DNA from: Alistipes indistinctus YIT 12060
GTDB taxonomy: Bacteria > Bacteroidota > Bacteroidia > Bacteroidales > Rikenellaceae
Direction of reading: 5' to 3'
Assembly: GCF_025144995.1 (NCBI RefSeq)
Contig: NZ_CP102250.1
Span: 1,488,001 to 1,552,000 of the forward strand
Length of the DNA: 64,000 bases
This document shows positions 1 to 64,000 of this stretch, piece after piece (position 1 is the stretch's first letter; every line of letters starts with the position of its first letter). The notes beneath the pieces were generated by a model. It did no database searches. It was not told where the DNA came from and saw only the letters and a program-made list of their open reading frames with translations. The translations under genes and the position numbers were made by a program.

Positions 1-2
1 CA

Positions 3-179
3 AAGATGCTGACCTACATGCAGACGGTGCGTTTTCTGACCGATTACCTCGACGGGGACACCTATTACAAAATCAAATTTCCCGAGCATAACCTGCAACG
101 CTCCTATGCCCAGTTCAAACTGTTGCAGAGCATCGAAGCCCACGAACAAGAGATGTCCGATTACATCGCATCCCTGTGA
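3..179 (+). CDS. C-terminal end of a phosphotransferase-like protein (partial)
   Basis: Only the last 58 codons are inside the window, ending at TGA 177-179. The visible tail reads VRFLTDYLDGDTYYKIKFPE followed by HNLQRSYAQFKL. From memory, this resembles the C-terminus of aminoglycoside-phosphotransferase-fold sugar kinases common in Bacteroidetes (the NahK-like group), where a FLxDYLxGDxYYK segment precedes a short helix. The catalytic core lies upstream of the window and cannot be seen, so the assignment rests on the tail alone. A strong terminator follows about 75 bases downstream, so this is the last gene of its transcript. Confidence 0.5.
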   Translation, partial: KMLTYMQTVRFLTDYLDGDTYYKIKFPEHNLQRSYAQFKLLQSIEAHEQEMSDYIASL

Positions 180-255
180 TAACATCTGCCTATCCCCGAC
201 CAAACCTATCCTTATGGTTCGGTTCCTGGCGGGTATACAGTTTCAAAAACACAGA

Positions 256-283
256 AAAGGTCGCCCAAACGGGCGACCTTTTT
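256..283 (+). terminator. Rho-independent terminator
   Basis: Perfect stem AAAGGTCGCCC / GGGCGACCTTT with an AAAC loop, running into a T tract. It lies just downstream of the truncated phosphotransferase-like gene and closes that transcript. The stretch from here to the histidine kinase stop at 404 shows nothing else. Confidence 0.85.
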
Positions 284-403
284 CATTTAGGCTTACGTTT
301 ACTTTTTTATACTCATTATACACCCCCGGAAGAAAGAATCATCCACCCCTGCCTCGCTGGATGATCACCGAAAGCCTCTCCGCCCGGTCTACGGTACGAC
401 GTC

Positions 404-2347
404 TCAGCTCACCGCGCTTTCCGGGACGGGATTAATCCATCTTTCTATAGCCTGCTTCAGGTCCGCGATCGCATAAGGCTTCGAGACGATCGCATTACAG
501 CCCGCGGCCAATGCCTGCTCCTTATCGGTATAATACGCATGCGCCGTCACGGCGATAATCGGAATGTCCGGCGAAATACTGCGGATACGTTCGGTCGCTT
601 CGATGCCGTTCATCTCCGGCATCTTGATATCCATCAGGATCAGGTCGGGCCGCTCGCGCACGAAACTGTGGAGCGCTTCGCGGCCGTTGGTCACCCAACG
701 CAGCGTATACTCTTTTTTCAGCAGGGCCGCCAGCAGGCGGTAATTGGCTTCGACATCTTCCGCCACCAAGATCACCTTCCGCTTCCTGTCGGGATGCTTC
801 TGAACCGACGCGGCAACCGGTTGCTGCAGTTCTGCAACCTCAAGTTCGGCATCGGCGCGATAAGGCAGACAGAACGAGAAAGTACTGCCTACACCCAACT
901 GCGACTGGACATCGATATATCCCCCAAGGCGTTCGGCTATACTCTGGCAGATGGAGAGTCCCAGGCCGGTACCCTGCACAAAATCGTTCAGCTTCTCGAA
1001 ACGATTGAAAATCAAAGGTATCTTATTCTCAGGCATGCCGCAGCCCGTGTCGCTGACAAACAGGTCGAGCCAACCGTCCCGTTGCACGGCACCCAGCGTA
1101 ATACATCCATGCTGGGTATTCTTAATGGCATTGGACAAAAAATTGAACAACACCTGAGTCAACCGGTTGCGGTCAGTCAAAATCCAGACCGGCCGTGCAG
1201 GCGCAACGATTTTCAGTTCAACCCCGACCGTCATTTTCAAGCTGTGCACCTTGCCCACCTCGTCGAGCAGCCCGGTCACCTCGACCGGTTGGAAATGGTT
1301 CTCGGATTTGCCCGACTCGATCCGGGAAAGGTCGAGAATATCGTTGACCAGTTGCAATAACAGATTACTGTTGCTGCGAATGATTTCCTGATACTCCTCC
1401 TGTTCTTCCCCGCAATCGCCTGCGGCGATCAACTCCGAAAAACCGACGATCGCATTGAGCGGCGTACGGATCTCATGGCTCATCGTAGCCAAAAAGACAG
1501 ATTTCATCCGGTCGGACTCCTCGGCGCGGGCCTTCGCTTCGATCAGCTCTTTCGACCACCGGACGCGGTCGCCGATATCATGGATCAGTGCCAGGACTTT
1601 GTTCTTCTCATACGGGGCGATACGCGCCTGAAAATAGTGCCGCCCGCTCTCGACATCGAGCGGATATTCGATCTCACGAATCTTCCCGTCCGCGAGACAC
1701 TCCCGGATATTACGCACGAACAGGTCACTCACCTCGGCCGAATAGATCGTGCGACCGTCGGCACCGATCAACTCTTCCACAGGATGCAGCAACACCGTAC
1801 CGGAAGCCATCAGTACATCGGTAATGAAAAACCGGTCGTCCATGATGAAGATAAACTCGGGCAGCGCTTCGATCACTTTGCGGTTACGCTCTTCGAGCGC
1901 ACGGATACGGGCTTCTCCCTCGCACCGGGCCGTTATGTTACCGGTATAAGCGACCAGTTTCTGCGGGCGCCCTTCCTCATCAGACTGATAGGAGAAAAAA
2001 TTATCTTCGAGCCAAATTACTTGTCCCTTGTTCCCGACACACCGCACCCGGATACAGGCATTTTTCGTATCGGACGCCAACATCCGGCCGAAAGCCTCGC
2101 GGTAGTTAGACACATCATCCGGATGTGCGAACCGATAGAAATCATCTATATCGGAAAACTCGACGCCTGCCTCGGTAAGGCCCAATATGCGAAAATAATC
2201 CTCATCGAAACTACAGACACCGGTCCGGATATCATATTCCCACAGGGCAACCTTGTGCGCAGCCAGTACGGAAACGATTTTCTGATGCCGGTCATCTATT
2301 CCCTGCTTGTTCTCCTGGGAGGGCACCGTGTCTGATTTGCCTTTCAT
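404..2347 (-). CDS. Hybrid sensor histidine kinase / response regulator with PAS domains
   Basis: About 647 residues from the preferred start MKGKSDTVPSQEN (ATG 2345-2347); an in-frame ATG 54 bases further upstream adds a non-conserved stretch. Order of domains: a PAS domain (about residues 30-135, with DYFRILGLTE and HPDDVSNY), a second PAS-like domain (about 145-265), a HisKA dimerisation helix with the phospho-acceptor histidine in SHEIRTPLNAIVGFSEL (about residue 297), an HATPase domain (NFLSNAIKNT, DTGCGMP, GTGLGLS), and a C-terminal receiver with phospho-acceptor Asp in LMDIKMP and conserved Lys in SKPYA. No membrane segment is seen, so it should sense a cytoplasmic cue through its PAS domains. 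There is no separate output domain. It is divergent from the TonB-dependent receptor; a functional link is only suggested by position. Confidence 0.93.
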   Translation of the reverse strand: MKGKSDTVPSQENKQGIDDRHQKIVSVLAAHKVALWEYDIRTGVCSFDEDYFRILGLTEAGVEFSDIDDFYRFAHPDDVSNYREAFGRMLASDTKNACIRVRCVGNKGQVIWLEDNFFSYQSDEEGRPQKLVAYTGNITARCEGEARIRALEERNRKVIEALPEFIFIMDDRFFITDVLMASGTVLLHPVEELIGADGRTIYSAEVSDLFVRNIRECLADGKIREIEYPLDVESGRHYFQARIAPYEKNKVLALIHDIGDRVRWSKELIEAKARAEESDRMKSVFLATMSHEIRTPLNAIVGFSELIAAGDCGEEQEEYQEIIRSNSNLLLQLVNDILDLSRIESGKSENHFQPVEVTGLLDEVGKVHSLKMTVGVELKIVAPARPVWILTDRNRLTQVLFNFLSNAIKNTQHGCITLGAVQRDGWLDLFVSDTGCGMPENKIPLIFNRFEKLNDFVQGTGLGLSICQSIAERLGGYIDVQSQLGVGSTFSFCLPYRADAELEVAELQQPVAASVQKHPDRKRKVILVAEDVEANYRLLAALLKKEYTLRWVTNGREALHSFVRERPDLILMDIKMPEMNGIEATERIRSISPDIPIIAVTAHAYYTDKEQALAAGCNAIVSKPYAIADLKQAIERWINPVPESAVS

Positions 2348-2642
2348 CGATTGTAAATTGGATCGCAGTTTAAAGTAAAAGTACAAATATTCGGATTGCA
2401 AGGCACTTTTCCAACAACCATTTTTGTCACTTTTTTTAAAGAAGTGTCAAAAAAACCGTTATTTTCCATCTTTAAGTCTGCTTTACCGAGGTAACATTCC
2501 TCATTTTTATCCGCCTCCGCAAAACAGAAATCCTTATTCCGGTTGTATTTCAGCACCATAATACGAACTGTTCTGACAATCCGGCCGGAAAGTAATGTAA
2601 ATTTATTAATCCCCGATTAACTTAAATCTCCATTTAAAGTCC
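2348..2642. other. Intergenic region between divergent histidine kinase and TonB-dependent receptor
   Basis: About 300 bases, AT-rich compared with its neighbours, holding the upstream regions of both genes. On the plus strand a TACTTTTG box lies at its right edge. On the minus strand only an imperfect box (TACTTTTA) is seen about 40 bases before the kinase start. A 71-codon minus-strand reading frame here overlaps the kinase start and has no recognisable content; I do not call it. Confidence 0.6.
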
Positions 2643-2650
2643 TACTTTTG
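2643..2650 (+). promoter_or_regulatory. Bacteroidetes-type -7 box for the TonB-dependent receptor
   Basis: TACTTTTG matches the Bacteroidetes sigma-70 -7 consensus TAnnTTTG. No clear TTTG -33 box is seen. Transcription would begin around 2656, leaving a leader of about 35 bases before the ATG at 2692. Confidence 0.55.
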
Positions 2651-2691
2651 CGACATTATATAGAATGTTTAATCAACCAAACCAATCCCGT

Positions 2692-5600
2692 ATGAAGCAA
2701 TTCGTCTCTTTCATGCTTTGCCTGCTGGCATTCTCTGCCGCCTCGGCACAGGTCACCACCTCGAGCATGAGCGGACATGTGCAAGATGAACAGGGTGCCC
2801 CCGTAATCGGCGCACTGGTCCTGGCCACACACACTCCCTCAGGCACCGAGTATTCCGCCATTGTGGACGGTACCGGCAATTACCGCATTATGAACATGCG
2901 TTCGGGCGGTCCCTATTCGGTGAAAATTTCGATGCTCGGCTTCCAGACCGTACTCAATGAAGGTATCAATATCGCATTGGGTGACAACTATGTACTCGAC
3001 GTCACGCTGCCCATCGAATCGACCGACCTGGACGAAGTGGTGGTCACCGGCACACGCAGTTCGATCCTCAATTCCGACCGTGCCGGCGTAGCGACGAACA
3101 TCAACAACCGCCAGCTTAACGTGCTGCCGACCGTCAGCCGTTCGATTTCGGACTTTACGCGCCTGACGCCGCAGGCCGGAAACAGCGGTTCTTTCGGGGG
3201 CCGGGACACCCGTTACAACAACGTTTCGATCGACGGTGCGGCCTTCGCACAGCGCTTCGGCCTGAGTACGTCGAACAACTACCCGGGCGGCGACGCGCAA
3301 CCGATTTCACTGGATGCTATCCAAGAAATTTCAGTCAACCTGACCCCGTTCGACATTCGCCAGTCGAATTTCACCGGTGCGAACATCAACGCCGTCACCA
3401 AATCGGGCGATAACTCATACCATGCAACGGCCTATACGTTCCAGCGCTTCAAATCGATGACCGGCGACCGGGTGCAGGATGCCACCGTCGCCAATGCCAA
3501 GACCACCTCACGCCAAACCTACGGTGCCAGCGTCGGCGGCCCGATTATCAAAAACAAGCTCTTCTTCTTCATCAACGGCGAGCTCGAATACAAATCGTTC
3601 CTCGGAAACCAATGGCAGCCGAGCACGGACGGTGTCGGAAGCGCCGAAAACAAGATATCACAGACCACCATCGCCGATCTGGAAAAGGTATCTGATTATC
3701 TACAAAAAACATACGGTTATAATCCCGGCGCATACCAGAATTTCGGCAACTCAGCTGCGGACAACTACAAAATCATGGCCCGCATCGACTGGAACATCAG
3801 CAAGAACCACAAGCTGATGGTGCGCTACAACGATGTCAAATCCCAGGACGACAACCTCGTGAGCGGAGCTTCCACCCCGGGCGGCGTCCGTCTGAACAAC
3901 GCAGGCCGAAACAGCATCAACTCCATCTCGTTCGCCAATACCGGTTACAAGCAGGAAAACCGCGTGCGTTCGATCACGGCCGAGTTGAACAGCGTTTTCA
4001 GCCCGAAGGTCTCGAACAAGCTGCTCGCTTCGTTCACGAACATCAACGACACCCGTAAAACGGACGGAGACCTTTTTCCATTCGTCGACATCATGCGTCT
4101 GGGCAGCGACGGTAAAACCTATGAAGGTTACATGTCGTTCGGCACAGAAATCTTCTCGTTCAACAACGGCGTACTGAACAATACCTTCAACATCACCGAC
4201 AATGTGACCATCGGTTTGGGACAGCACACGCTCACCGCCGGACTGTCTTACGAAAACCAACATTTCAGCAACGGTTACATGCGCGAGGGAACCACTTACT
4301 ACGCCTACAATTCGGTGGACGACTTCATCAACAACGCGAAACCGGCCGCATTCGCCTACCAGCTCGGATACCCCGGCAATGAGGATGCGCGCACGAAACT
4401 CACCTTCGGGCTGGCCAGTGTTTACGTCCAAGACGAATGGAGGGTCAATCCTAAACTGCGCCTGACCGCGGGTCTGCGCCTCGAAGTTCCGATCTTCTAC
4501 ACGAAACTCCAGGGGCCGACTTCCACGTCGATTAACGGTGTACAAACTCCACTGAGCGAAATTCCTTTCGAGAACGGGCAAACCGTCAACCTGAGCCAAT
4601 GGCCCAAGAGCAAACCGCTTTTCTCGCCGCGTGTAGGCTTCAACTGGGACATTACGGGCGACCGCTCGATCCAGCTGCGCGGAGGAACGGGCATCTTTAC
4701 CGGGCTGCTGCCGTTCGTCTGGTTCACGAACCAACCGGGAAGCGCCGGATTCGTACAGAGCCCCGAAGTGGTACTCACCGGTGGCGGAGTGCCCAACGAT
4801 CTGCGTTTCAACCCGAATTACCGCGACCAGGTATTCAACAATCCGGCTATTTTCCCGAATCCGCCCAAGGCGGGAGAAACACCCTCCGGCTCAAACTTCG
4901 CCAAAGTGAACGAGAATTTCAAACTCCCGCAATTGTGGCGCACGAGCGTCGCCGCAGATTTCCGCCTGCCATGGGAGATGGTGCTGACTCTCGAAGCGAT
5001 GTACTCGAAGGATATCAACGCCGTAACGCAGCGAAACATCAACCTGCCCGATCCGGTCGGCAATTTCACCGGCGTAGACGACCGTCCCAGATGGAATTCG
5101 GGCAAACTGAACAAGGACGTCAGCTCGATGATGGTGCTGACCAATACGAACAAAGGACACCAGGCTTCGCTGACGGTACAGCTGACCAAGCAATTTTCGA
5201 ACGGTCTGTCCGGTATGATCGCCTACACCTACAACAATGCGAAAGACCTCACTGCCAATCCGGGCAGTGTCGCCCTGTCGGCCTGGAGATCCAGCGCCTC
5301 GGTGGGCAGCCTGAACGATCCGGGAGTCAGCTATTCGGCCTTCTCAATGCCGCACCGTGTAAACGGCTATATCTCCTATTCGGTAGACTGGGCCAAGAAC
5401 CACCTGCGTTCGACCTTCACGCTTTACTATAGCGGCACGAACCAGGGACGCCTGAGCTACGTTTTCTCGAACGACATGAACGGCGACACCTTCGGTCAGG
5501 ACCTGATTTTCATTCCGCGTCCCGACCAGACCAACTTCGTCGATGTGAAAAACAAAGAGACCGGGAAAGTGACCTATTCCGCCGCCGAGCAACAGCGCGA

Positions 5601-6009
5601 TTACGAAGCTTTCCTGAACGGCAATTCGTACCTGAAGAAGCGTCAGGGTCAATATGCCGAACGTTACGGAGACGTACAGCCCTGGATCAACCAGTTCGAC
5701 TTCAAGTTCATGCAGGACATCGCCTCGAATTTCGGCTCGAACAACCGCTATTCGCTGCAGTTCAGCGTCGACATTCTCAACGTGGGCAACCTGCTGAACA
5801 AAAACTGGGGCGTTTACTACACCAACGGGATGCAGAGCTACGAAAATTTCCGACTCTTTACTTACACCGGACAAAATGCGGCCGGTGCCGCCCAATACAC
5901 CCTCAATGCCAGCAACAGCGACAATTTCAAGAAAAACTCGAAATGGGTAGGCCAGAACTCCACAGCCAGCACGTGGGGCATTCTCTTCGGCCTGCGATTG
6001 AGCTTCTAA
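2692..6009 (+). CDS. TonB-dependent outer-membrane receptor with N-terminal carboxypeptidase-like domain
   Basis: About 1105 residues from the preferred ATG at 2692 (MKQFVSFMLCLLAFSAASAQ), which gives a clean signal peptide; an ATG at 2665 adds nine polar residues. After the signal comes a carboxypeptidase-regulatory-like beta-sandwich (about residues 20-100: SGHVQDEQGAPVIGALVLAT, GNYRIMNMRSGG). A plug domain follows (VVVTGTRSSI, DTRYNNVSIDGAAF), then a long beta-barrel ending in the aromatic LRLSF typical of outer-membrane proteins. The build is that of the Oar-like group of single-gene TonB-dependent receptors rather than a SusC with a SusD partner; no SusD-like gene follows. The substrate cannot be told from sequence. 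A strong terminator follows, so it is monocistronic. Confidence 0.93.
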   Translation: MKQFVSFMLCLLAFSAASAQVTTSSMSGHVQDEQGAPVIGALVLATHTPSGTEYSAIVDGTGNYRIMNMRSGGPYSVKISMLGFQTVLNEGINIALGDNYVLDVTLPIESTDLDEVVVTGTRSSILNSDRAGVATNINNRQLNVLPTVSRSISDFTRLTPQAGNSGSFGGRDTRYNNVSIDGAAFAQRFGLSTSNNYPGGDAQPISLDAIQEISVNLTPFDIRQSNFTGANINAVTKSGDNSYHATAYTFQRFKSMTGDRVQDATVANAKTTSRQTYGASVGGPIIKNKLFFFINGELEYKSFLGNQWQPSTDGVGSAENKISQTTIADLEKVSDYLQKTYGYNPGAYQNFGNSAADNYKIMARIDWNISKNHKLMVRYNDVKSQDDNLVSGASTPGGVRLNNAGRNSINSISFANTGYKQENRVRSITAELNSVFSPKVSNKLLASFTNINDTRKTDGDLFPFVDIMRLGSDGKTYEGYMSFGTEIFSFNNGVLNNTFNITDNVTIGLGQHTLTAGLSYENQHFSNGYMREGTTYYAYNSVDDFINNAKPAAFAYQLGYPGNEDARTKLTFGLASVYVQDEWRVNPKLRLTAGLRLEVPIFYTKLQGPTSTSINGVQTPLSEIPFENGQTVNLSQWPKSKPLFSPRVGFNWDITGDRSIQLRGGTGIFTGLLPFVWFTNQPGSAGFVQSPEVVLTGGGVPNDLRFNPNYRDQVFNNPAIFPNPPKAGETPSGSNFAKVNENFKLPQLWRTSVAADFRLPWEMVLTLEAMYSKDINAVTQRNINLPDPVGNFTGVDDRPRWNSGKLNKDVSSMMVLTNTNKGHQASLTVQLTKQFSNGLSGMIAYTYNNAKDLTANPGSVALSAWRSSASVGSLNDPGVSYSAFSMPHRVNGYISYSVDWAKNHLRSTFTLYYSGTNQGRLSYVFSNDMNGDTFGQDLIFIPRPDQTNFVDVKNKETGKVTYSAAEQQRDYEAFLNGNSYLKKRQGQYAERYGDVQPWINQFDFKFMQDIASNFGSNNRYSLQFSVDILNVGNLLNKNWGVYYTNGMQSYENFRLFTYTGQNAAGAAQYTLNASNSDNFKKNSKWVGQNSTASTWGILFGLRLSF

Positions 6010-6083
6010 CTGCCGCGGGACTTTCTCTCCGGACAAGAAACCCAATACCCTATGCACGAAGATCGTCGTGCTGTGCCATACAG

Positions 6084-6116
6084 AAAAACGGTTCTTTCGG
6101 GGAACCGTTTTTTTTT
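6084..6116 (+). terminator. Rho-independent terminator after the TonB-dependent receptor
   Basis: Stem AAACGGTTC / GAACCGTTT with loop TTTCGGG, followed by a run of nine T. It ends the receptor transcript and separates it from the glycosyltransferase gene. Confidence 0.9.
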
Positions 6117-6175
6117 ATACTTTTACACATGCACAAATGCCCGGATTCCAACTTGTCCGGCCAAAAACACGCGCC

Positions 6176-7129
6176 ATGAGTGCCCCAACGATCACTACGC
6201 CAGGATCACGCTCCTCGGTCAGACTTTCGCTGATTATCGCCACCTACAACCGGGCCGACTATCTGCCCCGCACACTGAACAGCCTCACCAACCAAAGCCT
6301 CGGTTCCGAACTGTTCGAGATCATCGTGGTCAACAACAACTCGACGGACCACACTGCGGAAGTATGCCGCTCCTTTGCAGAAGCTCAGCCGGAACTCAAC
6401 TTTACGATGGTAACCGAAATCCGCCAGGGACTTTCCCATGCCCGCAACTGCGGAATAAACCACGCGAAAGGGGACTATTTCGCCATCATCGACGACGATG
6501 AACTGGTCAACCGGGATTTCCTCAAAAGTTACTACGACTTTTTCGGGATGTATCCGACCGCAGCGGCCTGCGGCGGCGTGGTCACACCGCTGTACGAATT
6601 CCCGGTACCGGCATGGCTCAGCCGTTATGCCGAACGGCCGATCGCCGGAACATTCTATTATGGGGAAAAGATCGTTCCCTTTCCGAAACACACCTATCCC
6701 GGCGGCGGGAATATGGGTATCCGGCGCACGGCCATCGAACGTTACGGGATGTTCAATCCGGAACTGGGGCGGACAGGCAACTCTCCGATGGGCGGCGAGG
6801 AGAAGGACCTGTTCGCTCGGCTGCGGGCCGGAGGGGAAGAGATCTACTATGTGCCGGGTGCAATCATCTATCACATCATCCCGGAACAAAAGCTGACGCC
6901 CGAATATTTCGACCGGCTCACCCGCATGATCGGTAAAAGCGAACGGGTCCGCACCCGGAACCTCGGAACTGCCACCTACCTGAAACGGCTTTTCAGCGAA
7001 GGGATCAAATGGGGCGGAACATTCGTCCTCGCCCTCGGTTATACGGTGCAGGGCGAACCGATCAAGGGCCGTTACCTGATCAAAATGCGCTGGAATATCT
7101 CGCGGGGGCTGTTGGGCCTAATCCGGTAG
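6176..7129 (+). CDS. Family 2 glycosyltransferase
   Basis: 317 residues from ATG 6176; in-frame upstream starts lie within the preceding terminator and are rejected. The N-terminal GT-A fold shows SLIIATYNRADYLPRTLNSL (nucleotide-sugar binding), NNNSTDHT, and the metal-binding acidic triad in AIIDDDELVN. The acceptor half carries GGGNMGIRR and GGEEKDLFARL. It should transfer a sugar from a nucleotide sugar during surface polysaccharide or glycoprotein assembly at the inner membrane. It runs toward the second glycosyltransferase, with only six bases between the two stop codons. The donor and acceptor are unknown. Confidence 0.9.
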   Translation: MSAPTITTPGSRSSVRLSLIIATYNRADYLPRTLNSLTNQSLGSELFEIIVVNNNSTDHTAEVCRSFAEAQPELNFTMVTEIRQGLSHARNCGINHAKGDYFAIIDDDELVNRDFLKSYYDFFGMYPTAAACGGVVTPLYEFPVPAWLSRYAERPIAGTFYYGEKIVPFPKHTYPGGGNMGIRRTAIERYGMFNPELGRTGNSPMGGEEKDLFARLRAGGEEIYYVPGAIIYHIIPEQKLTPEYFDRLTRMIGKSERVRTRNLGTATYLKRLFSEGIKWGGTFVLALGYTVQGEPIKGRYLIKMRWNISRGLLGLIR

Positions 7130-7135
7130 TAGCGC

Positions 7136-8065
7136 CTACCCGAGCAACCCTTTTTTCGACACCAGCCAGGTCACCCGTTTGTAGGAATCGAGCAACGGGC
7201 GGCGCCACATCACCGGCAAGCGGTTCAGGATACGCAACTTCCACCATCCGAGCCGGTAATGTCGGTTATAACTGTACCTTCGTTCGACCTCAAGCGCAGC
7301 ATCCGTATAACCGTATACACTGTGGACCAAAGCCTTGCCAATCTCGCAGCGTGCGATATACTCGTTGCAGTCCGGCGTCCCGGGATCGTAAAATTCCCAA
7401 AACGAATAAGGAGTCCGCTCCATCTTGTAGTTCTGCGCGGAACGGTTCTGCGCCATCAGGTTGAACTCCGAAAAGCGCTGCGGCGAATAGCAGACCGGAT
7501 AGGTCCGTGCGATCTTCGTCCATACGTACTGATCCTCCCCCAATTTCATCCCTTCGGGAAAACCGCCGAGCCGTTCAAATACGGCGCGGGGAATCGTCAC
7601 GCTGGAAGTCTGGGTCAGGTTGACCCGCATCGCCGTGCGGAAATAGTTACCGACTATCCCCTCCTGCATAACTGTCTCGTTCGGAAAAACGCCTTCCGGG
7701 CGGTGTACTTCGAAACCCATGCTGTACAATCCGCAGCCGGGATAACGTCCGATCAGCGCCGCTACCCGTTCCAGATATTCCGGCTTCCAGTAGTCGTCGG
7801 CATCGAGCAACGCGATGTAATCGCCCTTCGCCTCGGCAATGCCCCGGTTGCGGGCCGCCGATACGCCGCCGTTCGGTTGCCGGATCAGGCGCACGCCGGG
7901 CAGGTCCAACCCTTCGACCACCCGGGCGCTATCATCGGTCGAACCGTCATCCACCACGATCACTTCCAGCGGCGTATAGGTTTGCGCCGCAACGCCTCCG
8001 AGCGTGCGGGCAATTTCCCGCCCTTTATTATACAAGGGAATAACTACCGAAAATGTAATATCCAT
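7136..8065 (-). CDS. Family 2 glycosyltransferase
   Basis: 309 residues starting MDITFSVVIPLYNKGREI. Hallmarks are VVDDGSTDDS, the PNGGVSAARNRGI segment, the DxD-type metal site in IALLDADDYWKPEYL, and EDQYVWTKIA in the acceptor part. It is the last gene of a leftward cluster (LuxE-like ligase, FrhB-like iron-sulfur protein, pyruvyl transferase, this gene) with gaps of roughly 90-160 bases. It probably adds one sugar to the cluster's glycan. Sugar specificity cannot be read from sequence. Confidence 0.9.
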   Translation of the reverse strand: MDITFSVVIPLYNKGREIARTLGGVAAQTYTPLEVIVVDDGSTDDSARVVEGLDLPGVRLIRQPNGGVSAARNRGIAEAKGDYIALLDADDYWKPEYLERVAALIGRYPGCGLYSMGFEVHRPEGVFPNETVMQEGIVGNYFRTAMRVNLTQTSSVTIPRAVFERLGGFPEGMKLGEDQYVWTKIARTYPVCYSPQRFSEFNLMAQNRSAQNYKMERTPYSFWEFYDPGTPDCNEYIARCEIGKALVHSVYGYTDAALEVERRYSYNRHYRLGWWKLRILNRLPVMWRRPLLDSYKRVTWLVSKKGLLG

Positions 8066-8220
8066 AACTGATCGTTTTCTTACGGATCAAGCGCTGAGGA
8101 GATCACTTGACCCAATGAATCTCCTCGATTGCCCTGACCGTATGCACTCCTACAACGGCATTCCCGGCATATCCGGGCAACTACGGATAATCCGCATTCG
8201 CATTTCTGCCGCCAGGCAAA

Positions 8221-9483
8221 TCACTGTACCGGTTTCCGACCGGCAGGCCTCTCCGACGAAATCTCATCGAGCGTAACGGCCACTTGCCGTTGTAGCTCTT
8301 TGACCCGGCTACCGATCCGCTCGCAGCGTTCCCTGTATTCCGCAAGTACCTGATCTACCCGGTCGCATACCAGAGCGACGATCCGGCGACTGTGCCACAG
8401 AGCATTGTCGTCGGCTTCGATCACCAGATCGTCCTGTCCGAGACTGCCACCGATCACACCGCGGAATTTCGTACTGTACGAGAGGCAAACCGCCGGACGC
8501 CCCATCTGGAACGTAGAGACCGCCGCATGCATGCGTCCCGTCACGGTAAAAAGACCGTTTCCGAGCACGAACCGCGCCCGGGTTTGGAAAATCTTATCCA
8601 TGACCGGCACCGTCCGCTCTTTCAACGCCCCCGGTAACCGGTCGTATAATTTTCGAACGTACTCCGTCTCATCACCGTAACGGCCGAACGTATGCGCCAA
8701 CAGGACGATTTTTTTGTCCGCGAGCGCCTCCTTTTGTGCAAGAGAACCGATGATATCCCGATAGCAATCCAGGTAGTCCGCCGCATCTTGACAGTAGTAC
8801 TTACCCCCGCGCTGTCCCGCCGATACGACCACCGTGAAATAACCGTCGCGTTCTAACCCATACCGCTCCAATACCGCGCTTTCGATCGTACGATCCCCCT
8901 GTAAAGGCAGGTCGGCAAAAGCGAGATCGGCACTCAGCGACGCATTCACCCGGAAATTGTCGCGCAGATAATCCACGCTGACCCGGTCGCGGGCATATAC
9001 CTCAAGGCGCGGCATCAGGTAACGCACCGCCAACTGGTTATAGAGCGTCGAGAAAGGACCGAGTGTCTGTCCGAGCAGGATCACGCGGGTCAGGAACGAA
9101 GATTCCCACTTTTTGAACAGGTTGACGCAGGGGTCGATTTTCGAGTAATATTCCGAAATATCGTCCCCTCCCAATACGATCAGCCGGTCGAAGCCTCGCC
9201 CCTCCGGCGAAAAGAAAAGATGGAACAGGCGGTGCAAACGCCTTCCCCAGATATTCGTGATCGAAGCCGTATAGTAATCGGCCGGTTCATGGCGGTACAG
9301 CCGGACATCGCCCCGTAACTCGCGCCGGACAGCCTCGAGTGTCGCAGCATCGGCAAAATCGCAATGAAATTCCACCTCTGCGGTACCATAACGATCGGCA
9401 AGCGCCTGCACGGTCACCAGCCCCATCATACCGGTCCCGTAATTATCGAGACTTTGGAAATGTTCGATCAGAATGCGTTTCAT
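8221..9483 (-). CDS. Polysaccharide pyruvyl transferase family protein
   Basis: 420 residues. It starts MKRILIEHFQSLDNYGTGMMG, the usual N-terminus of this family, with GGDDISEYYS replacing the common GGG(D/E) loop. The C-terminal half has the conserved TGRMHAAVST and SYSTKFRGV segments. Family members (PF04230, CsaB/WcaK-like) move pyruvate from phosphoenolpyruvate onto a sugar, giving a negatively charged ketal; some relatives may have other roles. The FrhB/FdhB-like gene next upstream is a frequent partner in Bacteroidetes glycan clusters. The C-terminal tail (about 40 residues) is a predicted helix. Confidence 0.88.
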   Translation of the reverse strand: MKRILIEHFQSLDNYGTGMMGLVTVQALADRYGTAEVEFHCDFADAATLEAVRRELRGDVRLYRHEPADYYTASITNIWGRRLHRLFHLFFSPEGRGFDRLIVLGGDDISEYYSKIDPCVNLFKKWESSFLTRVILLGQTLGPFSTLYNQLAVRYLMPRLEVYARDRVSVDYLRDNFRVNASLSADLAFADLPLQGDRTIESAVLERYGLERDGYFTVVVSAGQRGGKYYCQDAADYLDCYRDIIGSLAQKEALADKKIVLLAHTFGRYGDETEYVRKLYDRLPGALKERTVPVMDKIFQTRARFVLGNGLFTVTGRMHAAVSTFQMGRPAVCLSYSTKFRGVIGGSLGQDDLVIEADDNALWHSRRIVALVCDRVDQVLAEYRERCERIGSRVKELQRQVAVTLDEISSERPAGRKPVQ

Positions 9484-9643
9484 AAAAAGCTGCTATATGT
9501 TTGAACACGATCACCGCAATCCGGCCCGGAGTGTGATGATCTGTTTTCATGCAATGCCGTTTCGTTGACGTAGCTCCCGGTACAAGGATTCCCACCTCAA
9601 CTGTCGTCTACCTCTTCCGCCATCCTCCTCACGGCAGGTAAGT

Positions 9644-10858
9644 CTACCGCACCAATCCGATGCGACGTAACCCGCCCCGGAGTTTGCGGCGCATACGTTC
9701 GCGCAGCGTGCGCCGGGTCAGGCGGGAGATCAAGGCGGGCAGATCTTCCGCATGTTCGAACTCTGCAAAAAAACGGGCCCGGTTCCGGTGCGGCCTGACC
9801 GAACGCATCAGGCACGGATTGCCGGGCAATGCCTCTTGAAGCGGCGTTTCGATCGTTTTCAACGACACCGAAAGAGCGGCAAACGCCCTGCGCCCCCGAT
9901 CGCTCAGCGGAATAACCAGGGACGTGCCCTTGTTGTCATTCATCTCCGGATGATGCTCCTCCACTCCCCAATAGTCGGCAATGGTCAAATCGCTCCCGGC
10001 CGCCAACCGGCGCGCCGGACATTCGTGACAAGACGGCCGAAGGTAGAGGTTATGCAAAAAACCGCGCATGAACATCTCATGGGTGAAGGGTACCGCCAAT
10101 CGCAATTGCTGTGACTCGCCTCCGTTCGTACGGACATATTCCGACACGATGCAATAACGTCCCCAGCCGCGCTCCTCCTTGTTCCGAAATTCCAGGTGCG
10201 CAAGCCGGTAGGGTTCGGTCGCAGGTTGTGCTTCCGCATTGACGCGCCGGGTTTGCTGAGCGAAATACTGTGCGTACACTTTCGGCGAGGGAACGCCGTG
10301 GCACAGCACATCGACCGCCAGCAAATTCGCATACGGGCGCCCGAGGAACCGCTTCAACCCCGCAATTTGGCATGACGTGCCGACGAACAGCACCTCCCGT
10401 CCCGCTTTAAGCAGCGATTCCGCCCGGCGAAAACTGCCTTCGATCCGGCTCTGCGTATATTTCGATCCGCGTAAGGTCCCGAGCCCGGCAATCTCTTCGA
10501 CACTATCGTGTACCACTGAAAAATCATGGTCGAACCGGGCGCCGAACACGACACCGCCTTTGTCGAGCACCTCCCCGGACAACAGCGAAAACACTCCGCC
10601 CGACGAGCTGGCCATCCGCACCGGTTCATCCCTGTTGCAACAGGCATAGGCCCGCACAGAAGCCGGTTCGGGTGCGCCGTAACGGTGCAGCACCGGACAT
10701 ACCTTCTCGCATAAGCCGCACTCGATGCAGAGGCTTGCATCCACTACCGGATAGAGAAACCCTTCGGCATCGGGCTGCATCGAAATACACCGTTTCGGAC
10801 ATTTTTCCGCGCAGGCCGTGCAGCCGCAACACTCCTCGGGTCGTTTGATCTGAATCAT
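9644..10858 (-). CDS. FrhB/FdhB-like iron-sulfur protein (coenzyme F420 hydrogenase beta-subunit family)
   Basis: 404 residues. The N-terminus has two ferredoxin-type cluster motifs: CCGCTACAEKCPKRCI and CIECGLCEKVCPVL. The middle and C-terminal parts match the F420 hydrogenase/dehydrogenase beta-subunit domains (SSSGGVFSLLSGEVLDKGG, GTSCQIAGLKRFL, DVLCHGVPSPKVYAQY, RPSCHECPAR, DLTIADYWGVE). In capsule and exopolysaccharide clusters of Bacteroidetes these proteins sit beside pyruvyl transferases. They are thought to be redox enzymes acting on a glycan or its precursor, not on F420, since these bacteria are not known to make F420. The exact reaction is unknown. Confidence 0.88.
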   Translation of the reverse strand: MIQIKRPEECCGCTACAEKCPKRCISMQPDAEGFLYPVVDASLCIECGLCEKVCPVLHRYGAPEPASVRAYACCNRDEPVRMASSSGGVFSLLSGEVLDKGGVVFGARFDHDFSVVHDSVEEIAGLGTLRGSKYTQSRIEGSFRRAESLLKAGREVLFVGTSCQIAGLKRFLGRPYANLLAVDVLCHGVPSPKVYAQYFAQQTRRVNAEAQPATEPYRLAHLEFRNKEERGWGRYCIVSEYVRTNGGESQQLRLAVPFTHEMFMRGFLHNLYLRPSCHECPARRLAAGSDLTIADYWGVEEHHPEMNDNKGTSLVIPLSDRGRRAFAALSVSLKTIETPLQEALPGNPCLMRSVRPHRNRARFFAEFEHAEDLPALISRLTRRTLRERMRRKLRGGLRRIGLVR

Positions 10859-10950
10859 TTTACTCGACTGTTCATCATATTATGCCGCACAAACCGGCTG
10901 CAGAAACAAAGGCTATCCCGATCGTCTCCCCGGCTGTGCGGTTTACTCGG

Positions 10951-11916
10951 TCACTCCTGCACCAAAAGGTTACATCCCCGAATTTCGCTACCCGATATGC
11001 GCCCCTGAATACGAAAACTACCATCCGTATAAAGTGTCCCCAGATCCTGCGTCTGCACAAAGCTGCAGGAATAGAGGTTTGCCAGGTCGATCAGGTTCAC
11101 GCCGCCCGTAGACCCGACAGGCAGGCGCCCGAACGGATCGTGCAGGTCCCGCACGATCACCTTCATCCACGGCGGCGTGCGAAAAAGCCCCTCCCCGGAC
11201 GAATAGGCTTGCGACATCAGTTCTGCCATTCCGTATTCGGAATGCACCGAAGGCACGCTGAACGCATCGCACAGCAGGCGATGGAACTCTTCACGCGGCA
11301 ACTCCTCCCGGTGTCCCTTCATTCCCCCGGTCTCCATGACAATCGTGCCGTACAACGGTCCCGGCCGTTCTTCGGCCAGATCCCACAACGCATAACTGAC
11401 ACCAAGCAGGATTTTCGGACCGGAATGCGCCGCCATATCCCGTAACAGTTCCTCGTGGTCATGAAGATAGAAACCACCCCCACCTTTGCGGATCAACGCA
11501 TCGACCATGTAGACCAGCGATGAACCTTCACGCTCCAGATAATTCGGCAGTAACGCGAAGACCGCCGTCTTCTGGACCGGGCCGTAAAACAGTTCGAAGG
11601 CGCGGGTAAACGCCTCTTCATAAATAGCGAGGTCGGCGACATAATGCCGTGAAGGAATTTGCCCGGTCGTACTGCTGCTCGTAAACACTTGCTGCGGAGG
11701 CAAAGAACCACTGTATACACGATGGCTCTTGAACAGTTCGATCGGCAGGAACGGAATCTGCTCCACAGTTTCCACTCCGGCAGGGTCGATACCCAAAAGT
11801 TCGAGATATTCCCGATAGGGTGTACAGGCCTCGGCCTGAAAACGAAACACCTCCAGTGCGGCCTGATCGAAGTCCGCACCGGAGGCGATGGAAAATATCT
11901 TACGCGTATCAAACAT
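10951..11916 (-). CDS. LuxE-like acyl-protein synthetase / acyl ligase
   Basis: 321 residues. It resembles the LuxE branch of adenylate-forming enzymes (PF04443): FLPIELFKSHRV, then the nucleotide-binding Ser/Thr loop FTSSSTTGQIPSRHY, MVDALI, METGGMKGHREELPREEFHR, and SEYGMAELMSQAYS. LuxE activates a fatty acid as acyl-AMP and holds it as a thioester. The homologue here probably activates an acyl group for decorating the glycan or a lipid carrier, but that is inference. It is the first gene of the leftward glycan cluster and lies downstream of trxB. No acyl carrier protein gene is next to it. Confidence 0.8.
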   Translation of the reverse strand: MFDTRKIFSIASGADFDQAALEVFRFQAEACTPYREYLELLGIDPAGVETVEQIPFLPIELFKSHRVYSGSLPPQQVFTSSSTTGQIPSRHYVADLAIYEEAFTRAFELFYGPVQKTAVFALLPNYLEREGSSLVYMVDALIRKGGGGFYLHDHEELLRDMAAHSGPKILLGVSYALWDLAEERPGPLYGTIVMETGGMKGHREELPREEFHRLLCDAFSVPSVHSEYGMAELMSQAYSSGEGLFRTPPWMKVIVRDLHDPFGRLPVGSTGGVNLIDLANLYSCSFVQTQDLGTLYTDGSFRIQGRISGSEIRGCNLLVQE

Positions 11917-12039
11917 GGCAATGGGTCAGCAGAGTATCCGGTCAAACAGCAATATTATACAAACAGGCATAAAAATGTGCGGGGCCCTCACTCTTTTTTA
12001 TGATGCTATTTCACCATCCGTTCTGTTGCGACACAGATT

Positions 12040-12981
12040 CTATTGCAGGCACTGAATGTCCAGCAGATAACGTTCGCAGTCGAGCGCCGCCATACATCCC
12101 GATCCCGCAGCCGTAATGGCCTGGCGATACCGCGGATCCTGCACGTCTCCGGCTGCGAAAACCCCCTTTACGCTGGTCTGGGAACTACCCGGAACCGTCT
12201 TGATATATCCCTCTTTGTCCAGTTCCAGCTGGCCTTCGAAGAGCTGCGTATTGGGATGGTGCCCGATACCGAGAAAGAAACCGAATGCATCGATCACCTT
12301 CTCTTCACCGCCGGTGTGGCGCACCAACGCGCCGGTCACCCCGTTCTCGTCGCCGAGTACCTCGACGGTCGTATAGCCGAACAACACTTCGATATTGGGA
12401 GTCTTCATCACGCGTTCCTGCATCGCCTTCGAAGCACGCAGGTAGTCTTTGCGTACCACCATATACACTTTGTTGCACAGCGTCGCCAGATAGGTCGCCT
12501 CTTCACAGGCGGTATCGCCGCCGCCGACTACGATGACATCCTTTTTGCGGTAGAAAAAACCGTCGCAGGTCGCGCAGGCCGAAACACCCATGCCCTTGTA
12601 ACGCTGTTCCGAAGCGAGACCGAGATACTTAGCCGTCGCACCGGTGGAGATAATCAGCGCATCGGTTTCGATCTCCCGCCTACCGTCGGCAACCACCTTA
12701 AACGGCCGTACCGAAAGATCCACGCTCGTGATAATGCCGAAACGCACATCGGCGCCGAAACGCTGGGCCTGCTTCTTCAGGTCTTCCATCATAGCCGTAC
12801 CGCTGATCCCCTCCGGATAACCGGGAAAGTTCTCGATATCGGTAGTCGAGGTGAGCTGGCCTCCGGGTTCGGTCCCTTCGTATAGGATCGGGTTGAGGTT
12901 CGCGCGGGAAGCGTATATGGCGGCCGTATAGCCTGCGGGGCCGCTGCCGATAATCAGGCATCGGGTTTTTTCTGTATCCAT
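12040..12981 (-). CDS. trxB: Thioredoxin-disulfide reductase
   Basis: 313 residues from MDTEKTRCLIIGSGPAGYTA; an ATG 12 bases upstream is also possible. It shows the FAD-binding GSGPAG motif, the redox-active pair CATC (about Cys136 and Cys139), the NADPH-binding VVGGGDTACEEA, and the C-terminal FAD contact AAGDVQDPRYRQAITAAGSG. The cytoplasmic flavoenzyme passes electrons from NADPH to thioredoxin. Length and motifs are those of a normal bacterial TrxB. It has its own promoter box and reads away from the M23 lipoprotein gene. Confidence 0.97.
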   Translation of the reverse strand: MDTEKTRCLIIGSGPAGYTAAIYASRANLNPILYEGTEPGGQLTSTTDIENFPGYPEGISGTAMMEDLKKQAQRFGADVRFGIITSVDLSVRPFKVVADGRREIETDALIISTGATAKYLGLASEQRYKGMGVSACATCDGFFYRKKDVIVVGGGDTACEEATYLATLCNKVYMVVRKDYLRASKAMQERVMKTPNIEVLFGYTTVEVLGDENGVTGALVRHTGGEEKVIDAFGFFLGIGHHPNTQLFEGQLELDKEGYIKTVPGSSQTSVKGVFAAGDVQDPRYRQAITAAGSGCMAALDCERYLLDIQCLQ

Positions 12982-13014
12982 AATCGATTGCATATTTAAT
13001 CCTTACTTATTGAA

Positions 13015-13022
13015 CAAAGATA
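13015..13022 (-). promoter_or_regulatory. -7 box for trxB
   Basis: Reads TATCTTTG on the minus strand, a full match to TAnnTTTG. It places the transcript start about 15-25 bases before the two candidate trxB start codons. No clear -33 TTTG. Confidence 0.6.
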
Positions 13023-13144
13023 GTTTTTATTTTCATATCCTCACAGTTCCCTGCACCGTCCGACACCACAAGAAAAGCGGGTGAACGGGCGTCTTTTCGC
13101 AAAAAATCGCTACTTTTAGCTGCCGAATCTAAAGTCAAAATACG

Positions 13145-14245
13145 ATGCTGCCGTTGAGAACATTATCCTATACCTTAACAATACTTTTGCTGTCAAGCTG
13201 TTCCGTCACAAAATCCCTGTACAAGGACAAAGAGGTCAGCCGGTACAATCCGAACGTTTCTTCGGCCAGCAAGAACTATTCCAAGCCCGCAGGAGAAGAC
13301 ACGTCGGACAAAGAGGCCAAGGCCTCCGGAAAACAACAGCAGCCGGTTAGCGATTCGCTACCCGAGACCGAAACGCCCAAGAAGTTGCCTTATCGCTACC
13401 CGCTGCCCCGGATGACTTTCGGCGAAACGGAGAGCGCTAACGTCCGCATCCCGATGAGCCTGAACAATCCGTTCCCACCTTCCGGCGAACTGGAAATTCC
13501 GCTCGCAGAACTCGAAAGCGATTTCTGCTATCCCTATCCGGGTAAACAGATTTCCGGATTCGGCTACCGGGGCCGGTCGATGCACACCGGAGTGGACATC
13601 AAAGCCGTTCCGAACGATACGATCCGTGCCGCTTTCTCCGGTGTGGTACGAATGTCCAAACCGTACAGCGGGTATGGCAATATCATTGTGATTCGCCACT
13701 ATAACGGCATGGAAACCGCCTATGCGCACAACTCGCGCAACCTCGTCACGGTCAACGATGTGGTGAAAGCGGGCGATCCGATCGCGCTGGCGGGCCGCAC
13801 CGGGCGGGCTACCACCGAACACCTGCATTTCGAGTTCCGCGTGGCGAACCAGGCCCTGAACCCGAGCCTGCTGCTCGACACCGAAAACCAACGCCTGCAC
13901 ACGAACACGCTCTACCTCTACAACCGGGGCGGCAACGTCAAAGCGGCGACCCGGCCGTTGAGCACCTCCGATGCTCTTTCGGAAGAGACGGTGGCGGATG
14001 ACGAATCGGCCCTCGTGGCGAACGGAGGCTCGACCGGCGACGTGTCCGATACCCAGCGCTCCGCTGCGACTTCAGGCTCTTCGTCTAACAACGGTTCAAA
14101 AGCGGTTTACCATACGATCAAAAGCGGCGATACGCTCTCGAAGCTGGCACGTACTTATTCCACTTCGGTGTCGAAAATCTGCCAATTGAACCACATCAAG
14201 CCAACCACGATCCTGCGGCTCAAACAGCGGCTCCGGGTCAAATAA
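13145..14245 (+). CDS. M23 peptidase lipoprotein with C-terminal LysM domain
   Basis: 366 residues. The N-terminus MLPLRTLSYTLTILLLSSCS is a lipoprotein signal with Cys19 as the lipidation site. A Ser/Lys-rich linker follows, then an M23 (lysostaphin-type) domain with zinc ligands in GRSMHTGVDI and EHLHFEF (about residues 135-235). After another low-complexity linker, a LysM domain (about 320-366: YHTIKSGDTLSKLARTYS) binds peptidoglycan. The protein should act on cell-wall peptides at the envelope, as an endopeptidase or as an activator of one. An imperfect -7 box (TACTTTTA, 13111-13118) lies just upstream. Confidence 0.92.
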   Translation: MLPLRTLSYTLTILLLSSCSVTKSLYKDKEVSRYNPNVSSASKNYSKPAGEDTSDKEAKASGKQQQPVSDSLPETETPKKLPYRYPLPRMTFGETESANVRIPMSLNNPFPPSGELEIPLAELESDFCYPYPGKQISGFGYRGRSMHTGVDIKAVPNDTIRAAFSGVVRMSKPYSGYGNIIVIRHYNGMETAYAHNSRNLVTVNDVVKAGDPIALAGRTGRATTEHLHFEFRVANQALNPSLLLDTENQRLHTNTLYLYNRGGNVKAATRPLSTSDALSEETVADDESALVANGGSTGDVSDTQRSAATSGSSSNNGSKAVYHTIKSGDTLSKLARTYSTSVSKICQLNHIKPTTILRLKQRLRVK

Positions 14246-14334
14246 CCGCAACGGAGACCGGACTGCGATCGCACAGAACCGTTGAAACCAATAAAAAGGA
14301 AACGTCCGTCCCGAATCGCCCAAATCCTAACCGA

Positions 14335-15075
14335 ATGAAGCTCGTCGAATTTATTATCGCCTCGTCGCTGCTGACGCTGATCCCGGGACCGGATATTTTG
14401 TTTGTGCTGACACAAAGCATTTTGCATGGGAAACGTGCCGGTATTTCAGTGGCACTCGGCCTCTGCTCCGGGCTCTTTTTCCACACCGCGGCGGCAGCGC
14501 TCGGACTCTCGCTGATTATCGCTTCGTCCCCGGCTCTGTTCGCAGGGATCAAATACGCGGGCATTTGCTATCTGCTGTGGATGGGTTACGCGTCGTTACG
14601 CGCCTACCGAAAAACGGCCCGGGGGAAAGTACCTTCACCGGGCAACATAGCTATCGAACAGCCGCAACCCTTTCCAGCAGCTTGTGCCGGGCAAACGGAA
14701 ACCATTACGACCGACCCGGCGGCATCCGGCATTGCCCCTGCTCCGGACGGCGCTCCCCAGACGCCTGAGAATAATTCTTTTCGCCGGCTTTACCGGATCG
14801 GTATCACGATGAACCTGCTGAACCCGAAAGTGATCCTGTTTTTCCTCGCCTTCTTCCCGCAGTTCATCAGCCGGGAGAGTCTGACGCCGAAAACGGATAC
14901 ACTGCTGCTGGGCCTGACATTCGCTGCGGTGGCCGTCGTAATCTTCACCACGGTGGCATTGGTCGCCGACTACCTGGCCGCAAAATTTTCAATCGAACAG
15001 ATCCCGCCACGCATACTCGCCTGGATCCAGGCAGCGGTCTACTGGCTGATCGCCGTGCTGTTCGTCTGCTCCTGA
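14335..15075 (+). CDS. LysE/RhtB-family amino-acid exporter with a long loop insertion
   Basis: 246 residues; typical members are about 205. The N-terminus KLVEFIIASSLLTLIPGPDI carries the family's P-G-P-D signature, and the C-terminal part has MNLLNPKVILFFLAFFPQF. Six membrane segments are expected, and the protein would export amino acids or similar small molecules. The extra length is a hydrophilic Pro/Ala/Thr-rich stretch between the third and fourth segments (about residues 97-145: SPGNIAIEQPQPFPAA, PAASGIAPAPDGAPQ). The substrate is unknown. Confidence 0.88.
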   Translation: MKLVEFIIASSLLTLIPGPDILFVLTQSILHGKRAGISVALGLCSGLFFHTAAAALGLSLIIASSPALFAGIKYAGICYLLWMGYASLRAYRKTARGKVPSPGNIAIEQPQPFPAACAGQTETITTDPAASGIAPAPDGAPQTPENNSFRRLYRIGITMNLLNPKVILFFLAFFPQFISRESLTPKTDTLLLGLTFAAVAVVIFTTVALVADYLAAKFSIEQIPPRILAWIQAAVYWLIAVLFVCS

Positions 15076-15178
15076 GGGTAGCACCGTCAACCTTCTATTC
15101 CACGACGTACCGGATATAACCTCATTTCGGAAATCGCTCCTCGGCACCTCCGGGCCAAAAGGCAAAACACGCTACGGA

Positions 15179-15664
15179 TCAGCTTTCGCAGCCGCGGAAA
15201 GTAAAATATTTCTGCATCAGGTAGCTGTACCCGATAATCAGCAGGGAGGTAACCGCCTGAGACGGTGTCGGATACAGGTGCACCGCCTCGACAAAAAATT
15301 TCAGCAGCAGGTAATTCAGCAACACCGACCCCAGTACGCTGATCAGGTAACGGAACAGTTGCGTACGCCCCCGCAGCGGTGAATACTTGAACGCGATATG
15401 TTTCTGAAGCCAGAAACCGGTTACGAATGTAATCGGAAAGACGACCAGGAACGCCGCGATATAGGGAGAAATGGCGACAAAACCCAAACGAACGATCTCC
15501 TTGTCGAGTATGAAGTTATAGAGTACGGCATACAGCACCCAGTTCAGCCCCAGGTTGACTCCGCCGCAAATCGCGTAACGGAATGTCTGGAGCGGTATTA
15601 CCGCCCGGACCGGACGGATATAAAAGAAGTCGACAATCTTCGTAAGGCGTTGGGCTGGTGTCAT
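15179..15664 (-). CDS. GtrA-family membrane protein
   Basis: 161 residues with four predicted membrane segments, starting from FRYAICGGVNLGLNWVLYAV and ending SLLIIGYSYLMQKYFTFRG, the characteristic GtrA close (PF04138). Family members help move polyprenyl-phosphate-linked sugars across the membrane or otherwise support surface glycan synthesis. It lies about 50 bases downstream of uvrB on the same strand, so it may share that transcript. The target glycan is not known. Confidence 0.87.
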   Translation of the reverse strand: MTPAQRLTKIVDFFYIRPVRAVIPLQTFRYAICGGVNLGLNWVLYAVLYNFILDKEIVRLGFVAISPYIAAFLVVFPITFVTGFWLQKHIAFKYSPLRGRTQLFRYLISVLGSVLLNYLLLKFFVEAVHLYPTPSQAVTSLLIIGYSYLMQKYFTFRGCES

Positions 15665-15714
15665 GCGGAAAATTCGTTCGGGTCGGAAATGTCTTCAGAA
15701 TAGCTACTTGAAAC

Positions 15715-17757
15715 TTATTTTTTCGGGCCGGGCCGTTTATCTGAAGCAGTGCCCTGCATCACTTTCTGCCGTTCCTGCAGCGCGTACATCTGGTCGCGAT
15801 AACGGGCCGCAGCGGTAAAGTCGAGGTCGCGCGCCGCACTTTCCATCGCTTCGCGGGCCAAGCGGATCGCCACATCGATATCGCGGTCGGTCATATAGGC
15901 GGCCACCGGGTCGGCTGCGGCATCCAGACCCTGTACACCGAGAGTGTAATTGGCTCCTAACGATTCGCCCGACATAATTTTCGTACCGCTTTTGATCGCC
16001 TGCTTGGGCATCACGGCATGAGTCGCGTTGTAGTACAACTGTTTTTCGCGACGACGGTTCGTATCCTGGATCGACAGGCGCATCGAATCGGTAATCGTAT
16101 CGGCATACATGATCACGCGACCGCCGACATTCCGGGCGGCACGGCCGGAAGTCTGCGTAAGCGACCGCGCACTCCGGAGGAAACCCTCTTTATCCGCATC
16201 CATAATCGCGACCAGCGACACTTCCGGCAGGTCGAGTCCCTCGCGCAGCAGGTTCACACCGATCAGCACGTCGAACAGCCCTGCACGCAGGTCGTCGAGA
16301 ATTTGCACCCGCTCCAGCGTATCGACATCGGAATGGATGTAGCGGCAACGGATACCCATATGGTCGAAGTATTTATACAGCTCCTCGGCCATCCGTTTGG
16401 TCAGCGTCGTCACCAAAATCCGCTCGTCTACACGGGCGCGCTTATCGATCTCCTCGACCAAATCGTCGATCTGGTTGAAAGTCGGGCGAATTTCGACCGA
16501 CGGATCGACCAAACCCGTCGGGCGTATAAACTGCTCGACCACTGCACCCTCCGATTTGATCAACTCATAATCGGCCGGGGTGGCGCTCACATAAATCACC
16601 TCGTTCTCGAGCGATTCGAACTCCTCGAAACGCAGCGGGCGGTTATCCACCGCCGCAGGCAACCGGTAACCGTATTCGACCAGGTTGTGCTTGCGCGAAG
16701 CATCGCCGCCGTACATCCCCCGGATTTGAGGTATCGTCACATGGCTCTCGTCGACAATCAGCAAAAAGTCCTTCGGGAAGTAATCGATCAGGCAAAACGG
16801 ACGGCTGCCGGGCGCACGCCCGTCGAAATAGCGCGAATAGTTTTCGATGCCGGGACAGTACCCCAGCTCCTTGATCATCTCCAGATCGTACTCGACGCGC
16901 TGTTTGAGCCGGCGCGCCTCGACAGGACGGCCCACCGACTCGAAAAATTCGCACTGTTTGCCCAGGTCGAGCTGGATTTCGCGGATCGCACGCTCGATGC
17001 GTTCGCGCGTAGTGACGAACAGGTTGGCCGGATAGACCACGATCCGTTCCAGCGATTCGAGCCGCTGTCCCGTCATCGGGTCGACCGCATAAATCGCCTC
17101 GATCTCATTATCATAAAAAACGACCCGGTAACATTTGTCGCCATAAGCGATATAGATATCGACCGTATCGCCCTTCACACGGAACGTTCCCTGTTTGAAC
17201 TCCGTTTCGCTGCGCGTGTAGAGCGCATCGACCAATCCGTACAGCAGTTTGTTGCGGCTGATGATATCGCCGACCTTCAGCGTGATCGAGGTGGCATGAA
17301 AATCTTCGGGATTACCGATACCGTAAATGCACGACACGCTCGACACGACAACGATGTCGTTACGCCCGCTCAGCAGGGACGAAGTCGTGCTCAGGCGCAT
17401 CTTCTCGATCCCCTCGTTGATCGACAGGTCCTTTTCGATGTAGGTATCGGTCGTCGGCAAATAGGCTTCCGGTTGGTAATAGTCGTAATAGGAGACGAAA
17501 TACTCGACGGCATTCTCAGGGAAAAAATTCTTGAATTCGCCGTACAGCTGTGCTGCAAGGGTCTTGTTATGGCTCAAGATCAGCGTCGGTTTGTTGAGCT
17601 GCGCAATGACGTTCGCCATCGTGAACGTTTTACCCGAACCGGTTACGCCCAGCAACGTGTTGTGGCGGCTGTGGCCGCGCAACGACGAAACGAGCTGTTC
17701 GATCGCTTCGGGCTGGTCGCCGGTAGGTTTATAATCCGATACCAATTTGAAATCCAT
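15715..17757 (-). CDS. uvrB: UvrABC system protein B
   Basis: 680 residues, normal for UvrB. It starts [20 protein letters not shown], matching the conserved N-terminus. Walker A is GVTGSGKT (37-44). The damage-probing beta-hairpin region is seen in [12 protein letters not shown], helicase motifs in DESHV and TSGRAARN, and the C-terminal UVR domain in [20 protein letters not shown]. It is the helicase-like subunit that verifies DNA damage in nucleotide excision repair and loads UvrC. It is divergent from mntP, with a -7 box unusually close to the start codon. Confidence 0.98.
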
Positions 17758-17761
17758 GGTA

Positions 17762-17769
17762 CAAAATTA
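17762..17769 (-). promoter_or_regulatory. Possible -7 box for uvrB
   Basis: Reads TAATTTTG on the minus strand, a full TAnnTTTG match. Its last base is only five bases before the uvrB ATG, so transcription would begin at or next to the start codon. Either the message is leaderless or the match is chance. Confidence 0.4.
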
Positions 17770-17823
17770 GCTATTTTTAGAGAATTCTATGCGCGAAAAA
17801 GGGCTTTGTTCGGCGGGAAGTCG

Positions 17824-17831
17824 TACCTTTG
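17824..17831 (+). promoter_or_regulatory. -7 box for mntP
   Basis: TACCTTTG, a full TAnnTTTG match, 17 bases before the ATG at 17849. It rules out the longer upstream start at 17789, which would lie before the transcript. Confidence 0.6.
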
Positions 17832-17848
17832 CGGAAATTACCCGTTTT

Positions 17849-18436
17849 ATGAATCTGGCCGCTATCCTGTTGCTCGGTATAGGTCTCAGTCTCGACACGT
17901 TCGCAGTCTCGCTGACGCTCGGCTTCGTCAGCGAACGCACTACACGACGCGAAAAAGTGCGTTTTCTGATCGTCATCGGACTGTTCCATTTTTTGATGAT
18001 CCTTGCGGGTTGGCTGTTCGGCGCGAACGTCAGCCGCCTGATCGCCGATTACGACCATTGGATCGCCTTCTTCCTGCTCGCGTTCCTCGGCGCCAAGATG
18101 ATTCGCGAAGGACTCTCCGCCGTCCAGGACGACGAGGTGGATTGCGACCTGCTTTCGCTGCGGAACACGCTGATGTTCGGCATCGCGCTGAGCATCGACG
18201 CACTGATCACAGGATTCAGCCTCGGCCTCGTGAAAGTACATCTCTATGACGGAAGTCCGTTGGGCAATATCTTGCTCGCCGCCGCGCTCATCGGCACGGC
18301 CGCCTTTTCGATTTCGGCCACAGGGATTCTCATCGGTAAACACGTCTCCTCGAAACTCGGCTCGAAAGCCGAAATTTTCGGAGGCGCGATCCTGATCCTG
18401 ATCGGCTTGAAAGTCCTGTACGACCATTTGTTGTAA
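17849..18436 (+). CDS. mntP: Manganese efflux pump MntP family protein
   Basis: 195 residues from ATG 17849 (MNLAAILLLGIGLSLDTFAV); a TACCTTTG box between this and an earlier start supports the choice. Six membrane segments form two related halves, each with an acidic residue in the membrane: LSLDTFAVSLTLG and LSIDALITGFSLGL, the pattern of the MntP/DUF204 family. Known members export Mn2+ to prevent toxicity. There is no visible riboswitch (yybP-type) in the very short leader. Confidence 0.9.
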   Translation: MNLAAILLLGIGLSLDTFAVSLTLGFVSERTTRREKVRFLIVIGLFHFLMILAGWLFGANVSRLIADYDHWIAFFLLAFLGAKMIREGLSAVQDDEVDCDLLSLRNTLMFGIALSIDALITGFSLGLVKVHLYDGSPLGNILLAAALIGTAAFSISATGILIGKHVSSKLGSKAEIFGGAILILIGLKVLYDHLL

Positions 18437-18614
18437 AAGTTTCCCGAAGCGCAAAACCCAAACAACAAGCCGGCACCTTCACCCGCCTTCCAATTTGCAA
18501 TCCAAACCGACATTTCCACGCCGGTTATTCCCGTAATTTACACTCCCGCACCGCACTCTGTTTTTCCCGCTTCCGGTCCCGGCTATTCCCCGGCGGGTGT
18601 AACGGAAAAAAACG

Positions 18615-18622
18615 TATCTTTG
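18615..18622 (+). promoter_or_regulatory. -7 box for dnaG
   Basis: TATCTTTG, a full TAnnTTTG match, 18 bases before ATG 18641. A possible TTG start at 18620 falls inside this box and is therefore unlikely. Confidence 0.6.
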
Positions 18623-18640
18623 GATCCGGAGAGACGCACC

Positions 18641-20599
18641 ATGATCGATAAAGAGACAGTAGACCGCATTTTCGCCTCGGCAAATATCGTCGAGGTAATC
18701 AGCGATTTCGTGCAACTCAAAAAGAAAGGGGTCAATTACCAGGCATGCTGTCCGTTCCATAACGAAAAGACGCCTTCGTTTGTTGTCTCGCCGTCGAAAG
18801 GCCTTTTCAAATGTTTCGGCTGCGGGAAAGGCGGCAACGCCGTCACCTTCGTGATGGAGCACGAAAACATGACCTACCCCGAAGCGCTCAAATACGTGGC
18901 GAAAAAGTACGGCATCGAGGTGGCGGAACGGGAGCTCACCCCCGAGGAAGAGCGCCGCAACGACGACCGCGAAAGCATGATGGTCGTCTCGTCCTATGCC
19001 GCCGAATATTTCGCCAAAACACTGCATGAAACACCGGAGGGGCAAAACATCGGCATCGCCTATTTCCGCGAACGCGGCTTTTCCGACGCTACGATCCTTG
19101 CCTTCGGACTCGGTTACTGCCCCGGCGGCGGTGACACCTTCACACGGCAGGCGCTCAAAGAGGGCTACAAAGAGGAGTTCCTCGCCGCCACCGGACTGAC
19201 CATCAAACGCGAAGACGGAACTTATTACGACCGGTTCAGCACACGTGTGATCTTCCCGATCCACGGCATCAGCGGTCGTGTCATCGCATTCGGCGGCCGT
19301 ACGATGCGCACCGACAAGAAGGTAGCGAAATACCTCAACTCGCCCGAATCGGAAATCTACCACAAAAGCGACGTCCTTTACGGCCTTTATCAGGCCAAAC
19401 GGGCCATTACGCAGGAGGATTGCTGCATCCTGGTCGAAGGTTACACAGACGTCATCTCGATGCACCAGTCGGGAATCGAGAATGTCGTCGCCTCATCCGG
19501 CACTTCGCTGACCGAAGGCCAAATCAGGCTGATCAGCCGGTTTACGAAAAACGTCACGGTGATTTACGACGGCGACAGCGCCGGGATCAAAGCGTCGTTA
19601 CGGGGTATCGACATGATTCTGCGCGAAGGATTGAACGTACGGGTGGTACTGCTGCCCGACGGTGACGATCCCGACTCGTTCGCACGCAAGCACAACGCCA
19701 CGGAGCTTCGTGATTTCATCCTGGGCCACGAAGAGGATTTCATCTCGTTCAAAACACGCCTGCTGCTCGACGAAGCGCAGGGCGACCCGCTGAAGAAAGC
19801 GGCGCTGATCTCCGACATCGTGCAGAGCATTTCGGTGATTCCCGATGCCATTACGCGCTCGGTCTATACGCGCGAATGCGCGAAACAGATGGAGATCGAC
19901 GAACAGGTGTTGTTGCGTGAAATTGCACTCAAGCGCGTCGAACGTTCGGCCGGCAGCGAAGCGAAAGAGTTTGTCCGGCGGCAGGAGATCCTGCGCGGAC
20001 GGGAATCGCCCCCGACCGCTCCGACGTTGCAAAAGCAGGTCATGCCTGGCAGCAGCACCGAAGAATTGGAACGCGAACTGATCAAATACCTCGTCAAATA
20101 CGGCGACCAGTCGTTTGATTACAAAGAAGGGAAAGAGACCGTACAACTGAATGTGGCGGACGTGATCATCGGCGACCTCGAAAACAACGGCATCCGGCTG
20201 ACCAATTCCGCCTACCGTACCATTTACGATGAGTACAAACAGCTATGGGAAGCGGGCGAACAAATCGAGATGCACCGTTTCATCAACCATGCCGACCCGA
20301 CGGTCGCAACTGCGATCGTCGACCTGCTCACTTACGATGACAACTACACGGCCAGCAAGCTGTGGCAGAAACACGACATTATCGTCGAAAGCGAACAGGA
20401 CCGCCTGCCGGTGGCCGTACCGCGCGTGGTCATCCTGTACAAATCGAAGGTGATCGAGACGATCATCGCCGAACTACAGCACAAGCTGTGCAACGAAGAG
20501 CTTTCGGAAGAGGAGCTCGGTACGGTGACACACCAAATTTCGGCACTGAACCAGGAGCGTATCCTGATCGCCAAAAAACTTTCCAGGCTGATTCTTTAG
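18641..20599 (+). CDS. dnaG: DNA primase
   Basis: 652 residues from ATG 18641 (MIDKETVDRIFASANIVEVI). The N-terminal zinc-binding domain is clear: CCPFHNEKTPSF then FKCFGCGKGG. The catalytic core follows (TYYDRFSTRVIFPI, GRVIAFGGRTM, YLNSPESEIYHKS) with TOPRIM acidic residues in LVEGYTDVIS and IYDGDSAGIKA. The C-terminal helicase-binding region is divergent, as usual. The protein makes the RNA primers for DNA replication. Confidence 0.97.
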   Translation: MIDKETVDRIFASANIVEVISDFVQLKKKGVNYQACCPFHNEKTPSFVVSPSKGLFKCFGCGKGGNAVTFVMEHENMTYPEALKYVAKKYGIEVAERELTPEEERRNDDRESMMVVSSYAAEYFAKTLHETPEGQNIGIAYFRERGFSDATILAFGLGYCPGGGDTFTRQALKEGYKEEFLAATGLTIKREDGTYYDRFSTRVIFPIHGISGRVIAFGGRTMRTDKKVAKYLNSPESEIYHKSDVLYGLYQAKRAITQEDCCILVEGYTDVISMHQSGIENVVASSGTSLTEGQIRLISRFTKNVTVIYDGDSAGIKASLRGIDMILREGLNVRVVLLPDGDDPDSFARKHNATELRDFILGHEEDFISFKTRLLLDEAQGDPLKKAALISDIVQSISVIPDAITRSVYTRECAKQMEIDEQVLLREIALKRVERSAGSEAKEFVRRQEILRGRESPPTAPTLQKQVMPGSSTEELERELIKYLVKYGDQSFDYKEGKETVQLNVADVIIGDLENNGIRLTNSAYRTIYDEYKQLWEAGEQIEMHRFINHADPTVATAIVDLLTYDDNYTASKLWQKHDIIVESEQDRLPVAVPRVVILYKSKVIETIIAELQHKLCNEELSEEELGTVTHQISALNQERILIAKKLSRLIL

Positions 20600-20776
20600 C
20601 ACAAACGGACCGAAAAAAACAACTCGCTTACAACCAATATATTACCACACAACACCCACCTACCGAGCGGTCTCGGACTGGAAATCGGCCAACTCGAGAT
20701 CACTCTTTCCTGCCCGTTACAACCGAATACAACAGCACCCCGTTCCGCACTGACTAATACACATAAAACTTTTATC

Positions 20777-21259
20777 ATGAAAAAATTATTCCTGTTTACA
20801 CTCGGGGCATTCCTCCTGTCCGGTTTTCAAGTCCACGCCCAATCGCCTGAATTCAATGCCAAGCTCAAACAGATGATGGAGATATCAGGCGCTAACGCAG
20901 TGCAACGGCAATTACCGGAACAGATGATACAAATGATGCAACAACAGATGCAACAAAATAGCAATCAGCTTTCGGAGAATACGATGCAGCAAATGAAAGT
21001 CCTATTCGACAATTCATTTACCCAGCTGATGGATCTGATGGTTCCTATTTACGCCAAGTACTATACGGAAGAGGATCTCGACAACATCATCCGTTTTTAC
21101 GAAACTCCGTCTGGCCGGAGAATGGCGGATGCGCAACCCAAAATCGCTACCGATGCCATGGGGGTCGCCCAACAATGGGCAATGCAGTTCGCCCAAAAGA
21201 TGGGGGAAATCTTCAAATCAGCCCAAGCCAGCGAACCGAGTTCTGTCCCCGGTAAATAA
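20777..21259 (+). CDS. DUF2059 domain-containing secreted protein
   Basis: 160 residues. A signal peptide (MKKLFLFTLGAFLLSGFQVHAQ) is followed by a Gln/Met-rich helical stretch (QMIQMMQQQMQQNSNQLSEN) and a DUF2059 segment (VPIYAKYYTEEDLDNIIRFY, TPSGRRMADAQPKI). The family is widespread in Gram-negative bacteria and has no agreed function. The protein is expected in the periplasm or at the outer membrane. About 175 bases of upstream sequence hold no clear promoter box. Confidence 0.85.
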   Translation: MKKLFLFTLGAFLLSGFQVHAQSPEFNAKLKQMMEISGANAVQRQLPEQMIQMMQQQMQQNSNQLSENTMQQMKVLFDNSFTQLMDLMVPIYAKYYTEEDLDNIIRFYETPSGRRMADAQPKIATDAMGVAQQWAMQFAQKMGEIFKSAQASEPSSVPGK

Positions 21260-21315
21260 ACGGCTACAAACCGGCCCCACGTCAAACACCCGATGGAGAC
21301 CGTAGTACAAAAAAG

Positions 21316-21342
21316 AAACGGCTGCCCGCTGGGCAGCCGTTT
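21316..21342 (+). terminator. GC-rich hairpin, probable terminator
   Basis: Twelve-base-pair perfect stem AAACGGCTGCCC / GGGCAGCCGTTT with a three-base loop, about 60 bases after the DUF2059 gene. The T run is short on the plus strand. The A-rich side (21310-21318) gives a U run on the minus strand, so it could also serve the galE transcript coming from the right. Confidence 0.75.
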
Positions 21343-21500
21343 CCCCCTATAAGTTACACCGAGTAAGATTGCTACGGGGCTTCGCTCTTTTAGGCCGTTG
21401 TTCTGCTTATATACACTGCCCGTAACACGGGTACTATCGACATTTCCATAAGCCAACCGGCAAATCATACCGATCCGTATTCAGAGCAATTGGGTCGGAC

Positions 21501-22526
21501 TTACTTGATCCCGCGCAGCCGTTTTTCCCAATTCCATGCAGAAAGCAGCGTCTCACCCGTAGAACGCTGCGCCTTCCAACCCAGTTCCCGGTTTGCAAAG
21601 GAGGTATCGGCCCAGATTTTCTCGATGTCGCCGGCCCGGCGTCCGACAATCTTGTGGTTCACTTTGACACCGGTAGCCTTTTCGAACTCAGCAATCAGCT
21701 CCAGTACCGACAGGCCCTTGCCTGTTCCGACATTGAAGAATTCGTAATTGCCTTTGCTTTTACCGCCGGTCATCCGGTCGACCGCCACTACGTGCGCACG
21801 GGCCAGGTCGGTCACATCGATGTAATCGCGGACCGCCGAGCCGTCCGGGGTATCGTAATCGTCGCCGAAAACGCTCAGGCACTCGCGAAGCCCAGCAGCC
21901 GTCTGGGTAATGAAGGGCACCAGGTTCATCGGTACCCCCTTGGGCAATTCGCCGATCAAAGCCGACGGATGGGCGCCGATCGGGTTGAAATAACGCAGTG
22001 CGATTCCATAAATGGCCGGATAGGCATGTACCGTATCCCGCAGGATATCCTCGCAAATCTGCTTCGTATTGCCATAGGGCGACTGAGCGCTCTGGCGCGG
22101 CGTTTGCTCCGTAACCGGCAGCACCTCGGGCTGGCCGTATACCGTGCAGGAGGACGAGAAAACGATATTGCGAACACCTTTGTCACGCATCAGTTCGAGG
22201 ATGGTGATAAGCGACTGGAGGTTATTCCGGTAGTAAAGCAACGGTTTGTCGACCGATTCACCCACCGCCTTCGACGCCGCGAAATGGATGATCGAATTGA
22301 ACTTATACTTATCGAAGATACGGGCCATCGCCTCTTTGTCGGTGCAATCCACCTGTTCGAAGGGAACCTCTACGCCGGTAATCTTGCGAACACCCTCGAC
22401 CGCACCGAATTCGGAGTTCGACAAGTTGTCGACGATCACCACATCGTATCCGGCCCCGATCAACTCGACGGTCGTGTGCGAACCGATATACCCGGCTCCA
22501 CCTGTAACCAATACTGTCTCTTTCAT
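21501..22526 (-). CDS. galE: UDP-glucose 4-epimerase
   Basis: 341 residues from MKETVLVTGGAGYIGSHTTV (ATG 22524-22526). A longer start at 22577 falls inside the promoter box and is rejected. It shows the NAD-binding GGAGYIGSH, the SSSCTVYG segment with the catalytic Ser/Thr, the YGNTK catalytic Tyr-Lys pair, and RYFNPIGAHPSALIGE. The enzyme interconverts UDP-glucose and UDP-galactose for galactose use and glycan precursors. It is divergent from manA, another sugar-nucleotide precursor gene. Confidence 0.97.
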   Translation of the reverse strand: MKETVLVTGGAGYIGSHTTVELIGAGYDVVIVDNLSNSEFGAVEGVRKITGVEVPFEQVDCTDKEAMARIFDKYKFNSIIHFAASKAVGESVDKPLLYYRNNLQSLITILELMRDKGVRNIVFSSSCTVYGQPEVLPVTEQTPRQSAQSPYGNTKQICEDILRDTVHAYPAIYGIALRYFNPIGAHPSALIGELPKGVPMNLVPFITQTAAGLRECLSVFGDDYDTPDGSAVRDYIDVTDLARAHVVAVDRMTGGKSKGNYEFFNVGTGKGLSVLELIAEFEKATGVKVNHKIVGRRAGDIEKIWADTSFANRELGWKAQRSTGETLLSAWNWEKRLRGIK

Positions 22527-22574
22527 CTTTTCCAGCTCTGTTAGATTTGTTATTTTCCCGTTATCAATGAGCTC

Positions 22575-22582
22575 CAAAGGTA
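22575..22582 (-). promoter_or_regulatory. -7 box for galE
   Basis: Reads TACCTTTG on the minus strand, a full TAnnTTTG match, giving a leader of about 40 bases before galE. It lies only 21 bases from the manA -7 box on the other strand. Confidence 0.6.
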
Positions 22583-22603
22583 TGAATTATCGTGATAAAA
22601 GTG

Positions 22604-22611
22604 TACTTTTG
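22604..22611 (+). promoter_or_regulatory. -7 box for manA
   Basis: TACTTTTG, a full TAnnTTTG match, 35 bases before the manA ATG. It faces away from the galE box. Confidence 0.6.
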
Positions 22612-22646
22612 CAACTACAAAATCGCACAATCAAAAACGTTAGAAT

Positions 22647-23615
22647 ATGCTCTACCCCCTGAAATTCAACCCCCTGTTCGAAGAACGAATCTGGGGTGGC
22701 GACCAGCTCCGCCGCAAAATGGACAAAAAGCTGCCCGAAGGCAAACTCATCGGCGAAAGCTGGGAACTTTCCGCCGTGCCGGGGAACGTTTCGGTCGTCG
22801 CCAACGGCAAACTAGCCGGAAACAGCCTCGAAGAGTTGATCGAAGTATACATGGGTGAACTGGTAGGCGACAAGATTTACAATAAATTCGGCCTGCTGTT
22901 TCCGTTGTTGATCAAGCTGATCGACGCACAGGACGCGCTTTCGATCCAGGTGCATCCGAACGACAAACTTGCACTGGAACGCCATAACTCGTACGGCAAA
23001 ACCGAAATGTGGTACGTAATCGACAGCGAAAAAGACGCCGAATTGTGCCTCGGGTTCAACCGCCCAGTCACCAAAGAGGAGTACCTGCGCCACGTAGCCG
23101 ACGGCACACTGGCCGACATCCTCGCACGCATGCCGGTCAAACCCGATAACGCCTATTTTATTCCGGCGGGTGCGATCCATGCAATCGGCAAAGGTATCCT
23201 GATCGCCGAAATCCAGCAGACTTCGGACATCACCTACCGCGTATTCGACTGGAACCGGGTGGACAAGAACGGCAAAGGTCGCGAACTGCATACCGACCTG
23301 GCTGCCGATGCGATCAACTTCGCTCCCGACCAACACTACGACGTCACGCACAAGCCCGAAATGAACAGGTCGGTCAACCTGGTCGAATGCCCTTATTTCA
23401 CTACCAATGTGATTGAGGTCAAAGGCCAGCTCGTACGTTCTTACGAAGCGCTGGATTCATTCGTGATCTACATGATCCTCGAAGGAAACCTCACGTTGAA
23501 ATGGAACGGCGGCAGCGAAACCGCCGTCAAAGGCGAAACCATCCTCATCCCGGCCTGCATCGAGCAGGTCACCCTCGAAGGAGAGGGGAAACTGCTGGAG
23601 ATTTACATCGACTAG
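22647..23615 (+). CDS. manA: Class I mannose-6-phosphate isomerase
   Basis: 322 residues, the short class I form. It starts MLYPLKFNPLFEERIWGG. Zinc ligands lie in IQVHPNDKLALERH and KTEMWYVID, and the active-site segment PAGAIHAIGKGILIAEIQQ is intact. The C-terminal cupin is complete (LEGNLTLKWNGGSE, ILIPA). It interconverts fructose-6-phosphate and mannose-6-phosphate, feeding GDP-mannose and GDP-fucose synthesis or mannose breakdown. It has its own promoter and a strong terminator, so it is monocistronic. Confidence 0.95.
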   Translation: MLYPLKFNPLFEERIWGGDQLRRKMDKKLPEGKLIGESWELSAVPGNVSVVANGKLAGNSLEELIEVYMGELVGDKIYNKFGLLFPLLIKLIDAQDALSIQVHPNDKLALERHNSYGKTEMWYVIDSEKDAELCLGFNRPVTKEEYLRHVADGTLADILARMPVKPDNAYFIPAGAIHAIGKGILIAEIQQTSDITYRVFDWNRVDKNGKGRELHTDLAADAINFAPDQHYDVTHKPEMNRSVNLVECPYFTTNVIEVKGQLVRSYEALDSFVIYMILEGNLTLKWNGGSETAVKGETILIPACIEQVTLEGEGKLLEIYID

Positions 23616-23663
23616 CCGTTACCATCGGGACCTGTCCGCAATCCGGATTTACGGCATATTATG

Positions 23664-23698
23664 AACGCAGGCGAAGTTTCGGACTTCGCCTGCGTTTT
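23664..23698 (+). terminator. Rho-independent terminator after manA
   Basis: Fourteen-base-pair perfect stem AACGCAGGCGAAGT / ACTTCGCCTGCGTT with loop TTCGG, ending in TTTT. It closes the manA transcript. Confidence 0.88.
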
Positions 23699-23764
23699 GC
23701 ACTGTCATACCGTATCGTGCGAAAATATTTTACTGCCGCACATCCTACTCCGACGCTCGACAGA

Positions 23765-24343
23765 CTATGACTTTTTCGTATTGTTGGCAATAGCGGCCAA
23801 CGCACGGTAGACTTCTGCAACCACACGAGCAACGATCACGATCAGGAACCCGTAAATCGGGAAAAGGACGATTCCCATAAAGCTGAAATCGAGGAAACCG
23901 AAGCCGAGCGCACGGTTCATCAGGAACATATCGTCACCCAAAATCAAAGACAACAACAACGACAGCAAACCGCCCACAACGGCGATCCATGTTCCGGCCC
24001 ACTCGCCGGCCGTCTGGATAAAATCCGAAAAGACGGGTATCGCGATAAAATCATCGCCTTGCTTCGACGATTGCATGATCCGGTTTTTGCGGTTCCACCA
24101 GATCTGGAAACTGATCCAGCCACCCAAAGCCAACACAAGAAAAGCAATGATAAAAGCAATAACCACCTTCCCGCCGGCATGGAACACCCCCAAACGGCAG
24201 GACTGCGCCAGAACGATCAGCGGAAACAACAGGTTCAGAACAGCCAATACACTATACAACCAACAGAACGGCTGGCGGAAAAAACGGCCCGAATCGATAT
24301 AATCGAGATAGGGTCGGACGAAAGTAAAAAACTTGCTTTCCAT
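23765..24343 (-). CDS. Uncharacterised membrane protein
   Basis: 192 residues from MESKFFTFVRPYLDYIDSG (ATG 24341-24343); the upstream extension (35 codons) looks non-coding. I do not recognise a named family. The protein has four or five hydrophobic segments: FCWLYSVLAVLNLLFPLIVL, VVIAFIIAFLVLALGGWISF, TWIAVVGGLLSLLLSLIL and GIVLFPIYGFLIVIVARVVA. The short loop IWWNRKNRIMQSSKQGDDF is positively charged. It looks like a small conserved inner-membrane protein, and nothing nearby hints at its job. Confidence 0.75.
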   Translation of the reverse strand: MESKFFTFVRPYLDYIDSGRFFRQPFCWLYSVLAVLNLLFPLIVLAQSCRLGVFHAGGKVVIAFIIAFLVLALGGWISFQIWWNRKNRIMQSSKQGDDFIAIPVFSDFIQTAGEWAGTWIAVVGGLLSLLLSLILGDDMFLMNRALGFGFLDFSFMGIVLFPIYGFLIVIVARVVAEVYRALAAIANNTKKS

Positions 24344-24517
24344 AGGTCTTGAATTTTGGTTAGACAAAATTTCCGGGGGAGGCGAAACGCCCGTAAAGCA
24401 GTTAAATATACTAAAATAATATTGGAACATCCAACAACTGCACAACAATTAACCCGCTGATAAACAGCTATACCTGCCGCAAATGCACGAAGGCATTGGA
24501 TAACGGATGAAAATCCA

Positions 24518-24525
24518 TATATTTG
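24518..24525 (+). promoter_or_regulatory. -7 box for the dCMP deaminase operon
   Basis: TATATTTG, a full TAnnTTTG match. ATTG at 24495-24498 with a 19-base spacer is a plausible -33 box. It gives a leader of about 45 bases. Confidence 0.6.
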
Positions 24526-24577
24526 TAAACGGGATTTTCACAGAGAGTCCCTCGATGCTCTTTTCAACACGATATTT

Positions 24578-25012
24578 ATGGGATACAAGGAAGAGAAACA
24601 GCGCCAGCTCGATATCCGTTACATGAAAATGGCCCGTATCTGGGCCGAAAATTCATACTGCGTACGGCGTCAGGTCGGCGCGCTGATCGTCCGGGACAAG
24701 ATGATCATTTCGGACGGCTATAACGGCACTCCGTCAGGCTTCGAGAACATTTGCGAGGACGAAGCGGGAAAAACGAAACCTTATGTCCTGCACGCCGAGG
24801 CGAACGCAATCACGAAGGTAGCCAAATCGAACAACAGCAGCGAGGGCGCAACGCTCTACGTCACCTCATCGCCTTGTATCGAATGTGCGAAACTGATCAT
24901 CCAGAGCGGCATCCGCCGGGTAGTCTATGCCGACTCGTACCACAGTTCGGACGGCATCGAATTGCTGGAGCGCGTAGGAATCGAGGTGGTGTGCGTAGAA
25001 CTGTCCGAATAA
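24578..25012 (+). CDS. dCMP/CMP deaminase (ComEB-like)
   Basis: 144 residues. The zinc-dependent deaminase signature is complete: HAEANAI with zinc-binding His72 and catalytic Glu74, and SSPCIECAKL with Cys100 and Cys103. The N-terminal NSYCVRRQVGALIVRDKMI and GYNGTPSG segments match dCMP deaminases, which make dUMP for thymidylate synthesis. It is the first gene of an apparent operon with the DUF4435 gene (eight-base gap) and cysE (about 26 bases). Confidence 0.92.
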   Translation: MGYKEEKQRQLDIRYMKMARIWAENSYCVRRQVGALIVRDKMIISDGYNGTPSGFENICEDEAGKTKPYVLHAEANAITKVAKSNNSSEGATLYVTSSPCIECAKLIIQSGIRRVVYADSYHSSDGIELLERVGIEVVCVELSE

Positions 25013-25020
25013 ACCGACCG

Positions 25021-26022
25021 ATGAAAAAACAGAAACGCTACTACCGCGAAGAACCACAACCCGCCACGCTTCCCATCGTTTCGCGTTATGCGAACGGAGA
25101 TTACCGGCTGGTGAAGGTATTTGTCGAAGGATACGACGACGTGGCTTTCTGGCGCGGCATTTTCGACGACTACGAAACCGACCGGCTCAAATTCGAAATC
25201 AGCGTTCCTCCGCGGCAGGACCTGGCCAAAGGCAAGCGCGTATTGCTGGATATGATTCCCGAAAGCAGCCCCGACCTGCTGCTGTGCGTGGACAGCGATT
25301 TCGACTACCTGTTCGACGGCCACACCGAGCAGTCGCGGTTGGTGAACGAATCGCCCTACCTGTTCCACACCTACGCCTACGCAACGGAAAATTACCTGTG
25401 CCATCCTCCTTCGTTACACCGTATCTGTGCGAAAGCGACCAAAAACGATACGCTGATTTTCGACTTCGAAGCTTTCCTCAGGGAGTATTCGCGCATCATC
25501 TACCCGCTGTTTTTGTGGTACGCCTATTCGGCACGGCGCAAGAGTGAACGGGCTTTCTCGCTGATCGACTTCCGTACCAGCGTGAGGCTCAACTACCTCG
25601 ACTTGCGCGACAACGGGCAACCCACGCTGGAATGGCTCCAGCGGCAGGCCGACAAACGGCTGCACGCACTGGAAGTACACAACCGGGACTGGACACACGA
25701 AGTGCGCCTCTTCGGCGAACAAATCGCCGAATACGGCGTCACGCCGTACAACGTCTACTACTTCATGCAGGGACACACGCTGTTGGACAACGTTATCATC
25801 ACGCTGCTGCACGCCGTTTGCGACAAATTGCGCGACATCACCACACAGCGCATCAATATGGGCACGAAACAGGGCGTTGCGCTGAAAAACGAGATCAGCA
25901 ACTACAACAACGCTCTGCGGAACGTACGCGAGGTACTGCTCGACAACGAGCATTACAAAGACTGCTTCCTTTACCACAAATTGCAAAACGATATCGAGCG
26001 CTACGTCGCCTCGCTGAAATAA
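25021..26022 (+). CDS. DUF4435 protein with a TOPRIM-like nuclease fold
   Basis: 333 residues. The N-terminal half resembles DUF4435 (PF14491), related to the TOPRIM domain of OLD-family nucleases. A conserved Glu sits in KVFVEGYDDVAFWRGIF and an acidic cluster in LLLCVDSDFDYLFDG, spaced as TOPRIM metal ligands would be. The C-terminal half is helical with no recognised domain (HTLLDNVIITLLHAVCDKL). DUF4435 proteins are often paired with an AAA ATPase in mobile or defence loci; here no ATPase is present and the gene sits between dCMP deaminase and cysE. Function is unknown; nucleic-acid processing is an inference from the fold. Confidence 0.8.
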   Translation: MKKQKRYYREEPQPATLPIVSRYANGDYRLVKVFVEGYDDVAFWRGIFDDYETDRLKFEISVPPRQDLAKGKRVLLDMIPESSPDLLLCVDSDFDYLFDGHTEQSRLVNESPYLFHTYAYATENYLCHPPSLHRICAKATKNDTLIFDFEAFLREYSRIIYPLFLWYAYSARRKSERAFSLIDFRTSVRLNYLDLRDNGQPTLEWLQRQADKRLHALEVHNRDWTHEVRLFGEQIAEYGVTPYNVYYFMQGHTLLDNVIITLLHAVCDKLRDITTQRINMGTKQGVALKNEISNYNNALRNVREVLLDNEHYKDCFLYHKLQNDIERYVASLK

Positions 26023-26048
26023 ACCGGAACAGAATTAGCATACCGCAT

Positions 26049-26867
26049 ATGGCCGACGCTATCAAAAATTTTCCCGCACGCCTCTACAAAATGACCGAAA
26101 CTTTCTGCCACGAGGTTCCTTCGCAGGTAGCGGTACGCCGTTTTGTCGACGAACTGACCAATGTGATGTTCCCCGTGCGCGACGACAAGCACATCTCCGA
26201 AGTGCAGATCGCCGCCCGCTGGGAAAAACTCCAACAGGATTTTCTAAAAATCATTTGTCCTCTTTGCTCTTGCAAGCAAGTCGACTGCAAAGAACTGACT
26301 CAAAAGTTTTTCGGCGAGATACCGTTGGTTTACACCGGATTGGTGCGGGATGCGGAAATGTACAGCACCTGCGATCCCGCCTCTTACTGCATCGAAGAAG
26401 TTATCCTGTGCTACCCGGGATTCTACGCCATCATGGTTTACCGCATCGCCCACATCGCCTACCGCCTGCAGATCCCGGTACTGCCCAGGGTGATGACCGA
26501 GTACGCGCACAGCCAGACCGGAATCGACATCAACCCCGGCGCGCAGATCGGCCCCCATTTCTACATCGACCACGGCACCGGCATCGTGATCGGCGAAACG
26601 ACGGTAATCGGCAAGAACGTATGCCTCTATCAAGGCGTTACCCTCGGAGCGACCTACGTGGACAAAGAGCTGCGCGGACAACAGCGCCATCCGACCATCG
26701 AGGACAATGTCATCATTTATGCCGGGAGCACGATCCTCGGCGGCAACACGGTAATCGGCCACGACACGGTGATCGGCGGCAACGTCTGGCTCACCGAATC
26801 GGTTCCCCCGCACTCGACCGTCTACCATAAACCCGAGATCCGCATCAAATCAAAGAAACAGACATAA
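26049..26867 (+). CDS. cysE: Serine O-acetyltransferase
   Basis: 272 residues from ATG 26049 (MADAIKNFPARLYKMTETFC). The left-handed beta-helix is clear: TEYAHSQTGIDINPGAQIG, FYIDHGTGIVIGETTVIG, VCLYQGVTLGATYV and STILGGNTVIGHDTVIGGNV. The active-site His is in DHGTG. The long N-terminal helical extension matches the EpsC/SrpH-type enzymes. It makes O-acetylserine, the substrate of the cysteine synthase encoded about 4 kb downstream. It is the third gene of the dCMP deaminase-DUF4435 operon. Unusually, two close Cys motifs (CPLCSCKQVDC) lie in the N-terminal domain, perhaps a redox or metal site. Confidence 0.93.
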   Translation: MADAIKNFPARLYKMTETFCHEVPSQVAVRRFVDELTNVMFPVRDDKHISEVQIAARWEKLQQDFLKIICPLCSCKQVDCKELTQKFFGEIPLVYTGLVRDAEMYSTCDPASYCIEEVILCYPGFYAIMVYRIAHIAYRLQIPVLPRVMTEYAHSQTGIDINPGAQIGPHFYIDHGTGIVIGETTVIGKNVCLYQGVTLGATYVDKELRGQQRHPTIEDNVIIYAGSTILGGNTVIGHDTVIGGNVWLTESVPPHSTVYHKPEIRIKSKKQT

Positions 26868-26956
26868 GTTCTCCTCATCGACTACTTTAACCTGGTGCAA
26901 GCCATCCGTTCGGGGTACCGTTTCTTCGAAATAGCCGTTTTGAGATTTCCCATCCG

Positions 26957-28933
26957 ATGAAAAACAGCACTAAAAACCTTTTACAAAGATTCTTGAAAAA
27001 CGACGCGACTACGCTCCTGTTGCGATTGGCGCTGCTTTACATTCTGTGGTTTCTTTGCCGGATCGTTTTCTACCTGCAGAACGCCGGATTGGTCGGCCCG
27101 TTGGAGTGGAATGAAATACCGGGACTGTTGCGCGGTGCGGGCATGTTCGATACGGCTTCGATCCTGTACGTCAACGCGCTGTTCATCCTGCTGTCGCTGC
27201 TACCGTTCCGGTTCCGCGAAACAAGACGGTACCAGCGAATACTGTGCTGGCTCTACACCGTTACCAACGCGCTCGCGCTGATCGTCAACTCCGCCGACGG
27301 CATCTATTTCCATTACGCCCGCAAACGGTTCACCTCGGACGAACTCTCCTACCTGCATAATAACGACAACACCGGAACGGTCGTTCTCAAAGGTCTGGCC
27401 GAGAACTGGTATATCGTCCTGTGGTGCGCATTGCTGATTGCCGCGATGGTGTGGGTTTACCGCCGTATCAAAGCGATGCCCACGCGGATTGAAAACCGAT
27501 GGGCCTATTTCGGCATTAACCTCGCCGTGCTGGCCGTTGCGATCGGACTGGTCATGGGCGGCATCCGCGGCGGGTTCAGCCGCCAGACACGGCCGATCAC
27601 CCTCAGTAACGCGACCCTCTATACGGCCTCCAACCTGAAAGCGAACCTGATCCTGAGCAACCCGTTCTGCCTGATCCGGACGCTCGGCAACAAGGCGATC
27701 GTTTATGAGAAATTTTTCGACCAGGCTACGCTCGACTCGCTGTACGCCCCTTACCACCATCCCGACGGCGGGGCTCCCTCGCTGGGCAAGCGCAATATCG
27801 TTCTCTTCGTACTCGAAAGTTTCAGCGGTGAACATTCGGCACTGCTCAACCCGGACCTTTACCCGGACGGAAAAGGTTTTACCCCGTTTCTCGACTCGCT
27901 GATGCGCGAAGGATACTACTTCACCAATGCCTTCGCCAACGGTCACAAGTCGATCGAAGCACTGCCGTCGATCCTTTCGTCGATCCCGTCGTACGAAACG
28001 CCTTTCGTACTGCTGCCACAGGCGGTGGCCCCGATGGACGCACTGCCGAAAATCCTGCACGACGAGGGCTACGGGACCTCGTTCTTCAACGGCTCGGCGC
28101 GCGGATCGATGGGGTTCGGCGCTTACGCCTCGCAAGCCGGCATCCAGCACTATTACAGCCGCGAAGACTATGAACAGGCGCAGGGTACCGGCGATTTCGA
28201 CGGCTACTGGGGTATTTGGGACGAACCGTTTCTGCAGTACATGGCCAGGCAACTGAATACGATGCCTCAACCCTTCTTCGCCTCGGTTTTCACCCTCACT
28301 TCACACCACCCGTTCGTCGTACCCGAACAATACCGGAACACGCTGCCGGCCGGCAAAACCAAAGTGCATAAAGGGGTAGCCTATACCGACCTCGCGATCC
28401 GCCGTTTCATGGAGACCGCCTCGCAAGAGTCCTGGTACGACCACACGATTTTCGTCTTCGTCGCCGACCATGTCTCGTCGGAAACCTTCGCGCCGAAAAC
28501 GCTCACGCCCACCGGTAACAGTCACATCATCTGCTTGCTGTACACGCCCGACGGCGCGATCAAAGGTTCCGATGCGCGCGTCACGCAGCAGATAGACCTG
28601 ATGCCGACGCTATTGGGCCTGACCGGCTATGCAAAGCCGTACTTCGCTTTCGGGCGCGACGTGCTGCGCGAAAACGACCGTGCAGCAATGGCCGTAAACA
28701 TGACAGGAGAGAATTACCAGGCGATTACCGATTCGCTCGTGCTTTTCTTCGACGGACACAAAACCGTGTCGGCCTATGCCCGCACCGACACGCTGCAACG
28801 ACACGATATCGCGTCCGAACGCACATCCTATCTGGAACAGGTTGAACGCGACCTGAAAGCGCGCCTGCAACAATATTACCAGCACGTCGAGAAGAGCGAC
28901 TACCTCGTAAAAGAGGATTCCACGGGGCGGTAA
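26957..28933 (+). CDS. LtaS/MdoB-type phosphoglycerol transferase-like sulfatase-fold membrane enzyme
   Basis: 658 residues. Five membrane helices fill about residues 20-210 (LLLRLALLYILWFLCRIVFY and others). They are followed by an extracytoplasmic alkaline-phosphatase/sulfatase-fold domain: NIVLFVLESFSGEHS (metal site), ANGHKSIEALPSILSSIPS with the likely Ser/Thr nucleophile, TLTSHHPFVVPEQY, and FVFVADHVSSETF near the C-terminus. Family members move phosphoglycerol or phosphoethanolamine groups from phospholipids onto envelope glycans. The acceptor in this organism is unknown. The ATG overlaps the TGA of a short frame that continues after cysE. Confidence 0.9.
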   Translation: MKNSTKNLLQRFLKNDATTLLLRLALLYILWFLCRIVFYLQNAGLVGPLEWNEIPGLLRGAGMFDTASILYVNALFILLSLLPFRFRETRRYQRILCWLYTVTNALALIVNSADGIYFHYARKRFTSDELSYLHNNDNTGTVVLKGLAENWYIVLWCALLIAAMVWVYRRIKAMPTRIENRWAYFGINLAVLAVAIGLVMGGIRGGFSRQTRPITLSNATLYTASNLKANLILSNPFCLIRTLGNKAIVYEKFFDQATLDSLYAPYHHPDGGAPSLGKRNIVLFVLESFSGEHSALLNPDLYPDGKGFTPFLDSLMREGYYFTNAFANGHKSIEALPSILSSIPSYETPFVLLPQAVAPMDALPKILHDEGYGTSFFNGSARGSMGFGAYASQAGIQHYYSREDYEQAQGTGDFDGYWGIWDEPFLQYMARQLNTMPQPFFASVFTLTSHHPFVVPEQYRNTLPAGKTKVHKGVAYTDLAIRRFMETASQESWYDHTIFVFVADHVSSETFAPKTLTPTGNSHIICLLYTPDGAIKGSDARVTQQIDLMPTLLGLTGYAKPYFAFGRDVLRENDRAAMAVNMTGENYQAITDSLVLFFDGHKTVSAYARTDTLQRHDIASERTSYLEQVERDLKARLQQYYQHVEKSDYLVKEDSTGR

Positions 28934-28948
28934 ACCGCCATTTTTTAC

Positions 28949-28956
28949 TATCTTTG
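28949..28956 (+). promoter_or_regulatory. -7 box for dnaX
   Basis: TATCTTTG, a full TAnnTTTG match, just after the preceding stop codon. It supports the dnaX start at 29035 over a TTG inside the box. Leader about 70 bases. Confidence 0.6.
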
Positions 28957-29034
28957 TTCGACGCCGGGCCGGAATCCGTTCATTACTCCGGGAGTCCTGG
29001 CGACACCGTAACGCCGGCAACGCCTTTTGATCCT

Positions 29035-30906
29035 ATGGACAACTTCATTGTATCCGCACGCAAATACCGTCCCGCCGCTTTTGCTTCGGTGGTGGGCCAG
29101 TCGCATATCACCTCGACGCTAAAAAACGCGATCAGCCGCGGTCAGCTGGCACACGCCTACCTCTTCTGCGGACCGCGCGGCGTGGGCAAGACCACCTGCG
29201 CGCGTATCTTCGCCAAAGCGATCAACTGCCTCAACCCGACCGCAGATGCCGAAGCGTGCAACGAATGCGAATCGTGCAAAGCCTTCAACGAAAACCGCTC
29301 GTTCAACATCCACGAGCTCGACGCCGCGTCGAACAACTCGGTGGACGACATCCGCAACCTGATCGATCAGGTGCGCATCCCACCGCAGGTAGGCCGCTAC
29401 AGCGTCTACATCATCGACGAGGTGCACATGCTCTCCCTGCAGGCGTTCAACGCATTCCTCAAAACGCTCGAAGAACCGCCCGCACACGCGGTATTCATCC
29501 TTGCGACGACCGAAAAGCACAAGATTATCCCGACGATCCTCTCGCGATGCCAGATTTACGATTTCAACCGCATCCGGGTCGAGGACGGGGTGGAGTATCT
29601 CAAATACATCGCTTCGCAGGAGGGCGTTACCTACGACGACGAATCGCTGCACATCATCGCCCAAAAGGCCGACGGAGGGATGCGCGACGCGCTGTCGATG
29701 TTCGACAAGGTGGTTTCGTTCTGCGGATCGAACCTCACGATCAAAGAGGTCGCCGGCACACTGAACGTACTCGATTACGACACTTATTTCACCATCACGC
29801 AACAGATTCTCGCGGGTAACTACACAGAAGCGCTGCTGCTGTTCGACGACGTACTGCGCAAAGGCTTCTCGGGCCAGACCTTCGTAGCGGGACTGAACAA
29901 CCACTTCCGCGACCTGCTGATGTGCAAAAACCCGCAGACGCTGCCGCTGCTGGAGGTGACCGGCAGTGTAGCGGAACGCTACAAAACACAGGCGGCCGAA
30001 TGCAGTGTCCCGTTACTGTTCGAAGGGATCAATCTCCTGACGGCGATAGACTCGGGATTGCGAACCGCGACAAACCAACGTCTGCACGTCGAACTGGGCC
30101 TGATGAAACTCTGCGGGCTCGGTCAAAAAAAAAACAGTGACGCCTTAACACCTTCGTTGCCCGTATTGGAACGGAGGGATACCCCCGGAATGCAACCGGC
30201 GGAACGGACTGCCGTACCCGAAACATCCCGGGCCACACCCCAGGTTACAGCTTCGCAACCCGTTACACCCGCCACAGTTCCTGCACCGCCGACTACGACT
30301 CCAGTGCCGTCCCCGCCAGTAACAACGGCGGCAACTCCGACATCCGGTGCAACTCCCCGGGCGGCAGCGCAACCTGCGATTCCGGCAACTCCCGTATCGT
30401 CCGCAGCTTCCACAAAAGCCAATACCGCAACGGGACTTCCGGGAGGCATATCGCTATCGGGACGCTCGATCAGCTCGATCCTGCAGGCTCCCGTGGCCGT
30501 TTCCGAAAACATGGAAGAAGAGGAGGGCGACGAAGAACCGATAGAGATCGACGAAGATACCGAAACGGCTCTGATTGCCGGATGCGCACGATTCTCGCAA
30601 GAGCTGATGCAGGAACGGCCGCGCATGGGGGTATTATTCCAGGATGCCCGGGTCAGCGGCAATTGCATCAACCTGACTGTTCCGAACGAATCTTCCTACG
30701 ACGAACTGATGCACAGCCTCGCCGAAATGAAATACCGGCTCGGCGAACTAAGCGGACTGCGGGTCCCCATCGAGTTCAACGTCACGATCAAAGCCAACCC
30801 CAAAGGCCTTAAACCGATCAAGGTGGAGGACCGGTTACGCTACCTCACGGACAAAAATCCATTGCTGACCAAACTGCGCAAGGAGCTCGAACTGGACGTG
30901 GAATAA
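29035..30906 (+). CDS. dnaX: DNA polymerase III subunit gamma/tau
   Basis: 623 residues from [20 protein letters not shown]. The AAA+ clamp-loader part has Walker [10 protein letters not shown], zinc cysteines (CNECESC plus a preceding Cys), Walker B in [10 protein letters not shown], and the SRC motif [11 protein letters not shown] long Pro/Ala/Thr-rich linker (about residues 375-465: [20 protein letters not shown]) leads to a C-terminal tau-like domain. It loads the sliding clamp and ties together the replicative polymerase. An A-run near 30125 (GQKKNSD, nine A) could permit programmed slippage to make a short gamma form, but this is not shown. Confidence 0.95.
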
Positions 30907-30948
30907 CATATCCAGGCCGTATCGGGTAAAAATACCATATTCGTGGGA

Positions 30949-30980
30949 TTGCCTCACCGCACTGCAAGGCATTATCTTTG
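30949..30980 (+). promoter_or_regulatory. Promoter for cysK
   Basis: TATCTTTG at 30973-30980 is a full -7 match. ATTG at 30948-30951 lies 21 bases before it, a fair -33 box. The leader to ATG 31016 is only about 30 bases, leaving no room for an attenuator. Confidence 0.6.
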
Positions 30981-31015
30981 TACCACAAGAGAAAAGCCAA
31001 CTAAACATCGAAGCC

Positions 31016-31963
31016 ATGTCAAAAATCGCAAAAAAACTGACCGACCTGATCGGCAATACCCCCCTGCTAGAACTTTCGAACTTCAATAAGAAATACGCGC
31101 CGAACGCTGCCATCATCGGCAAGCTGGAATATTTCAATCCGGGCGGCAGCGTCAAAGACCGCATCGCATTGGCAATGATCGAAGACGCTGAAAACAGAGG
31201 GTTGCTCAAACCGGGCAGCGAGATCATCGAGCCGACCAGCGGCAACACCGGAGTGGGCCTTGCGCTCGTCGCAGCGGCCAAAGGTTATAAACTGACGTTA
31301 ACAATGCCTGACACGATGAGTATCGAACGGCGCAATTTGCTGAAAGCGCTCGGAGCGAATATCGTGCTGACGCCGGGTGCGGAAGGGATGAAAGGGGCTA
31401 TCGCAAAGGCAGAAGCGCTACGCGACGAGCATCCGGGAGCGATCATCCTGCAACAATTCGAAAATCCGGCCAATCCGGCCGTACACAAACGCACGACCGC
31501 CGAAGAGATATGGCGCGACACCGACGGGAAAGTCGATATTTTCATAGCCGGCGTCGGTACCGGCGGTACCGTCAGCGGGGTCGGTGCACGGCTCAAAGAG
31601 TTAAACCCGAAAATCAGGATCGTTGCCGTCGAACCGGCCGATTCGCCCGTCCTTTCGGGGGGTAAACCGGGTCCGCACAAAATCCAGGGTATCGGCGCAG
31701 GATTCATTCCGAAAACATACAATGCGGCGGCGGTAGACCAGATCATCACGGTGTCGAATGACGACGCCATCCGCACTTCCCGCGAACTTGCCTGTACCGA
31801 AGGCCTGCTGGTCGGTATCTCGGCCGGCGCCGCGACCTATGCGGCTACGCAACTGGCGGCCGATCCAAAAAATAAAGGCAAAGAGATCGTCGTATTGCTG
31901 CCCGATACCGGCGAACGTTACCTGTCCACGGTATTGTACGCATTCGACGAATATCCTTTATAA
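31016..31963 (+). CDS. cysK: Cysteine synthase A (O-acetylserine sulfhydrylase)
   Basis: 315 residues. The PLP lysine is Lys47 in [12 protein letters not shown]. The substrate loop [10 protein letters not shown], phosphate-binding [12 protein letters not shown], and the C-terminal SAGAATYA and [11 protein letters not shown] are intact. It joins sulfide with O-acetylserine to make cysteine, using the product of cysE. It has its own promoter and stands alone. Confidence 0.96.
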
Positions 31964-32267
31964 CGGAAGAACGGAAAGCGAGTACAACTGCTGTAAGAGC
32001 ATCAGGGGATGAGGCAACCTCTGCTACGAGATATGACCGCTCATGCGGTCCTGCTCTTCAATAAAACAGGAACTTAACCTCAAAACCGTTTTTCACCTCA
32101 ACCCTGCAAATGATAAATCCCTATTTATTCGCCCCGTACAGCATCCTGGCACGTGCTTGAACTACAATCCACTCCCCTGCCGCAGAAGAGTGCTCTCCCG
32201 GGTAAATTTACTTGATCACGCAAAAAAAATTTACTGGAAAATAAGCATCTAACAAAAAACATTCGGT
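31964..32267. other. Gene-free region after cysK with a possible branched RNA fold
   Basis: About 300 bases with no convincing reading frame. At 31995-32058 the plus strand can form a closing stem AAGAGCA / TGCTCTT (seven pairs). It encloses two hairpins: GAGG-CAA-CCTC (32011-32021) and GACCGC-TCAT-GCGGTC (32035-32050). The rest (32070-32260) is AT-rich with no clear signal. The fold may belong to the cysK 3' end or be a separate small RNA; chance is possible. Confidence 0.4.
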
Positions 32268-32972
32268 TCAGATACAATATTCCGCCACGTCGATAATTCC
32301 CGCCCGCATGGCATACTTCGTCGCCTCATGCACGTTATTTACGCCGAGTTTGCGAAAGATATTCTTTCGGTGCGTGATAACGGTGTGGAACGAAACATAA
32401 CGGTCAGCAGCAATTTCACGCGTCGTGCGCCCCAATGCGATTTCACGCAAAACAGCCTGTTCGGTCGGGGTCAGCGAATGTACGGAAGGCATCGAAACAA
32501 CCGGATGCAGCATCCCGGACGATACGGTGTCCGCAGACATCCCACCCGTACCGGACTGTTCGGGGTACGCCGGCGTATCACGGATCGACTCACAGACGTA
32601 CCCCCTGCCCTGCATTACGGCTTCAAACGCGGCCTCTATCTCATCCGAATCGCATCTTTTGAGTACCACGCCGAAAGGCCTCTCCCCACGCAAACTACAA
32701 TGCAACAGTGAACCGACCAGGGTCTCCGAGAAGAGCATCCAACCGCTGCACGGATACCGATCGCGTAAAATGCAAAGTTCTTCGACCCGGTTGAAATCGA
32801 ACCACGCGTAATCCAGAATGACGACTGCATCGGGAGCCAGTCGCAAATTCCGGATCAAATCACTCTTACTCCGGGCTTCGCAAACAGCACCCACAGCCGG
32901 GTTACGAGCAAACAATGCCCGCAATCCGGCCCGGGTAATATCCTGGTTATCGGCAATAATTAATGTCCTCAT
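32268..32972 (-). CDS. Orphan LuxR/NarL-type response regulator
   Basis: 234 residues. The N-terminal receiver begins MRTLIIADNQDITRAGLRAL, with the likely phospho-acceptor Asp54 in VVILDYAWFD and Lys in VVLKRCDSDE. The usual second acidic residue after the first is Asn (ADN), and the D-x-x-M-P pattern is absent, so phosphorylation control may be altered. A 35-residue linker leads to a LuxR helix-turn-helix: LTPTEQAVLREIALGRTTRE, then TVITHRKNIFRKLGVNN. No histidine kinase is adjacent. I believe it belongs to a regulator type widely kept in Bacteroidales; its targets are unknown. Confidence 0.9.
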   Translation of the reverse strand: MRTLIIADNQDITRAGLRALFARNPAVGAVCEARSKSDLIRNLRLAPDAVVILDYAWFDFNRVEELCILRDRYPCSGWMLFSETLVGSLLHCSLRGERPFGVVLKRCDSDEIEAAFEAVMQGRGYVCESIRDTPAYPEQSGTGGMSADTVSSGMLHPVVSMPSVHSLTPTEQAVLREIALGRTTREIAADRYVSFHTVITHRKNIFRKLGVNNVHEATKYAMRAGIIDVAEYCI

Positions 32973-33111
32973 TCCTCAAAGCCGCTTTTCACCGGCGGCA
33001 GCACGGCAATTTAACGAGAAACGAACAATCCCGCAAACAAAGAGCCCTGTGATATGTCTTCCGGCCTGTTTCCGCACATCGGGAATGCCTTCTTTTGCGG
33101 CGCCTTTAACT

Positions 33112-34434
<1,323 letters not shown>

Positions 34435-34548
34435 TTATAAGATTTAACGGATTCGGTTCGATGTTATCGGGTCATCTCCATGTCGGGCCGGTATCCTGTC
34501 CGGGCACTTCTCCGCCGGAACCCCTCTTGCAGTAAACCCGGCTAAAAC

Positions 34549-34576
34549 AAAAAAAGCCCGGCTTAACAGCCGGACT
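34549..34576 (-). terminator. Attenuator terminator upstream of metY
   Basis: On the minus strand AGTCCGGCT - GTTA - AGCCGGGCT forms a nine-pair stem (one G-U), then seven T. It sits 33 bases after the leader-peptide stop and about 135 bases before metY, so it would stop transcription before the gene. Its left arm (GAAGTCCGGC) is complementary to a segment inside the leader frame. Confidence 0.85.
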
Positions 34577-34635
34577 TCTATGGTGTCTACTCAATACGTA
34601 AAGGTTCGATCAAGGCAACAGCGGAAGTGTCCGGC
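34569..34635 (-). promoter_or_regulatory. Predicted antiterminator pairing in the metY leader
   Basis: GCCGGAC at 34629-34635 (read on the minus strand) pairs with GTCCGGC at 34569-34575. The helix extends by TTC/GAA past a two-base AC bulge. It excludes the terminator because it uses the same left arm. A third element, CAACAGC (34673-34679) with GCTGTTG (34616-34622), could form a protector hairpin around the Met codons. Confidence 0.65.
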
Positions 34636-34687
34636 ATAAGCTGGAAGGCATACACATGGACATCATCATACGGCTGTTGTAATTCAT
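34610..34687 (-). CDS. Methionine-rich leader peptide controlling metY
   Basis: A 25-codon frame, ATG 34685-34687 to TGA 34610-34612. Its core reads NSRMMMSMCMPSS: ATG at codons 1, 7, 8, 9, 11 and 13, so five Met codons in a seven-codon block. Two Cys codons (12 and 18) are also present. The frame remains open upstream, but the promoter box at 34712-34719 makes this start the sensible one; a GTG one codon earlier is possible. Codons 18-22 contain GCCGGAC(AC)TTC, able to pair with GAAGTCCGGC of the terminator's left arm. A ribosome stalled on the Met codons would leave that segment free to form an antiterminator. A ribosome finishing the peptide lets the terminator form. This is the layout of classical amino-acid attenuation; the mechanism is inferred, not shown. 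Confidence 0.8.
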   Translation of the reverse strand: MNYNSRMMMSMCMPSSLCRTLPLLP

Positions 34688-34711
34688 CACTATTCGTATA
34701 TCGTTCTTTGG

Positions 34712-34719
34712 CAAATATA
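34712..34719 (-). promoter_or_regulatory. -7 box for the metY leader
   Basis: Reads TATATTTG on the minus strand, a full TAnnTTTG match. Transcription would begin near 34705, about 18 bases before the leader-peptide ATG. The promoter lies downstream of the GNAT gene, so the leader is an independent unit. Confidence 0.6.
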
Positions 34720-34801
34720 GCGATTCCGGGCCAGGTTGAATCTTTTGCCTCCATTTTTTAACATAAAAATAACACGGTAAAAATGGAAACAACCGGACAA
34801 T

Positions 34802-35278
34802 TCAGCTCAGCGTTTTGTACATCAAAAAGTTAGTCAACAAAACGCCGCCTCGATCGATTTGCTGTTCCCGATCCACCCGATAACCTTTTCGCTCAAAAAA
34901 GGGCCGGGCCGTCAAACTCACTTCGGAAGTGATCCGAACGGCACCCTGCATATGCGCATATGCTTCCGCCTGCTCCAACAATCCCGATCCGATGCCCCGG
35001 CTTTGGTATTCCGCATGCACGAACAGCGAATGTAGATACCCCCGATCGACTGCTGTAAAACCGAGTATCGCTCCATCCGTATCCCGTTCGGCAAGAATAA
35101 ACCGGAGCGCTCCGGAGAAGAGCCCGTCCCACCGCTTCGGCGTTGCGCCTCCCGTCCAGGCTGCAATCTGTTCCGGTGAATAGTCCCGGCTGTTGATACG
35201 ACAAACCGTCTCCCGAAACAGTTCAGCCAATACACCGATATCCTTTTTTGTTCCATTCCGAAAATGAATGGATTCCAT
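34802..35278 (-). CDS. GNAT-family N-acetyltransferase
   Basis: 158 residues. The acetyl-CoA-binding core is clear: GAILGFTAVDRGYLHSLFVH (beta-4) and the pyrophosphate loop QSRGIGSGLLEQAEAYA. The C-terminal VSLTARPFFERKGYRVDREQ is typical of the YafP/ElaA-like group. The substrate is unknown. Unusually for this chromosome, a strong Shine-Dalgarno (AAGGAG, six bases before ATG) and a palindrome TGTGT-A-ACACA precede the start. Confidence 0.88.
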   Translation of the reverse strand: MESIHFRNGTKKDIGVLAELFRETVCRINSRDYSPEQIAAWTGGATPKRWDGLFSGALRFILAERDTDGAILGFTAVDRGYLHSLFVHAEYQSRGIGSGLLEQAEAYAHMQGAVRITSEVSLTARPFFERKGYRVDREQQIDRGGVLLTNFLMYKTLS

Positions 35279-35284
35279 AATCAG

Positions 35285-35308
35285 CTCCTTTTAATTTTGT
35301 GTAACACA
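35285..35308 (-). promoter_or_regulatory. Strong ribosome-binding site and palindromic operator-like site of the GNAT gene
   Basis: The minus strand carries AAGGAG at 35285-35290, six bases before the ATG. The 11-base palindrome TGTGT-N-ACACA lies at 35298-35308. Good Shine-Dalgarno sequences are rare in Bacteroidetes. The palindrome could be an operator covering the start of the transcript; no regulator gene is adjacent. Confidence 0.4.
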
Positions 35309-35421
35309 CTCCGATGAACGGTACCCTACACAGTATTTTCACACGTTTTAACAGCTTTCCCGATCACTCACGACCGGATTGCCGGGAAATTTACACAATG
35401 GCTACATCCGGCGACAAGATA

Positions 35422-35455
35422 CAAAAACCGGGGCTTTGAAAATTCAAAGCCCCGG
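35422..35455 (-). terminator. Rho-independent terminator of the frdCAB operon
   Basis: Thirteen-base-pair perfect stem CCGGGGCTTTGAA / TTCAAAGCCCCGG, followed on the minus strand by TTTTT. It lies about 70 bases after the iron-sulfur subunit gene, the last gene of the operon. Confidence 0.9.
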
Positions 35456-35525
35456 CAACAATCAACTTTATCGTTTAACCGGGCTCCGCCAGACAACAAG
35501 TTCAGGCGGGCACCCTGGCAACGGA

Positions 35526-36269
35526 TTAGTCTTTCAGTTTCGCAGACAGGAATTCGCGGTTCAGGCGGGCGATGTGTGCGATCGAAATACCTTTGGGGCA
35601 TTCGGCTTCACAGGCACCGGTATTCGTACAAGCGCCAAAACCGAGTTCGTCCATCTTGGCTACCATCGCCTTGGCACGGCGGGCACCCTCAACACGACCC
35701 TGCGGCAACTTGGCCAGCGACGATACGCGGGCAGCGACGAACAACATAGCCGAACCGTTCTTGCAGGTCGCTACGCACGCTCCGCAACCGATGCAGGCAG
35801 CCGCATCCATACTCTCGTCGGCATCCTTCTTCGGAATAGGAATCGCATTGGCATCCGGTACACCGCCCGTGTTGATCGAAATGAAACCGCCGGCCTGCAG
35901 AATCTTATCGAATGCACTGCGATCCACGGCCAGGTCCTTGATCACCGGGAAGGCGCTCGAACGCCACGGTTCGATCACGATAGTTTCACCGTCGTGGAAC
36001 TTACGCATGTGCAGCTGGCACGTGGTAACATCCTCGTCGGGTCCGTGCGCATGGCCGTTGATGTGCAGCGAGCACATACCGCAAATGCCTTCACGGCAGT
36101 CGTGGTCGAACACGATCGGCTCTTCGCCTTTGTGGATCAGATCATTGTTCAGAATATCCAGCATTTCGAGGAACGACGTGTCGGGCGAAATATTCTCCAC
36201 CGCGTACTCCACAAATTCCCCTTTGGCCTGGGCGTTCTTCTGACGCCATATCTTTAATTTCAAGTTCAT
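35526..36269 (-). CDS. frdB: Fumarate reductase / succinate dehydrogenase iron-sulfur subunit
   Basis: 247 residues. The N-terminal [2Fe-2S] motif reads [20 protein letters not shown] with a fourth Cys in VTTCQLHM. The [4Fe-4S]/[3Fe-4S] domain has [15 protein letters not shown] and [15 protein letters not shown]. It carries electrons between the flavoprotein and the membrane cytochrome b. Last gene of a three-gene operon (cytochrome b, flavoprotein, iron-sulfur), the order of the Bacteroides fumarate reductase that produces succinate during anaerobic growth. Confidence 0.97.
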
Positions 36270-36306
36270 CTTTTCAAATTTTAAAAATCCTACACCTTAC
36301 CGGTCA

Positions 36307-38250
36307 CTAGTCTTTGTAGTTACGCTGTGCCAAATGCACCGCTTCGAATACCAGCGGTTCCTTGATCAAAGTCGGTTCCTTATCGGGTCCGTTGTACTCC
36401 CAGACAGCCACATACGTGAAATGCTCATCATCCCGCAGCGCCTCTCCTTCCGGAGTCTGGTACTCAGTGCGGAAGTGCCCTCCGCAAGATTCGTTGCGGT
36501 TCAGACCGTCCCGGGCCATCAGCTCGCCCAGTTCGAGGAAATCGGCCAAACGGAGCGCCTTTTCGAGCTCCTGGTTGAAATCCTTGTCAGTTCCGACCAC
36601 GCGTACATTTTTCCAGAAATCCTTACGAAGCGCCTGAATTTCGGCAATGGCTTTCTCAAGGCTCTCCTTGGTACGTGCCATACCGACGTTCTCCCACATG
36701 ATGTGGCCCAGTTTCTTGTGGATATCATCCACAGACTCTTTCCCGTTGATCGAGAGTAGTTTGGCGATCTTCTCCTTAACACCTTTTTCCGCCTCCGCGA
36801 ATTCGGGACGGTTCGTGTCGATCTTCGGAGTCTGAATCTCGTGAGACAGGTAATCGCCGATCGTGTAAGGAAGCACGAAGTAACCGTCGGCCAAGCCCTG
36901 CATCAGCGCCGAAGCACCGAGGCGGTTCGCACCGTGATCGGAGAAGTTGGCCTCGCCGATCGCGTACAGGCCGGGGATCGTCGTCATCAGGTTGTAATCG
37001 ACCCAGATACCTCCCATCGTGTAGTGAACGGCCGGATAGATCATCATCGGTTCGTCATAAGGATTCACGTCGGTAATCTTCTCATACATCTGGAAAAGGT
37101 TGCCGTAACGGGCTTTGATGACGTCCTTGCCCAGGCGGGCGATCGCCGTCTTGAAATCCAGGAACACGGCCAGTCCGGTCTCGTTCACGCCGAAGCCTGC
37201 ATCGCAGCGTTCTTTGGCGGCACGCGAAGCCACATCGCGCGGCACGAGGTTACCGAAAGCCGGATAACGGCGCTCCAGGTAGTAGTCGCGATCCTCCTCG
37301 GGGATATCCGAAGCTTTCTTCTTTTTCGCACGGATCGCCTCAACATCCTCTTTCTTTTTCGGCACCCAGATCCGGCCGTCGTTACGCAGCGACTCGGACA
37401 TCAGCGTCAGTTTCGACTGCTGCGTACCGTGCACCGGGATACAGGTCGGGTGGATCTGCGTGAAGCAGGGATTCGCAAAGTCGGCGCCCTTCTTGTAGCA
37501 CTGCCATGCGGCCGAACCGTTCGAATTCATCGCGTTGGTCGACAGGAAGAAAACGTTGCCGTAACCGCCCGATGCAATCACCACGGCGTGTGCACCGAAG
37601 CGCTCGATCTCACCAGTAATCAGGTTGCGGGCGATGATACCGCGCGCCTTGCCGTCGATCATCACGAGGTCCAGCATTTCGTGACGCGGATAACTCTTCA
37701 CGTTGCCACGGGCAATACCGCGGTTCAGGGCTGCATAAGCGCCGAGCAACAACTGCTGGCCGGTCTGGCCGCGGGCGTAAAACGTACGGGATACCTGCGC
37801 GCCGCCGAACGAGCGGTTATCGAGCAGTCCGCCGTAGTCACGGGCGAAAGGCACGCCCTGTGCTACGCACTGGTCGATGATCGAGTTCGAGACTTCGGCC
37901 AGACGATACACGTTTGCCTCACGGGCACGGTAGTCGCCGCCCTTGATCGTATCGTAGAAGAGGCGGAACACCGAGTCGTTGTCGTTCTGGTAGTTTTTCG
38001 CAGCATTGATACCGCCCTGTGCGGCAATCGAATGCGCACGGCGGGGCGAGTCACTGATGCAGAACACCTTTACATTATATCCCAAATCGCCGAGCGAAGC
38101 GGCTGCAGATGCGCCGCCGAGACCGGTACCGATTACGATGATGTCGAGTTTTCTTTTGTTAGCCGGGCTGACCACCTTGATGTCAGCTTTGTGCTTGCTC
38201 CATTTCTCCGCCAACGGGCCGGCAGGAATCTTAGAATCTAACTTTGCCAT
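36307..38250 (-). CDS. frdA: Fumarate reductase / succinate dehydrogenase flavoprotein subunit
   Basis: 647 residues. FAD is bound by [20 protein letters not shown], with the covalent-attachment histidine in [18 protein letters not shown]. Active-site segments are [29 protein letters not shown] and [20 protein letters not shown]. The C-terminal [19 protein letters not shown] is normal. The size and the long middle insert are those of the Bacteroides/Wolinella-like B-type enzymes. It catalyses fumarate-succinate interconversion on the cytoplasmic face. Spacing to its neighbours is 36-45 bases. Confidence 0.97.
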
Positions 38251-38295
38251 AGTTTTTGTTTTATCTTATTTTTTATTTTTCAGCAGAAAAAGGGA

Positions 38296-38997
38296 TTAGC
38301 ATACACCGCAGGCACCGCCGCACAGGCTGCGCAGGTAAAAAGCCACAACCACCACGGCGAAACCGAGGAATACGACCGTAGCAAAAATATTCGCGATGCA
38401 TTTGAGGCGTCCGAGCCAAATCTGGTTGTCCCAGCCGATCGTCTGGAACGCGCTCCAGAAACCGTGCGTAAGGTGGAACCAGATGGCCACGAACCACACC
38501 AGGTAGATGATGCAGTAAACCGGATTGCTGAACAAGTCGGCGATGTAAGCCGCGCCGTCCGTCGGGCCGAAAGCGCCGAGGTTGTGGTCGCCGATGATCT
38601 CGGCGAACTGCATCTTGTACCAGAAGTTGTACAGGTGCAGGATCAGCCCGAGCACTACGATAGCTCCCAGGATGTACATGTTCCGGGAAGCCCAGCTCAC
38701 CCCTGCGGGCATTGCCGTCACCGCATAGCGCTTGTCGCCGCGGGCCGCGCGGTTACGCAGCGTCAGGATCGATGCATAGATGATGTGCACCAGGAAACCG
38801 GCGGCCAGCACCAGCGTTCCCACCAGTGCGTACCAGTTGGCACCCAGGAATTCACAGATCGCATTGTAAGCCTCGGTCGAGAAAACGGCCGCCAGGTTCA
38901 TCGACATGTGAAACAACAGGAAAAGAACCAGAAAGAGACCTGAAATACTCATAATCAGTTTTCTTCCGATTGAGGATGTGAACAGACAATTGCCCAT
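38296..38997 (-). CDS. frdC: Fumarate reductase / succinate dehydrogenase cytochrome b subunit
   Basis: 233 residues with five membrane helices. Candidate haem-ligand histidines lie in FLLFHMSMNLAAVF, FLVHIIYASILTL, LILHLYNFWYKM and FHLTHGFWSAFQTIGWDN, consistent with a di-haem B-type subunit (b558 family). It anchors the other two subunits and exchanges electrons with menaquinone. First gene of the operon; a good promoter lies about 70 bases upstream. The C-terminus is Cys-rich (SLCGGACGVC), which is unusual. Confidence 0.95.
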   Translation of the reverse strand: MGNCLFTSSIGRKLIMSISGLFLVLFLLFHMSMNLAAVFSTEAYNAICEFLGANWYALVGTLVLAAGFLVHIIYASILTLRNRAARGDKRYAVTAMPAGVSWASRNMYILGAIVVLGLILHLYNFWYKMQFAEIIGDHNLGAFGPTDGAAYIADLFSNPVYCIIYLVWFVAIWFHLTHGFWSAFQTIGWDNQIWLGRLKCIANIFATVVFLGFAVVVVAFYLRSLCGGACGVC

Positions 38998-39074
38998 AAG
39001 AGAAAAAGGTTTGATTATTAATAATGTTGGTTATCAGCTTGAAGATAGCCCGTTAGGTGCTCACAACGGGCACA

Positions 39075-39106
39075 CAAAGTTATTCGATTGTTTTCGAAAT
39101 AACAAT
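39075..39106 (-). promoter_or_regulatory. Promoter of the frdCAB operon
   Basis: The minus strand carries TAACTTTG (39075-39082), a full -7 match. ATTG (39103-39106) is 20 bases upstream as the -33 box. The leader is about 70 bases and includes an AT-rich stretch next to the start. Confidence 0.7.
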
Positions 39107-39265
39107 CTTTTGCCGGAGAAACTGCACAGATTGGGACAAAAAACAGAGGCGTTACCGCCGGAGTCAATCCCTCCGTTATGCAAAATAATATGAATCCCCG
39201 AACCGACCGGATGTCAAATCCGGACATCCGGCAAGATTTTCGGCCGTTTTCCCGGGGATTTTACC
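39107..39265. repeat. Intergenic inverted repeats between frdC and the PfkB kinase gene
   Basis: The stretch between the divergent frdCAB and kinase promoters holds two inverted repeats: CGGAG / CTCCG at 39159-39177, and the stronger CCGGATGTC / GACATCCGG at 39207-39231 (nine pairs, seven-base loop). Neither has a T run on either strand, so they look like operator sites or hairpins rather than terminators. Confidence 0.4.
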
Positions 39266-39273
39266 TATCTTTG
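39266..39273 (+). promoter_or_regulatory. -7 box for the PfkB kinase gene
   Basis: TATCTTTG, a full TAnnTTTG match, 31 bases before the ATG. Confidence 0.6.
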
Positions 39274-39304
39274 AATAAAGACTGAACGTGCAAAAGCAAA
39301 TGAC

Positions 39305-40204
39305 ATGAAAGATTATTCCATCGCAGGGATCGGCGAGGTGCTCTGGGACCTCTTTCCCGAATACAAAAGGCTCGGCGGGGGTACGGCGAACTTCGCGTAC
39401 CACGTCTCGCAGTTCGGATTCGATGCAGCCGTAGCGAGCGCTTTAGGGCACGATCCGCTGGGCGACGAGGTAGTCCGTACGCTCGAAGACAATAAAGTGG
39501 GGTATCTTTTGCCGCAGGTAGACTTCCCGACGGGTACCGTACAGGTCGAGGTCAACAGCGACGGAGTTCCGCGCTACGACATCCGCGAACAGGTCGCATG
39601 GGACCATATTCCCTATACAGATTCACTCCGGGAGCTGGCCCGCAACTGCTGTGCAGTCTGTTTCGGCTCGCTCGCACAGCGCAGCGAAGTCTCGCGCACA
39701 ACGATCAACCGTTTCCTCGACGATACTTCCGAGGAGAGCCTGCGTATTTTCGACATCAACCTGCGCCAGAATTTTTATACCAGCGAGACGATCCTCAGTT
39801 CGCTGCAAAAATGCAACATCCTGAAGCTAAACGAAGAGGAAGTAACCCTTCTCGCCCAGATGTTCGGGTACGACGAATTGAACCTGCGGGCCGTCTGCCG
39901 TTCGGTCGTGAAAGATTACGCACTGCAGGTGCTGATCCTCACCTGCGGTGCAAACGGCAGTTACGTCTTTACACCGGACGAAAGTTCATATTACGATACG
40001 CCGAAAGTGGAAGTCGCGGACACCGTCGGGGCAGGCGATTCGTTTACCGGAGCATTTTGCGCCGCATTGCTGCGCGGCAAGTCGATCCGTGTGGCGCACC
40101 GGCTGGCAGTCGACGTTTCGGCTTATGTCTGCACGCAGCAGGGCGGCATGCCCCCACTGCCCGAAAGCCTGACGCGCCGCCTCGATCCCGAGGAGGGAAT
40201 ATAA
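39305..40204 (+). CDS. PfkB-family carbohydrate kinase (probable fructokinase)
   Basis: 299 residues. It starts MKDYSIAGIGEVLWDLFPEY, with the substrate-binding LGGGTANFAYHVSQFG and the C-terminal catalytic signature VADTVGAGDSFTGAFCAALL with its aspartate base. The N-terminal GEVLWD pattern is typical of fructokinases in this family. It phosphorylates a sugar, probably fructose, with ATP in the cytoplasm. It has its own promoter and may share the transcript with the 5-formyl-THF cyclo-ligase gene 63 bases downstream. Confidence 0.9.
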   Translation: MKDYSIAGIGEVLWDLFPEYKRLGGGTANFAYHVSQFGFDAAVASALGHDPLGDEVVRTLEDNKVGYLLPQVDFPTGTVQVEVNSDGVPRYDIREQVAWDHIPYTDSLRELARNCCAVCFGSLAQRSEVSRTTINRFLDDTSEESLRIFDINLRQNFYTSETILSSLQKCNILKLNEEEVTLLAQMFGYDELNLRAVCRSVVKDYALQVLILTCGANGSYVFTPDESSYYDTPKVEVADTVGAGDSFTGAFCAALLRGKSIRVAHRLAVDVSAYVCTQQGGMPPLPESLTRRLDPEEGI

Positions 40205-40267
40205 TGCGCAGGACAATGTTCCACCGCATTTCCCCGTTAACCCAATAATACTTTCACACCCGAATTT

Positions 40268-41044
40268 ATGTCCGGTTCCATCATTGGCTCCATATCCGAC
40301 CGGCCGCTCCAAACACAGCAAGCGGCCAAAAGGAGGTTACGGCAAATTGTCCGCGAACGGTATGCCGCCGCGGACCGGGCGGGACTGAAAGTCGCCTCGG
40401 ACCATGTGATGCAGGCCCTGGAGCAACTGCCCGAATTCATCGCCGCGCGGTGTGTCGCGCTCTACTGGTCCTTGCCCGGAGAGGTGGAGACGCATGCTTT
40501 TGCCGAAAAATGGCGCCACGAAAAGCAGGTATTGCTGCCGGTTATGCACGGCGACGGTTTGCTGTTGTATCCTTTTACCGGCAGGGAACACCTGGTACAA
40601 CGGCGCTTCGGCGTATGGGAACCCGATCCGGAGGCCCCCTTTTCAGCGCTCCCCGGCACGCCGGTTCCGGACACGACTTCCGAACACACGCCCAACCGTA
40701 AATCACTCCTGGCTGCGCACACTACGCAGGTTCCCCGTACAAACCCTCCCCAGGCACAACCGACAGAGCCGGCAGAGTTGACCGGTCGGGACCCAGATCC
40801 CGACCTGATCGTCGTACCTGCCGTCGGATTCGACCCGCAAGGCAGCCGGCTCGGCCACGGCAAAGGCTTCTACGACAGGTTGCTCCCGGGCACACAGGCA
40901 TTGAAAGTCGGTATCTGTTTCGATTTTCAGCTTTTCGAGCATATTCCGGCCGAAGAGCACGACGTCCCGATGGACCGGATCATCGCCGGCTCCCGGGACG
41001 GAAGCCTGCTCTACTTCTGTGACAAAAACGACGCGTACCGATAA
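40268..41044 (+). CDS. 5-formyltetrahydrofolate cyclo-ligase with an inserted linker
   Basis: 258 residues; usual members are about 180-200. The N-terminal ATP-binding AAKRRLRQIVRER and the C-terminal signature GFDPQGSRLGHGKGFYDRLL are intact. So are LPVMHGDGLLLYPFTG and the closing EEHDVPMDRIIAG. The extra length comes from about 50 Pro/Thr-rich residues (about 132-180: PGTPVPDTTSEHTPNRKSLL, PPQAQPTEPAELTG) inserted just before PDLIVVPAVGFD. The enzyme converts 5-formyl-THF to methenyl-THF, returning it to one-carbon metabolism. Confidence 0.92.
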   Translation: MSGSIIGSISDRPLQTQQAAKRRLRQIVRERYAAADRAGLKVASDHVMQALEQLPEFIAARCVALYWSLPGEVETHAFAEKWRHEKQVLLPVMHGDGLLLYPFTGREHLVQRRFGVWEPDPEAPFSALPGTPVPDTTSEHTPNRKSLLAAHTTQVPRTNPPQAQPTEPAELTGRDPDPDLIVVPAVGFDPQGSRLGHGKGFYDRLLPGTQALKVGICFDFQLFEHIPAEEHDVPMDRIIAGSRDGSLLYFCDKNDAYR

Positions 41045-41056
41045 ACGAATTTACAT

Positions 41057-41064
41057 TATCTTTG
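41057..41064 (+). promoter_or_regulatory. -7 box for the following membrane-protein gene
   Basis: TATCTTTG, a full TAnnTTTG match, 25 bases before the ATG at 41090. Confidence 0.55.
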
Positions 41065-41089
41065 CACCGATTAAACCATCCGTAAACCG

Positions 41090-41557
41090 ATGAAAACATA
41101 CCTGATCCGCTCCATCAAATACCTGATCTGGCTGGCGCTGCTCTTTACACTGATTTTCGTACTGATGATCCGTACCAACACGGCGCGCGCCGGCGGCGAA
41201 CAAATGCTCCACGAACTGTTCCACACCCAGCGCGGCTGGATGATGATCGGGATGCTGATGGTCCTTGCATTCCTCTATCCGCGTTTCGGATTCACCTCCC
41301 GAAGCCTGAAAGGCAGCGTTGCAACCAATCGGGACGACATTCTCAGGGTGGCGCACCGGGGCGGGTTCAGCCTGGTAAGCGAGACGCCCGGACAACTGGT
41401 TTTCCGCGCTTCGAGCCCGGCCAAAAAAGCCCTTTTGCTATGGGAGGACACAATCATCGTCACTCAGCAAGGAGATCAACTCGTGATCGACGGCATCCGC
41501 AAAGAGGTCGTTCGGATGGAATTCCGCCTGAAACCGGCACTCGCACAAGAGCAGTAA
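41090..41557 (+). CDS. Uncharacterised small membrane protein
   Basis: 155 residues, no family recognised. Two membrane helices: YLIWLALLFTLIFVLMI (about 11-27) and GWMMIGMLMVLAFLYPRFGF (about 48-68). A cytoplasmic-looking domain of about 85 residues with alternating beta pattern follows (FSLVSETPGQLVFRASSP, LLLWEDTIIVTQQGDQLVI). It has its own promoter box and is followed by the S41 protease gene. The shape recalls small Bacteroidales membrane proteins of unknown role. Confidence 0.75.
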   Translation: MKTYLIRSIKYLIWLALLFTLIFVLMIRTNTARAGGEQMLHELFHTQRGWMMIGMLMVLAFLYPRFGFTSRSLKGSVATNRDDILRVAHRGGFSLVSETPGQLVFRASSPAKKALLLWEDTIIVTQQGDQLVIDGIRKEVVRMEFRLKPALAQEQ

Positions 41558-41662
41558 CCTGCAGGATTCCCGACGCATTGCAAACGAATCGCAAAGCAAA
41601 AAGTTTTTAGCACCCTCCCCGTATATATTCCGTACATATAAAAGCATTTAGGAAGAATTTAC

Positions 41663-43339
41663 ATGAAAGCGAAAACGAAAAAAGGCATCAAATATACGCT
41701 GCTCTCCGCACTGGTCGCTTTGGTCGGTACGGTAACGATCGCGGCATCGAACCCGGATTTCGCGCTGGGCCGTAATATCCAGATACTGTTCAACATGTTC
41801 CGCGAACTGAACCTGCTCTACGTGGACCAGATCGATCCCGACGAAATGTTGTTGGACGCCGCCGACGGCATGACCTCCAAGCTCGATCCTTACACCGAAC
41901 TGATTCCCGAAAAGGAGATGGCCGATTTCGAGATCATGACTACCGGCAAGTACGGCGGTATGGGCGCGATGATCCGGCAAAAGGACGACTACGTGATGAT
42001 CGCCCAGCCGTATAAAAACTCTCCGGCCGACAAGGCCGGACTCGTGGTGGGCGACCTCCTGCTCGAAGTGAACGGAGAAAGCATCAAAGGCTACGAAGTG
42101 AGCAAGGTGAGTTCGATGTTGAAAGGCACGCCGGGCACCACGCTACACCTGAAGGTTCGCAAACTGCTGACCGGCCAGGAAGAAGAACTGACCTTCAAGC
42201 GGGAACGGATCGTCGTGTCGGGCATTCCTTATTGGAGCGTTATCGACGACAGCATCGGTTACATCGTACACAAAGATTTTTCCGAAGATTGCAGCAACGA
42301 TATCCGCAACGCTGTCATGTCGATGAAAAAAGCGGGGATCAAAGGACTGATTATCGACCTGCGGGGGAACGGCGGCGGCATCCTGCAGGAGGCGGTCAAA
42401 ATCCTCTCGATGTTCGTCCCCAAAGGTACCGAGGTAGTGTCGATGCGGGGACGCATGAAGGAGCTGGATGCCACCTTCGTTACCCAAAGCGAACCGATCG
42501 ACACGCAAATTCCGGTCGCCGTGCTGATCAACAGCTCCTCGGCCTCGGCCGCAGAGATCGTAGCGGGAGCTTTCCAGGACCTCGACCGCGGCGTACTGCT
42601 CGGTCAGCGCTCGTTCGGCAAGGGGCTCGTACAGTCGACCCGCCCGGTCGGCTACAACGCCTACCTGAAACTCACCACTGCCAAATACTACACCCCCAGC
42701 GGACGCTGCATCCAGGCGATCGACTATTCGCATCGGGCCGAAGACGGCAGCGTAGGGACCGTACCCGATTCGCTGATCAAGGAGTATGCGACCAAAGCGG
42801 GCCGCAAAGTGTACGACGGCGGCGGCGTGATGCCCGACATTCGCATGCCCGACAATTATTACAGCCGTTTCACGAATGTCCTTTACGGAAAGGGCTATAT
42901 CGAAGACTTCGCGAACCTGTATTATAAAAAACACCGGGAAGGTGTCGATGTAGACAACTTCGAGTTGAGCGATGCGGATTACAACGAGTTCGTCCGGTTC
43001 ATGGCCGATAAACCTGTGGATTTCGAATCGGAAACACAACAAACGCTTTCCCAGTTACGCCAAAAAGCGGAGCGCGACAAATACCTCGACAGGATCGAAG
43101 GGGAGCTGAACGCGATCGAACAGAAAATCCGGGATGATAAACAGGCCGACCTGCAGGCATTCAAAAAGGAAATCAAAGAACTGATCGGGGATGAGATCGT
43201 GATGCGCTATCACTATATACAGGGCGTGGCACGCCACAACAGCCACTTGGATCCTGAAATCCTCGAAGCGATCAAAGTTTTGCAGGATCCGGCCCGTTAC
43301 CACCAGATCATCACGTCGCAGGACACCCAACGCAAATAA
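41663..43339 (+). CDS. S41-family C-terminal processing peptidase with PDZ domain
   Basis: 558 residues. An N-terminal signal/anchor helix (YTLLSALVALVGTVTIAAS) exports it to the periplasm. A PDZ domain (about 85-170: SPADKAGLVVGDLLLEVNGE) precedes the tail-specific protease core. The nucleophile Ser is in NSSSASAAEIVAGAFQD and the general-base Lys in GQRSFGKGLVQSTRPV. The long helical C-terminus (about 430-558) is charged. These proteases cut the C-termini of envelope proteins and help in quality control. Confidence 0.94.
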   Translation: MKAKTKKGIKYTLLSALVALVGTVTIAASNPDFALGRNIQILFNMFRELNLLYVDQIDPDEMLLDAADGMTSKLDPYTELIPEKEMADFEIMTTGKYGGMGAMIRQKDDYVMIAQPYKNSPADKAGLVVGDLLLEVNGESIKGYEVSKVSSMLKGTPGTTLHLKVRKLLTGQEEELTFKRERIVVSGIPYWSVIDDSIGYIVHKDFSEDCSNDIRNAVMSMKKAGIKGLIIDLRGNGGGILQEAVKILSMFVPKGTEVVSMRGRMKELDATFVTQSEPIDTQIPVAVLINSSSASAAEIVAGAFQDLDRGVLLGQRSFGKGLVQSTRPVGYNAYLKLTTAKYYTPSGRCIQAIDYSHRAEDGSVGTVPDSLIKEYATKAGRKVYDGGGVMPDIRMPDNYYSRFTNVLYGKGYIEDFANLYYKKHREGVDVDNFELSDADYNEFVRFMADKPVDFESETQQTLSQLRQKAERDKYLDRIEGELNAIEQKIRDDKQADLQAFKKEIKELIGDEIVMRYHYIQGVARHNSHLDPEILEAIKVLQDPARYHQIITSQDTQRK

Positions 43340-43507
43340 TTCCGAAAAAGTCCAACTACGAAGCAATGTCAATGAGCCGGCACATGCCATACTCCGAGAG
43401 CTGATATCCCGCGAGCCGGAGAGAAATGATCTTATCATTGTAGTTCAAACAGGTAATTCATAACGGTAACAGCCCGACCCCATCTTCAACAGCCAGCAGC
43501 CAAAGCC

Positions 43508-44671
43508 GTGAAAAAGAAATTTTCGACAAAAATCTTCTCATTCCGCAACAGGGTGGTCATCATCATCCTGGGTTTCATTATCGGCACTTCGTCGCTGTTG
43601 TTCACGAACAACATGGCCCGGCAGCTGCGCGAAAAAGAGCAGAACGAGGTGAAGTTATGGTCGTTCGCGATGAGCAAAATGGGTGAGATGGGGCCTGAGA
43701 ACCAAGTACTGCGTCAAATTATCAACGCCAATACGAACATTCCGTTCGTCATCACCACCGGAACCCTGGATGTCGTCACGTCGCACCTTATTCCCGAGCG
43801 CATCCTCACCAATCCGGCGCTGCTGAGACAAAAATGCGTAGAGATGGCGGCAATCAACCAGTACTGGGAAATCAAAACCTGGTCGAACGACACCTATTAC
43901 CTATTCTACGGCGAATCGAACCTGCTGCGCACATTGGTCTATTTCCCCTATATCCAATTGGCGATTATCTGCATTTTCGCGATGTTCGGCTACATCACTT
44001 TCCGTTCGTCGAAACAGGATGAACAAAACCGGGTCTGGATCGGACTGGCAAAAGAGACCGCCCACCAACTCGGCACGCCGACCTCGTCGCTGTTCGGCTG
44101 GATCGAATACCTGCGGACCCAACCCATCGACCAAACGGCCGTCGAAGAGATGAACAAGGATGTCGTCCGGCTGACGAAAGTGGTGGACCGCTTCTCGAAG
44201 ATCGGGTCGACCACCTCGCTCAGCGAAGGCGTCATCAACGAAATCGTCGGAGGCAGCGTACTCTATTTCCGCACGCGCGTACCGCGCAACGTAACGATCA
44301 ACTACAACGGACTGGCGATGGCGCAACTCAAGGCACTGGTCAATGAAGCGCTGTTCGAATGGGTAATTGAAAACCTGCTCAAAAACGCCCTCGATGCACT
44401 CTCGGGAGTGGGTTCGATCGACGTAAAACTCTCGTCGGACAACGATTGGATTTACATCGATGTCAAGGACACCGGTAAAGGAATGCCCAAAAGTAATTTC
44501 AAACGTATCTTCGAACCCGGTTTCACTACCAAAACGCGCGGTTGGGGATTGGGCCTGTCGCTGAGTAAACGAATTATCGAGGGCTATCACAACGGTCGTA
44601 TTTTCGTGTTGAACTCGGAAATAGACCAAGGTACGACAATCCGCATCATGCTCAAAAAACTCTATTCATAA
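43508..44671 (+). CDS. Membrane sensor histidine kinase
   Basis: 387 residues with two membrane helices (VVIIILGFIIGTSSLLFTNN and TLVYFPYIQLAIICIFAMFG) around a periplasmic sensing domain. The phospho-acceptor His lies in LAKETAHQLGTPTSSLFGW, where HQLGTP replaces the commoner HELRTP. The ATPase domain is complete: ENLLKNALDAL, VKDTGKGMP, FTTKTRGWGLGLSLS. No response regulator is next to it. It begins a run of same-strand genes leading to yidD. Confidence 0.93.
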   Translation: MKKKFSTKIFSFRNRVVIIILGFIIGTSSLLFTNNMARQLREKEQNEVKLWSFAMSKMGEMGPENQVLRQIINANTNIPFVITTGTLDVVTSHLIPERILTNPALLRQKCVEMAAINQYWEIKTWSNDTYYLFYGESNLLRTLVYFPYIQLAIICIFAMFGYITFRSSKQDEQNRVWIGLAKETAHQLGTPTSSLFGWIEYLRTQPIDQTAVEEMNKDVVRLTKVVDRFSKIGSTTSLSEGVINEIVGGSVLYFRTRVPRNVTINYNGLAMAQLKALVNEALFEWVIENLLKNALDALSGVGSIDVKLSSDNDWIYIDVKDTGKGMPKSNFKRIFEPGFTTKTRGWGLGLSLSKRIIEGYHNGRIFVLNSEIDQGTTIRIMLKKLYS

Positions 44672-44687
44672 AAACCGTCCGGCACCG

Positions 44688-45500
44688 ATGAGAGGATTCG
44701 TAACCGATTGCGACTGCTACCTGAGTGACATCGTCCCACTACATGTGCACGTTCCTTCCGAAGCGGACATTTTCGGGGTACACAGCAAGCTGGTAACGGG
44801 CGAAACGGGCATGCCGCAACCGATCGAGCAGCTCTCCTGGGTGGAAAATTACACCTATGAAGGACTGGTAATCGCCATTTTCATTCTCTTTTGCTACCTG
44901 CTGTACAATTTCCGCGGCGATATCCTGCAACTGCTCCGTTTCCTGGCGATGCACACCTCGTCGGAAAAAATTTATGCCGAGCAGAAACTCTTTTTCAAAC
45001 GGTTCATCAACCTCTCTACCCTACTGGGAATCCTGCTGATCTGTGGCCTGAGCGTCAAATTATGCGACTACTTCGGCCTCGATGGAAGGCTGCCGGCAAC
45101 CGGGATCCTGAACGTGAACCTGATTCCTGTGATTCTGTTGCTGATTCCGGGGATCATCCTGCTCTACCGGTATCTGGTGACGGGAATCGTAGGCGCAGTC
45201 ACCCGGAACCAGGCCTTTTTCAAGAGCTACCGGTTCATGAGCCATCTTTCGGGATCGGTTTCATTTTTGATTTTGACTCCGTTTTTCCTGTTATTCGCCC
45301 TTGGCGACGGAAACAGCACAACCTTCTTCATTTATTTGACAATCACAATCGTAGCAGCACTGTACCTGCTTTACCTGGGAAAGAGTTACCGATTCTTTAT
45401 CGAGCGGAATGTTTCAATTTTACAATGGATTTTGTACCTTTGTACCGTCGAATGGTTCCCCGTCAGTCTCTTGCTGTTAGAGGCCATGCGAATGGACTGA
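44688..45500 (+). CDS. DUF4271 membrane protein
   Basis: 270 residues with six or seven hydrophobic segments and the C-terminal signature LYLCTVEWFPVSLLLLEAMR of DUF4271 (PF14093). In Bacteroidetes the gene is regularly followed by hemD, rnpA and yidD, as here. Function is unknown. Sixteen bases separate it from the upstream histidine kinase. A -7 box lies inside its 3' end. Confidence 0.88.
   Translation: MRGFVTDCDCYLSDIVPLHVHVPSEADIFGVHSKLVTGETGMPQPIEQLSWVENYTYEGLVIAIFILFCYLLYNFRGDILQLLRFLAMHTSSEKIYAEQKLFFKRFINLSTLLGILLICGLSVKLCDYFGLDGRLPATGILNVNLIPVILLLIPGIILLYRYLVTGIVGAVTRNQAFFKSYRFMSHLSGSVSFLILTPFFLLFALGDGNSTTFFIYLTITIVAALYLLYLGKSYRFFIERNVSILQWILYLCTVEWFPVSLLLLEAMRMD
45435..45442 (+). 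promoter_or_regulatory. Possible internal -7 box for hemD-rnpA-yidD
   Basis: TACCTTTG inside the 3' end of the DUF4271 gene, a full match. TTTC at 45412-45415 is 19 bases upstream. It would give hemD a leader of about 120 bases. Being within coding sequence, it may be chance. Confidence 0.35.
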
Positions 45501-45570
45501 AGCAGTAACCGGATGACAGGATCGGAAGAATCCTTCGGAGGTCCGACTCTGAATTTAAAGGCTAAACGTT

Positions 45571-46524
45571 TTGAAGATTAAAAGCATCCTGGTGTCGCAG
45601 CCGGCTCCGGCAGCAATCGAAAAGTCCCCCTACAACGAGATCATTTCGAAACACCACCTCAATGTCAAGTTTCATCCCTTCATCAAGGTCGAGGGGATTT
45701 CCCTCAAGGAGTTTCGCAGCCAGCGGATCGAGATCCTCGACCATACGGCCGTGATCTTTACCAGTCGCACCACGATCGACAGTTTTTTCCGCATCTGCGA
45801 AGAGGCGCGCATCGCCGTTCCCGAAAGCATGAAATATTTTTGCAACACGGAGGCCGTTGCGCTCTACCTGCAAAAATATATCGTCTACCGCAAGCGTAAA
45901 ATATTTTTCGCCGACGGCGCATTCGCAAACTTCATGGAATTGCTCAACAAGCACAAAGAAGAGAAGTACCTGCTGACCGTTTCGGAACCGCACAAACCCG
46001 AAATGCCGCTGGCCATGGAGAAACTGCGCCTCACATTCGACAAAGTGGTTCTCGCACGCACCGTCAGTGCAGATCTCTCGGGGATCAACGTGAACGACTA
46101 CGACATGCTCGTATTCTATAGCCCATCCGAAATCGTATCGCTCGTCGGCACCTTCCCGGGCATCAACGGTCACCCGAAAATCGCCACTTTCGGACACGGC
46201 ACGACCAATACTGCCATTGGAGAGGGACTGACCGTCAGCGTTATGGCGCCTTCGCCCGAAGCGCCTTCGATGACCCGGGCCATCGAACTGTACCTCAAAA
46301 AGATCAACGCCGGCGAAACGGTCGCTCCGGTAGTGCTCGACGGACAATCGCCGGACCGGGCTTACATCCTGGCGCAGGAGGCCAAACCCGCTAAACGCCG
46401 CCCGGCACCAAAAACCGCAGCGGCAACAACTAAAAACAGCACGACAAAAAACAGCGCATCCGCTTCAAAAGCTAAAACAGGAACTCCCGTCAAGAAGTCC
46501 GCTTCATCCACCCCGTCGAAATAG
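45571..46524 (+). CDS. hemD: Uroporphyrinogen-III synthase
   Basis: 317 residues from a TTG start (KIKSILVSQPAPAAIEKSPY). The two-domain HemD fold is suggested by AVIFTSRTTIDSFFRI, MLVFYSPSEIVSLVGTFP and KIATFGHGTTNTAIGEGL. HemD closes hydroxymethylbilane to uroporphyrinogen III in tetrapyrrole synthesis. Other haem genes are not in the window. The last 60 residues are an Ala/Lys/Thr/Ser-rich tail (PKTAAATTKNSTTKNSASAS) not needed for the fold and possibly nucleic-acid- or membrane-attracted. Confidence 0.88.
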   Translation: MKIKSILVSQPAPAAIEKSPYNEIISKHHLNVKFHPFIKVEGISLKEFRSQRIEILDHTAVIFTSRTTIDSFFRICEEARIAVPESMKYFCNTEAVALYLQKYIVYRKRKIFFADGAFANFMELLNKHKEEKYLLTVSEPHKPEMPLAMEKLRLTFDKVVLARTVSADLSGINVNDYDMLVFYSPSEIVSLVGTFPGINGHPKIATFGHGTTNTAIGEGLTVSVMAPSPEAPSMTRAIELYLKKINAGETVAPVVLDGQSPDRAYILAQEAKPAKRRPAPKTAAATTKNSTTKNSASASKAKTGTPVKKSASSTPSK

Positions 46525-46530
46525 ACTGCT

Positions 46531-46971
46531 TTGGAGACGCCCCGATATACTCTGCCGCCCGAACAGCGGCTGAAATCCCGAACACAGATCGATCTGTTGT
46601 TCGGGGAAGGGGAACGGGGCTTTGCGTTCCCGATTCGCTATCTGGTACGGGTCGAGCGGCTGGAACCTCTACCGGCAGCCGGGAGCACGCAGGCAGGTCG
46701 TAAAAAAGGACGATCCATTCCGCAGCCCGAAACGGTCGTTATGGTTTCTGTTCCCAAACGACTCCACAAACGGGCAAACGTCCGCAACCTGCTCAAACGG
46801 CGTATGCGGGAGGCATACCGACTGAACAAAGAGCCCTTACGTGAAATATGCATCCGTGAGAATATCCGGCTTTCGCTCGGTTTGCTCTATACTTCCGGTG
46901 AAATAGCCGATTACAAAACGATCGAGCATGCAGTCCGAAAAATCATCCAAACGGTTGTGGCACGCAGTTAA
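46531..46971 (+). CDS. rnpA: Ribonuclease P protein component
   Basis: 146 residues from a TTG start six bases after hemD. The family hallmarks are [13 protein letters not shown] near the start and the RNR-type motif [20 protein letters not shown]. It binds the RNase P RNA and helps mature the 5' ends of tRNAs. A 25-residue insert ([19 protein letters not shown]) lies between the first strand pair and the conserved motif; typical members are about 115-125 residues. It overlaps yidD by 44 bases. Confidence 0.95.
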
Positions 46972-47188
46972 GTGGTTGTTGATCGCCCCGTTCGTGCTGT
47001 TGATCAAGATCTACCAGAACGGCATCTCCCCGTTTCTTCCCCCTTCGTGCCGCTATACCCCCACCTGTTCGCAGTACTGCCTCGAGGCATTACGCAAACA
47101 CGGCCTGTTCAAAGGGGGTTATCTCGGTATCAAGCGGCTGCTGTCCTGTCATCCGTGGGGCGGCAGCGGCTATGACCCCGTGCCCTAA
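46928..47188 (+). CDS. yidD: Membrane protein insertion efficiency factor YidD
   Basis: 86 residues. It shows the full YidD signature: [35 protein letters not shown] and [16 protein letters not shown] small inner-face membrane-bound protein that aids YidC-dependent insertion. It starts inside the end of rnpA in another frame, the usual arrangement. Confidence 0.95.
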
Positions 47189-47259
47189 CAAAGAGTATAA
47201 CTCCGGAATGCGGGATATTCCAACATCCAGCCCGTCGCAAAACCATCCGCAACATTGTT

Positions 47260-48060
47260 TTACCGGTACCGGTCGATAAACCCGGTCAGGATTGCCAACG
47301 CCTGTTCCGGCTCCTCGACAAATCCCATATGGCCCGAATGGTCGAGCCATGCGATTTCGGCCTGGGGCTGTGCGGCGACAATCGCCTCGGCGGCCGCCAC
47401 GGGAATAAACTCGTCTTCCCGACCGAAGATGAAGAGTTGCGGCACGTTCAGATTTCGCAGCATTTCGTTCTGATCGGCCCGCTGGATCAATCCGTTCAGG
47501 ACGGCCACCACCCCGTCGCTGTCGCTCATCGAGATCAGTTCGGACAGTTGCTCGATCACTGCACGGAGCCGTTTGCGGTTTTCCGGTGCAAATCCTTTCG
47601 GAGCAAACAGCTCGGCGATCAGCTCTTTCTTATCCGCACGCACCAGTTCGATCTCCCGGCGGCGGTTCTCCCGCTTCTCTTCGGTATCGGGATTCGGTGT
47701 TGAATGAAACAGCACGAGTCCCTGCAACATCGAAGCGTATTTCGCGGCAAACGCCTCGGCCACATAGCCGCCCATCGAATGCCCCACGACAAAACAACGT
47801 TCAACGCCCTGCTTATCGAGCACGCCTTTCAGAACATCGGCCAGAAACTCCATCGTATGCACCTCGCCACGCACCTGGGAAATACCCATTCCCGGAATAT
47901 CGATCGCAAGGATACGGTAATGCATCGCGAGTTCCTTCATAAAATCGCCCCAAATCTCCAGCGATTCCAGATAACCGTGCAACAATACGACGGTCGTACC
48001 GCCTTTCAGCGTGTCGCTGATCCTCAGCGCCGTCCCGGCCGCCATGATAAATTTTTCCAT
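47260..48060 (-). CDS. Alpha/beta-hydrolase
   Basis: 266 residues from MEKFIMAAGTALRISDTLKG (ATG 48058-48060); a longer frame upstream runs through a hairpin and is rejected. The oxyanion loop LLHGYLES, nucleophile Ser in VVGHSMGGYVAEAF, the acidic residue in FGREDEFIPV, and the catalytic His in LDHSGHMGFVEEP form a complete triad. It is close to small-ester or dienelactone-type hydrolases; the substrate is unknown. Transcribed leftward after the acidic-protein gene. Confidence 0.9.
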   Translation of the reverse strand: MEKFIMAAGTALRISDTLKGGTTVVLLHGYLESLEIWGDFMKELAMHYRILAIDIPGMGISQVRGEVHTMEFLADVLKGVLDKQGVERCFVVGHSMGGYVAEAFAAKYASMLQGLVLFHSTPNPDTEEKRENRRREIELVRADKKELIAELFAPKGFAPENRKRLRAVIEQLSELISMSDSDGVVAVLNGLIQRADQNEMLRNLNVPQLFIFGREDEFIPVAAAEAIVAAQPQAEIAWLDHSGHMGFVEEPEQALAILTGFIDRYR

Positions 48061-48082
48061 TTCACTTCCGCTTTTTACATCA

Positions 48083-48108
48083 GAATGGCTGCCTGTGGGC
48101 AGCCATTC
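48083..48108 (-). other. Hairpin between acidic protein and hydrolase genes
   Basis: Eleven-base-pair perfect stem GAATGGCTGCC / GGCAGCCATTC with a TGTG loop, directly after the acidic protein's stop. No T run follows on the minus strand, so it may be an RNA stability or processing site, or a weak terminator. Confidence 0.55.
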
Positions 48109-48131
48109 GCATATAACGTCACCGGAACCTG

Positions 48132-48455
48132 TCAACGGTCCTCGGGTTCATCATCATCTTCTTCGAGGTCCTCTTCCCATTCTTCTTCCTCCTCGTCATC
48201 CTCGTACCCATCGTCGAGTTCTTCGTCATCAAACTCCTCTTCGGCGGATTCGTCATCGTCGAAATAATCGAGCACCGACTCCTTTTTACGCAGAGCTAGT
48301 AACTCCGCGTCGTCGTCCTCATCATCCAACTGACTGTAAATGGCGCGTTTCTCCTTACCGCTCTTTTTGATGGGCTCCAATTTGGCCGCCCGCTTCATCG
48401 AATCTTCCGAATCAAAAGACTGCTGTTTAATCCGGAAATCTTTGGTCGATTTCAT
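48132..48455 (-). CDS. Very acidic small protein
   Basis: 107 residues. The N-terminal half is conserved-looking and basic (MKSTKDFRIKQQSFDSEDSM, KRAAKLEPIKKSGKEKRAIY). The C-terminal half is almost wholly Asp/Glu with a KKESVLDYFDDDE element between. From memory, a short protein of this layout is widespread in Bacteroidales and has no known function. The tail would be disordered and strongly negative, like a nucleic-acid mimic or a chaperone-like tail. No cysteine or membrane segment. Confidence 0.8.
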   Translation of the reverse strand: MKSTKDFRIKQQSFDSEDSMKRAAKLEPIKKSGKEKRAIYSQLDDEDDDAELLALRKKESVLDYFDDDESAEEEFDDEELDDGYEDDEEEEEWEEDLEEDDDEPEDR

Positions 48456-48570
48456 GAGTCGTGAAACAGTGAATTAATTTGAATGGTTTTTAACGGTTTA
48501 ACTTTCGGTCGTACGACCGTTTCGCGATTACAATGTTATGGATTTTTTCTGAAAAACCAACTTTACGGCC

Positions 48571-49374
48571 TTAAATTTTCAGGTCGATCTCCCCTTCGAA
48601 TACCTTTTTCGCCGGCCCTGTCAGGACGACATGGCTAAAAGAGCTTCCGTCGGCCGATTCGAACGCAACGAAAAGGGTGCCCCCTTCGACGTCGACCCGG
48701 TACCGGCGTACCGGACTACCGCTGAGCAGCGCGGTCGCCAATGCCGATGCCGTAGCTCCCGTACCGCAGGCGAGCGTCTCGTCCTCGACGCCGCGCTCGA
48801 ACGTGCGCACCCGGATATGCCCGTCACCGACTCGTTCGACAAAATTCACATTCGTCCCGCCACCGGCGGCGAACGGCTCGCCCCACCGGACAGCAGCGCC
48901 GCGACTGCAAACATCCACGCTGCGGACATCCTCGACGAACTCGACATAATGCGGCGACCCGGTGTTAAGGAAGCAATAACCGTCGTGCCGGTCTATTTCA
49001 GGCACATCGATCATGCCGAGCGCCACTTCACCCCGGTCGCCCTCCACCTCGAGCATCCGCGCCTCATGCACGCCGTCGATGCCCGTAAAGCGCTTGGTTG
49101 CACCGCCGATGCCGAGATGTTCGGCAAACAACGCGATACACCGGCCGCCATTCCCGCACATGGTGGACTCCCCGCCATCCGCATTGAAATAGCGCATCCG
49201 GAACTGCTGCTCGGGATCATGCCCGAGAATCATCAGCCCGTCGGCACCGATCCCGCGCCGACGGTCGCACAGGAATGCCACGCGTTCACGCCCAGGGATG
49301 AACCCTCCGGTACGTCCATCAATCACGACAAAGTCGTTACCCGCTCCTTCGTATTTATAAAACCGCTGTTTCAT
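48571..49374 (-). CDS. dapF: Diaminopimelate epimerase
   Basis: 267 residues from MKQRFYKYEGAGNDFVVIDG (ATG 49372-49374); the 54 codons upstream in frame look non-coding. Both catalytic cysteines are present: STMCGNGGRCIALFAEHLG and ETLACGTGATASALATALL. It interconverts LL- and meso-diaminopimelate for peptidoglycan and lysine. It stands alone among unrelated genes; no other dap gene is in the window. Confidence 0.96.
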   Translation of the reverse strand: MKQRFYKYEGAGNDFVVIDGRTGGFIPGRERVAFLCDRRRGIGADGLMILGHDPEQQFRMRYFNADGGESTMCGNGGRCIALFAEHLGIGGATKRFTGIDGVHEARMLEVEGDRGEVALGMIDVPEIDRHDGYCFLNTGSPHYVEFVEDVRSVDVCSRGAAVRWGEPFAAGGGTNVNFVERVGDGHIRVRTFERGVEDETLACGTGATASALATALLSGSPVRRYRVDVEGGTLFVAFESADGSSFSHVVLTGPAKKVFEGEIDLKI

Positions 49375-49610
49375 CGCATAACATTTGCAGCCCAAGGCCG
49401 ACTCCGCAAATATGGTAATTTTTCCCGAAACCCTTTCGGCTTTGAAAAAAATAACGGATATTTGCGCATATTGTCTATCATTTACCGTATCGACCGACAA
49501 CGGGCCTCCGTGCAGCGAGACAGGCAGCGTGACCAATCCTACCCGACTCCCTGTATCGCGTGGCGGAATATTCGTTACCCCAATGATGACCGGTCTAAGT
49601 TTTTAACCGT

Positions 49611-50357
49611 ATGATTCCCGAGATTTTTTCACACCGTTCCATCCGCAGTTATCTGCCCGAGCCCGTTCCCGAAGAGGTGCTCCGGCGCATCCTAGAAGCG
49701 GGCGTACGCGCCTCTACGACAGGCAATATGCAACTATACAGCCTGGTGGTAACCACGTCGCCCGAAATCAAGGAACGGCTGGCGCCCTGCCATTTCAATC
49801 AGCCGATGGTCACACAGGCCCCGGTTGTAATCACCTTTTGCGCCGACATCCGCAGGTTCTCGCTCTGGTGCCGGCAACGGGGAGCCGAGCCGCAATACGA
49901 CAATTTCGTCTGGTTCGTCAACAGCATGATCGATACGATTCTCGCCTCGCAAAATATCGTATTGCAAGCTGAAAACGAAGGTTTGGGCATTTGTTACCTC
50001 GGCACGACGACCTACAACGCGCAGGAGATCGCAGAGGTACTCGGCCTGCCGGAAGGGGTGATTCCGGTTACAACGCTCACGATGGGTTACCCCGACAAAA
50101 TGCCGCCGCTGACCGACCGGTTACCGCTCGAAGGTGTCGTGCACCGGGAGCGTTACCACGACTATACGCCGGAACAGATCGAACGCATCTGGGCGGAACG
50201 CGAAGCTTCGGAAGAGACTGCCGGACTGCTCGAAGTCAACCAACTCTCGAATCTCGCCCGCATTTTTACCGAACGCCGCTACACCGGAAAAGACAACCTG
50301 CTTTTTTCGCGTAAATACTTCGACGCACTTAAGAAACAGGGGTTTTTCAACCAATAA
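49611..50357 (+). CDS. Nitroreductase-family NAD(P)H oxidoreductase
   Basis: 248 residues. FMN-binding pattern: SHRSIRSYLPEPVPEE at the start, RASTTGNMQLYSLVV, and GLGICYLGTTTYNAQEIAEV. The C-terminal extension (about 170-248) recalls the NfsA/Frp group. It reduces nitro- or quinone-type substrates with NAD(P)H. The AlaX-like gene starts 58 bases downstream on the same strand. A near-match box (TAAGTTTT) lies before it. Confidence 0.88.
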   Translation: MIPEIFSHRSIRSYLPEPVPEEVLRRILEAGVRASTTGNMQLYSLVVTTSPEIKERLAPCHFNQPMVTQAPVVITFCADIRRFSLWCRQRGAEPQYDNFVWFVNSMIDTILASQNIVLQAENEGLGICYLGTTTYNAQEIAEVLGLPEGVIPVTTLTMGYPDKMPPLTDRLPLEGVVHRERYHDYTPEQIERIWAEREASEETAGLLEVNQLSNLARIFTERRYTGKDNLLFSRKYFDALKKQGFFNQ

Positions 50358-50415
50358 TATTTACGGAAGCTCCCCGTACCATTTTTAATCCGACACAACC
50401 CGCACGAAAGACGAC

Positions 50416-50856
50416 ATGGGAGAAAAAGATTACGATCCGGTGATGCACACAGCGGAGCATCTGGTCAACGGCACGATCGCCCGCATGCTGGGCTGCGGCC
50501 GCGCCTTCTCGACGCATATCGAAAAGAAAAAATCGAAATGTGATTTTCGTTTCCCCCGCAACCTGACCCCGGAAGAGCTGGAGCGGGTGGAACAAACCGT
50601 CAACTCGCAGATCGCCGCAAAACTCGGCGTGCGGGATGAGCTGCTGAGTCCTGACGAAGCCGGAGCCCGATACAGCCTCGAGCGGCTGCCGGAAGGGGCA
50701 GAATCGGTCCGTATCGTGCATATCGGCGATTACGACGCATGTCCGTGCATCGGCAGCCATGTAACCAACACGGCCGAAATACCTCCCGTATCCATCATTT
50801 CGAGCGACTGCACCGACGGGGTGCTGCGTGTCCGCTTTAAATTCCGTAAAAACTGA
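50416..50856 (+). CDS. AlaX-like stand-alone tRNA editing domain
   Basis: 146 residues. The zinc-binding signature of the AlaRS/ThrRS editing domain is visible: H11-x3-H15 in HTAEHLVNG and C111-x3-H115 in PCIGSHV. Between them lie a short beta-rich segment (KSKCDFRFPRNLTPEELERV) and RYSLERLPEGAES. Known free-standing members (AlaX) hydrolyse mischarged tRNA-Ala. This one is short and lacks the N-terminal glycine-rich AlaX module, so substrate or activity may differ. Confidence 0.75.
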   Translation: MGEKDYDPVMHTAEHLVNGTIARMLGCGRAFSTHIEKKKSKCDFRFPRNLTPEELERVEQTVNSQIAAKLGVRDELLSPDEAGARYSLERLPEGAESVRIVHIGDYDACPCIGSHVTNTAEIPPVSIISSDCTDGVLRVRFKFRKN

Positions 50857-50876
50857 ACACATCGGCCACATACCGG

Positions 50877-53246
50877 ATCCGAAAAGGCGCCCTGCGGGCC
50901 TTGCTGCTGCTGGCCGCAGCGGCACTGGCCGCGTGCAATGCTACCAAACACCTCCCTTCGGGCGCATACCTGCTGACAAAAAACCAGGTGAAAATCGAGA
51001 AAGAACCCGAACTACCGAAAGAAGACCAGATTACAAAGCTCGAACTGGACAAATACATCCGACAACAGCCGAACAAGCGTTTTCTCGGGACCAACCTGCC
51101 GATCTGGATCTATTCGCAAGCCGATACTGCCAAAAACAACGGCTGGAACCGCTTCAAACGGCGGCTCGGGGCCGCTCCGGTGCTGCTCGACTCAGCCCAA
51201 ACGGCACTCTCGGCCGGCGGTATGAAAATATACATGGACAGCAAGGGATTCCTCGACTCGGAAGTCATTCCCACAGTCGACACCGCCGACCGCAAAGCGC
51301 AGGTCACTTACCATGCCCGTCAGGGAGAGCCGTTCCGCATCGGGACGATCCGTTACGACTTCCGCGACCGGTTTGTCAAGGCGATCATCCTCAGCGACAC
51401 CGCGAATACGCTGCTGCACACCGGCAACATTTTCGACGCGAACGTGCTGGACAACGAACGGGCGCGGATCACGAATTTCCTGAAAAACCAGGGTTACTAC
51501 AACTTCTCGATCAACAACATCAGCTATGTCGCGGATTCGACCGTGGGCGGCCGGCGCATCGACCTGACCGTGCTTGTCAAGCAATACATGGCCGGATACG
51601 ACACGAACGGAGAGGCCGTGCTCGACAACAACCGCATCTACCGCATCCGCGACATCAACGTTTTTCCGGACTACAACCCGACGGTAGCCACAACGGATTC
51701 GCTGTATAAAACACGGTTAGACACGGTCCGTTACCGCGGGCTGAACATCATCTACGACACAAAACAGCATGTTCGCTCGGAGATTCTGCGCCGCACGATC
51801 AGCCTGTACCCCAATGCACTTTACAGTGCCCAGGATGTCAAGCGCACGTACGACAACATCATGCGGCTGGGCTACTACAAAAGTGCCAGCATTCTCTTCA
51901 CCGAAGTGGCCGACAGCACGCAAAAGGATAATTTCATCTCATTCGTCGGGACGGACTCTACCGGCTCCGACGAAGCCGACTACACCGCCGAGCATTACCT
52001 GTCCTGCGAGGTGCTTTGTACCCCGGCACTGCGGCAAAGTTACTCGGTGAACCTCGAAGGCACCACATCGGCCGACTACTTCGGCGTGATGGCCAAGGTA
52101 GGTTACCAGAACCGCAACCTGCTGCGGGGTGTCGAACTGTTCGAGGTCAATGTCCGGGGCGGATACGAATTCATGTACGCAGGCAGCAAGTACAAAAGCG
52201 ACGCCTACGAATTCGGCGTCAGCACGTCGTTCTCGTTTCCGCGTCTGCTCACCCCCTTCCGCGTCAACCGCTACAACCACGCGCTGAACCCGCGTACCCG
52301 GATCGACCTGTCGTACAACACGCAGAAACGGCCGTACTACCACCGCGACCTGGCCAGTGCCGTTTGGGGATATTCGTGGGGCAAGGGGCGGAGTACTTTT
52401 GCGCTGCGGCCGATCGACCTCACGTTGGTTAACATGCGCTACGTACAGGATTCGTTCCTAAAAAACCTGGTCAACCCCTACCTGCAGAACAGTTACACGT
52501 CGCAGCTGATCGCCGGGCTTTCGGGTTCCTACCTTTATACGAATCAGCAGAAAAACGCCAACCGGGGCTCCATCGCGTTGCGCTTCAACTTCGAGACGAA
52601 CGGCAACCTGCTCAACGCGCTGTACAGAATTGGTTTCCCCAACAAGGAAAAAGACGAATACTATACCCTGCTGGGTATTCGCTACGCCCAATATTTCCGT
52701 ACCGACCTGAGTTTTGTCAAAAACTTTTGGCTCGGACAGAAAAGCGCGTTGGTCTACCGTTTCTTCGGAGGCTTCGGCTATGCGTACGGCAACTCTGCCG
52801 CACTGCCGTTCGAACGGCTTTTCTATTGCGGCGGCAGCAACAGCATGCGCGGATGGGCGGCCCGGACGCTCGGGCCCGGCATCGACGGACGCATCGCCTC
52901 CGATTACCCGAGCCAACTGGGCAACATGCGTCTGGAGATGAACCTGGAAGCCCGTTTCCCAGTATGGGGTTTCCTGCACGGCGCTGTTTTCTGCGACGTG
53001 GGCAATATCTGGTTCGCCGGACAAGGTACCACCCCGGAAAACCAGTTTCAACTCCGCAATTTCTACAAACGCGTCGGACTGAACACCGGAATCGGCGCCC
53101 GGCTCGACTTCAATTTCTTTATTTTCCGCCTCGACTGGGGTATTCAACTGCACGATCCGAACGTCAATCCCGGAGAACGCTGGGTCATCCGCAATTTCAG
53201 CTTAAAACACACGGCGCTCAGTTTCGGTGTGGGCTATCCTTTCTAA
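50877..53246 (+). CDS. tamL: TamL-like lipoprotein of the BamA/TamA family
   Basis: About 789 residues. The lipoprotein signal RKGALRALLLLAAAALAACN has no ATG or GTG before it. In-frame options are ATC 50877, CTG 50853 or 50892 and TTG 50901. ATC at 50877 gives the only good charged-then-hydrophobic signal, but it is a rare start. POTRA-like repeats follow (about 30-400: QPNKRFLGTNLPIWIYS, TLDTVRYRGLNIIYD-like segments). A 16-strand barrel has the surface-antigen motifs NSMRGWAARTLGPG and RLEMNLEARFPVWGFLHG and ends in FGVGYPF. In Bacteroidetes TamL acts with TamB in outer-membrane assembly; no tamB is here. rnr follows. Confidence 0.88.
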   Translation: MRKGALRALLLLAAAALAACNATKHLPSGAYLLTKNQVKIEKEPELPKEDQITKLELDKYIRQQPNKRFLGTNLPIWIYSQADTAKNNGWNRFKRRLGAAPVLLDSAQTALSAGGMKIYMDSKGFLDSEVIPTVDTADRKAQVTYHARQGEPFRIGTIRYDFRDRFVKAIILSDTANTLLHTGNIFDANVLDNERARITNFLKNQGYYNFSINNISYVADSTVGGRRIDLTVLVKQYMAGYDTNGEAVLDNNRIYRIRDINVFPDYNPTVATTDSLYKTRLDTVRYRGLNIIYDTKQHVRSEILRRTISLYPNALYSAQDVKRTYDNIMRLGYYKSASILFTEVADSTQKDNFISFVGTDSTGSDEADYTAEHYLSCEVLCTPALRQSYSVNLEGTTSADYFGVMAKVGYQNRNLLRGVELFEVNVRGGYEFMYAGSKYKSDAYEFGVSTSFSFPRLLTPFRVNRYNHALNPRTRIDLSYNTQKRPYYHRDLASAVWGYSWGKGRSTFALRPIDLTLVNMRYVQDSFLKNLVNPYLQNSYTSQLIAGLSGSYLYTNQQKNANRGSIALRFNFETNGNLLNALYRIGFPNKEKDEYYTLLGIRYAQYFRTDLSFVKNFWLGQKSALVYRFFGGFGYAYGNSAALPFERLFYCGGSNSMRGWAARTLGPGIDGRIASDYPSQLGNMRLEMNLEARFPVWGFLHGAVFCDVGNIWFAGQGTTPENQFQLRNFYKRVGLNTGIGARLDFNFFIFRLDWGIQLHDPNVNPGERWVIRNFSLKHTALSFGVGYPF

Positions 53247-53312
53247 TCCGCCACTCGCCCCGGCGTAACAATATTTTAACCGCTCCGTCCGTATTATCTC
53301 GGGTTATTTCCC

Positions 53313-53320
53313 TACCTTTG
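53313..53320 (+). promoter_or_regulatory. -7 box for rnr
   Basis: TACCTTTG, a full TAnnTTTG match, 21 bases before ATG 53342. It fixes the rnr start and shows that the long open frame continuing upstream over tamL is not coding. Confidence 0.6.
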
Positions 53321-53341
53321 TACCGATTATATAGAAAGAGA

Positions 53342-55555
53342 ATGACGAAAAACAAGAAAAAACCTTCAAAAGGGAAGGTGAAAACAAAAACATCGGGCAG
53401 CATCGCATCTTTGATTTCAGAGTTGTTCCGCACCCTGCCGGACAAGCGCTATTCCGTTAAGAACCTGATCACCGCCACCGGCGCAATGACACGCGATGAA
53501 AAAGACGAAGTGCGCAGCGTCGTCCGGTCCCTGCTCGATGAAAGGACGATCGAACTGGTCGCGGAAGGCAAATACCGCCTCAGCAACGCAAAACGCGAGA
53601 CTTTCGAAGGGATCGTAGATATGACCTCTTCCGGGGCTTTCTATGTCAAAGTCGAAGGCTTGGACAAAGATATCTATGTAAACTCGCGGCACGCCGGCCA
53701 TGTGCTGCACGGCGACCGCGTAAAGGTAGCGATCACCCGCAAGGCAAAAAAAGAGATGAACCCCGAAGGAGAGGTAATCGAGATACTCGAACATTCGGAC
53801 AAAAAATACGTGGGCGTACTGGAACTGTCGGACAGTTTCGCATTCGTGAAAGTGGACAGCCGCAAGTTCCCTACCGACGTATTCATTCCGCTGCGCGACC
53901 TGAAGGGAGCAAAAGACGGTCAAAAAGTGCTGGTACGGGTCACCGAATGGCCCGACACGATGAAAAATCCCGCGGGTGAGATTGTCGACGTACTGGGTAC
54001 TCCGGGTGACAACAACACCGAAATGCATGCGATCCTGGCCGAATACGACCTTCCCTATACCTATCCCAAAGAGGTGGAGCAGGAAGCCGACAAAATCCCG
54101 GCCGAGCTGTCCGCAGACGAAATCGCCGCCCGGCGGGATTTCCGCGGCATTACGACCCTCACGATCGACCCCGCCGACGCCAAGGATTTCGACGATGCGC
54201 TTTCGATGCGCCGTCTGCCCAACGGCAATATAGAAGTGGGCGTGCACATCGCCGATGTAACCTATTACGTCCATCCGGGCGACATCATCGATGCCGAGGC
54301 CGAAAACCGCGCCACATCGGTATATCTGGTGGACCGGACGATCCCGATGCTCCCCGAGCGCCTCTCGAACGGGCTGTGTTCACTGCGGCCCAACGAAGAG
54401 AAATTCTGCTTTTCAGCCGTATTCGAACTCAACGAAGAGGCCGAGGTACAGAACGAATGGTTCGGCCGTACGGTGATCCTTTCCGATCGCCGGTTCACCT
54501 ACGACGAAGCGCAGCAGGTAATCGAATCCGGCCAGGGCGACCTTTCCGACGAGATTACGGCGCTCAATGCGCTGGCCCGCAAGCTGCGCGCCGCGCGTTT
54601 CCGTAACGGCTCAATCAGCTTCGAACGCGAAGAAGCGAAATTCGACCTCGACGAAAACGGCAAGCCGCTGCGCGTCTATTTCAAGGAGATGAAGGAAGCC
54701 AACCAGCTGATCGAAGAGTTTATGCTGCTGGCCAACCGCAAAGTAGCCGAGTTCGTGGGACGTAAACGCCAAGGGGTGCAGAACAGCGAACGCACGTTCG
54801 TCTACCGCGTGCACGACAAACCCAATTCCGACAAGCTCGCCCAACTACGCAGTTTCGTCATGCGCTTCGGCTACCAGATGAAAAGCGATGCCGTCGGCAA
54901 AGCGCTCGCCAAGGACATCAACAAGCTGATGACGAACGTTCACGGCAAACAGGAGGAGAACCTCATTTCGACACTTGCGATCCGGACGATGGCCAAAGCG
55001 ACTTATACGACTACGAATATCGGACACTACGGGCTGGCCTTCGATTACTACACGCACTTCACCTCGCCGATCCGCCGGTACCCGGACATGATGGTGCACC
55101 GCCTGCTGGCGCACTACCTGGCCGGGGGTAAATCCGAAGACAAGGAATACTACGAAAGATTGTGCGAACACTCGTCGGCAATGGAGATCCGCGCCGCCGA
55201 TGCCGAGCGCGCGTCGATCAAGTACAAAATGGTAGAGTTCATGCTCGACAAGCTCGACCAGGAGTTCGACGGGCACATCTCGGGCGTCACGGAGTGGGGA
55301 ATCTACATCGAACTGGACGACACGAAGATCGAAGGGATGGTGTCGCTGCGCGACCTGACGGACGACTACTACACTTTCGACGAAGAGAACTACTGTCTCC
55401 GGGGCGAACGTACGGGACGTATTTTCACCCTCGGCGACGGCGTCCGCATTCGCGTCATGCGGGCCGACCTGGCACGCAAACAGCTCGATTTCGCGCTGAC
55501 CGCCACATACGATTTCGATACGAAAAAGGCCACGCCGGTTCAAGAGACGCTGTAA
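53342..55555 (+). CDS. rnr: Ribonuclease R
   Basis: 737 residues from ATG 53342 (MTKNKKKPSKGKVKTKTSGS). A Lys-rich tail leads to an N-terminal helix-turn-helix and cold-shock-like domains (FEGIVDMTSSGAFYVKVEG, VGVLELSDSFAFVKVDS). The RNB catalytic core has the metal-binding TIDPADAKDFDDALSMRR and YTHFTSPIRRYPDMMVHRLL, and the C-terminal S1 domain reads DGHISGVTEWGIYIELDD. It is a 3'-to-5' exonuclease that degrades structured RNA. It has its own promoter. Confidence 0.97.
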   Translation: MTKNKKKPSKGKVKTKTSGSIASLISELFRTLPDKRYSVKNLITATGAMTRDEKDEVRSVVRSLLDERTIELVAEGKYRLSNAKRETFEGIVDMTSSGAFYVKVEGLDKDIYVNSRHAGHVLHGDRVKVAITRKAKKEMNPEGEVIEILEHSDKKYVGVLELSDSFAFVKVDSRKFPTDVFIPLRDLKGAKDGQKVLVRVTEWPDTMKNPAGEIVDVLGTPGDNNTEMHAILAEYDLPYTYPKEVEQEADKIPAELSADEIAARRDFRGITTLTIDPADAKDFDDALSMRRLPNGNIEVGVHIADVTYYVHPGDIIDAEAENRATSVYLVDRTIPMLPERLSNGLCSLRPNEEKFCFSAVFELNEEAEVQNEWFGRTVILSDRRFTYDEAQQVIESGQGDLSDEITALNALARKLRAARFRNGSISFEREEAKFDLDENGKPLRVYFKEMKEANQLIEEFMLLANRKVAEFVGRKRQGVQNSERTFVYRVHDKPNSDKLAQLRSFVMRFGYQMKSDAVGKALAKDINKLMTNVHGKQEENLISTLAIRTMAKATYTTTNIGHYGLAFDYYTHFTSPIRRYPDMMVHRLLAHYLAGGKSEDKEYYERLCEHSSAMEIRAADAERASIKYKMVEFMLDKLDQEFDGHISGVTEWGIYIELDDTKIEGMVSLRDLTDDYYTFDEENYCLRGERTGRIFTLGDGVRIRVMRADLARKQLDFALTATYDFDTKKATPVQETL

Positions 55556-55702
55556 ACCGCCCTTTGATCACGCTTTGCCGGAACTGTATTGTAACAGGAT
55601 GTTGCAAAGAACAGCACTTCGTGATTGTGGATAAATTGTTAGGAATTTATCCTCTCGCTAAGTTTTTGTCGCAAAAAATTTCCTTATTCAAAAAATAGAT
55701 TG

Positions 55703-55710
55703 TACCTTTG
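55703..55710 (+). promoter_or_regulatory. Upstream -7 box of the tRNA-Tyr-tuf unit
   Basis: TACCTTTG, a full TAnnTTTG match, with no -33 box at a proper distance. It may be a second, weaker start. Confidence 0.4.
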
Positions 55711-55795
55711 AGGCCGATTTCGCCCTTTTGCAGACCTTTTCAGCCGGTGGAAGAGGGTAATTTTCTCCCGAAACGGCTGATTTTGGCAGGTAATG

Positions 55796-55826
55796 TTTGC
55801 GTATTTGCAAATAATGCGTAATTTTG
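55796..55826 (+). promoter_or_regulatory. Strong promoter of tRNA-Tyr-tuf
   Basis: TTTG at 55796-55799, a 19-base spacer, and TAATTTTG at 55819-55826: both boxes match the Bacteroidetes consensus and spacing. This is the best full promoter in the window and fits the heavy expression needed for tuf. Confidence 0.78.
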
Positions 55827-55946
55827 TCGTCCTCAAAACCCTGCAAACTGACGGGTATCTCCCTGAAAACCGGAGTTTCAGGACTTTCAGAGGGGACCGA
55901 AACAGGAAAGAGGCGCAACACCCGGCGTAGCGATGCGCCGCCGTAC

Positions 55947-56028
55947 GGGCGGATACCAGAGTGGCCAAATGGGGCAGACTGTAAATCTGCTGTCTTCGAC
56001 TTCGGTGGTTCGAATCCATCTCCGCCCA
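55947..56028 (+). tRNA. tRNA-Tyr (GTA)
   Basis: An 82-base cloverleaf with acceptor GGGCGGA / TCCGCCC and discriminator A. Anticodon GTA lies at 55981-55983 in the loop of GCAGACTGTAAATCTGC. The long variable arm (TGTCTTCGACTTCGG region) is typical of class II tRNA-Tyr. The T loop GGTTCGAATCC is standard. CCA is not encoded. It precedes tuf on the same transcript. Confidence 0.95.
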
Positions 56029-56135
56029 CACCGGACAGGACCGGCCGCAGGATACAGGCGGCGGAACGACGAACGGTTGAGAACACAGAGCAACAAACAA
56101 TAGTTAGACAATTAATTCCTAAATAGATTTCAAAC

Positions 56136-57323
56136 ATGGCAAAAGAAAAATTTGACAGGTCCAAGCCGCACGTGAACGTCGGTACCATCGGACACGTAGA
56201 CCACGGTAAAACCACTCTTACCGCCGCAATTACCACCGTACTTGCAAAAAAAGGTCTCTCTGAACTCCGTTCTTTCGACTCGATCGACAACGCTCCCGAG
56301 GAAAAAGAGCGCGGTATCACCATCAACACCTCTCACGTGGAGTACCAGACTGCCAATCGTCACTATGCCCACGTTGACTGCCCGGGCCACGCCGACTATG
56401 TGAAGAACATGGTTACCGGTGCCGCCCAGATGGACGGCGCGATCCTGGTGGTTGCCGCTACCGACGGTCCGATGCCCCAGACCAACGAGCACGTACTGCT
56501 CGCCCGTCAGGTGAACGTACCGCGTATCGTCGTGTTCCTGAACAAATGCGATATGGTGGACGATCCCGAGATGCTCGACCTGGTTGAGCTCGAGGTTCGC
56601 GACCTGTTGAGCAAATACGAATTCGACGGTGACAACACCCCCATCATCCGCGGTTCTGCCCTCGGCGGTCTGAACGGCGAAGCTCAGTGGGAAGACAAGA
56701 TCATGGAGCTGATGGAAGCTGTCGATACTTACATTCCGCTGCCTCCGCGTGAGAATGAGAAACCGTTCCTGATGCCTGTCGAGGACGTATTCTCGATCAC
56801 CGGCCGCGGTACCGTTGTTACGGGCCGTATCGAAACCGGTATTATCCACGTAGGTGACCCCGTAGAGATCACCGGTCTGCAGGAAAAATCGATGACTTCG
56901 ACTTGTACCGGCGTCGAGATGTTCCGCAAGCTGCTCGATCAGGGCGAGGCCGGCGACAACGTAGGTCTGTTGCTGCGCGGTATCGATAAGAAGGATGTAA
57001 AACGCGGTATGGTCGTCGCCAAACCGGGTTCTATCACTCCGCACACCGAATTCGAGGCTGAGGTCTACATCCTGAAGAAGGAAGAGGGTGGCCGTCACAC
57101 TCCGTTCCACCACAAATACCGTCCGCAGTTCTACCTGCGTACGATGGACATCACCGGCGAGGTCGAACTGCCCGAAGGTGTTGACATGGTGATGCCGGGT
57201 GACAACGTGACCATCAAGGTTACCCTGATCTACCCCGTCGCTTTGAACGTCGGTCTGCGTTTCGCTATCCGCGAAGGTGGCCGTACGGTAGGTGCCGGTC
57301 AGATTACCAAGATCATCAAATAA
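56136..57323 (+). CDS. tuf: Elongation factor Tu
   Basis: 395 residues. The G-domain motifs are [15 protein letters not shown] (G1), [14 protein letters not shown] (G2/G3 region), [12 protein letters not shown] (G3), LNKCDMVDD (G4) and GSALGG (G5). Domains 2 and 3 follow normally to the C-terminal QITKIIK. It carries aminoacyl-tRNA to the ribosome. It is between tRNA-Tyr and tRNA-Trp; both tRNAs are probably excised from the same long message. Codon use is visibly more biased than in neighbouring genes. Confidence 0.99.
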
Positions 57324-57337
57324 TTTTTGATAATTCC

Positions 57338-57361
57338 GCAGTGCGGTCTCGGCCGCACTGC
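57338..57361 (+). other. Hairpin between tuf and tRNA-Trp
   Basis: Nine-pair stem GCAGTGCGG / CCGCACTGC with loop TCTCGG, without a T run, just before tRNA-Trp. It is probably a stability or processing element for the tuf 3' end rather than a terminator. Confidence 0.5.
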
Positions 57362-57366
57362 TCCTT

Positions 57367-57437
57367 ACGAGTGTAGTTCAAGGGTAGAATAGCGGTCTCC
57401 AAAACCGTTGATGGGAGTTCGAATCTCTCCACTCGTG
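57367..57437 (+). tRNA. tRNA-Trp (CCA)
   Basis: A 71-base cloverleaf: acceptor ACGAGTG / CACTCGT, discriminator G. Anticodon CCA at 57399-57401 is in loop CTCCAAA, and the T arm is GGGAGTTCGAATCTCTCC. CCA is not encoded. It sits between tuf and secE, a common Bacteroidetes arrangement. Confidence 0.95.
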
Positions 57438-57456
57438 CGAAAAAAACAGTACAATT

Positions 57457-57648
57457 ATGAAAATTGTAACTTACTTCAAAGAATCCTACACAGAGCTTGT
57501 TCAAAAAGTGACGTGGCCCTCTATTAACCAATTATCCCACTCCGCTGTAATCGTCATGGTTGCTTCCCTTTTACTCGCGTTGGTGGTACTGGCTATGGAC
57601 CTCACCTTTGAGAACATCATGAAAGCTATATATAGCATTCTTTATTAA
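57457..57648 (+). CDS. secE: Preprotein translocase subunit SecE
   Basis: 63 residues, the short single-helix form. YTELVQKVTWPSINQLSHSA is the conserved amphipathic segment. The helix VIVMVASLLLALVVLAMDL spans the membrane. It stabilises SecY in the general secretion channel. It is transcribed with nusG 26 bases downstream. Confidence 0.96.
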   Translation: MKIVTYFKESYTELVQKVTWPSINQLSHSAVIVMVASLLLALVVLAMDLTFENIMKAIYSILY

Positions 57649-57674
57649 TTTTCTTTACAAGCAGGTTAATAAAG

Positions 57675-58232
57675 ATGAGTGAAAAAGAGCAGAAGCAATG
57701 GTACGTCGTGCGTGCCATCGGAGGTAAAGAAAAAAAGGTGAAGGAGTACATCGAAAACGAAGTGCGCCAGTCCCACCTGGAAAACTATATCTCCCAGGTT
57801 CTGATTCCTACTGAAAAGATTTACCAGATTCGCAACGGTAAAAAAGTCAGTAAGGAACGTGTGTCTTATCCGGGCTATGTATTAGTCGAAGCTGCCCTGG
57901 TAGGAGAAATCCCGTTTATTCTTCGCAACACTCCCAACGTTTTAGGCTTCCTCAACGACACCAAAGGCAACTCCATGGAGGCAACCCCTCTTCGCCCCCA
58001 GGAAGTGAGCCGTATCTTAGGCCGTGTCGATGAATTAAGTGAGAGTGAAGAGGAAAACGAAGTTCCTTTCTTCGTCGGAGAGACAGTCAAAGTAATCGAC
58101 GGCCCGTTCTCAAGCTTCTCGGGCACGATCGAGGCTGTGGACAACGACCGGAAGAAACTTACGGTTTCCGTGAAGATTTTCGGGCGCAAGACTCCTATGG
58201 AGTTGAGCTTCATGCAAGTTGAAAAAGAATAA
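57675..58232 (+). CDS. nusG: Transcription antitermination protein NusG
   Basis: 185 residues. The NGN domain begins [20 protein letters not shown] and continues through [11 protein letters not shown] and [13 protein letters not shown]. The KOW domain at the C-terminus has [20 protein letters not shown]. NusG binds RNA polymerase and, through its KOW domain, Rho or ribosomal protein S10. An acidic insert ([14 protein letters not shown]) lies between the domains. Confidence 0.97.
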
Positions 58233-58249
58233 TTAACCAAAGGAAAATT

Positions 58250-58690
58250 ATGGCAAAAGAGGTTGCTGCATTTATTAAATTGCAGATCAAAGGTGGTGCC
58301 GCAAATCCTTCGCCTCCAGTAGGTCCTGCACTTGGCTCCAAGGGAGTCAACATCATGGACTTCTGCAAGCAGTTCAATGCGAGGACCCAGGACAAGGCGG
58401 GGAAAGTACTTCCTGTCATTATCACCGTATATGGCGACAAGTCGTTCGATTTCGTTGTCAAGCAGCCGCCCGTAGCCGTACAGCTCAAGGAGGCAGCAAA
58501 GCTTCAGAGTGGATCGGCCGAGCCGAACCGCAAAAAAGTGGGCCAGGTAACCTGGGATCAGGTCAAAGCGATCGCAGAGGATAAAATGCCTGACCTGAAC
58601 TGCTTCACTCTTGAGTCAGCAATGCGGATGGTTGCCGGTACGGCCCGTAGTATGGGTATCAACGTAGTTGGTGAATTTCCTAGTTTGTAA
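58250..58690 (+). CDS. rplK: 50S ribosomal protein L11
   Basis: 146 residues: [35 protein letters not shown] and the rRNA-binding C-terminal [11 protein letters not shown]. It forms the GTPase-associated centre stalk base. Seventeen bases follow nusG; no separate promoter is evident. Confidence 0.98.
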
Positions 58691-58709
58691 TTGACAAAAA
58701 TTACTGAAA

Positions 58710-59408
58710 ATGAGTAAGCTGACCAAAAACAGAAAAACGGCTCTTGCTAAGGTTGAAACCGGTAAAGTGTACAAGCTAGGCGAGGCGGCAGCTCTTCTAA
58801 AGGAGATCACCTTTACGAAATTCGATGCTTCCGTCGACCTGGACGTGCGCCTCGGGGTTGACCCGCGCAAATCCAACCAGATGGTGAGGGGTGTCGTTAC
58901 CCTGCCTCATGGTACTGGAAAACAGGTGCGTGTTCTGGTGCTTTGCACTCCCGACAAGGAGAACGAGGCAAAAGAGGCCGGCGCTGATTATGTTGGACTG
59001 GACGAATACATCGAAAAGATCAAAGGCGGTTGGACTGATGTGGACGTCATTATCACGACCCCCAACGTAATGGCCAAGGTCGGAGCGCTCGGACGCATTC
59101 TGGGTCCGCGCGGTCTGATGCCGAACCCCAAAACAGGCACGGTTACCATGGAAGTGGGCAAAGCTGTAACGGAAGTGAAAGCCGGTAAAATCGACTTCAA
59201 AGTCGACAAATTCGGTATCGTTCACTCTTCGATCGGCAAAGTAAGCTTCACGGCCGACCAGATTATCGAGAACGCCAAGGAGTTTATGTCCATGATCAAT
59301 AAGCTCAAACCCACGGCTGCCAAAGGTACTTACGTACAGAGCATATACTTGTCTTCTACGATGAGCCCCGGCTTAGCGGTAGACCCCAAATCGGTTGACA
59401 TCAAATAA
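58710..59408 (+). CDS. rplA: 50S ribosomal protein L1
   Basis: 232 residues with [20 protein letters not shown], the L1 signature [20 protein letters not shown], and [12 protein letters not shown]. It forms the L1 stalk at the E site. In many bacteria L1 represses its own operon by binding the message leader; the gaps here are too short to tell. Confidence 0.98.
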
Positions 59409-59419
59409 AACGGAAAACG

Positions 59420-59941
59420 ATGAACAGGGAAGAAAAAACAGTTATCATTAACAGTTTAGCCGATAAGCTTCAACAGTACGCTCACTTCTATCTGACAGAC
59501 ACTTCCGAACTGAATGCAGAACAGACTGCCAAACTGCGCAGGATCTGCTTCGAGAAAGATGTGAAACTGGTAGTAGTCAAGAATACTCTCTTCATTAAGG
59601 CTCTGGAACAGGTATCCAAAGCGGATGCCGAGCTGATGCCCGCCCTCAAGGGCGAGACATCGGTCATGTTCTCCGACACGGGCAAAGCCCCTGCCAAGCT
59701 GATCAAAGAGTTCCGCAAGGAATCTCCCAAGCCGGTGCTCAAAGCTGCCGTGGTAGAGGGTTGCGTCTATCTGGGCGACGAGTCGATCGACGCTCTGGTG
59801 AACATCAAGTCTCGTGAAGAACTTATTGGCGACATCATCGGACTGCTGCAGTCTCCTGCAAAGAATGTTATTTCTGCGCTGCAGGCTTCAGCCGGTCAAA
59901 AAATCGCAGGTCTCGTGAAGAGCCTCGAAGAAAGAAATTAA
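59420..59941 (+). CDS. rplJ: 50S ribosomal protein L10
   Basis: 173 residues: INSLADKLQQYAHFYLTDTS, KLVVVKNTLFIKAL and LKGETSVMFSD. It holds L7/L12 dimers on the ribosome. It starts only 11 bases after rplA, so the long L10 autoregulatory leader of some bacteria is absent. Confidence 0.98.
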   Translation: MNREEKTVIINSLADKLQQYAHFYLTDTSELNAEQTAKLRRICFEKDVKLVVVKNTLFIKALEQVSKADAELMPALKGETSVMFSDTGKAPAKLIKEFRKESPKPVLKAAVVEGCVYLGDESIDALVNIKSREELIGDIIGLLQSPAKNVISALQASAGQKIAGLVKSLEERN

Positions 59942-59980
59942 TCATTACTAATCGTCTAACATTTTTAAATTTTAAATACA

Positions 59981-60358
59981 ATGGCCGATATCAAAAAATT
60001 AGCTGAGGAGTTGGTAAACTTGACAGTTAAGGAAGTAAACGAACTTGCTGGTATTCTGAAAGACGAATACGGAATTGAGCCCGCTGCTGCTGCTGTTGCT
60101 GTTGCCGCTGCTCCCGCTGAAGGTGGCGCTGCCGCTGCTGCTGAGAAGACCTCTTTCGACGTGGTTCTCGCCAACGCAGGCCAGGCTAAGCTGCAGGTAG
60201 TTAAAGCCGTTAAGGATATCACCGGCCTGGGTCTGAAAGAGGCCAAGGATCTGGTTGATGGCGCTCCCAAAACAGTTAAAGAGGGCGTTTCCAAAGAAGA
60301 AGCAGAACAGATCAAATCTCAGCTGGAAGAGGCTGGTGCTGAAGTTGAGCTTAAGTAA
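59981..60358 (+). CDS. rplL: 50S ribosomal protein L7/L12
   Basis: 125 residues. N-terminal dimerisation segment, an Ala-rich hinge ([20 protein letters not shown]) and the conserved C-terminal domain [20 protein letters not shown] through [15 protein letters not shown]. It recruits translation GTPases. Tandem hairpins separate it from rpoB. Confidence 0.98.
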
Positions 60359-60385
60359 CAATTACTTAATCGTCAACAACATATC

Positions 60386-60422
60386 AGGTGTAGAGTCTAT
60401 GCAGATAGACTCTATACCTTTT
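60386..60422 (+). terminator. Attenuator/terminator between rplL and rpoB
   Basis: Fifteen-pair stem AGGTGTAGAGTCTAT / ATAGACTCTATACCT (one G-U) with a GCAG loop, followed by TTTT. It lies 28 bases after rplL. As in other bacteria it probably lets only part of the ribosomal transcripts run on into rpoB. Confidence 0.75.
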
Positions 60423-60435
60423 CTCATTTAACATT

Positions 60436-60464
60436 ACGGGCCTCTGTGAAGAGTCGCCCGTTTT
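60436..60464 (+). terminator. Second hairpin between rplL and rpoB
   Basis: Stem ACGGGC / GCCCGT with an inner CTCT / AGAG helix and a TC bulge, then TTTT. It follows the first hairpin by 14 bases, making a tandem attenuator. Weaker than the first. Confidence 0.55.
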
Positions 60465-60592
60465 CGGCCCGGAGAGTTCCCCTTTTTATTTTCATCGTGC
60501 CACGGATGGGACCATTCCCGCACGCGCTTCGGACCGCTAAGGGATAAGATGTACAGCAACAGTTCTAGTCTTCAAATTTAATATTGGATCCA

Positions 60593-63500
60593 ATGTCCCA
60601 AAAAACAGATAATAAACGTATCAGCTTCTCTTCGGTCAAAAACAGGATGCCCTATCCCGATTTGCTGGAGGTGCAGCTCAAATCCTTTCAAGACTTTTTT
60701 CAACTGGACACCACTGCGGAGAACCGGAAGAACGAAGGCCTCTACAAGGTTTTCATGGAGAACTTCCCGATCACCGATACCCGCAACAACTTCGTGCTGG
60801 AATTCATCGACTACTACGTCGATCCGCCCCGTTACTCGATCGACGAGTGCCTGGAACGCGGCCTCACGTACAGTGTTCCGTTAAAAGCCAAACTGAAATT
60901 ATACTGTACAGACCCTGAACACGAAGATTTCGACACGGTAGTCCAGGATGTCTATTTCGGGACGATCCCCTACATGACTCCCCGCGGCACGTTCGTTATC
61001 AACGGCGCCGAGCGCGTCATCGTATCCCAGTTGCACCGTTCGCCCGGCGTCTTCTTCGGACAGAGCACCCATACGAACGGGACGAAGCTTTATTCCGCCC
61101 GTATCATCCCCTTCAAGGGTTCCTGGATCGAGTTCGCGACAGACATCAACAACGTGATGTACGCTTACATCGACCGTAAAAAGAAACTGCCGGTCACCAC
61201 CCTGCTCCGCGCCATCGGCTTCGAGAGCGACCGTCAGATTTTAGAGATATTCGACCTGGCCGAAGAGGTCAAGGTCACCAAGGCCAACCTTAAAAAAGTG
61301 GTGGGCCAGCGCCTTGCTGCCCGTGTGCTGAAGACATGGGTGGAAGATTTCGTCGACGAAGATACCGGCGAGGTGGTTTCGATCGAACGTAACGAAATCA
61401 TCATCGACCGCGAAACGGTACTCGAAGAGCGCCACATCGAGGATATCGTCGAATCGGGCGCAAAGAGCATCCTGATCCACAAAGAGGCTCCGGGGAGTAT
61501 CGACTTCTCGATCGTCTACAACACGCTGCAGAAGGACCCGTGCAACTCAGAAAAAGAGGCCGTGGTGTACATCTACCGCCAGTTGCGCAACTCCGAACCG
61601 CCCGATGAGGCGACCGCTCGCGACGTGATCGAGAAACTGTTCTTCTCCGACAAGCGGTACGACCTGGGCGACGTGGGCCGCTTCCGGATCAACAAGAAAC
61701 TGAGTCTCGACATCTCCCCGGAGGTCAGGGTACTGACCCGCGAGGATATGATCGCGATCATCAAATACCTGATCTCGCTGATCAACTCGAAAACCGACGT
61801 GGACGACATCGACCACCTGAGCAACCGCCGTGTCCGCACGGTGGGCGAACAGCTGGCCAACCAGTTCAGCGTGGGTTTCGTGCGCATGGCGCGTACGATT
61901 CGCGAACGCATGAACGTCCGCGACAACGAAGTGTTCACCCCCGTAGACCTGATCAATGCGAAGACCCTTTCGTCGGTGATCAATTCGTTCTTCGGCACGA
62001 ATCAGCTTTCGCAGTTCATGGACCAGACCAATCCGCTGGCCGAAATGACGCACAAACGCCGTCTGTCGGCCCTCGGTCCCGGTGGTCTGTCGCGCGAACG
62101 CGCCGGTTTCGAGGTGCGCGACGTACACTATACGCATTACGGCCGTCTCTGCCCGATCGAAACTCCGGAGGGACCGAACATCGGTCTGATTTCGTCGCTG
62201 TGCGTCTATGCGAAGATCAGCGACATGGGCTTCATCGAAACCCCCTACCGCAAGGTAGAGGACGGCGTCGTGGATCTCAAGAACAGCGATGTCGTTTACC
62301 TGAGCGCCGAAGAGGAGGAGGGTCTGGTCATCGCACAGGCGAATGCCCCGCTCGACGATAAAGGCCATTTCCTGAACGCGGATAAGATCAAGGCGCGTTA
62401 CGAAGGCGACTTCCCGGTAGTAACCGATAAAGAGGTAAACCTGATGGACGTCGCGCCGAACCAGATCGCATCGATCGCGGCCAGCCTGATCCCGTTCCTC
62501 GAGCACGACGACGCGAACCGCGCGCTGATGGGTTCGAACATGATGCGTCAGGCCGTACCGTTGGTAATGCCCGAGGCACCGATCGTCGGTACCGGCCTGG
62601 AAGACGACATGATCGGGGACAGCCGCATTCAGATCGTTGCCGAAGGTAACGGCGAGGTTGTTTTCTCAGATGCTACCCAGATTCAGGTCAAATACGAACG
62701 TACCGACGAAGAGAAGCTCGTCAGCTTCGATCCCGAGGTAACGACTTATAACCTTCCGCGTTACCGCAAAACCAACCAGAATACGTCGATCACCCTCAAA
62801 CCGATCGTCCGCAAGGGTGAGCAGGTAACCAAGGGCCAGATCCTGACCGAAGGCTATTCGACGCAGAAAGGCGAGTTGGCACTGGGACGCAACCTGAAAG
62901 TGGCTTTCATGCCGTGGAAGGGTTACAATTTCGAGGACGCCATCGTGATCTCCGAACGGATGATGCGCGACGACATCTTCACTTCGGTGCATGTCGACGA
63001 GTACATCATGGAGGTGCGCGACACGAAACGCGGCGTCGAGGAACTCACCTCGGATATCCCGAACGTGAGCGAAGACGCCACCAAGGATCTCGACGAAAAC
63101 GGCATTATCCGCATCGGTGCGAACATCAAACCAGGCGATATCCTGATCGGTAAGATCACGCCGAAAGGCGAAAGCGATCCGTCTCCCGAGGAGAAACTGC
63201 TCCGTGCGATCTTCGGCGATAAAGCGGGCGATGTGAAGGATGCCTCGCTGAAAGCACAACCTTCGCTCTTCGGCGTTGTCGTGGACAAAAAACTGTTCAG
63301 CCGGGCCAACCGTGACGGCAAAAAGAGCAAAGCCGCAGAAAAGGCACAACTCGAAAAGCTCGACATGGCGTTCAACGAACAGGCCGAAGTCCTGCGCAGC
63401 CGCCTTCTCGAAAAACTGGCCGTCCTGCTCAAAGACAAGACGACCGCCGGTATCCGCGACTACTTCGGCGTGGAGATCGTTGCCAAAGGCACCCGTTTTA

Positions 63501-64000
63501 CGCAGAAAATGCTCGGGGAGATCGACTTCCTGAACGTAGCGGCGGACAAATGGACGGGCGACGCCCATTTGGATTCGCTGGTGGAAAAGACGATCAACAA
63601 CTATATCATCAAATACAAAGAGGCTGATGCCGTGCTCAAACGCGACAAGTACAACCTCACCAACGGTGACGAACTGCCCGCCGGCATCATCCAGCTTGCG
63701 AAAGTTTACATCGCGAAAAAGCGTAAACTCCGCGTGGGCGATAAAATGGCCGGCCGCCACGGTAACAAAGGTATCGTGGCCAAGGTGGTGCGCGACGAAG
63801 ATATGCCGTTCCTCGAAGACGGTTCGATCGTCGACATCGTGCTGAACCCGTTGGGTGTGCCTTCGCGTATGAACCTCGGCCAGATTTACGAAACCGTGCT
63901 CGGTTGGGCCGGCCGTGAATTGGGACTGAAGTTCGCCACGCCGATTTTCGACGGGGCATCGCTCGAACAGATCAACGAGTACACCGCACAGGCAGGCGTA
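60593..64000 (+). CDS. rpoB: DNA-directed RNA polymerase subunit beta (truncated by the window end)
   Basis: The first 1136 codons from ATG 60593 ([20 protein letters not shown]) are present; full-length Bacteroidetes RpoB is about 1270. Landmarks: [20 protein letters not shown], the rifampicin-pocket region [20 protein letters not shown] then [49 protein letters not shown], and AVKM-like [15 protein letters not shown] near the window end. It forms the catalytic core with RpoC. No stop or frameshift appears in the visible part. Rifampicin-pocket residues look wild-type. Confidence 0.98.

Follow-up and report, generated by a model that had tools for sequence, protein, structure and literature searches.

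A putative methionine-codon attenuator before metY in Alistipes indistinctus and related Bacteroidales

Bacterial methionine control is usually ascribed to SAM riboswitches, T-boxes or repressors. In Alistipes indistinctus YIT 12060, a short reading frame rich in Met codons and a hairpin followed by a run of T stand before metY, raising the question of how this gene is controlled and what its leader might sense. We analysed the locus within a stretch of 64,000 nucleotides (contig NZ_CP102250.1, positions 1,488,001 to 1,552,000; hereafter the window, in whose numbering all positions are given). Comparison with relatives and predicted folds make it highly probable, at roughly 0.88 by our own estimate, that the leader is a ribosome-mediated transcription attenuator that would read charged elongator Met-tRNA, and perhaps also Cys-tRNA.

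Parts of the metY leader

The MetY protein passes TIGR01326 (O-acetylhomoserine aminocarboxypropyltransferase/cysteine synthase) with 636 bits against a cut-off of 495. Since TIGR01326 is a subfamily model and none of the narrower models listed for the protein reaches its own cut-off, the profile match does not fix the exact substrate of MetY. The upstream neighbour, an acetyltransferase-like gene at 34802-35278, is co-directional with metY. Near metY, on the opposite strand, lies cysK (cysteine synthase A, TIGR01139 over cut-off; 31016-31963, plus strand); a LuxR-type response-regulator-like gene (32268-32972) separates the two. The parts of the proposed element are as follows:

34712-34719, minus strand: promoter -7 box TATATTTG, of the Bacteroidota TAnnTTTG type (sequence read; consensus from the accessible part of PMC7366714)
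34610-34687, minus strand: candidate leader peptide frame of 25 codons, MNYNSRMMMSMCMPSSLCRTLPLLP, then stop (sequence read)
34649-34669, minus strand: control codons, Met 7, 8, 9, 11 and 13 with Cys 12 (sequence read)
34673-34679, minus strand: region 1, candidate protector arm CAACAGC, pairing with 34616-34622 (minimum-energy structure)
34616-34622, minus strand: second arm of the protector stem, GCTGTTG (minimum-energy structure)
34624-34635, minus strand: region 2, antiterminator 5' arm GCCGGAC-AC-TTC, within the frame (predicted fold with region 3 in a stalled, truncated transcript)
34569-34578, minus strand: region 3, shared arm GAAGTCCGGC, antiterminator 3' arm and terminator 5' arm (sequence, alignment, predicted fold)
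34549-34562, minus strand: region 4, GCCGGGC then seven T, intrinsic terminator (terminator scan, sequence)
33112-34413, minus strand: metY, O-acetylhomoserine/O-acetylserine sulfhydrylase type, the proposed regulated gene (TIGR01326 over cut-off)

An earlier note made from this sequence had described the promoter box and a 25-codon frame with Met codons 7, 8, 9, 11 and 13, and these were borne out to the base: the frame runs from ATG at 34687 to the stop codon TGA at 34612-34610 and also holds Cys codons 12 and 18. The pairings it had named, of GCCGGAC (core of region 2, 34635-34629) with GTCCGGC (core of region 3, 34575-34569), of GTCCGGC with GCCGGGC (34562-34556) ahead of seven T (34555-34549), and of CAACAGC with GCTGTTG, were confirmed in every coordinate. 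For the hairpin, the position, the seven T and the 135 bases from the T run to the start of metY (34413) stood, and the proposed nine pairs became 12 when flanking A-T and G-T pairs were counted.

For this element we infer a transcription start, translation of the leader, a response to methionine and a direction of control. Transcription would start just past the TATATTTG box, and a ribosome would begin the 25-codon leader. Were Met-tRNA scarce, the ribosome would stall within codons 7-13, breaking the protector stem and leaving region 2 (GCCGGAC) free to pair with region 3 (GTCCGGC) once the latter was made; no terminator would form, and polymerase would read into metY, whose product homocysteine would feed methionine synthesis. 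Were Met-tRNA plentiful, the ribosome would reach the stop codon, region 2 would be covered or folded back on region 1, and regions 3 and 4 would then form the terminator, ending transcription 135 bases before metY.

Of the window's 2,996 short frames, the leader frame alone contains five Met in eight codons, and the one further frame with four Met in eight codons lies antisense inside another frame. The predicted RNA fold of 34545-34700 has a z score of -3.7, none of 200 shuffles being as stable. A terminator scan detects the metY-leader terminator, the region yielding 2 sites against 1.3 expected by chance. A scan of the region for E. coli-type promoters gave no site. No second leader was found in the A. 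indistinctus genome, where a pattern search gave 39 places (19 in the reversed control) and, among the 30 checked, only the metY leader fitted; the covariance model described below also has one match in this genome.

Conservation of the leader and its association with metY

To follow the leader through relatives, we ran a covariance model built from nine leaders over 268 genomes of the family and 393 genomes drawn from the order. Strong matches (at least 55.8 bits) numbered 29 in the family genomes and 1 (G797) in another family of the order, 8 of these 30 being in the training set. Every other match listed scored at most 35 bits and was treated as noise on score alone, and divergent true relatives are possibly among them. 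Each of the 30 strong matches is followed by a MetY homologue that shares its strand and lies no more than 230 nt from region 2, so that among strong matches the association with metY is exclusive. Reading of upstream regions found the leader in Alistipes sp. dk3624 (L002/L031), a goat-gut Rikenellaceae metagenome-assembled genome (MAG; L003/L032) and Alistipes montrealensis (L053), as well as on two contigs of a Prevotellaceae MAG (L033, L034) and in further relatives.

The MetY homologues behind the leaders are 46-100% identical to the window protein and fall into two groups, one at 46-49% (L226-L229, L233, L234, L236-L239, L241-L251, L253) and one at 68-100% (L223-L225, L230-L232, L235, L240). 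Homologous leaders before both groups suggest that the gene was replaced behind a kept leader, or the reverse. Across 250 family genomes searched, the leader was present in 18 of the 53 with MetY at an E value of 1e-140 or better and in each of the 8 whose MetY shows 69% identity or more; within the genus of A. indistinctus it occurs in 2 of 9 genomes.

The geometry of the element is tightly kept. All 30 loci have the GCCGG core of region 2, and the last Met codon lies exactly 13 nt before it, a fixed spacing to which common descent contributes. In 28 of 30 loci the stop codon follows the seven-base antiterminator arm at a distance of 1 nt, close enough for a ribosome at the stop to lie over the arm; in the window and in L235 the distance is 16 nt, and termination in the window would therefore rely on the protector stem. 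When the 27 non-redundant leaders are anchored on the last Met codon (present in 27/27 by choice of anchor), the position two codons earlier holds Met in 25, and the positions four, five and six codons earlier hold it in about 80%; the overall number stays at 3-6 Met in 8 codons while positions shift. Leader codons further upstream are close to random, with third codon positions least variable, and the N-terminal half of the leader thus carries no sign of peptide conservation. In 28 of 30 loci a TAnnTTTG box lies no more than 150 nt ahead of the last Met codon, against about one expected from mononucleotide shuffles; in 22 of 30 such a box precedes the first in-frame ATG by 20-40 nt.

Cys codons stand in or beside the Met run in 22 of the 27 leaders. 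Since the other five lack them, Met appears to be the input that all share, with Cys optional, and Cys-tRNA is, from the leader codons, a plausible second input. As for neighbouring steps of the pathway, a profile search of the A. indistinctus genome did not find the metA family PF04204, and metH is present.

The earlier note had proposed searching relatives for conserved Met codons with compensatory changes in the pairing arms. Its attenuator reading is supported by 30 loci that retain the Met run, the antiterminator and the terminator, each locus preceding a metY homologue; compensatory change, on the other hand, is almost absent inside the GCCGG family. Covariation there does not stand out from chance: 122 of 500 shuffles attain the paired percentage observed. 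Because the pairing core is invariant, covariation statistics are uninformative within this family.

A survey of metY upstream regions showed that the same architecture is kept with other pairing sequences in other lineages. The sample, 189 non-redundant regions of up to 450 nt, is non-random: its sources include 80 loci that are the best of 573 confirmed relatives and 40 regions picked for family spread. A short frame with at least four Met in eight codons followed by a terminator was found in 20 of the 189 regions and in none of their reverse complements, on which terminators themselves are rarer (9 versus 62 forward). Regardless of terminators, Met runs occur in 24 forward regions and no reverse ones, and each of 20 dinucleotide-shuffled sets gave 0-1 (27 minus-strand loci were left unturned there, where the forward count is 23). 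Runs of other residues before a terminator are fewer, with Arg at 7, Cys at 6 and Pro at 5, making the 20 for Met the most.

Ten of these 20 leaders, from eight Rikenellaceae loci and two Prevotellaceae contigs, carry GCCGG, and the other ten have different sequences. GTGAGAAT is matched with TTCTCAC in a Kapabacterium (L055), an Ignavibacterium (L069) and two more families (L159, L172); GGAGTGG with CCATTCC, G-U pairs included, in L138 and L154; and CGAAGGG with CCCTTCG in L178 and L179. L153 has a short antiterminator match and L063 none that is convincing. Runs of Cys codons occur in L055, L159 and L172. In 12 of the 20 leaders the antiterminator match is better than in at least 95% of shuffles, which is not so for the remaining 8 (L003, L004, L063, L069, L111, L113, L114, L153). 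Left out of the 20 were L072 (a Met/Cys-rich frame with a hairpin below threshold), L070 (probably chance), and L012 and L014.

Some metY genes are preceded by more than one element. Two Met-codon leaders stand in tandem about 350 to 60 bases before metY in L178 and L179; each has a scanned CCCTTC/GAAGGG terminator in L179, and the second one of L178 is imperfect, recognised by eye. In L063, at about 2590-2950, a Met leader with its own terminator is followed by a SAM-I riboswitch (2758-2877), a second terminator and metY, possibly forming a two-signal gate. In L012 and L014, both from Bacteroidales, a SAM-I riboswitch and then a short Met-rich frame lie within about 350 bases before metY, and the terminator scan found no intrinsic terminator after that frame.

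SAM-I riboswitches precede metY in 4 of 20 and 12 of 20 loci in two chosen sets. They are found in 5 of the 268 Rikenellaceae genomes and in none of the 29 with a Met leader, under strict filters that may lose weak matches; given this rarity, most of the family presumably controls its methionine genes another way. An exchange of one control for another at metY, between SAM-I and the Met leader, thus appears visible in the compared sequences. We regard it as possible, though somewhat doubtful, that attenuators reading Met and Cys arose repeatedly on metY in Bacteroidota-type lineages, swapping with SAM-I and sometimes stacking into gates of at least two signals.

Predicted folds and competing explanations

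Folding of the leader RNA is compatible with both of the proposed structures. A stalled ribosome was represented by releasing the RNA 10 nt past the last Met codon and cutting it short of region 4; the minimum-energy structure then has regions 2 and 3 paired in 30 of 30 cases, 27 leaders together with L234, L244 and L253. With the ribosome at the stop codon the terminator also forms in 30 of 30; these folds comprise only the RNA past the ribosome and are thus chiefly evidence of terminator stability. In folds with no ribosome, region 2 pairs mostly with upstream sequence in 23 of 27 leaders, with downstream sequence in 1, and is mostly unpaired in 3, implying that an untranslated leader would default to termination. 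The protector suggested in the earlier note is supported to the extent of this upstream pairing, and conservation of the exact CAACAGC/GCTGTTG pair is not. The 13-nt spacing in all 30 loci means that a ribosome at the control codons would leave the antiterminator arm free, an argument that uses the size of the ribosome footprint.

For the full-length RNA at equilibrium, masking the Met run still leaves the terminator as the preferred structure in 24 of 27 leaders (the 30 less L234, L244 and L253), so antitermination would have to be kinetic, decided during transcription, as is likewise believed for the trp leader. The same preference could be taken to favour a different mechanism, in which leader translation controls metY through Rho-dependent termination or coupling and not through a switch between 2:3 and 3:4 pairings, and the Met-rich frames behind SAM-I in L012 and L014, with no intrinsic terminator found by scan, point the same way. 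Such a mechanism needs no complementarity between regions 2 and 3, yet this complementarity is kept with differing sequences in several lineages, and we consider the alternative quite unlikely.

The arrangement of the genes allows another reading, in which the hairpin is the terminator of the acetyltransferase-like gene, the Met frame is chance and the metY promoter lies further downstream: the terminator does stand between two co-directional genes, and the 135 bases left before metY have room for a promoter. This is made very improbable by the 30 of 30 loci in which the element stays with metY although the DNA further upstream differs in those compared, with an acetyltransferase-like gene in the window, tRNA genes in L003 and other sequence in L002 and L004. 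The 20 forward against 0 reverse Met runs with terminators argue against a chance frame, which was also rejected on the single frame with five Met in eight codons among 2,996 in the window and on Met runs occurring forward, never in reverse and at most once per set in shuffled sequence.

Because in other genomes this place is taken by SAM-I riboswitches, we considered whether a metabolite riboswitch or T-box could sense SAM or tRNA directly, with the frame incidental. At the window leader no Rfam family reaches its gathering score, and at E values up to 10 the best of 17 matches has 22.1 bits against a required 55. SAM-I (RF00162) was rejected, having no match at the leader or elsewhere in the A. 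indistinctus genome; the T-box was rejected as absent among the Rfam matches at the leader at E up to 10; and the amino-acid operon leaders of Rfam stayed below gathering score (Trp_leader 15.9 bits versus 41, Thr_leader 13.8 versus 55). The sequence upstream of the Met block is, moreover, nearly random among homologues, unlike an aptamer, and we give direct sensing hardly any credence. That the Met/Cys-rich peptide has a function of its own in trans, such as that of a small protein binding metal, with the terminator secondary, would suit the joint enrichment of Cys and Met (Cys near the run in 22/27 leaders) and is scarcely believable given the unconserved N-terminal half, the five leaders without Cys near the run, the coincidence of conserved C-terminal residues with antiterminator nucleotides, and the region 2/region 3 pairing kept by leaders of other sequence.

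The attenuator reading accounts for a frame of product codons, a terminator before the gene, an antiterminator that shares an arm with it and is kept in relatives, and a suitable spacing. By the defining features that can be tested on sequence, the element is one that would work like a classical ribosome-mediated attenuator.

Relation to known systems and meaning for methionine control

In the general scheme of attenuation, a leader frame rich in codons for the product precedes mutually exclusive antiterminator and terminator structures, and the target is a gene of the product's pathway. This scheme is also set out in the accessible parts of PMC8079986 and PMC1183508. The metY element shares with the trp, his, leu and thr attenuators (Rfam Trp_leader, His_leader, Leu_leader and Thr_leader) the end-product-codon leader, the mutually exclusive antiterminator and terminator and a target in the product's pathway, and differs from them in its Met and often Cys codons, its metY target and its setting in Bacteroidota. 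Excerpts of PMC3766115 name leaders for His, Trp, Thr and Leu in Rfam, and PMC2965389, as far as its accessible text goes, places leader peptides in Proteobacteria, Actinobacteria and, newly, Firmicutes.

Our searches of open-licence full-text literature yielded no Met-codon attenuator for metY and no measured methionine response in this lineage. The one published instance of Met specificity that we met is a prediction from Streptomyces lividans TK24: metL, the Met/Cys leader MSTTSDRTPATEATTTPGARCMCRRMCAF upstream of metNIQ (PMC8079986, in excerpt). Like the metY element, metL is a predicted Met/Cys leader before a methionine gene or operon; it differs in belonging to Actinobacteria, preceding an importer operon and being known from one genome, and its authors state, in the same excerpt, that the typical Rho-independent terminator is missing. 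The available portion of PMC1262725 describes Actinobacteria methionine operons without conserved upstream RNA structures and Cys leaders before cys operons, and that of PMC6892785 describes Corynebacterium glutamicum attenuation at ilv, aro, trp and leuA, with metY appearing only in a table of transcript changes.

The methionine-responsive 5'UTR of the Xanthomonas campestris met operon (PMC6230763) resembles our proposal in being found in a Gram-negative bacterium; in the accessible sections of that paper, control is mainly translational, the operon is metA-metB-hom, and the word "leader" is absent from the main text. Within Bacteroidota, the SAM-I riboswitch (RF00162) takes the same site before metY but senses SAM with an aptamer. 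The Bacteroid-trp RNA (RF01692), which we take to be a trp leader attenuator, was found in 11 of 61 relatives' genomes at an E value of 0.001 (6 over cut-off), the genus of A. indistinctus included, and was not found in the A. indistinctus genome itself. It is a Bacteroidetes element named for trp (PMC2864571, in excerpt) and belongs to a different family from the metY leader. The accessible part of PMC7366714 reports Bacteroides 5'UTRs with short frames reminiscent of leader peptides and contains no methionine case. As far as we searched, the kind of control proposed here is known, and its Met specificity and its setting at metY in Bacteroidota are new.

If the attenuator reading is true, methionine, and perhaps cysteine, would be added to the few amino acids that bacteria sense by translating a leader, and this in a phylum that comprises dominant gut bacteria and has been poorly mapped for RNA control. 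The leader would also offer a case of exchange between a riboswitch and a leader peptide at one gene, and would imply that transcription and translation in Bacteroidota are coupled closely enough for attenuation.
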